DNA of 28,142 nt from a virus. Of this stretch, positions 1 to 28,142 are shown one piece after another. The translations under genes and the position numbers were made by a program. The notes under the pieces were generated by a model that was not told the origin of the DNA, did not search any database, and was given only the letters and a program-made list of their open reading frames with translations. The stretch is taken from positions 1-28,142 of the IMG/VR virus record IMGVR_UViG_3300031601_000022. One strand, 5' to 3'. Position 1 is the stretch's first letter. The number at the start of each line of letters is the position of its first letter.

Positions 1-1
1 G

Positions 2-103
2 GTTGGATCCGTGCCGCCAGTCCATGGGGTTTTCAATCCTATGGTCACAGTAGCAGGGCTGCATGGCGGGCGGCTTCTCGTGCGCTCGTTCAATGCGCCC
101 TGA
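2..103 (+). CDS. C-terminal end of an upstream gene (partial)
   Basis: Reading frame 2 is open from the window edge and ends at TGA 101-103. It gives about 33 residues with ordinary protein composition, ending in RSFNAP. The frame that runs into the next gene is also open to the window edge, but its translation here is rich in Trp, Arg, Ser and Ala, as expected for a shadow frame in GC-rich DNA. I therefore read this as the tail of a preceding gene 23 bases before the topoisomerase-like gene. Too little is visible to assign a function. Confidence 0.45.
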   Translation, partial: VGSVPPVHGVFNPMVTVAGLHGGRLLVRSFNAP

Positions 104-126
104 AGGGGCCATCCTGGTATCGGGGC

Positions 127-3100
127 TTGACAGTCACCTTGGAGAATCCAAAACCTCAGAGGTTTTCCGTTGATGGTTTCGTCAAGAAATTTGGTACCCG
201 AGATCAACTGGACGACTTGACCTTTGGCGTAGAAAAGACGGCAGCCAAGTTCCAGAAGAAAAAAGAGGTGCCCAAGGCCAAGGGCACCGGCACCACCACG
301 GTCTACGAGTACAGCGACGGCCAGATCCAGCACCGCAACCGCGAGAAGGCCAAGAAGGTCGAGAAGCTGCGGGGCAACCTGGATAAGCTGCGTGGTGCCG
401 TCATCACGGACCTGAAGTCCAAAGACCCGAAGACCCGGTTGTGTGCCCTCGCTGTCGGCCTGATGAATGACACCTATGAGCGGGTCGGTAACGACGGTTC
501 CGCCAAGGACGGTCACTTTGGGGTCACCGGCTGGAGGCCAGAGCACGTCAAGTTCTCGGGCGGCAAGGCGACCGTCACTTACGTCGGCAAGAGTGGCGTC
601 AGCCAGAAGAAGACCACCACTGATGCTGGGTTGATCGGTGGGCTGAAGGAAGCCGTCAAGAACAAGTCGAAGGGCGACACCTTGTTCACCTACGACGGCG
701 GTAGGGTGGATGCGTCTGCGGTCAACGCCTACCTCAAGCCCCATGGCATCACGGCGAAGGACATCCGGGGGCTACACGCCAACCGTGAAGTCCAAGACCG
801 GCTGAAGGCCATTCGGGGCAAGGGCGGGAAGCTCCCCACCGATAAGAAGGAACGGGAGACGAAGCTCAAGGCCGAGTTCAAGCAGGCCATTGAGGAGGCA
901 GCGAAGGAGGTCGGCCACGAAGCATCGACCCTCCGTAGCCAGTACCTCGTGCCGGGTCTCGAAGATGCCTTCATGCGGGACGGGACGGTCAAGGAGAAGC
1001 TGGACAAGCAGGGTGGCACGAAGTCCAAGACTGCCATCATCGACATCCACAATGCGTGGCCAGATGAGAACACCTATGGGGGGCTGGATTCCCACGTCGG
1101 GTTGTTCGCCTTCAAGGCTTTAACGAGTAGCCTGACAGCCTGTGAGTGGGCTTTGATCAACGACCTGAACCGCAGGGCTGGGGGTGAGGTCAGCATCACC
1201 CACAAGGGCGGTGAGTACACTTACCGGGGCTACCGGGTGGACCCCAGCGTGGTGACAGAACTTCAGGGTGGCGGCTACCTTGGGGATGAGGAGGGAGGGG
1301 GCTACATCGGCCTCTCTCGTGAGTTCCAGGGCAAGTGCCAGCTCTACCAGATGGCCACCCGCAAGCTCGCCGCTCGGTGGATCGTCGAGGGCACGAAGTC
1401 CAAGGCCGAGAAGGAAGATGAGGACATCGAAGGGCTGCACCACAAGAACCCCTCGAAGAAGCCTCCCCGCCATGACCTCCGCCGGAAGCGGATGCGTGAG
1501 GATGACCCCGATATCGAGGGGTTCGGTGCCGACAGCGACAAGGACTTGAGCAAGAACTTCAAGAAGCGGGCAGTCCGGTTGGCCTCTCGCTACATACGCA
1601 GCATTCTGGCCGCAGAAAAGCCACACGACAATGGGGATGTCTGGCAAGTGAAGGAAGGCCCTTCCAAGGGTTCCTGGGTGGGGATGAACCAGAACGGTGC
1701 CACCCACCCTTTCGGCAAGGACAAGGACAGCAAGGCCAAGGCTGAAGCCTTCGCCAAGGGCAAGACCGACGATGCCGATGAGGCCCAGGTGGACGCAGAG
1801 AAGGAAGAGGCCAAGGCCAAGGCCGAGAAGGAGAACGAGGTCAAGGCCGAGAGGAGGGAACTCTCCAAGGAGGTCATGGGCATCGTGGACCAGATGTTCA
1901 AGGACAAGGTGTTCTCCGAAGAGATGTCTATCGAACTGAAGAAGATGGCCAACAAGCCTGAGTTCTTCAGGAGCTACAAGTCCGAGATGGCGAGCCTGCG
2001 CAAGCAGATCGCGGGTGGCATCACCCCGTCTAACATGCGAAGTCTGTCCAAGGATCCTTTTAAGGGTCTGGATACTAACAACTCCGCAGATATGGCTGCC
2101 GCTCTGGTGGTGGCTAAGGCCCAGGAAGCCATCATCCTCAACCCCAGCTATCTCGGGGGTCATACCCTCTCTACGACTGCGCTGGATTCGGAGGCTCTGG
2201 TAGACCGGGCACAGGTGTCCTTGAACCTCTTTGGCGGTCTTGAGCCTGAGCAGCGGGTGAAGGTGGCGAAGAGGGCAGCACAGCAAGTTGCCGACCTGGA
2301 ACCCGGCAGTCCTGAAGCCAAGGAACTGAACGCCATCATTGATGGCCTCCATCTGGCGGCCGTGATGAAGGATGAGAAGTTCGACACGAAAGGCACGGAC
2401 GGGAAACTGCTTCGTGAGCCCCTGAACAAGAAACTGAGGATACTGGCGAAGAAGATGGCCGAGATGGGGAACACGAAGTTCCTCTTCCTCGACGATCCGA
2501 CGAAGCTCTATCAGGCAGAAGGCCGGGAGGTCATTCGGGACGCCCTTGGCAAGCTGGACGACGACGAACTTGTCGAGATGTCGGCGGACATGCCCTGGGA
2601 GTCCTTGGCGAAGGCGTTGAAAGAGGGCAAGGAATCCGACCCGAAGATGGATCCCGAGGTGCAGGAGTACCTGCGAGAGATGATGCGGGACATGGGGTGC
2701 AACTCCATGTCCACCGTGCAGGGGGTGGCTGCGGCCATCACCAACGCGAAGAAGGACCCCACCACCACATCAGAGTCTTACGACAACGCCTACGACGACT
2801 TGCAGGAGGCTTCCAGAGAGGACATCGGGTCTGCTTGCGACAACTATTTGGCGGAATGCTCTGCTGAAGGGAAGTCGCCTGCGGAGTGCATAGGGGCTTC
2901 GGAATCCGTGCAGCGAGCCCAGATGGTGTCCACCGCAGAGGCAATCAAGGAGGCGGACCCGCAGCCGGATCCCCAGAACGTGGCAGTGGCCACCGCACTT
3001 AATATTGCTGACGGGCTGAGTCTGAAGTTGCTCTCGGACAAGACCCTTCGCCCAGAGAAGCCCCTTTCAGAGCAGAAGGCCGACTGGCTCAAGGAGGTCA

Positions 3101-3207
3101 CGGATCCCAAGGAGCGCAAACGAGTACAAGAAATGTCGCCCGAAGAATTCCGGGCGATGCAGACAGCGGTATTGAGTGACGATGAAGAGGGCGGAATCCC
3201 TACCTGA
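127..3207 (+). CDS. Topoisomerase IB domain in a giant multidomain virion-module protein
   Basis: The N-terminal third matches type IB DNA topoisomerase, which relaxes supercoils by a transient 3'-phosphotyrosyl break. All five catalytic residues can be placed: R119 in ERVGND, K155 in YVGKSG, R214 in KDIRG, H264 in VGH and nucleophile Y273 in SQYLVPG. The H-to-Y spacing of nine residues equals that of vaccinia topoisomerase (H265/Y274). Residues 412-418 and 484-490 carry RKLAARW and RLASRYI motifs. Around 506-548 is a small W/G/F-containing segment (WQVKEGPSKGSWVG), then a Lys/Glu coiled-coil stretch to about 590. The remaining 430 residues are helical and unrecognised. Family enzymes are usually 300-350 aa, so two thirds of the protein is extra. 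The TTG start lacks a good SD and the frame is open upstream, so the start is uncertain. Its place next to head genes suggests a packaged polyvalent enzyme, which is inference. Confidence 0.85.
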   Translation: MTVTLENPKPQRFSVDGFVKKFGTRDQLDDLTFGVEKTAAKFQKKKEVPKAKGTGTTTVYEYSDGQIQHRNREKAKKVEKLRGNLDKLRGAVITDLKSKDPKTRLCALAVGLMNDTYERVGNDGSAKDGHFGVTGWRPEHVKFSGGKATVTYVGKSGVSQKKTTTDAGLIGGLKEAVKNKSKGDTLFTYDGGRVDASAVNAYLKPHGITAKDIRGLHANREVQDRLKAIRGKGGKLPTDKKERETKLKAEFKQAIEEAAKEVGHEASTLRSQYLVPGLEDAFMRDGTVKEKLDKQGGTKSKTAIIDIHNAWPDENTYGGLDSHVGLFAFKALTSSLTACEWALINDLNRRAGGEVSITHKGGEYTYRGYRVDPSVVTELQGGGYLGDEEGGGYIGLSREFQGKCQLYQMATRKLAARWIVEGTKSKAEKEDEDIEGLHHKNPSKKPPRHDLRRKRMREDDPDIEGFGADSDKDLSKNFKKRAVRLASRYIRSILAAEKPHDNGDVWQVKEGPSKGSWVGMNQNGATHPFGKDKDSKAKAEAFAKGKTDDADEAQVDAEKEEAKAKAEKENEVKAERRELSKEVMGIVDQMFKDKVFSEEMSIELKKMANKPEFFRSYKSEMASLRKQIAGGITPSNMRSLSKDPFKGLDTNNSADMAAALVVAKAQEAIILNPSYLGGHTLSTTALDSEALVDRAQVSLNLFGGLEPEQRVKVAKRAAQQVADLEPGSPEAKELNAIIDGLHLAAVMKDEKFDTKGTDGKLLREPLNKKLRILAKKMAEMGNTKFLFLDDPTKLYQAEGREVIRDALGKLDDDELVEMSADMPWESLAKALKEGKESDPKMDPEVQEYLREMMRDMGCNSMSTVQGVAAAITNAKKDPTTTSESYDNAYDDLQEASREDIGSACDNYLAECSAEGKSPAECIGASESVQRAQMVSTAEAIKEADPQPDPQNVAVATALNIADGLSLKLLSDKTLRPEKPLSEQKADWLKEVTDPKERKRVQEMSPEEFRAMQTAVLSDDEEGGIPT

Positions 3208-3315
3208 ATAATCTCGGGGCTGTTTGCATATCTTTCCTATATTTGAGCGGTACTAGCGAGGGGCCAACGTGTGCCCACGCCGCCCGCTCTCAATGAGGAC
3301 ACGGAGGACCCTAAA

Positions 3316-4014
3316 ATGGCCAGAATCACCATGCAGGCTGCCGAGCACACCGGGAACGCCCTGGATGCCGCCGCTGATCTTGTTGCCAAGAATGCCGCAT
3401 CCGCAGGCATCGACCCGAAGATTGCAGGAAAGTTCGCCTATCAGTGCGATCTCCTGAGCGACTACATGGCCAAGGCCGCTGGCATCAATCTCGCTAAGCT
3501 GGCCGCTTCCCGTATGGCAGATGAGGACCCCTCGCAGATCGGTGAGGAGAAGTCCGGCCCGAAGGAGCAGGAAGGCGACGAGCCTTTCATGTCTCACGAG
3601 TTCACGCAGCAGGAGAACCGGGAGCTTCGCGAGAAGGTCCAGAACAAGGAACTCGGTTCTGACAGGATCAGTCCTGAGCAGCAGACTCCCAGGCCCGGCG
3701 TGCAGGCAGCTCTGGCCAACGGTACGAAGCTCGCTGCACTCTTCCTCGACGTGAACTCGGCGGCCACTCGTTGTGCTTCCAGCGACAACGAGGACGTTAA
3801 GGCTCTTGGTAAGAAGTTGGCTGCCGCTGGCATCAGCGTGCTCGCCTTCCAGACCCGTCTGCTCGAAGGCAGTGAGTCCCATGAGCGTATCGCCATGGTG
3901 ACTCGTGCAGCCGCCCACGTCCTGCCGCATGTCGCAAAGGACGTTCCCGTGGCCGCTGCTGGGAAGCTGGCCCGTATGGTGGACATCTTTGCGGGAGTCA
4001 CTTCGGCGGTCTAA
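3316..4014 (+). CDS. Conserved phage protein of unknown function, helical
   Basis: This encodes 232 aa. The ATG at 3316 is chosen because GGAGG at 3303-3307 sits eight bases upstream; an in-frame GTG at 3271 has no comparable RBS. The N-terminus (MARITMQAAEHTGNALDAAA) and C-terminus are Ala-rich and helical. A charged linker near residues 70-125 contains GEEKSGPKEQEGDEPFMS. No enzymatic motif, signal peptide or membrane segment is visible. The stop codon TAA overlaps an ATG of the next gene, and the gene lies between the topoisomerase-like and ParB-like genes and just upstream of the head cassette. A minor virion or assembly role is plausible. I do not recognise a named family. Confidence 0.8.
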   Translation: MARITMQAAEHTGNALDAAADLVAKNAASAGIDPKIAGKFAYQCDLLSDYMAKAAGINLAKLAASRMADEDPSQIGEEKSGPKEQEGDEPFMSHEFTQQENRELREKVQNKELGSDRISPEQQTPRPGVQAALANGTKLAALFLDVNSAATRCASSDNEDVKALGKKLAAAGISVLAFQTRLLEGSESHERIAMVTRAAAHVLPHVAKDVPVAAAGKLARMVDIFAGVTSAV

Positions 4015-4040
4015 TGGGCCTCTTGCATAGGAGGTTTCCC

Positions 4041-5675
4041 GTGAGGACACCGCATCAAGCTACCGTGTACGTTGATTACCAGCAGAGGGCTCGTGAGTTC
4101 TCTGTCGGTGATATGGCATATCCTCTTGCCGGGGCGGCAACTGACGAGTCCCAAGCGGGTCGTGTGGTAGCCGTGTTTCCTGGCATCGGACAAGTGGATA
4201 TCGAGTTCCCTTGGGGCTCTGGCCGTTACCCAGTTGAAGACGTGCAACGAGTGACAGACATCGTTACTAAGGCTCCCGATCCCGACCACACCACCGTCCC
4301 TGGCGGGGTGGGCACAGTCGGTATTCCCGGTGGTCCCGTGGAGAAGAGGGCTGCTCTGGCCATCGACCGGGTGGCCAGTGCTTTCATCAAGTCTGCTGTC
4401 TACTGGGCAGGCAAGGACCGAAGTTACCGGGCAACCAGGGCGGAGGCCGAATCCAACAAGTTCAGGTGTCCAAGGTGTCGCGTAGAGAATGGGTCCGACC
4501 CCATCTACCTTCGTCCCGTTAACTACAAGCGGGAAGATGGCCAAAGCCACCAGCTCTTCGGTTGTCCCGCCTGCATGTTCCTCATTAAGAGGGACCGGAT
4601 TCAAGGTCTTCAACAAGACCTCGGTGACGATGGCCCACAGGACGGTACACAGAGCAACTGGGATGGTGTGATGGAACAGGGTTTCAACTCTGTTCGTAAC
4701 GTGCAGGGCCATTCGAGAACAGCAGACAAGGGCATTCACCAGAAGCAGTATGAGAGGGCTGGGCAGCTCTCACGGGTGGACCCGTCCATCGCTAATGTTA
4801 TGGTCGAGTCGGGCTCAAGGGAAGACAAGATTTCGGTCTCCAAGACTTCGATGTCGGCTTCTAGTTTGAAGCCGTCTCAAACGACCATGGTGTTGCCGAA
4901 GTCCTTGGGTATGGCTCTGCTCATGCTCAAGAAGAACCAGATTGGCGGAGACCTTGGAGCCCTGGTTTCTTCCGACAAGTACATCATGGACGGCCATCAT
5001 CGTTGGTCCGCTGCTGTTCTTGCCGGTGGTTCTTCAGCTCAGGTTGGTGGCTACGTCGCCAAGCTGCCCGGTGAGAAACTTGTCCGCGTGCTGAACCTGC
5101 TCACCAAGGGCGAGTTCAAAGTCGGTCAGGGCAATGCCGGGTCGGGGAACCTTGGGGACTACACATCCGCCAAGGTCCGAAAGATGATGACGGAGTTCAC
5201 CGAGAAGGGCATTCCTGGCAAGTTCCCGTGGTCGGCAGATGATGTCAAATCCACGTTGGAGAACGCTTTTGGATCGGTGGATGACGGGATCAAGCAGATT
5301 TCGGACAACGCCAAGTTGGTCTCCAAGAAGGTTCCCTCATGGGCACCTCCTCGCTCCGACATGCCGGTCATCGATCCAGCTCAGGTCCCCAAGGCGGTCA
5401 AGAAACTTCAGGACGGGGATGTTGATTGGCACAAGCCCTACAAGCGGGCCGCCACCCGAGATTGGGATGATGATTCTATCACCAACTGGCATCACCAGAT
5501 TCTACGGGCGGTGCGGGAGTTGATGCCCATCAGAACGAAGGGTGAAGAAGCTGCCGCTCGCTTGAAGGAACTGAAGGTAGAGTGGAACGACGTGACCCGG
5601 GAAATCAAGAAGAGGGGCCTGAAGGTTTACGGCCCATCCTCTCTCCGGTTTAGCAGTGTGGTGGAGGGGGGTTGA
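4041..5675 (+). CDS. Zinc-ribbon + ParB-like domain protein (544 aa)
   Basis: The start is GTG 4041, with AGGAGG at 4029-4034; an ATG at 4014 overlapping the previous stop is also possible. The N-terminal 75 residues look like a small beta-rich domain. A zinc ribbon follows (C143-P-R-C146, C175-P-A-C178). From about residue 240 comes a ParB/sulfiredoxin-like domain with the hallmark DGHHRW at 317-322. ParB-type domains bind or cut DNA, or hydrolyse nucleotides, in different families; which applies here is unknown. Residues of about 235-470 align closely with the minus-strand gene at 27242-28054, including SLKPSQTTMVL, GGDLGAL and VPSWAP, so the two are paralogs. This copy has the extra N-terminal part and a C-terminal charged helical tail. 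There is no ParA neighbour, so a partition role is unlikely; a packaged DNA-acting protein is an inference from context. Confidence 0.8.
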   Translation: MRTPHQATVYVDYQQRAREFSVGDMAYPLAGAATDESQAGRVVAVFPGIGQVDIEFPWGSGRYPVEDVQRVTDIVTKAPDPDHTTVPGGVGTVGIPGGPVEKRAALAIDRVASAFIKSAVYWAGKDRSYRATRAEAESNKFRCPRCRVENGSDPIYLRPVNYKREDGQSHQLFGCPACMFLIKRDRIQGLQQDLGDDGPQDGTQSNWDGVMEQGFNSVRNVQGHSRTADKGIHQKQYERAGQLSRVDPSIANVMVESGSREDKISVSKTSMSASSLKPSQTTMVLPKSLGMALLMLKKNQIGGDLGALVSSDKYIMDGHHRWSAAVLAGGSSAQVGGYVAKLPGEKLVRVLNLLTKGEFKVGQGNAGSGNLGDYTSAKVRKMMTEFTEKGIPGKFPWSADDVKSTLENAFGSVDDGIKQISDNAKLVSKKVPSWAPPRSDMPVIDPAQVPKAVKKLQDGDVDWHKPYKRAATRDWDDDSITNWHHQILRAVRELMPIRTKGEEAAARLKELKVEWNDVTREIKKRGLKVYGPSSLRFSSVVEGG

Positions 5676-5676
5676 C

Positions 5677-7152
5677 ATGGCGATGGAACGGTTTGCCAGG
5701 GCTGCCATCACTACCCCGCACGTCGGGAACAAGGGTTGGTCAAAGATCCGTAAGGCTGCTCAGGCCGATGCTACGGCAGAGGTCAGCGAGAACCTGATCG
5801 ACCGGGCTTCGACTATCTTTGGCAATCCGTTCAACCCGTCCGAGTACCTGCTCACCCACGCGACCATCGTAGCGTCAGTGGATACGATCACGCCCCCCAA
5901 CACCAAGCTCGGCAAGGTGATGGAGGGTGGCTTCCGGGTTAACCGGAAGTTCGGGAACTACCGGATCAAGCTCGGCACCGAAAAGTACATCAACAACAAC
6001 AACGACTGCTGGGACAGGGACGTGCTCCTCAAGAGCTTCCGAACCTTCATCGGTGGTCACAACTTCGTTGAGCACGTTCAGATCGAAGAACTGTCGAAGG
6101 GTCGCATCATCGACGCCGTGGCCCGAGATATAGGGGACTCCGTGTATGTGGATATCCTCATCGCGACTGACCGGAAGCACACCGATCTGGTGGCTGCTAT
6201 CGAGTCGGGCAAGATGAGCACGATGTCCATGGGCTGCACGGTTGATGGAACCATCTGCACCAAGTGCGGGCACTGGGCCGCCGACGACACCGAGATGTGC
6301 GACCACATCAAGTACGAGAAGGGCAACACCTTCTTCGACGATCAGGGCCGCCAGCACAAGGTAGCTGAGTTGTGTGGCCACGACAGCATCGACCCGACTG
6401 GCGGTGTGCAGTTCATCGAAGGTTCTTGGGTCGGCACTCCGGCATTCACGGGGGCTGTCCTACGGAACGTCATTGCTTTGCATGGTACGGATGGGCTAGG
6501 TAAGGCGGCTTCCGCCATGCTCCAGACTCCACCTGACCAGTGGACTAAGGGTCAACGTCGTAAGGCGGCATCCCTCGCCTTCGGCAGTAATGACCAGTTC
6601 ATGGCCGGGTGGGATGATGATGCTGATGATGATGAGGGTGAGTCTGAGGCTCCGACTGAAGAGAAGCCCAAAGACCCCTTCGAGGATGTCGAGAACGAGC
6701 TGACCGACCACATGCGTGATCGGGTCAAGAAGAAGCTCAAGAAGGACATGGATCAGAAGGACCAGGACGAAGCCCTGAGCCCCGAAGATTCGTCCAGTGC
6801 TCCGAACGACAACCTCGTGAAGCAGAGCCAGATTTATGGCTCCACTGTCGCATTCATTTGCCGGACGGCATCTAGCGATGTTGATCTGGTAGATAAGGTG
6901 GCCCAACTTGATGCCATGTATGGCCATGCTGCTTCGGTGTCAATGTACCGAGCGGCTGTCCGTCTCGGTTCCTTTACGGGCTACGGTTCAATCAATCTGT
7001 TTTCTCGGGCTTGTCAGGCGACCCTCGGTCGTAAGCCCATTTTAGCCGAGGCAAAGACTTTGATCAGGCTCGGCAAGCTCATCTCGCGGCGAGGCCAGGA
7101 TCGCAGTGAGACTCAAGAACACTCCCTGGCAGTCGCCAAGGCGAAGGAGTAA
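5677..7152 (+). CDS. Prohead (head maturation) protease with long C-terminal extension
   Basis: The start is ATG 5677, with GGAGG at 5663-5667. The first 275 residues have the layout of T4 gp21-type / herpesvirus-assemblin-like prohead proteases. A histidine region GGHNFVEH (H128, H133) is followed about 50 residues later by the serine motif MSTMSMGC (S181/S184). A Cys/His cluster comes next (GC187, CTKCG, MCDH) and is likely a zinc site. Such enzymes cut scaffold and capsid N-termini inside the prohead. The C-terminal 200 residues start with a very acidic segment (DDDADDDEGESE), continue as a charged helix, and end in a Ser/Ala-rich domain; this part may act as scaffold or be removed on maturation. 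The gene directly precedes the acidic scaffold candidate, the usual protease-scaffold-capsid order. Confidence 0.85.
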   Translation: MAMERFARAAITTPHVGNKGWSKIRKAAQADATAEVSENLIDRASTIFGNPFNPSEYLLTHATIVASVDTITPPNTKLGKVMEGGFRVNRKFGNYRIKLGTEKYINNNNDCWDRDVLLKSFRTFIGGHNFVEHVQIEELSKGRIIDAVARDIGDSVYVDILIATDRKHTDLVAAIESGKMSTMSMGCTVDGTICTKCGHWAADDTEMCDHIKYEKGNTFFDDQGRQHKVAELCGHDSIDPTGGVQFIEGSWVGTPAFTGAVLRNVIALHGTDGLGKAASAMLQTPPDQWTKGQRRKAASLAFGSNDQFMAGWDDDADDDEGESEAPTEEKPKDPFEDVENELTDHMRDRVKKKLKKDMDQKDQDEALSPEDSSSAPNDNLVKQSQIYGSTVAFICRTASSDVDLVDKVAQLDAMYGHAASVSMYRAAVRLGSFTGYGSINLFSRACQATLGRKPILAEAKTLIRLGKLISRRGQDRSETQEHSLAVAKAKE

Positions 7153-7157
7153 ATGCG

Positions 7158-8744
7158 ATGAGTAAGCGTCAACGCATGACATGGGCGGCCCTCCGTGGGG
7201 CGGCTGCTGCACCAGCAATTCCCGGTTACGGTGTCGAAGACCAGGATCACCCCGCGCACACCCAGGAAGATCCGGGTGCTCACGATTATGAGAACGGTGA
7301 CACCTCATCGTGGGCCGAGGATGTCCACCCCGGTCCTCTCACGAATTCCGGCCCGCCTGCGATCCCCGGCTACGGCGTCGAAGACCAGGATCACCCTGCC
7401 CACCAGCGGCAGGCCAGCATCATGGAGCTGGTGCGACGCAAGTCCGCCAAGGCTCTCGTTCTCGCCAAGGCCACCCTCGGTAAGACGGCTTCCTGGGACA
7501 ACATCGAAGAGCAGGCTTATGGTTACATGAGCATGGACGACAGTGCCCTTGATGCTTCCATCGAGCGTCTGGGCGGCGACTTCCTCGGTTTCGAGGATGA
7601 GCTGGACGACGACGATGGTATGGACATGCTGGGCATGGACGACCTCGACGACGACTTCGATGACGACGATGGCATGGACATGCTGGGCATGGACGACCTC
7701 GACGACGACTTCGATGACGACGATGGTATGGACATGCTGGGCATGGACGACCTCGATGACGACATCGACGACAACCCCATGATGGCTCGCCTCATGGCGA
7801 TGGAGACCGAGGTCCACGCCCTGCGTGCCGCCGCTGGTCAGAACGACCCCGATGGCAAGACCCTTGGGACCAACGGCAAGTCCGAGGACGAAGAAAAGAA
7901 GGAAGAGGACGCCGCCAACAAGGAAGCAGCAATGCCCTTCATGGCGATGTTCGACACCTACGACAGTGACGGCGACGGCTTCGTCACCGCCGAGGACTGG
8001 GGCGGTCCCCGCGCCATGTTCGCCTCCATCGACACCGACGGTGATGGCATCATCGCCCGCCACGAGGTCATGGCGGGCTGTGAGAAGCTGCCCGAAGGCA
8101 AGATGCGGGACAACTGCGAGAAGAAGAAGGAAGAAGACGGCGGCGACGAGAAGGCCGAGAAGAAGGCGTTCGGTGAGTTCGCTGACGACCTCGACGACCT
8201 TGACGACTTCGACGACGACGAGATGGATATGCTTCAGGCCATGGACATGGACATGGACATGGACATGGACATGGATGATGACGATGCCATGCTCGGTTGC
8301 GGCAGCGACGTGATGGCGTCCAAGAAGTCCGACGAGGACACCGACGCCGACGAGGACAAGGACAAGGACGAGGACAAGGACGACGACGACGACGAAGAGG
8401 AGAAGGACGACAAGGGTTCTGACAAGGAAGCCTCCGGTGACACTCAGTTCTTCGCGACCGGCTTCGACCCCATGGGTCTGGGCGACGGTACTGAGATGTC
8501 CGACATGGACGATGCGGCTTTGCGTAGCGTCTTCGGTTCCGACGACGAAGATGAAGACGAAGACAAGGGTTCCGACAAGGAAGCCAGCCTCGCCGCCATC
8601 CTCAATCCGCAGCCCCGAAAGGCGAGCACGGGCGTCAAGTCCATCGGCAAGGTCGCCAAGCAGGCTTCGAGCGGTGGTAGCGAGATCAACGAGCTGTCTA
8701 GCCTCTGGGCCTCTGACCCGGACGTGAGCGGTTCTTTCTCCTGA
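7158..8744 (+). CDS. Probable scaffold/core protein: hyperacidic, EF-hands, tandem repeats
   Basis: This encodes 528 aa, extraordinarily rich in Asp, Glu and Met. The order is: a 16-residue motif PAIPGYGVEDQDHPAH present twice (residues 19-34 and 67-82); three perfect or near-perfect 18-residue repeats DDDDGMDMLGMDDLDDDF (150-203); two EF-hand loops, D269-S-D-G-D-G...D280 and the canonical D292-T-D-G-D-G-I-I-A-R-H-E303; an (MD)n run near 362-373; and further D/E/K stretches. The C-terminal 50 residues are less charged. Position between protease and capsid genes, plus high charge, fit a head scaffold degraded by the protease. The EF-hands predict calcium binding. The start ATG 7158 follows GGAG at 7146-7149. 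It could instead be a retained internal core protein. The scaffold role is inferred from synteny, not from homology. Confidence 0.75.
   Translation: MSKRQRMTWAALRGAAAAPAIPGYGVEDQDHPAHTQEDPGAHDYENGDTSSWAEDVHPGPLTNSGPPAIPGYGVEDQDHPAHQRQASIMELVRRKSAKALVLAKATLGKTASWDNIEEQAYGYMSMDDSALDASIERLGGDFLGFEDELDDDDGMDMLGMDDLDDDFDDDDGMDMLGMDDLDDDFDDDDGMDMLGMDDLDDDIDDNPMMARLMAMETEVHALRAAAGQNDPDGKTLGTNGKSEDEEKKEEDAANKEAAMPFMAMFDTYDSDGDGFVTAEDWGGPRAMFASIDTDGDGIIARHEVMAGCEKLPEGKMRDNCEKKKEEDGGDEKAEKKAFGEFADDLDDLDDFDDDEMDMLQAMDMDMDMDMDMDDDDAMLGCGSDVMASKKSDEDTDADEDKDKDEDKDDDDDEEEKDDKGSDKEASGDTQFFATGFDPMGLGDGTEMSDMDDAALRSVFGSDDEDEDEDKGSDKEASLAAILNPQPRKASTGVKSIGKVAKQASSGGSEINELSSLWASDPDVSGSFS
7605..7766 (+). repeat. 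Three 54-bp in-frame tandem repeats
   Basis: Units lie at 7605-7658, 7659-7712 and 7713-7766. They differ by only a few bases, mostly synonymous (ggt/ggc, gac/gat), and by one F-to-I change at the end of unit 3. Near-identity at the DNA level means recent expansion or ongoing homogenisation. Copy number may vary between related phages. Confidence 0.95.
8241..8270 (+). repeat. (ATGGAC)5 hexanucleotide microsatellite
   Basis: Five exact ATGGAC units are followed by an imperfect sixth, ATGGAT. They encode alternating Met-Asp in the acidic scaffold candidate. The run is in frame, so slippage would change protein length without breaking the frame. Confidence 0.95.
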
Positions 8745-8756
8745 GCCCATCCCCCG

Positions 8757-8786
8757 ACCCAAACCCCTTCCAATAGGGGTTTGGGT
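8757..8786 (+). terminator. Hairpin after the scaffold gene, possible weak terminator
   Basis: A perfect 11-bp stem (8757-8767 with 8776-8786) encloses an 8-base loop, 12 bases after the scaffold stop. No U-tract follows directly; a T-rich patch lies about 25 bases further on. It may be an attenuator or an mRNA-end stabiliser rather than a full terminator. The motif CAATAGGGGTTT in it recurs at 10551-10562 after the capsid gene. Confidence 0.5.
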
Positions 8787-8960
8787 ACTACCCCTGCCAG
8801 TATCTTCTCTCCCTTTTTCAATATCTATTTGATAACGCTCACATAATGAGTGAAGGGCCTGCCGGATCCATTCTGGTGACGGGGGCCGGGCCGAACTGAC
8901 CTACGGGTGAGGGCGGTCGCCAGAACCCAACCCCTGTGAACAGGGAGTAGGAGGACTCAA

Positions 8961-9656
8961 ATGCCTCTGCTCGGACAGGCAAGTGGCGGATGGACGGAAT
9001 CCAGCAGCGCGTTGCGCATCCTGAATCTCGGGATTGCCAACTCCATCGGCGTGCTGACGGATGACTCGTTCACCCAGACCAACCCCCCCATCGTGACCGG
9101 CGCAACGACGGTCACAGCCCAGGTCAACCAGACGCTTTCGGGCGTTCTGAGTGGCTCGGTCTGTTTCGCTCGTGGCGACGCGGGCGGCGGGACCAACTTC
9201 ATCGGCGGCCCGGCTGCCCTTGGCACGAACAACGTCAACATTCTCGGAGTCTTCATCAACTCCGCGAATGGCAATGCGTTTGAGAACACGCCCGGTACGG
9301 CGTCCGGCAAGGGGCCTTACGTCTCCGGCCAGGGCACGTTCGGCAACACGCTGTTCGAGGACAAGGTGCTGACGGCTGGTAACCAGGGCAACGCCCTGAC
9401 GGCGTACAATGTCGGTCAGGCCCTCTTCGCTAGTCACAACGGTTACCTGACCAACATGATCGACGCTGACTACGCTGCGTCCTCCGTGGAGCAGTTGTGG
9501 GAGAACGCAATTGACTGCACGGCTCTCTTCAGCGCCATCGGTGTCGCACCTGTCGGCACACTGACGGGTCAGATGAATCTTCCTACTGTCATCGGCATCG
9601 TCAAGATGGTCCCCGATGCAACCCAGGGCGATCTGGTCTACGACCAGCGCATCTGA
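8961..9656 (+). CDS. Probable head decoration / capsid-stabilising protein
   Basis: This encodes 231 aa. The start ATG 8961 has GGAGG at 8950-8954. The sequence is rich in Gly, Ala, Thr and Asn with beta-strand character, few charged residues and no transmembrane segment (GKGPYVSGQGTFGNTLFED; ending GIVKMVPDATQGDLVYDQRI). It sits 12 bases upstream of the major capsid gene and shares a strong RBS pattern with it. Small beta-rich proteins encoded immediately before the capsid protein are typically decoration or cement proteins, so the role is inferred from position and composition. No catalytic motif is seen. A minor structural protein is the main alternative. Confidence 0.7.
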   Translation: MPLLGQASGGWTESSSALRILNLGIANSIGVLTDDSFTQTNPPIVTGATTVTAQVNQTLSGVLSGSVCFARGDAGGGTNFIGGPAALGTNNVNILGVFINSANGNAFENTPGTASGKGPYVSGQGTFGNTLFEDKVLTAGNQGNALTAYNVGQALFASHNGYLTNMIDADYAASSVEQLWENAIDCTALFSAIGVAPVGTLTGQMNLPTVIGIVKMVPDATQGDLVYDQRI

Positions 9657-9668
9657 CGGAGTACCACG

Positions 9669-10541
9669 ATGAGTGCCACCAACGCTGTGAAGCAGAAGAT
9701 CATCGGAGAGTACATTCGTACTCCGCAGGGCCGCGCCAAGCTCGCTGCCTCGATGACCCAGCCCCTCCGTACTCGGCGTGACTACGCTGCGGTCGGCCGC
9801 AAGACCTTCTTGGTCGAGCAGCTTCCCGACGGCGCGCTGCCGATCTACGACAAGGACCCCGATGTGACGGCTTACGTCGTGGGTGAGGAAGGTCAGAACA
9901 TCCTCGCCGTGACCAAGCCCAGGCGTGTGATCTTCCCGCTGTTCGAGATCGCCTCGAACCCCGAGATCCCGCTGACCCAGATCAAGGAGCGTCGCTTCGA
10001 CCTGATCGAGCGTTCCCAGGATCTCGGTCGCGTCCAGATCCAGGCCGCTGAAGACGAGCGCGTCTTCGCCGTCCTCGACTCCGTCGCCACCGCTGGTTTC
10101 GACTCCCTGCCGGGTCAGCTCAACGCCGACATCCCCGTCATCGCCCCGATCTCCGGTGCGGTGCTGGCCGATGCGTTCGCCCTGATCGAGCGTCACGACC
10201 TCCGCGTCGCCCGTATCTACATGAACGCCCGTGACTACGCGGACATCCGCAAGTTCGGTCGCGACATCCTCGACATCGAGTCCCAGGCTACCCTGCTGAA
10301 GACTGGTCTCCAGGGCGTCATCTACGGCGCGAACGTCGTCACCAGCCGCCTCGTGCCCAACGGCACGGTGTACCTCTGTTGCGAACCTGAAATGTTTGGC
10401 CGCATCCCGGTGCGTACCGAACTGACGGTTCTCTCCGCAGACGATCCCAAGCGTCGCATGATCGGCTTCTCGATCTTCGAGAACCTGGGTCTCGGAGCGT
10501 ACAACCCACGCGGTCTCGCCCGGCTCACCGTCACCCGTTAA
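9669..10541 (+). CDS. Major capsid protein (HK97-fold type)
   Basis: This encodes 290 aa. The start ATG 9669 has GGAG at 9658-9661. The layout resembles HK97-fold capsid proteins of large phages. A helical basic N-arm (KQKIIGEYIRTPQGRAKLA) leads into an E-loop-like region with conserved GALPIYDKDPDVTAYVV. A long spine helix follows (DLIERSQDLGRVQIQAAEDE), then a P/A-domain (NARDYADIRKFGRDILDI), and the protein ends with GLGAYNPRGLARLTV. It is the last gene before a strong terminator and has the even, GC-ending codon use of a highly expressed gene. No delta domain separate from the N-arm is obvious, which fits scaffold being supplied by the upstream acidic gene. Confidence is high on the role and lower on the exact family. 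Confidence 0.87.
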   Translation: MSATNAVKQKIIGEYIRTPQGRAKLAASMTQPLRTRRDYAAVGRKTFLVEQLPDGALPIYDKDPDVTAYVVGEEGQNILAVTKPRRVIFPLFEIASNPEIPLTQIKERRFDLIERSQDLGRVQIQAAEDERVFAVLDSVATAGFDSLPGQLNADIPVIAPISGAVLADAFALIERHDLRVARIYMNARDYADIRKFGRDILDIESQATLLKTGLQGVIYGANVVTSRLVPNGTVYLCCEPEMFGRIPVRTELTVLSADDPKRRMIGFSIFENLGLGAYNPRGLARLTVTR

Positions 10542-10554
10542 CCCGTGTGGCAAT

Positions 10555-10574
10555 AGGGGTTTACCCGAACCCCT
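10555..10574 (+). other. Small hairpin sharing a motif with 8771-8782
   Basis: A 7-bp perfect stem (10555-10561 with 10568-10574) with a 6-base loop lies right after the capsid stop and before the main terminator. Its left side is within CAATAGGGGTTT, the same 12-mer seen in the hairpin before the decoration gene. It may protect the capsid mRNA 3' end. Confidence 0.35.
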
Positions 10575-10578
10575 GAGC

Positions 10579-10608
10579 AAAAAGCCTCCGTGAAAACGGG
10601 GGCTTTTT
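10579..10608 (+). terminator. Intrinsic terminator after the capsid gene
   Basis: A 12-bp stem (10579-10590 with 10597-10608) has one G-U pair and a 6-base loop. Its 3' arm ends in TTTTT. The A-run/T-run design makes it able to work in both directions. It closes the head operon. Confidence 0.88.
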
Positions 10609-10661
10609 CTATGCCTCAATCCGGCCAATACAGCGGTCACATCAACACACCTAAACGGTGC

Positions 10662-10690
10662 TTGACAGTGTGGTATGGGGGCTGTATATC
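10662..10690 (+). promoter_or_regulatory. Sigma70-type promoter for the endonuclease-methyltransferase gene
   Basis: A perfect -35 TTGACA (10662-10667), a 17-base spacer and a -10 TATATC (10685-10690) lie just upstream of the RBS AGGAGG at 10697-10702. The 5' leader would be only about a dozen bases. This is the clearest promoter in the window and it serves a single gene. Confidence 0.85.
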
Positions 10691-10708
10691 TGTGTTAGGA
10701 GGTGGGTT

Positions 10709-12667
10709 ATGGTGGACGGACTGGATGCGGGTGTGCTTCGTCGTTTGTATCTGGATGAGGACCGGACAGAGACTCAGATTGCGGAAATGTTTGGTACCTA
10801 TCAGGTGAAGGTGGGCCGTCTTCGTCGTAAGTGGGGTATCCCTACCAGAACCAAAACAGAGCGGGTTTCCGGCGTCCTTCCGAATCCAACATCTCAGCAA
10901 GCAGGCATCCTTGTGGGTTCTCTTCTGGGAGACGGGTGGATGAGGGCAACGAGTGACCTCGCGGCGGGATTTGGTGAGGGTCACTGTTTGAAGCAGAGGG
11001 CGTATACGGATTGGAAGGCTGACATCATGGAACCCTTCACCTCTTCTCGCCATTCGGGGGTCAAGGTGGACCATCAGACAGGGCGTACCTTCCACAGTTG
11101 GTCTTTTTCCACAACGTGTTGTTCCCAACTGCGGCCTTTCTACGATGCGTTCTACCCACCTCCATCACGAAAACGGATGTTCCCATCTAACCTTCCTGAT
11201 CTGATGACGCCATTCATCCTGGCCGTTTGGTACATGGATGACGGGAATCTCGGGACGGGATCCCACCCGCGTATTGCTTTTGGATTGGATGACCTGAGCT
11301 TGAAACGCGGGTTGTCGGCTCTACGGGCTCTTGGGCTGAAGCCCAAGGTTTATGGGGAGGGTTCCAATCGGGCTATCCACTTCCCCAAGCAGAGGATGAA
11401 GTTCCGTGCGCTCATTGAACCCCATGTCATCCCCTGCATGGCTTACAAGATCCCGTCAGAGACGGAGCGTATGCGGGGAGACCGGAACGCCCGAGATTTG
11501 ACGGCACCAAAAGCGAAGACTTTGTATGACGGGGGCATGTCGGTGGCTCAGATTTCCAAGGCTTTCGGAGTGGGGGATTCGACCGTCAAGAGGAGGCTTC
11601 AGGCGGCGGGTACCACGATGCGGAAGTCTGGCCCCAAGAAGAATGGGCATCAAGTGGAGAGTGCGAGCATTCTTCTTAGCGCCCCAGAGCCTTTGTCCGC
11701 TGATGATGTTTTCCGGGTGCTGCGGGGAACCCCTTTTCCTGTGGCCCCTCCCTACAACCATGACGACGCTTTGAAGGCTTTTCAGAAGGTGCGGTATGCC
11801 CCCATGAACACCGATGGTGGTCTTGTGGGTCCTGTTCGTTCAGTCGGATCAGCTTGTTGTTCGTCTTTTTTCCCTAACCGTTATTCTGCCCGTTCACGGT
11901 GGTCGAAGCACTCTGCTTTTGAGGCATGGCATGACGAAAAGGAGTTGCGGAAGGCTATCCGGTTCCAGCTCAAGGTTGGTGACCCTGTAGTACCTGCCAG
12001 GGTGCTCAAGGCCATCACCATGAACTGTCGAACTCCATCGGTGTTCCGCCCTACGGTGGCGCGGCTCATTTACGAGACCTTCTGCAAGCCTGGGGATCGG
12101 GTGTGGGATCCATGTTCCGGGTATGGGGGGCGATTGATGGGGGCTGCGGCGGTTGGGGTGCAGTATGTCGGGACTGACGTGGAGCTTGCGACTGTTGAGG
12201 GGAACCGGAGGCTGGCCGAGGCACTGGGGTATTCTTGTGAGATGCACTGCATCCCAGCCCAAGACTTTGTGCCTCCCCCTGTGCAACTCGTGTTCACGTC
12301 ACCACCCTATTTTGACCAAGAACAATACGCGGGCGGTCAGCAGTCATGGCGGGATTTTGAGACTTTCGGGGCTTGGGTAGAGGGGTTTCTGCGGCCTTTG
12401 GTGCGGAAGGCTGCGTCAGCTCTCACGGAAGGGGGGCACCTTATCCTGAACGTGGCGGACATTCGGAATCGCAAAGGGGGGGTGTTCCCCCTGGTTGCCC
12501 GTACTCAAGAAGTAGCTCTTGAAGAAGGATTCCATTTGGAAGCCCGGTGGGAGATGAAACTCCCTAACTTGAACCGCAAGAAGACGGAGCCGATCCTGGT
12601 CTTTGGCCTCGACAATCAGCAGGCGACTTCAAGAATGGGGGGTTCATCACCCTCGGAAACCGGGTAA
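10709..12667 (+). CDS. LAGLIDADG homing endonuclease-DNA methyltransferase fusion
   Basis: This encodes 652 aa. The start ATG 10709 is set by AGGAGG six bases upstream; an in-frame ATG at 10658 would overlap the promoter. Order of parts: an N-terminal helix-turn-helix (TETQIAEMFGTYQVKVGRLR); two LAGLIDADG motifs, GILVGSLLGDG (66-76) and FILAVWYMDDG (169-179), each with the active-site acidic residue; a second HTH (SVAQISKAFGVGDSTVKRRL, about 273-292); then an AdoMet methyltransferase with motif I DPCSGYGG (467-474) and motif IV TSPPY (530-534). SPPY motifs mark N4-cytosine or N6-adenine amino-methyltransferases. Motif I precedes IV, so it is not the beta order. LAGLIDADG enzymes cut long sites to spread their own gene, and a linked methylase could protect DNA. 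Promoter and terminator on both sides make it a self-contained insert. An intein is unlikely because no splice junctions are seen. Confidence 0.85.
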   Translation: MVDGLDAGVLRRLYLDEDRTETQIAEMFGTYQVKVGRLRRKWGIPTRTKTERVSGVLPNPTSQQAGILVGSLLGDGWMRATSDLAAGFGEGHCLKQRAYTDWKADIMEPFTSSRHSGVKVDHQTGRTFHSWSFSTTCCSQLRPFYDAFYPPPSRKRMFPSNLPDLMTPFILAVWYMDDGNLGTGSHPRIAFGLDDLSLKRGLSALRALGLKPKVYGEGSNRAIHFPKQRMKFRALIEPHVIPCMAYKIPSETERMRGDRNARDLTAPKAKTLYDGGMSVAQISKAFGVGDSTVKRRLQAAGTTMRKSGPKKNGHQVESASILLSAPEPLSADDVFRVLRGTPFPVAPPYNHDDALKAFQKVRYAPMNTDGGLVGPVRSVGSACCSSFFPNRYSARSRWSKHSAFEAWHDEKELRKAIRFQLKVGDPVVPARVLKAITMNCRTPSVFRPTVARLIYETFCKPGDRVWDPCSGYGGRLMGAAAVGVQYVGTDVELATVEGNRRLAEALGYSCEMHCIPAQDFVPPPVQLVFTSPPYFDQEQYAGGQQSWRDFETFGAWVEGFLRPLVRKAASALTEGGHLILNVADIRNRKGGVFPLVARTQEVALEEGFHLEARWEMKLPNLNRKKTEPILVFGLDNQQATSRMGGSSPSETG

Positions 12668-12760
12668 TCTAGGTAGATGAATTCAGAGGTTGTAGATGAA
12701 GATCGGGATGGATCAGGAGGTACTGGCTCTGGGAATCGAGAGACTAGATTTCAGCCGACT

Positions 12761-12806
12761 ACAAACCCACCGTAGGCTCCCCTTGGGGATGCTCGGTGGG
12801 TTTTGT
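12761..12806 (+). terminator. Intrinsic terminator downstream of the fusion gene
   Basis: A 12-bp outer stem (12761-12772 with 12794-12806, one bulged T) encloses a smaller CCCC/GGGG inner hairpin. The 3' arm ends in GGGTTTTGT. It lies about 95 bases after the stop codon and isolates the insert from the genes that follow. Confidence 0.8.
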
Positions 12807-12904
12807 CGTTTAAGAACCCCTCATCTTAGTTTTCTACCCCTACTCCGATAGACCCTGCATCACTCTTGGGTACTAGGTAGACCAGAGGGAACAGCGGAGT
12901 CGGG

Positions 12905-13141
12905 ATGACCATCCGAGACCACCATGTGAACTGTGAGGTATTCGTACCCCCCGAATTGGCGTTTGGCGTGTTCGCTAATGCCTTCCGAGTGGTCGATACG
13001 GATGATGGTCGTTGTCGGTTGGAGTTCCTGGTTTACTCCGAGACAGGTCATCAGGCGAAAGTGGTCAGCAAGGTGCCTGTTCGCAAGTCTTTCTTGCCGG
13101 TGATCAGAGACCGCATCCTGACCTGTTTGAAAACCCTGTGA
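12905..13141 (+). CDS. Small conserved phage protein, paralog of the gene at 25793
   Basis: This encodes 78 aa. The start ATG 12905 follows GGAG at 12895-12898. The pattern NAFRV...LEFLVYS...AKVVSKVPVRKSFLPVIRDRI aligns through its length with the 94-aa protein at 25793-26077 (NAIRI...IDFIHYS...AEVVRRVRVHEDTLVSIKDRL). The shape is two or three beta strands and a C-terminal helix. There is no enzymatic motif. It is the first gene after the endonuclease insert. It is probably a small virion or assembly protein; the function is unknown. Confidence 0.78.
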   Translation: MTIRDHHVNCEVFVPPELAFGVFANAFRVVDTDDGRCRLEFLVYSETGHQAKVVSKVPVRKSFLPVIRDRILTCLKTL

Positions 13142-13224
13142 TCAGGAAAACAAAATGAGGGGTAAAGTTTGCGAGTATCCAACCCCCTGATGGGGTCAGC
13201 ATCTCCAGACGGAGGATCGTGTAG

Positions 13225-14574
13225 ATGAGCAGAGCATTCAAGCGTGGGACTTTTTACGCCTTCCGGGCAACGAACAAGATCCACCTCGGTAAGTACGAGA
13301 CCGACATCTTGGCGAACGATGAGTTTGACTACGATGGCCATGTGGTTCGTTATGCCGGGATGGAGTACGCCGTCCCTCAACTCCGGGGGCTGATGGGTGA
13401 TTGGTTCGTGCCTATTGCTGACACGACGACCCGCTACAAGTCGAAGCCCGCTGGGGTCAAGGTCAGTCACGCGACCCCGGAAGCTCGTGAGCGTGGTGAC
13501 GAATTCACCATGGAAGAGGCATCAGAGGAGGAAGCTGTCGTCGGAACGATGACAGAGCAGACCGCTCTTCGTAAGGCGGCTGCAAACGGCGACCATGACC
13601 GTCTGGCTGAGATTCGGGCACAGCGGCAGCAGCGCAAGGCGGACATCGGCATCGGCACCGTGCCCATCGACTCGAACCCGAACGCCCCGCCTCCGCAGAA
13701 TGCTGCCGATGTGGACGCCGAGGTCGAAGCGGCTCTCATGGACCGTGTGCAGCAGACTTTCATCCAGGCCCAGCCTGCCCACTCTGCGGGACAGCAGCAG
13801 GCGGTCATCTCGGGTTCCGAGGCCAACAAGGTGGCAGAGGCCAACGTCATCAATCAGGCTCGCATCGCCGCCATGGCTGAGCACTTGGAACAGGTAGACC
13901 CCCGCAAGACCCGCGAAGAGATGGGTGGCCAGCGGCACAGCGAGGCGTCTTCGGGTGGCCGTGCTGTCCGGGGTGGCAGGTTCCAGGTGGTCGAGCAGGA
14001 CGACGGACAGGTCGTCGGCAAGTACAACTTCTCTGCCGGTGCCGCTGTCGGTCGTGAGGGTGAGACCGCTGATACGGTCAAAGCCGTCAACGTCGCTACG
14101 ACAGGTGGCAACCTTCCGGTGCAGGCAGGTCGTGCTGTAGCTTCGACCCCCAAGCGAGGCAAGACGGGTGCTCAGGTCATCAATGACCCGGCGACTTTGC
14201 ACGAGCCCCAGGCTGTCCGTGCCGTGTCCACCACACAGGTGCCCCGAGAGGGCAACGTCGGTATCGACGAGATCCGCCCTGGTGGTGCTACGGGCGACGT
14301 GGACGTGACCATGACCGGGGATGACCTGGAGTCCTTGTTGCCAGGGGCAGCGGTCGCCGGTCGTGTCGTCCAGAAGAGGCCGCCACCCCCGGTCATGTCC
14401 GAGGATGAAGAGATCACTGAGATCGTCGATGGCTGGAGCACCAAGCGGAACTGGCAGAAGCGGGTGCAGGAAGCTGTGGAATTCTACGGCGACTGGCCTG
14501 AGCTTCTGGATGCCATCTGTGCCATCGAGTCCCCCAAGGTTGCAGAGCAGATCCGCAAGCGTCTCGCCAACTGA
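13225..14574 (+). CDS. Structural protein with disordered centre (449 aa)
   Basis: The start ATG 13225 has GGAGG at 13211-13215. The first 75 residues look folded (FYAFRATNKIHLGKYETDIL, then MEYAVPQLRGLMGDWFVP). Residues of about 80-395 are low complexity, rich in Ala, Gln, Glu, Gly and Val (AHSAGQQQAVISGSEANKVA), and probably extended or disordered. The last 50 residues form a compact helical domain (STKRNWQKRVQEAVEFYGDW). The low-complexity part could be a linker or a substrate for the prohead protease. No enzymatic motif is seen. A minor head or head-tail protein is inferred only from its place in the structural block. Confidence 0.8.
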   Translation: MSRAFKRGTFYAFRATNKIHLGKYETDILANDEFDYDGHVVRYAGMEYAVPQLRGLMGDWFVPIADTTTRYKSKPAGVKVSHATPEARERGDEFTMEEASEEEAVVGTMTEQTALRKAAANGDHDRLAEIRAQRQQRKADIGIGTVPIDSNPNAPPPQNAADVDAEVEAALMDRVQQTFIQAQPAHSAGQQQAVISGSEANKVAEANVINQARIAAMAEHLEQVDPRKTREEMGGQRHSEASSGGRAVRGGRFQVVEQDDGQVVGKYNFSAGAAVGREGETADTVKAVNVATTGGNLPVQAGRAVASTPKRGKTGAQVINDPATLHEPQAVRAVSTTQVPREGNVGIDEIRPGGATGDVDVTMTGDDLESLLPGAAVAGRVVQKRPPPPVMSEDEEITEIVDGWSTKRNWQKRVQEAVEFYGDWPELLDAICAIESPKVAEQIRKRLAN

Positions 14575-14639
14575 CTCCTTTCGCTGATCTCCCTATGAGG
14601 GCCAACTGGTAGGAGGCCAATGCCTGCCAGGAGGACCTC

Positions 14640-15041
14640 GTGCCCCACAAAACCGCTAGTAGTCAGGCTTCCTGGGCTCTCATCACTGAGGGGGTCGCAG
14701 GAGCCCGTGTGGAGGCACATCGGCTCAAGCACATCATCAATCGTGCGATGAAGCTCATCGAACAGTCAGAGCACAGGGAACACATCCACCAAGTTGCTGG
14801 GGATCTCATTCTTGGGGCACCCCGTCGGTTGGAGAAATTGGAGATTGACCTGGACCGCACATCTTTGGCCCTTGCCAAGATGGGCCAGACATTCCTCGAA
14901 GCCCGGCTCCCCCTGCACGATAAGACCGAGGTAGATGAGGCGACTACACCGGCTTTCGGTGGGGGCGGTCATCGCTATGGTGCAGAGGAACGGTTGGCAA
15001 TCCGGTATCTTCAGGATTTTTTGCAAGATGGGGATGCCTGA
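14640..15041 (+). CDS. Small helical phage protein with C-terminal RLAIRYL motif
   Basis: This encodes 133 aa. The start is GTG 14640 with GGAGG at 14630-14634; the frame is closed shortly upstream by a TAG. Residues 10-90 are helical and charged (ARVEAHRLKHIINRAMKLIEQ, then PRRLEKLEIDLDRTSLALAK). A Gly-rich linker (FGGGGHRYG) leads to RLAIRYLQDFL at 118-128, which matches motifs in the topoisomerase-like and zincin/SWIM proteins. The stop codon overlaps the start of the next gene (TGATGA), so the two are translationally coupled. Function is unknown; it could be a partner or adaptor of the large downstream protein. Confidence 0.8.
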   Translation: MPHKTASSQASWALITEGVAGARVEAHRLKHIINRAMKLIEQSEHREHIHQVAGDLILGAPRRLEKLEIDLDRTSLALAKMGQTFLEARLPLHDKTEVDEATTPAFGGGGHRYGAEERLAIRYLQDFLQDGDA

Positions 15042-18000
15042 TGAAGCGTCTCGAAGCTGATCTCAACCCGTCCCTTGGGTGGCGTGGCGGTCCTTGCAGG
15101 GTGGTCGAGCGCATCGAAACGGAGGTGCGTAGCCCACGGATGCGCGATCTTCTGATCGAGAAGGTTGAGCACGGTGAGAAGTTGACGAACCCCGAGGCTG
15201 CCAAAATCTACTCTATAGAGATGGACAAGGGCGGCGGGTTTTTCAAGGCTATCAAGATCACCTCCCATGCTCAGTACCGTATGGACCAGCGTGGCATCAC
15301 GGTTGGCGATCTGCGGGTTTCTCTGGCCAACTACAGCAAGCAGCTCCTCAAGTGGAAGAATCAGCAGGCTTGGGAGTGGGCCGACTTTTCACAGCAGACT
15401 ATGCGTCGCAGTCCTGTTGAGTGGCTGGACAAGAAATTGGGTGGTCTGGAGATCATCCTTGTCAATGAGCGTGGCACAGCGGTCATCATTTCGACTTACT
15501 GGAAGGGGATCTCTGATCCTCGCCCCAAGACTTGTCCTGTTCGTTCTCGACAAGCGGCGGTGACTGTCGAGGAGATGAGCGGGTACAGAACCTTCGTGAA
15601 GGACCCCACGCCTACGAAGTCGGACACTGGGGACACGAGTAAGGACAACGGTAAGTATCCTACCCGTGCTCTACCGTCCCCGCCTTGGTCTCGTAGCAAG
15701 CCCACCAAGGGGCCTACCGTCTTGAACGGGCCGGGTGAGTCCGGTTCTGACTCCAGCGGGACGGTCCACAAGGACAAGGTTCGGACCAAGGGTGTGCCCG
15801 GGGGCCAGTACCCTGGCGGTAAGACTCACCCTGATACCCCGTACAACAACACGGGCATCACGCCAAATCGGCGTCCAGGGATGACGGCTGACGGCGACTC
15901 CCTGCTTGAAGATGGCTGGGACTACGAAGAAGACGGCGACATGAGCGTCGAGGCAGGGATGTACCCGCCTGCCTATCCTGGTGCGAAGCGTCAACGTGCT
16001 CAGAAGGGCAAAGCAAAGCTCTACTTCCACAAGCGGTACATGCGGACCCGTGGCAAGGCAAAGGTTCGACAGAACCGACGGCACAAGCGGCTCAAGAATA
16101 ATGGCCGTTACAAGGCTGATCGTGAGCGTCGTGAGAAGAGGCCAGAGCGGTTCGAGCGTCGTCCTGGCGGTGGTGCTGTCAGCATTGCTCAAAGAAGCCA
16201 GAAGCAACGCGACAAGAAGAAGGACACGCCCGAGAAGAGCCGTCAGGATAATCGGACGAAGAAGGCTTCCTTGCCGATCCCGTTCTACCACTACCCCACT
16301 GAGATGTGGGGTGACATCATCGAGGTGAGCCCTTGTGGGTTTATCCACTTCGAGCTGGATGATGACGGTCGGGGTGTGGCCGAGTTTGATACCTTCTTTG
16401 ACGAGGTGGTCATTGACGAAGACCGTCTCGACGAGCTGTTCGAGCACATGGATGAGGTGTTTGAATTCTCCGATGGTGATGATCGTGACCTTGGCATTCC
16501 TGATGATGACGATGATTCCATTTTTGAATCGTGGGTCATGGGTCGGTTGCCCAAGGTGGCTTATGCGGGCTTCCGACTGAGGCGTCGCCCGGAGAATAGG
16601 CGTCACAAGCAACGGGGCGAGGATAAGGCCAAGGCGAAGCAGCGGTACAAGCGGAACAGGATGAAGTCGAAGGTCCAGTCCCGCAAGCGGTACAAGCGGC
16701 TGAAGAAGAATCCTCAGTTCAAGAAGCAGCAGGCAGTTCGTCGCAAGCATCCAGAGCGGTTCAAGATGCGGATGGGCGAGGTGTTGACGGCTCCTGAGAT
16801 TGCCTTCGTGCTGGAGTTGGACGGGCGGTTGGTGCTGGCTTACGTCCGCAACATCAGCGGGATGACCGGATTGGTTTCTTTCTACACGGTCGAGCCCAAC
16901 CGTCGGATGTTGCAGTCCATGCCGGTCAGGGTGCTCCTCTCCATGGCGACGTTCCTTTCCGTAGAGGATGAGGACGCCATGTACGAGCTGATCGACGCCG
17001 AGGTGGGTGTCGAGGCATATGGCGGCCCTGAAGAACTCGACCAGAACTTGGTGAACCTCTACACCATCGAGTCCGAGTTCGCTCATATGCGGGAGAAGCG
17101 GGATGGGGTCGATGAGTACGACCACCTTCTGCGTGACCCAACCGACGATGACTTCTACTACGGGGCGGTCGTCAAGCTCGCCAACGAGGTCATAGCCGAT
17201 TTCTTGCGTGAGCAACGGCCACCGCAGATGGATCCAAACACCGTCTACGACCGTGCCAACGACCACAACAAGCGGCAACGCCATGACCGTCTCCCGGGTA
17301 CGCCCGGCCTCAATGGGCCTCACGAGAAGGAAGTTCACGACTCGAATCCAGGTAGTCGGGTCTATCCGAGCGGCAAGGATCATGTCGAGAAGAGTGCTGC
17401 AAGGGCCATCTACCTTCCGAAGCCGAGGATTCGGAAGGTGTCGAAGGAACTTGTCACTCTCCTGCTGCGTCGTGTCAAAAACGATGACAGCCCCGTGGGC
17501 AACGTCAAGAGTCTGGTCAGGACGGCCATCAATCTGACCCGTGCCGACGGGGAGGAGATGGTGGTGGCCATCATCGTCCGGTCTGGTGTTGGCCGGGGGA
17601 AGCGTCAAGGCTTCGTGTCCAGCGGTGGTGCCGGTGTGCTCAAGAGCACAGGCCAGCCCCTTGCTTTGGTCCAGTTCGATGGGCGTTATACAGGAGGGGA
17701 TGTCCACCTGTCGGTGAGCGGGTCCACTGCCTTAGAGGACATGATCTTCGGTGTCTTGATCCACGAGTTCACGCACGTCGCAGACCCCAGTTTGGTGCCG
17801 TCCACAAAGGGTGGCGAGGTCCAGTCACCTGATGACTGGGACGCTTACCACAACAACCCGAGTGAGGTGAGGGCGTACCTGCAAAACATCGTTGACGAGT
17901 TGCAGCGGTGGTTCCAAACCTGGGACAAGAAAGAGAAGGTCTTTGGGCGAAATGCCCTCCGATATGCCCTGAAATCCAGCCGTACTTGGAAAGATGTCGA

Positions 18001-18631
18001 GAAGGATCTCAATCCGAAGAACCGCAAGTACATCATGAAGGCGGTTTGGACTGCGCTTCAGGATTTCCAGGCCGATGCGTCCATGGCGAGGAATGCGGCC
18101 CTCATCGGAGAGATCCGTGAGGGGTGCAGCCCGGACATCCAGAATCGCAGTGAGGGCCTGAAGGTCAAGCTGGCCAGGGTGGATGCGAAGAATGCCGTCT
18201 GGCTGTTCAACGTCGAGGGGTCGAAGAAGCCCTACCGGGTGAAGATGAAGGCGACCCGCAAGGGCAACATCCGGTCCCTCCAAAAGACGCACGTCAAGGT
18301 GAGCTGTTCTTGCCCGTTTTGGCAGTGGCAGGGGCCGGAGTTCCACGCCAAGCAGGGCGATTACCTGTACGGCAAGGCACAGGGGTCAGCATCCAAGCCT
18401 GACGTGAAGGACCCCAATGGCCAGCACCGGGCGTGCAAGCATGTGCTGGCGGTGTTGGATTTCGTGACCAGCCGGGATTGGCAGGTGCCCAAGCCCAAGC
18501 GGCTGGCGGCCCGGTATCTAGTTGATAGCATTCGCTTAGGTGAAGTGGTTGTAGAATCCCCAGAGTTCATTATGCGCAGCCGTAAGCTCGCAGCACGGTA
18601 TCTTGCATCCATGGAGGTGCCTGATGCCTGA
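15041..18631 (+). CDS. Giant multidomain protein: DUF4258-like, basic repeats, zincin, SWIM finger
   Basis: This encodes 1196 aa. Residues of about 45-150 carry HAQYRMDQRGIT (H76) and resemble DUF4258, a family related to RelE/BECR-type RNase folds. A Pro/Gly/Thr-rich stretch follows. A very basic segment (about 315-375) and a second one (about 515-575) share an Arg/Lys pattern with KRLKNN/KRLKKNP and KRPERF/KHPERF, so they are duplicated. Each is followed by an acidic beta-rich block. H908-E-F-T-H912 is the zinc-binding helix of a metallopeptidase-like (zincin) domain. C1089-S-C1091...C1132-K-H1134 is a SWIM zinc finger, a nucleic-acid or protein binding module. The C-terminus has RLAARYL (1154-1160) and RKLAARYL (1181-1188). 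Such mixtures of toxin-like, peptidase and DNA-binding parts are typical of polyvalent proteins injected with phage DNA; for this protein that is inference. Confidence 0.82.
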   Translation: MKRLEADLNPSLGWRGGPCRVVERIETEVRSPRMRDLLIEKVEHGEKLTNPEAAKIYSIEMDKGGGFFKAIKITSHAQYRMDQRGITVGDLRVSLANYSKQLLKWKNQQAWEWADFSQQTMRRSPVEWLDKKLGGLEIILVNERGTAVIISTYWKGISDPRPKTCPVRSRQAAVTVEEMSGYRTFVKDPTPTKSDTGDTSKDNGKYPTRALPSPPWSRSKPTKGPTVLNGPGESGSDSSGTVHKDKVRTKGVPGGQYPGGKTHPDTPYNNTGITPNRRPGMTADGDSLLEDGWDYEEDGDMSVEAGMYPPAYPGAKRQRAQKGKAKLYFHKRYMRTRGKAKVRQNRRHKRLKNNGRYKADRERREKRPERFERRPGGGAVSIAQRSQKQRDKKKDTPEKSRQDNRTKKASLPIPFYHYPTEMWGDIIEVSPCGFIHFELDDDGRGVAEFDTFFDEVVIDEDRLDELFEHMDEVFEFSDGDDRDLGIPDDDDDSIFESWVMGRLPKVAYAGFRLRRRPENRRHKQRGEDKAKAKQRYKRNRMKSKVQSRKRYKRLKKNPQFKKQQAVRRKHPERFKMRMGEVLTAPEIAFVLELDGRLVLAYVRNISGMTGLVSFYTVEPNRRMLQSMPVRVLLSMATFLSVEDEDAMYELIDAEVGVEAYGGPEELDQNLVNLYTIESEFAHMREKRDGVDEYDHLLRDPTDDDFYYGAVVKLANEVIADFLREQRPPQMDPNTVYDRANDHNKRQRHDRLPGTPGLNGPHEKEVHDSNPGSRVYPSGKDHVEKSAARAIYLPKPRIRKVSKELVTLLLRRVKNDDSPVGNVKSLVRTAINLTRADGEEMVVAIIVRSGVGRGKRQGFVSSGGAGVLKSTGQPLALVQFDGRYTGGDVHLSVSGSTALEDMIFGVLIHEFTHVADPSLVPSTKGGEVQSPDDWDAYHNNPSEVRAYLQNIVDELQRWFQTWDKKEKVFGRNALRYALKSSRTWKDVEKDLNPKNRKYIMKAVWTALQDFQADASMARNAALIGEIREGCSPDIQNRSEGLKVKLARVDAKNAVWLFNVEGSKKPYRVKMKATRKGNIRSLQKTHVKVSCSCPFWQWQGPEFHAKQGDYLYGKAQGSASKPDVKDPNGQHRACKHVLAVLDFVTSRDWQVPKPKRLAARYLVDSIRLGEVVVESPEFIMRSRKLAARYLASMEVPDA

Positions 18632-19025
18632 CTACGCCTTTTCGTGCAGCAATGATGAATGTGGCACAGGGTTTTTCGTGACCTTGCCCATAGCGAACCG
18701 GAACGAGCCCCAGGAATGCCCGGATTGCGGAGCCCCAGCCGATAAGAAGATTGCCCCCGGAGTGGGTGGTGTCCTTCGAGGCGACGTGTGGCCCGGTAAG
18801 AATATCCGAGTGAAGAAGCAGATGGCGGAGAGGCGAGCCCGTGTTGGTCAGCGGGAGAACCAGCTCAAGATGGATGGTCCTCAGTTCGAGCTTGCTCCCA
18901 ACGTCGAAGGTGAGCGAGTAGGCTCTTGGTCGGAGGCCGGGAAGTTGGCGGCCAGCAAGGGCAAGGACACCCGCGAGTATGAGAAGCGGGCTCACAAGGC
19001 GAAGCAGCGAGGTAACAGGGCATGA
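18624..19025 (+). CDS. FmdB-like zinc-ribbon protein
   Basis: This encodes 133 aa. The ATG at 18624 is chosen because GGAGG lies at 18613-18617; it overlaps the previous stop by eight bases. The N-terminus MPDYAFSCSN with C8/C13 and C32-P-D-C35 resembles the FmdB-type putative zinc ribbon (Y-x-C...C, then C-P-x-C-G). The rest is a basic, helical tail rich in Lys, Arg and Ala. FmdB-like ribbons are common in phage head-gene neighbourhoods, with unproven function, perhaps in metal-dependent assembly. The stop codon overlaps the next start as ATGA. Confidence 0.78.
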   Translation: MPDYAFSCSNDECGTGFFVTLPIANRNEPQECPDCGAPADKKIAPGVGGVLRGDVWPGKNIRVKKQMAERRARVGQRENQLKMDGPQFELAPNVEGERVGSWSEAGKLAASKGKDTREYEKRAHKAKQRGNRA

Positions 19026-20212
19026 GTTCCCCGTTCCACACATATGCCGGGTTAGTCCAGCGTGCGACGCATCTCGTTCACGTCTTTCTGCACAACAGCC
19101 CTGATGTGGTTGGTTACCAGTTCTGGGGCCACCGCACGGTGGATGACGCCTACGGCAATCCGCTCAACAGCGGTGTTGGTGGTGCAGGCCCCGTGGCGAT
19201 GTTCCAGGTGCCTCGTGGTCAGAGCTACCGTTCGGATACCCTCCGTCGGAAGGGCCTCGGTCTCGTCGAGGAGAACAGGCGGGGAACGACGCACGCTCTC
19301 TACGACGTAGATGACTTCCTCGCCCCTGCCGTGGGTGGTTCACCCATCCCGCATGATGGTGGATGGATGTTCTTGCGGGCGCAGGAACAGCGTAACGCCG
19401 GTTTGCTTCAGGATATCGGTGTGGCCGAGACGACAATCACTTTGACGGGGGTGCTCGCTGGTGATGTCCTGGTCATCAAGGGCATCTACTTCGATTTCCA
19501 GGCGGGAGGCAACAACCTCGCATTCCCTGGCACCCAGGCCAACCCCTTCATCATTGGTCTTGGTGCCGATGACAACGCTGCGGCGGCGAACCTCACGCTG
19601 GCACTGAATAACGGTGCTGTCCGTGCTCGGATGAACTTCACCGTCCCCAACGGATTCACCGCGTTCGCCACGAACGTAGGGGCACCGTCGGCTGTCGTGC
19701 TCGTTCAGCCCTGGGATGGTGCCGCTACCGTCTCAGGTGTGGCATACGAGTACGCAATCTCTACGACGGCCGCTGCCCGTGTCATTTTCGACGCCACGTC
19801 CTTGGAAGCGGGGGCTCTCGTAGCCCCCATCACCCCGTTCCTCGGCCCCATCTACTGCATCCCGCCCGTGGCTTTTTTTGGCACACGGGAACCGTCCTTC
19901 ACTCTCCAGGCCATTGCCCCTTCGAGTACGGCAAGTGCAGCGGGTGCTTTGCCCGATCTGGACGAAGACCTGACTTCGATTGCCCCGAGGGCGATGTGTC
20001 TCGTGTTCCCCAAGCCGCTGACGGCTTTGTCCATCCGCAACCTCTCCGCCGTGAACCTGCTCGTGTCCTTCGGGCCAGAGCAGATGATGCGGAATGTGCC
20101 AGCGGGTGGTGAGCTGCCCCTGTACTCAGGACAAACCAAGGAAGTCTGCTTGGCCTGTCCTGATGGCGTGGCTGGCGCAGCCTTCACGCTGCATGGCGTG
20201 GTGACCCCCTAA
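19022..20212 (+). CDS. Structural protein A with inserted module (396 aa)
   Basis: The N-terminal 130 residues (PFHTYAGLVQRATHLVHVF; VVGYQFWG; EENRRGTTHALYDVDDF; FLRAQEQRN) and residues 273-396 (GPIYCIPP; LLVSFGPEQMM; LYSGQTKEV) align with the next gene throughout. Between them, residues of about 131-272 are an insert of roughly 140 aa with no counterpart in the paralog. This insert (ITLTGVLAGDVLVIKGIYF) resembles a segment of the gene at 21076. The protein is rich in Gly, Ala and Thr with beta character, like a tail or fibre-associated protein. It is coupled to its neighbours by ATGA and TAATG overlaps. No enzyme motif is visible; the function is unassigned. Confidence 0.8.
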   Translation: MSSPFHTYAGLVQRATHLVHVFLHNSPDVVGYQFWGHRTVDDAYGNPLNSGVGGAGPVAMFQVPRGQSYRSDTLRRKGLGLVEENRRGTTHALYDVDDFLAPAVGGSPIPHDGGWMFLRAQEQRNAGLLQDIGVAETTITLTGVLAGDVLVIKGIYFDFQAGGNNLAFPGTQANPFIIGLGADDNAAAANLTLALNNGAVRARMNFTVPNGFTAFATNVGAPSAVVLVQPWDGAATVSGVAYEYAISTTAAARVIFDATSLEAGALVAPITPFLGPIYCIPPVAFFGTREPSFTLQAIAPSSTASAAGALPDLDEDLTSIAPRAMCLVFPKPLTALSIRNLSAVNLLVSFGPEQMMRNVPAGGELPLYSGQTKEVCLACPDGVAGAAFTLHGVVTP

Positions 20213-20994
20213 TGGCTAACCCCTTCTACACCTACGCAGGGCTGATGGATCGGGCGACGAAGCTCATCCATGTTGGTCTGCGGAATGACCCTGCCGTGGT
20301 GGGCTACCAGTTCTGGGGCCAGACCACGGTCAATGGGGCTTACGGGAACCCAGCGGCGAGTGGTGTGGGCGGGGCAGGTTGCACGGCTATGTTCCAGGTG
20401 GGTCAGGGTACGACGTTCAGGTCGCCCTTGATCCGTCGCAGTGGTCGGGACCAGATCGAAGAAAATCGTCGGGGGTCCACTCATGCGGTTTTCGACATGG
20501 ACGATTACGTTGCGGCTGGCGTGACCCTCCCGCTCGACAATCACTGGCTTTTTTTGAGGGCACAAGAAAATCGCAATGGGGTCGGGTTGCTGACTGTACC
20601 GGGTCCTTTGCCGGTACTCGGCCCGATCTACTGCGTGCCACCACCAAAAAGTTTCGGATTGTCGAAGCCGACTTTCACGTTGACAGGAATAGCTCCTTCA
20701 GCAGTGGTCGGCGTCGCAGCGGGGGCACCTCCCCCGTTTGACGAGGACTTGACGACAGCGGCTCCAAGGCCATTGTTCATGGTGTTCCCGGTGCCTATGA
20801 CGGAGTTTGTGATCCGAAATCTCGACGCCGTGAAAAATTTGTTAGTTTCTTTTGGGCCGGAGCAAGTAATGCAGACAGTTGCTCCGGGTAATGAAGTGCA
20901 GTTGTACTCGGGGTCAACAAAGGTGTTGATTCTGGCTACGGCTGCGGCCGGAGGATGTCCTTGGTCCCTTCACGGGGTTCTTGGGCGTGGTTGA
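20212..20994 (+). CDS. Structural protein B, insert-less paralog of A (260 aa)
   Basis: The start ATG 20212 overlaps the stop of the preceding gene (TAATG). It aligns with the preceding protein along its full length except for the 140-residue insert, which is replaced here by about seven residues (near VPGPLPVLGPIYC). The second half (from about 20545) uses many A/T-ending codons and has runs of A and T, unlike its first half and its paralog. This suggests relaxed codon selection or a recombinant origin. A structural role is inferred from family and position. Confidence 0.8.
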   Translation: MANPFYTYAGLMDRATKLIHVGLRNDPAVVGYQFWGQTTVNGAYGNPAASGVGGAGCTAMFQVGQGTTFRSPLIRRSGRDQIEENRRGSTHAVFDMDDYVAAGVTLPLDNHWLFLRAQENRNGVGLLTVPGPLPVLGPIYCVPPPKSFGLSKPTFTLTGIAPSAVVGVAAGAPPPFDEDLTTAAPRPLFMVFPVPMTEFVIRNLDAVKNLLVSFGPEQVMQTVAPGNEVQLYSGSTKVLILATAAAGGCPWSLHGVLGRG

Positions 20995-21075
20995 ATAGTT
21001 CCTCTATACCGGGGAAGAAGTAGGCGAGGGGTTACCCGCCTGTGACTGGACCTGGAGCCTTACGGAGAATCGAAC

Positions 21076-22392
21076 ATGCCGTTCATTTGCTTGGCAAACG
21101 CGAACGTCCCTGACGGGGTCCTCCAGATCACGGACCTGTGGCCGAACGTATCGCAAGACAACAACCCGACGAACCCTCCGGGGCAGACCCGTTATTTGCG
21201 GCGTCCTGGTTCGGATAACGCGGCGGTCAACCTGACGACCGGGTTGGTTGTGGGGGCGAAAGCCATCTCCAACCAGTCCGATTTCGATGGCATCGGCGCG
21301 TATGTCGTTGACAAGGTAGAGCCGGGTGCTCTGGAGCAGGCCACCGCTAACATCACCCTCGCGGTGCTGCCTGTCGCTGGTGATACGCTTCTCATCAATG
21401 GACTCATCTACATCGAGTTCACGGCTGCGGCCTCAGACGCGACGACGGCAGCTACGGTCGGTGCCCCCCTGCTGGTCAACATCAAGGTGTCGGCTGCCCT
21501 TACGGCGGACGAGCTGACGGTCGTGTTGACCAATGCTGCGGCCATCGTCACGATGCGTGGTCTCAACGCCAACATCTACCCGTTGTTCAGCAACGTACTT
21601 GGTGTCGTCACGATGGACGCTACCTTCACGGGTGGTGTACTTCAGCTCGGCGTCACGGGCGACATGACTCTGGCCTTGACGGTTCCCGCTTCGACGGCTC
21701 GCATCACGCTCCCTGTACCGGCCCGTCTGGCTCGTACTTCTGAGGCGTGGACTGAGGCCATCGTCCTGGCGACGACCACCGCCATCCTTGCCCGGCTGGA
21801 CGCAGGTACGGCTGCCATGAACCTCGCTGGCATCAACACGGTCCTCACCGCTCAGGCGGGTGCGGAGCTGACGGGTGCAGCGGCAACGAGTGCGTCCGTC
21901 GGTACGGTGTCTGAATTCCTGGCTGTCCTTTCCGGTCGAACCTACAGGATGCCTACCGCCACCCTGAAGATGACCGCTGTGACAGCCCCCGACACCGTTC
22001 ACGCCTGGAGTGCCACCCTGCGTGGTTCCTTCACTGAGGCAAATGTTACTTGGGACACTGGGATGCTCTGCGGAGAATGGGGAGCCACGACGGCTGGGGT
22101 CAAGTACCTCAAGACCGGCGGCAATGATAATACCCCCACGTTCACTGGTAGCGGTGATGTCGTGAATAACGACGTAGCTGGTGCCCGCAGCACGTTCCAC
22201 AGCACTGCCTTCGCGGCATCCATGCTGAGTGGTCAGCTCCAGAAGTACGCTGCTGGCGTCACGCTTTTCCCTGATGCCGATGTGCAGGCTCATCTCGCCC
22301 CGACGGCGCACTCAGTGCAAGATCGTCAGGCGACGCTTATAGGTCAGCGGATTGTCACTGTCTACGACGACGACGGCACACTGCTCGTCTGA
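21076..22392 (+). CDS. Structural protein C1 with inserted module (438 aa)
   Basis: The start ATG 21076 follows GGAG at 21063-21066. It belongs to a family of three tandem paralogs. Shared signatures are an N-terminal L-x-L-x-PN region, a 'G-x-x-AY-x-V-D-x-V' segment, and 'GTV-x-E-F-L-x-x-L-S-G-x-x-Y-R-M-P'. Residues of about 89-215 are extra relative to the other two and resemble the module inserted in the gene at 19022 (NITLAVLPVAGDTLLINGLI). The composition is Ala/Thr/Val rich and beta-prone, suggesting a virion surface or tail component. No catalytic motif is seen. Confidence 0.8.
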   Translation: MPFICLANANVPDGVLQITDLWPNVSQDNNPTNPPGQTRYLRRPGSDNAAVNLTTGLVVGAKAISNQSDFDGIGAYVVDKVEPGALEQATANITLAVLPVAGDTLLINGLIYIEFTAAASDATTAATVGAPLLVNIKVSAALTADELTVVLTNAAAIVTMRGLNANIYPLFSNVLGVVTMDATFTGGVLQLGVTGDMTLALTVPASTARITLPVPARLARTSEAWTEAIVLATTTAILARLDAGTAAMNLAGINTVLTAQAGAELTGAAATSASVGTVSEFLAVLSGRTYRMPTATLKMTAVTAPDTVHAWSATLRGSFTEANVTWDTGMLCGEWGATTAGVKYLKTGGNDNTPTFTGSGDVVNNDVAGARSTFHSTAFAASMLSGQLQKYAAGVTLFPDADVQAHLAPTAHSVQDRQATLIGQRIVTVYDDDGTLLV

Positions 22393-22416
22393 GCCCGAAT
22401 CCGAAGGAGGGACTAA

Positions 22417-23349
22417 ATGGCCCGCGCATATATCGTGCTTGCACGGAATGACCTGGACGAGAACCTTCTCCAGGTTCTCGACCTGAAGCCCAATGCGACC
22501 CCTTCCAAGGGGTCGGTGATTTACGGTGGTGCCCCCCAGGGCGGTTACCAGTCCTTCTATCTGCTTGACGGCATCAACGCTGCTGTTGTCCTCCAGGCAG
22601 GTGCGGCTGGTGGTGCCTCCTTCGACATCGACGGCGATGTGTATGGCCTCTCGGCCTACCTTGTCGACCGCGTCGAGGACACGGGTGGTGGTGAGAGCCT
22701 GACGGCAGCCGAGGCGGTCACCATCTCTGGGCTCATCGAAGCTGCGGCTTCGGCGGGTACGCCTCTCACGTTGGCCATCATCAACGTCGCCATCAACACC
22801 CCGGCTGGTGTCGCTGGTTCCGACCTCGACGGTACGTTGGGCAACTCGACGGGCACGGTCGAAGAGGTGCTCCGCATCCTGGCGGGTGAGCGGTACAAGA
22901 TGACCGACAACGCCCAGGTGCAGGTAGTCGGTGGTACGTTCGACGCCACCATCCGTGGCTTCTTCGTCACGCACCCCCTGGTCGAGTTGGCTGGCAGCGT
23001 GAACGGCACCTACGGCGACGTGCGTGGTCGGGCCTCCACGGCTCCGATGCCCATGATCCGCCCCGGACAGCCCCGCACGGCGGCTGTCCAGACGGGTACC
23101 CATGACGTGAACTTCAACGACGTGCGGCAGATTGTGGACTCAGGTGACCTTCACCTGTCGGCCACCGACGGCGTGCTGGCGGATCTGAAGTCGGCTACCT
23201 TCACTTGGCTGAACCCCGGCAATGCCTACACGGCTGCTGCGGTCACGGCTGCTCATGTTCGGGCGACCACCCTTGCAGCGGCGAACATCCCTGCTACGGG
23301 CATTTTCCGGGCCATCACCATCTACGATGCCTCGGGCAACGTAATCTGA
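22417..23349 (+). CDS. Structural protein C2, paralog of C1 and C3 (310 aa)
   Basis: The start ATG 22417 has AGGAGG at 22404-22409. The conserved parts are YIVLARNDLDENLLQVLDL at the N-terminus, LSAYLVDRVED, LTLAIINVAI, GTVEEVLRILAGERYKM, and a C-terminal region ending ATGIFRAITIYDASG. It is closest to the next gene, with which it shares the C-terminal ATTLAAANIPATG / AVTLAGANIPATG motif. It lacks the inserted module of C1. It is low in charged residues and has no membrane segment. It is likely a repeated virion protein; exact function unknown. Confidence 0.8.
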   Translation: MARAYIVLARNDLDENLLQVLDLKPNATPSKGSVIYGGAPQGGYQSFYLLDGINAAVVLQAGAAGGASFDIDGDVYGLSAYLVDRVEDTGGGESLTAAEAVTISGLIEAAASAGTPLTLAIINVAINTPAGVAGSDLDGTLGNSTGTVEEVLRILAGERYKMTDNAQVQVVGGTFDATIRGFFVTHPLVELAGSVNGTYGDVRGRASTAPMPMIRPGQPRTAAVQTGTHDVNFNDVRQIVDSGDLHLSATDGVLADLKSATFTWLNPGNAYTAAAVTAAHVRATTLAAANIPATGIFRAITIYDASGNVI

Positions 23350-23367
23350 TCTCGGAGGAGCTTCACA

Positions 23368-24330
23368 ATGGCTGACCGCGTATTCATCATCCCCCTGCGG
23401 AGCGACATGGCCGGGGTGGGGCTCAACCTCGGAGACCTCCATCCCAATGCTGGACAGAAGAACAGCATCTACGATGGCACCCCGCAGAACAACTACATCG
23501 CTGAGATGAACGACAGGCCCGGAGCCACCGTCGTCAACGGCACAGCCTACGTCAGTGGGTCTCTCACGACCACCATGGCGGCGGCTCACAACGACATCGA
23601 CGATCAGACATCGGCGGCAGCCGGTGCGGTCAACGTGTCGGCTACGCAGGCGACCGCCTTCGGTCTCGGTGCGTACATCTTCGACCGGGTCGATCCGGGT
23701 GGTGCGGGTGGTGCAGGCACCAACCCCATGACCGTGGCACAGGCCAACACGATGGCCGCCGCCCTCGTCACCATCGCCCAGGCGGGTGGTGCCCTGACGC
23801 TGGCCGCCATCAACGTGGCCCTCTCGGTCGTCGTGGCAACCACCGACCTGGACGGGACGGCGGCAACGTCGGACTCTTTCGGTACGGTTCTCGACGTGAT
23901 GCGTATCCTCTCCGGCGAGGTCTACCGTCTACCCCTGCTCACCATCCTTGGTGCTCCCAGCACGGGTACGAGCGACTTCCTCAGTCGTGCTGACCGTCAG
24001 GTCATCGTGGACGCACAACTCGCCAGTGATGTGGCAACTTACGGCCAGTTCTACGCAGCAGGCAGTTTCGTTGCCGCCACCGACAACGGCTATCGGGCTC
24101 GCCCGACGCTGGTGCCGACCGGCGCGTTCAACATCAGCAACGCACTCGGTGTCATCGCAGGGTTCAAGGCGGCGACGTTCGCCATGGCCAACAGCCATGA
24201 CCACGCCTACGCTGCTGCGGATGTGACGGCATGGCGTCCTCGTGCGGTCACCCTGGCGGGTGCCAACATCCCGGCTACGGGTGTCGGTGCGGCCATCGGC
24301 TGTTACAACCACCTTGGCACGGCTCTCTAG
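23368..24330 (+). CDS. Structural protein C3, paralog of C1 and C2 (320 aa)
   Basis: The start ATG 23368 has GGAGG at 23354-23358. It aligns with the preceding protein: VFIIPLRSDM and LGDLHPN near the start, LGAYIFDRVDPG, LTLAAINVALS, GTVLDVMRILSGEVYRLP, then VTLAGANIPATGVGAAIGCY. An Ala/Asp-rich stretch around residues 65-95 (TTTMAAAHNDIDDQTSAAAG) differs from C2. It is the last gene of this unit, 36 bases before a strong terminator. Confidence 0.8.
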   Translation: MADRVFIIPLRSDMAGVGLNLGDLHPNAGQKNSIYDGTPQNNYIAEMNDRPGATVVNGTAYVSGSLTTTMAAAHNDIDDQTSAAAGAVNVSATQATAFGLGAYIFDRVDPGGAGGAGTNPMTVAQANTMAAALVTIAQAGGALTLAAINVALSVVVATTDLDGTAATSDSFGTVLDVMRILSGEVYRLPLLTILGAPSTGTSDFLSRADRQVIVDAQLASDVATYGQFYAAGSFVAATDNGYRARPTLVPTGAFNISNALGVIAGFKAATFAMANSHDHAYAAADVTAWRPRAVTLAGANIPATGVGAAIGCYNHLGTAL

Positions 24331-24366
24331 TCCTTAGCGGGCTCATTATTCGGTCAAGCGTTTCAG

Positions 24367-24400
24367 ACAAACCCCGTTGCCTACCGGCTGCGGGGTTTGT
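24367..24400 (+). terminator. Intrinsic terminator after the C1-C3 genes
   Basis: A perfect 10-bp stem (24367-24376 with 24391-24400) has a 14-base loop, and the 3' arm CGGGGTTTGT is followed by T-containing sequence. Its flank ACAAACCC resembles the terminator at 12761. It separates the structural genes from the HNH gene. Confidence 0.8.
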
Positions 24401-24502
24401 TGCATCCACATCCTGCATCGCTCATTCGCCTATACCCCCGCAAGGGTAGAACGTAAGACCTCTCTCTCTTCGGAGCTGGGATGGAAGATGCAGGAGAACA
24501 AG

Positions 24503-25141
24503 ATGGCGGTCCAACAGAAGATTTGCTCCAAATGTGGGGGTCATTTCCCTTTGGAGGATTTTACCAAGGACGCCTCTACTAGAGATGGCAGAAGGGGGCG
24601 GTGCCGATCATGTACCCGTGCTGCTGCCAATCGCCAGACTGCGGCTCGGAGGTCATCAGGAAAATGCACTCAGTGTGGTCTTCCACACGCGGGTCAGGGT
24701 GCTTGCTGTCCTCGGTGTTTGGAGAGGCACAAGGATGCCTATGTTAATCGGGACCCTGAAATTTGCTGGCTTTGTCGCAGCCCCGACTTGATTACGGCTT
24801 TGTACTGTGAATCTTGCTGGTTGAAAGAAGCATCTAAGCGGTTTTTGGGATCTAGGGCGAGGGGTCCTGAACTCAAAGAACTTCTTGTGCAACAAGGTTT
24901 CCGTTGTGCTTTGACCGGGGTGCCTTTGCGTTTTGGGCAGAACGCAAGTGTAGACCACATCATTCCGAGATCCCAGGGCGGGGCGGATACATTAGAAAAC
25001 TACCGTTGGGTCCACACCCGCATCAATGGGCTGCGGGGTGACTTGGCGGACCCCGAATTGTATGACCTGTGCCTTCGGGTTGTAGAGATTTCGGGTAAAC
25101 AATCCTGTGGGCGCGATCCCACATGGTTAGGAGATGTATGA
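24503..25141 (+). CDS. HNH homing-type endonuclease with multiple zinc knuckles
   Basis: This encodes 212 aa. The ATG at 24503 follows AGGAG at 24492-24496; longer in-frame starts would run into the terminator. Six CxxC pairs (CSKC, CRSC, CTQC, CPRC, CWLC, CESC) fill the first 120 residues and should form zinc ribbons that grip DNA. The C-terminal nuclease has VDHIIPRSQGG (D151, H152), N166 in TLENYRW and H171 in VHTRIN, the His-Asn-His metal site that cuts DNA. Codon use is more A/T-ending than in the neighbouring structural genes, which suggests recent acquisition. It is probably a free-standing homing endonuclease inserted at a transcription-unit border. The end overlaps the next gene's start. 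Confidence 0.85.
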   Translation: MAVQQKICSKCGGHFPLEDFTKDASTRDGRRGRCRSCTRAAANRQTAARRSSGKCTQCGLPHAGQGACCPRCLERHKDAYVNRDPEICWLCRSPDLITALYCESCWLKEASKRFLGSRARGPELKELLVQQGFRCALTGVPLRFGQNASVDHIIPRSQGGADTLENYRWVHTRINGLRGDLADPELYDLCLRVVEISGKQSCGRDPTWLGDV

Positions 25142-25401
25142 TGGAAAATGGATCTGTCCAAAACAGGTGTTATCGCACGGCGGATCTCTACTACGCTGCC
25201 TATCTGAAAACGGCGGCGGTGGAGTTCCTTGGCACGGAGCCTGACCCGAAGGATCCGAGACGGACCAACTTCGTGTTCCAGAAGCAGCCCAATATCCGTG
25301 ACCTGAAGGCTCAGTTCTTCACTCGTCGTGCAAAGGTCTCCGCTATGACCTACGCCGACGAGATCAAGGCTCTGAAGACGCTGACCCACATGGAGGACTA
25401 A
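25141..25401 (+). CDS. Small phage protein, DUF5659-like
   Basis: This encodes 86 aa from ATG 25141, with AGGAG at 25129-25133; ATG 25138 is an alternative. DLYYAAYLKTAAVEFLG, then RRTNFVFQ, then AQFFTRRAKVSAMTYADEIK resembles the DUF5659 pattern (aromatic xYLAAyL helix, short strands, a 'sV-A-x-x-Y' helix). It has no known biochemical role. The RBS lies inside the 3' end of the HNH gene, so the insert has either kept or supplied the translation signal. The next gene follows one base after its stop. Confidence 0.72.
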   Translation: MENGSVQNRCYRTADLYYAAYLKTAAVEFLGTEPDPKDPRRTNFVFQKQPNIRDLKAQFFTRRAKVSAMTYADEIKALKTLTHMED

Positions 25402-25402
25402 C

Positions 25403-25774
25403 GTGGCAAAGCAGGCGGTCATTGGTACTGACTTCACTTTCCAGGCCAGATTCTTGGACGCCACGAATGCGCCTTTTGATCCAGCGGTCGGGCCGACGAT
25501 TACCTTGTTTAGCTTCAGTCTCGCCGGGGCGAAGAACACCCTCGTAGATGCGGCAGATATGGATGCTGTGACGCCTGCTGAGGTCGGTCGGTACATTTAC
25601 GTCTACAGCGTTCCTGACACCTTCACGGACGGCGACATGTTGTACGCGGAGATCAACGGTGAAGACGGTGGTGGCGACCTACTGGCACAGACCGATGAAG
25701 TGGTCCTCATCGCAGAGACCCGAAGTGGTGTGTTCACGACCGGGCTTATCATTGAGTTCGTTGACGGGGGCTGA
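25403..25774 (+). CDS. Small beta-rich structural protein (123 aa)
   Basis: The start is GTG 25403 with GGAGG at 25393-25397. The sequence alternates strands (TDFTFQARFLDATNAPFDP; VGRYIYVYSVPDTFTDGDML; TDEVVLIAE) like an Ig/macroglobulin-type beta sandwich. The same layout appears in the first 115 residues of the protein at 26077 (RGDLDIFLKDSSNVPINP; VGEFYAALMVPSDATIGTYR), so it may be a stand-alone copy of that domain. It is likely a head-tail or tail component. Function unproven. Confidence 0.75.
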   Translation: MAKQAVIGTDFTFQARFLDATNAPFDPAVGPTITLFSFSLAGAKNTLVDAADMDAVTPAEVGRYIYVYSVPDTFTDGDMLYAEINGEDGGGDLLAQTDEVVLIAETRSGVFTTGLIIEFVDGG

Positions 25775-25792
25775 CCATGTGGGGGTGATGGA

Positions 25793-26077
25793 GTGAGCGA
25801 GAAACGTATCTTGTGTCCGGTGTTGGATAATCTTCCTGTTCCGACGGTGGAGGTCAACGCCATTCGTATCCTGCCGGAGACGGGTCAGACCTTTTTCATC
25901 GACTTCATTCACTACTCGGCATCGAATCAGCGGGCAGAAGTGGTCCGGCGGGTGCGGGTCCACGAGGACACCTTGGTTTCCATCAAGGACAGGCTTTCGG
26001 ATGATCTGGTAGAGGTCCCTGTCAAGACGGGGCAGCCTCTTTTCTGGTGTACCAACAAGTCGGGTTTGGTGAACTGA
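25793..26077 (+). CDS. Small conserved phage protein, paralog of the gene at 12905
   Basis: This encodes 94 aa from GTG 25793, preceded by a G-rich SD (GGGGGTGA, 25781-25788). No other start is available in frame after the previous stop. The core NAIRI...FFIDFIHYS...AEVVRRVRVHEDTLVSIKDRL matches the 78-aa protein at 12905. The C-terminal 25 residues (VPVKTGQPLFWCTNKSG) are specific to this copy. The stop overlaps the next start (TGATG). Confidence 0.75.
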   Translation: MSEKRILCPVLDNLPVPTVEVNAIRILPETGQTFFIDFIHYSASNQRAEVVRRVRVHEDTLVSIKDRLSDDLVEVPVKTGQPLFWCTNKSGLVN

Positions 26078-26970
26078 TGGCCATAGTTTGGCATCCCGGT
26101 CAGGAGATTGTGCGGGGAGACCTGGACATTTTCCTCAAGGACTCTAGTAACGTCCCGATCAATCCCTATGAAGTCACCTACTCGATCTACTTTGTGGATC
26201 CTGGCCCACCCGAAGCCGAGGTTCTTATAGGGGCCGCCGGTCGCACCCCAGTCAACCCAGCCGTGGGTGAGTTCTACGCCGCCTTGATGGTGCCGTCAGA
26301 CGCCACCATTGGGACGTACCGCATCCGGTGGACCATCCGTGAGCAGGTAGGCACCCCGGAGATGCAAGTCGTGCAGGAGTGGGCCGTCGTCTCGTCGGCC
26401 TCGGTCATCGTCAGTCCGTACAGCACCGTCGAGCAGGGCATGATCGACACCTTCCGGGTCATGCTGCGGGACAACAACCCCGACCGGAACTACCACTTCA
26501 GGCCGCCTGAACACGAGTGTGACATCGGTGAATACAACCGCATCTTCGGCTACGTCTGGACCGATGCGGAGCTGAAAATCTACATGGACCGGGCTCTGGA
26601 CTGGTGGAATATGTTCCCGCCCAGGACCAGCATCTCGGACCTTGACTGCTTGATGAACGGCAGCGGCGATTGGGCCACTGCCATCTACTACGGGGCCATG
26701 AGCCACGCCCTGATGGCTCTCGCCATCAACTGGGTTCACGAGGAGTTCGATTATTCTATCGGTGGGGTTTCCCTCTCCATCGAGAAGTCGAGCAAGTACG
26801 AGTCGTTGAAGTCGAATGCTGAGGGTCAGTTCGACAAGGCCACTGAGGCGAAGCAACGGACGGTCAAGTTCATCAGGGGACTTCAGCAACCCCGATACGG
26901 AATGGGCATACGGTCAGCTTTTGGTCCCGCAGTCGGAAAAGGCATTTTGAGCCCAAGGAACTTCTTATGA
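26077..26970 (+). CDS. Virion structural protein with N-terminal Ig-like domain (297 aa)
   Basis: The ATG at 26077 is chosen because it overlaps the previous stop; an in-frame ATG at 26047 lies inside the previous gene. Residues 1-115 form an Ig-like beta domain. From about 125 the protein becomes helical and aromatic (STVEQGMIDTFRVMLRDNNP; YNRIFGYVWTDAELKIYMDR; ALDWWNMFPP; WATAIYYGAMSHALMALAIN), which suggests a head-completion or connector-type protein. The C-terminus is basic and Gly-rich. No enzymatic motif is seen. The hydrophobic helix near residue 220 is short and probably buried rather than transmembrane. Confidence 0.78.
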   Translation: MAIVWHPGQEIVRGDLDIFLKDSSNVPINPYEVTYSIYFVDPGPPEAEVLIGAAGRTPVNPAVGEFYAALMVPSDATIGTYRIRWTIREQVGTPEMQVVQEWAVVSSASVIVSPYSTVEQGMIDTFRVMLRDNNPDRNYHFRPPEHECDIGEYNRIFGYVWTDAELKIYMDRALDWWNMFPPRTSISDLDCLMNGSGDWATAIYYGAMSHALMALAINWVHEEFDYSIGGVSLSIEKSSKYESLKSNAEGQFDKATEAKQRTVKFIRGLQQPRYGMGIRSAFGPAVGKGILSPRNFL

Positions 26971-27241
26971 TCGTCACCATCGGACCAGAAGGTCGGAACA
27001 AAAGCTGGCAAGGGATTTCCGTGAAACCATCCCCTGTTCTGGGTGCGGTAAGGATGCTTTGTTCGCTTTCGCTGCCCATGAAGGGCTGGACGCGAAGGAC
27101 AAGGGTGACCAGCTCCGGGTGACGGATCTTCACCTGTCGAAAGGGCGGGGGAAGGGGATGTGGGTTCACGACCTTTGTGCGGTTGCCGTGTACTTTTGCC
27201 CTGAGTGTATGGACGCTACAGCGGTGCTGGATCAGGGGTGA
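26967..27241 (+). pseudogene. Small zinc-ribbon protein, apparently frameshifted
   Basis: ATG 26967 with AAGGA at 26955-26959 begins MIVTIGPEGRNK, but this frame then loses protein character and stops near 27122. The -1 frame is open from 26951 to TGA 27239-27241 and reads as a clear zinc ribbon: PCSGCGKD, later MWVHDLCAVAVYFCPECMD. That frame has no ATG or GTG before the first CxxC; the only common start is TTG 27059, which would drop it. Adding one A to the run at 27000-27003 joins the frames into MIVTIGPEGRNKKLARDF... with no interruption, about 91 aa in total. I read this as one small gene with a one-base deletion, natural or an assembly error. It ends immediately next to the stop of the convergent minus-strand gene. 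Confidence 0.55.
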
Positions 27242-28054
27242 CTATTGGGTCTTCCTCAGTAGGGGAACGAGGTATTTTCGCATCTCTGGGTTCTGGTTGG
27301 CCAGCCGAATGACAGATTCTCTGAGGGTCGCTTCCTTGTAGGGGGCTCTCCAGTCAACCTTGGCATCATTGAGGGTTTTGGCAGCCTCGGGTACTTGCTT
27401 CCTATGGATCACGGGCATCTGCTTGCGGTCGGGAGCCCATGACGGCACCGTTTTGTTCACGTTCTTCACGGCGTCCGACATCTTGGTGATGCCGTCTTCG
27501 ACAGAGCCCCACTTGTCCTTTAGGGCTTTCTTCACGGAGCTGGCCGCAAGGGGGTACTTACCTGTGATTCCCTTATCCACGAATTTTTCAAGGATGGTTC
27601 TGACTTTTTTGGGGGTGAAGTCCGAGAGATTCCCCTTGCCAGGATTCCCATTGCGGACCCCAAAGACGCCCTTGCTGACGATGTTCAGCACCCGGAGAAG
27701 GTCTGGTCCCTTGATGTCTGCTTTGTAGCCACCGACCTCGCCCCCACCTGCAAGAATAGTCCCCGCCCAACGATGGTGGCCGTCGAGGATGTGGTTGTCC
27801 GATGAGATCAGGGCACCCAGGTCTCCGCCGACTTTGCCTTTGTTGAGCATATGGACGGCTATTTCAACAGCATCACCCAAAACCATGGTGGTCTGAGAGG
27901 GTTTGAGACTCTTGGCGTCTAGGCTGACCTTGGACACGTTGACTTTGTCCTCGGATGTTCCTGAGTCCACAATCATCTTGGCGATGGCGGGGTCTACATT
28001 GTCGAGTTTGTCGGCCTTCTCGAATTGTTCCTCGAACTTTTTCTTACCGGCCAT
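27242..28054 (-). CDS. ParB-like domain protein, paralog of the gene at 4041
   Basis: This encodes 270 aa, the only convincing minus-strand gene. The start ATG at 28054 has GGAGG (minus strand, 28060-28064). The ParB/sulfiredoxin-like motif DGHHRW is at residues 91-96, with SLKPSQTTMVLG, GGDLGALISSD and VPSWAPDRKQMPVI in the same order as in the protein at 4041. It lacks that protein's beta domain and zinc ribbon. The end has RLANQNPEMRKYLVPLLRK, a basic helical tail. There is no HTH as in chromosomal ParB and no ParA nearby, so DNA processing or a virion role is more likely than partition. Its stop codon abuts the stop of the plus-strand gene. Confidence 0.82.
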   Translation of the reverse strand: MAGKKKFEEQFEKADKLDNVDPAIAKMIVDSGTSEDKVNVSKVSLDAKSLKPSQTTMVLGDAVEIAVHMLNKGKVGGDLGALISSDNHILDGHHRWAGTILAGGGEVGGYKADIKGPDLLRVLNIVSKGVFGVRNGNPGKGNLSDFTPKKVRTILEKFVDKGITGKYPLAASSVKKALKDKWGSVEDGITKMSDAVKNVNKTVPSWAPDRKQMPVIHRKQVPEAAKTLNDAKVDWRAPYKEATLRESVIRLANQNPEMRKYLVPLLRKTQ

Positions 28055-28132
28055 GCTTTCCTCCGATGCCTACATTACCCTGGGGTATAGGCCGGGTATG
28101 GTGCCCAAGAACCCCCTGAGAGGAGATGCACC
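28055..28132. promoter_or_regulatory. Divergent intergenic region, promoters likely but not defined
   Basis: The 78 bases between two divergent genes hold the RBS of each (GGAGG on the minus strand at 28060-28064, GAGGAG on the plus strand at 28120-28125). They must contain minus-strand and plus-strand promoters unless transcription enters from outside. TATACC on the minus strand and GTATAG/TATGGT on the plus strand are only weak -10 candidates without good -35 boxes. Confidence 0.4.
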
Positions 28133-28142
28133 ATGAAAGCCG
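28133..28142 (+). CDS. First codons of the next plus-strand gene (partial)
   Basis: ATG AAA GCC follows GAGGAG at 28120-28125 with a seven-base spacer. This is a good translation start that runs off the window edge. Nothing can be said about the product. Confidence 0.55.

Follow-up and report, generated by a model that had tools for sequence, protein, structure and literature searches.

The capsid locus and the fusion gene

The window, by which we mean the whole analysed stretch of 28,142 nucleotides (IMGVR_UViG_3300031601_000022), carries an uninterrupted major capsid protein gene followed on the same strand by a gene in which an HTH, a LAGLIDADG nuclease, a second HTH and a putative amino-methyltransferase are joined in a single reading frame (Table 1). 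The open reading frame, its domains, the promoter and the hairpins all lie where an earlier note on this DNA had placed them.

Table 1. Features of the capsid-downstream locus, in positions of the window.
Feature	Position	Strand	Basis or remark
Major capsid protein gene	9669..10541	+	phrog_2522 major head protein, 9.4e-48
Intrinsic terminator of the capsid gene	10579..10608	+	-19.9 kcal/mol, z -6.4
Sigma70-like promoter, TTGACA-17-TATATC	10662..10690	+	10/12 matches
Shine-Dalgarno sequence, AGGAGGT	10697..10703	+	5 bases 5' of ATG, read from sequence
HTH-LAGLIDADG-HTH-methyltransferase fusion gene, 652 aa	10709..12667 (stop included)	+	ATG at 10709
N-terminal HTH, residues ~7-43	10727..10837	+	AF2 helices; weak PHROG matches
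LAGLIDADG nuclease, I-SceI-like, residues 46-249	10844..11455	+	Pfam and structure match
LAGLIDADG motif 1, GSLLGDG (Asp75)	10916..10936	+	
LAGLIDADG motif 2, WYMDDG (Asp177/Asp178)	11228..11245	+	
Second HTH, residues 268-298	11510..11602	+	PF02796 HTH_7, 7e-6
Predicted amino-methyltransferase with its own N-terminal region, residues 320-634	11666..12610	+	PF01555
SAM motif I, DPCSGYGGR	12107..12133	+	
Catalytic motif IV, TSPPY	12296..12310	+	
Terminator-like hairpin closing the unit	12761..12806	+	-26 kcal/mol, z -3.8

The earlier note had described the gene as a moron-like unit between two terminators. The hairpins are real, neither being listed by a simple terminator scan; the upstream one is the capsid gene's own terminator, and the downstream one is probably part of the backbone and outside the insert, because it recurs (86% match over 51 bp) at 7935-7981 of L174, a relative without the element. 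The promoter of the window is significant against shuffles of the gap (p = 0.005 for its score of 10/12), and a promoter with p<0.05 is found at only 9 of 33 fused loci. A terminator-like hairpin is present in the gap between the capsid and fusion genes at 23 of these 33.

Domains and fold of the fusion protein

The nuclease half matches the Pfam family LAGLIDADG_2 (2e-21, residues 67-230), and its residues 46-249 superpose on I-SceI (1r7m) with a Z score of 23.6 and an rmsd of 2.6 over 200 amino acids, i.e. it has the pseudo-symmetric LAGLIDADG fold. The AlphaFold (AF2) model, made with 38 homologues, has a mean pLDDT of 93.

The C-terminal half matches Pfam N6_N4_Mtase (PF01555; 2.4e-8, residues 525-622). 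A structure search with residues 345-637 retrieves SAM-dependent amino-methyltransferases of the Trm11/TrmN-type fold (Z 19), with tRNA amino-methyltransferases ranking first; the profile of this half compared with the PDB prefers 2zie and the DNA cytosine-N4 methyltransferases 8s9m and 8s9n. Both the SAM motif I and the motif IV (S/D/N)PP(Y/F) of N4C/N6A amino-methyltransferases are present, as DPCSGYGGR and TSPPY. From these matches the C-terminal half is predicted to be an N4/N6 amino-methyltransferase, its DNA substrate being uncertain since tRNA methylases are among the structural neighbours. A separate target-recognition domain was not identified in the fusion protein.

The family of fused homologues

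The six relatives of a first scan were raised by a profile scan and a scan with the capsid protein, and after removal of duplicates both halves are found in one frame in 37 non-redundant ORFs, on phage contigs of a few kb to 485 kb. The fusion is not, therefore, the accident of a single genome which the earlier note had named as a refuting outcome. Neither is the second such outcome seen, a family-wide substitution of LAGLIDADG or SPPY residues: Asp75, Asp177 and Asp178 are kept in all 37 fused ORFs, each having the two LAGLIDADG motifs with their acidic residues, and so are Asp467 and Arg475 of the methylase motif I. DPCxGxGGR is conserved in nearly all, as is (T/S)SPPY in nearly all that reach that point. 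The profile scan used the LAGLIDADG stretch as search pattern and is biased for motif 2; fused ORFs recovered by a search that used only the capsid protein, and not a nuclease motif, have intact motifs, motif 2 included. The dN/dS ratio is 0.04-0.2 for both halves in most pairs with unsaturated synonymous change, and both halves are thus under purifying selection in most measurable pairs. A search of plasmids gave partial, distant matches to single domains only.

In L034 (LR745208, a 485-kb phage; 5965-9654, the same as L008) a 1230 amino acid ORF has two tandem HTH-LAGLIDADG units followed by the methylase and zinc fingers. The first LAGLIDADG unit is degenerate (GCLLGNG, WFLDRG) and has lost the acidic residues; the second is intact.

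Position and patchy presence

Every fused gene lies immediately 3' of the major capsid gene and on the same strand, usually after a gap of about 190 bases, so that the capsid gene is the constant upstream neighbour; the capsid proteins of these loci are 65-99% identical to that of the window. One seeming exception, the 411-kb phage from which L044 comes, was resolved when its fused gene too was located behind the capsid gene. In a non-redundant set of close relatives selected only by their capsid protein, the fused gene is present in 14; a LAGLIDADG gene stands alone in 4 and is truncated by the contig end in another 4; 30 have neither, and 6 are uninformative. L171 and L174 are syntenic with the window on both sides and lack the gene; in L183 the next backbone gene follows about 200 bases 3' of the capsid gene. 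The comparison of this interval proposed in the earlier note thus gives a fixed site, patchy presence and relatives without the gene. This is the arrangement of an intergenic free-standing homing gene, i.e. a gene of its own beside a conserved gene, present or absent among close relatives.

The interval is a site of variable cargo and a nuclease hotspot. Tandem LAGLIDADG genes are found there in L004, L023, L024 and L025, and in some relatives LAGLIDADG genes lie between pieces of the capsid gene itself. In one such locus, L053, there is a weak, sub-threshold match to a group I intron, the only RNA family match in the window and its relatives, none reaching the Rfam gathering threshold. The major capsid gene is likely the homing locus. 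L174 has, between the capsid terminator and the second hairpin (6980-7980), about 1 kb without a convincing gene, which is GC-rich and possibly a structured RNA; an Rfam match was not found for it.

Separate movement of the two halves

Fused and nuclease-only members are intermingled in the LAGLIDADG tree, which takes at least 12 changes, at least 6 of them on starred branches. In the methylase tree the type A and type B methylases, and likewise the window clade and L089, L169, L178 and L179, form one starred clade (96*), and their nuclease halves fall into separate clades. The trees indicate that the nuclease half is exchanged and that the two halves move separately.

A difference in the methylase half is seen at close range between L041 and L062-L066, which are identical over 4304 bases through the capsid and nuclease genes and then diverge, the methylase half being present in L041 and absent from the others. 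This difference may be a strain-level polymorphism or an assembly branch, the latter because the sequences of L063 and L066 stop just where the two versions part. As to the claim of a self-contained element, a fusion with its own transcription signals does exist in the window; nuclease-only relatives at the same site, and the variant L062-L066 without the methylase half, speak against full self-sufficiency.

The methylase family is also found with other nucleases. In the giant phages L024 and L025 the genes behind the capsid gene are nuclease-only, and the methylase is found at another place, as a fusion with an HTH/zinc-finger/Vsr-like nuclease. In L245 and L246 it is fused to a nuclease of probable Vsr/I-Bth0305I-like fold. 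Foldseek alone gave no identification for this nuclease (best E 0.08); VIA-align (model pLDDT 73.5) gave, among its best matches, I-Bth0305I (Z 9.2) and Vsr (Z 9.0) together with mitoribosomal chains (9.1), and a match to PHROG 9084 'homing endonuclease' (2e-8) agrees with the structural matches.

A second, divergent capsid clade

Of 80 methylase loci, two are preceded by a capsid gene with 35% identity to that of the window, and in both a nuclease gene separates capsid and methylase (LAGLIDADG in L312, PD-(D/E)XK-like in L265). A scan with this clade-2 capsid protein gave 64 non-redundant loci, each with at least 1.5 kb downstream, and in 14 of them the same methylase family is present at the site. 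In all 14 a nuclease lies between capsid and methylase or is fused to the methylase: thirteen are detected by profile, and the fourteenth (L414) has an HNH gene. The types represented are LAGLIDADG_2, LAGLIDADG_3, PD-(D/E)XK-like, Vsr-like and HNH. Sixteen of the 29 nuclease-positive loci have no methylase. The association of methylase and nuclease gives a Fisher p of 1e-4; its strength is overestimated to some degree, since three of the nuclease profiles (PD, LAG_3 and Vsr) derive from loci that carry the methylase. Nuclease types change at the capsid site while the methylase family stays; a nuclease alone is often found there, a methylase alone was never seen.

Fusion has also recurred. In L370 and L390 the methylase is joined in one chain to LAGLIDADG_3; the parts of L390 recur in L394 as separate genes (71% and 66% identity). 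A further LAGLIDADG_3-methylase fusion, in L069, stands behind a capsid gene split around a LAGLIDADG gene.

In L419, L423 and L400/L059 the clade-2 capsid gene is split near codon 54/55; the pieces flank a LAGLIDADG gene in L419 and L059/L400, and none was detected in L423. L312 has a Cas5-family gene (PF09704, 8e-7) and a large ORF 3' of its LAGLIDADG and methylase genes (4718-7337), and CRISPR-type genes may share the cargo spot downstream of the capsid gene.

Relation to known systems

With I-SceI and the other LAGLIDADG_2 (PF03161) homing endonucleases the window protein has the fold and both acidic motifs in common. These relatives are found in introns and in or beside phage genes; the window protein differs in being flanked by HTHs, fused to a methylase and outside any intron or intein. 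An intein was rejected, there being no Hint match and the LAGLIDADG unit being N-terminal and outside the methylase, as was a group I intron-encoded nuclease, the capsid gene being intact and the window giving no Rfam match at the gathering threshold.

The T4 SegF/SegG and Mob genes are free-standing intergenic homing endonucleases, each a gene of its own beside a conserved phage gene and patchy in distribution. They have no methylase, and their own genomes are thought to be resistant through differences in the target sequence. The fusion gene resembles them in position and patchiness and differs in carrying the methylase.

Single-chain restriction-modification enzymes of types IIC and IIG likewise have a nuclease and an amino-methyltransferase in one chain; their nuclease is not LAGLIDADG and their genomic position is different. 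An enzyme of this type with a known restriction fold (PD-(D/E)XK, HNH, GIY-YIG, PLD) was rejected, the nuclease half being LAGLIDADG. The stand-alone phage amino-methyltransferases of phrog_12517 (Vibrio phage 2.058.O, NVP2058O_092) are 31% identical to the C-terminal half and have no attached nuclease. The I-Bth0305I/Vsr-fold (EDxHD) homing nucleases, probably represented in L245 and L246, have a fold unrelated to LAGLIDADG and are found at another structural-gene position.

No published report of a terminal LAGLIDADG-methylase fusion was found in the open-access papers searched. The nearest published case is gp79 of Mycobacterium phage Taj and its cluster F relatives, nine sequences with a 139 amino acid LAGLIDADG_1 insert inside a methylase (PMC9957025). 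Like the window protein it holds LAGLIDADG and a DNA methylase in one phage polypeptide; unlike it, the LAGLIDADG part is inserted within an unrelated methylase and is not terminal, and the two proteins show no similarity by BLASTP. The statement in the earlier note that LAGLIDADG enzymes normally have no linked methylase has to be qualified accordingly. The authors of that study considered a restriction-modification role unlikely, LAGLIDADG enzymes being undescribed in such systems (PMC9957025).

A proposed homing cassette that may protect its own genome

The reading to which we incline, with somewhat more confidence than doubt, is a free-standing homing cassette behind the capsid gene, in which the fused methylase protects the resident DNA from the nuclease. 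The I-SceI-like half, guided by its LAGLIDADG contacts and the HTHs, would cut a long target in or beside the capsid gene of a phage that infects the same cell and has no cassette, and recombinational repair would then copy the cassette into the cut genome. The methylase would mark the same or an overlapping target, leaving resident and newly converted genomes uncut, and fusion would put both activities on one DNA-binding chain. Such a mark would be of use since the strong conservation of the capsid gene makes escape by mutation of the target difficult. Cutting, DNA methylation, the shared site, protection and homing itself are all predicted here from sequences and models. Homing at the capsid locus is suggested by the constant site, the patchy presence, the nuclease hotspot and the capsid genes split around related nucleases; a working link between nuclease and methylase is suggested by a constant methylase beside changing nucleases and by repeated fusion, and protection at the same site would be the simplest form of such a link. 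Two further comparisons gave no signal. Fourfold divergence is alike in the capsid gene and the gene upstream (0.60 vs 0.63), i.e. there is no sign of co-conversion, a test which an old transfer would escape, and the search for a specially conserved capsid stretch in carriers, as expected of a target, gave small dips only (permutation p 0.22). Counting against the cassette is that the methylase family is common as a stand-alone phage gene and may have another role; the many nuclease-positive loci that lack a methylase (16 of 29 in clade 2) and the variant L062-L066 weigh on the same side.

The strongest competing explanation, which we regard as unlikely but serious, is that the nuclease spreads alone and that the methylase, a separate gene useful against host restriction, hitchhikes and sometimes fuses, the two having unrelated sites. 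The wide occurrence of the methylase as a stand-alone gene, the frequency of nuclease-only cassettes at the capsid site and the strain variant without the methylase half all agree with it. A nuclease often alone and a methylase never seen alone at the site fits both protection and cargo, which keeps our confidence in protection modest and this alternative in play. It is weakened by the finding that a single methylase family is paired at the site with four or more types of nuclease, and by in-frame fusions to several nuclease lineages; plain cargo needs no fusion, and other kinds of gene should then be equally frequent.

A further alternative is restriction-modification between phages, in which the LAGLIDADG part would exclude rivals, methylation would be the mark of self and homing would not be the main benefit. 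The same anatomy is predicted, and exchange of the nuclease beside a constant methylase resembles such loci. The constant position by one conserved gene, the tandem nucleases and the related nucleases inside capsid genes point instead to homing; LAGLIDADG targets are long, moreover, and few sites would be met in a foreign genome. We judge this improbable. Still less credible, and in our view very improbable, is that the LAGLIDADG part does no more than bind DNA, steering the methylase to one place for regulation: non-cutting LAGLIDADG proteins exist, e.g. those of the WhiA type, and the first unit of L034 has lost its acidic residues, but its second unit is intact and both catalytic Asp are kept in all 37 fused ORFs. 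An assembly artefact or single-genome accident, conceivable for a metagenomic contig, is refuted by dozens of independent contigs, including a 485-kb GenBank record.

More tentatively, and at slightly less than an even chance, we propose a class of self-marking homing elements, in which a nuclease (LAGLIDADG, Vsr-like, PD-(D/E)XK-like or HNH) is joined by a dedicated methylase for the same site. Homing genes normally avoid cutting their own genome because the target is disrupted or has diverged. A dedicated methylase would solve the problem differently, in cases where the target gene is not free to change, and would let the element colonise a locus too conserved for mutational escape. If true, the logic of restriction-modification would be joined to homing in what would be the first LAGLIDADG nuclease with a cognate methylase, and a possible route between homing genes and restriction-modification systems would become visible. 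The heavy nuclease traffic behind the capsid genes of large phages would be explained, and biotechnology would be supplied with pairs of nuclease and methylase for long targets. As the pairing is repeated in two capsid clades, the hypothesis is directly testable.

Other genes of the window

Some other regions of the window deserve mention. The gene at 24377-25141 is HNH/endonuclease VII-like (phrog_1035, 5e-24) and is possibly a further mobile nuclease in the structural region. Repeated blocks rich in D and EF-hand-like segments (DTDGDG) mark the very acidic protein encoded at 7158-8744, upstream of the capsid genes. A similar DGHHRW-type stretch is present on opposite strands in 4014-5675 and 27242-28054 and may be a duplicated domain. 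The two small proteins encoded at 12905-13141 and 25793-26077 are apparent paralogues, both matching the same regions of L032 and L089.
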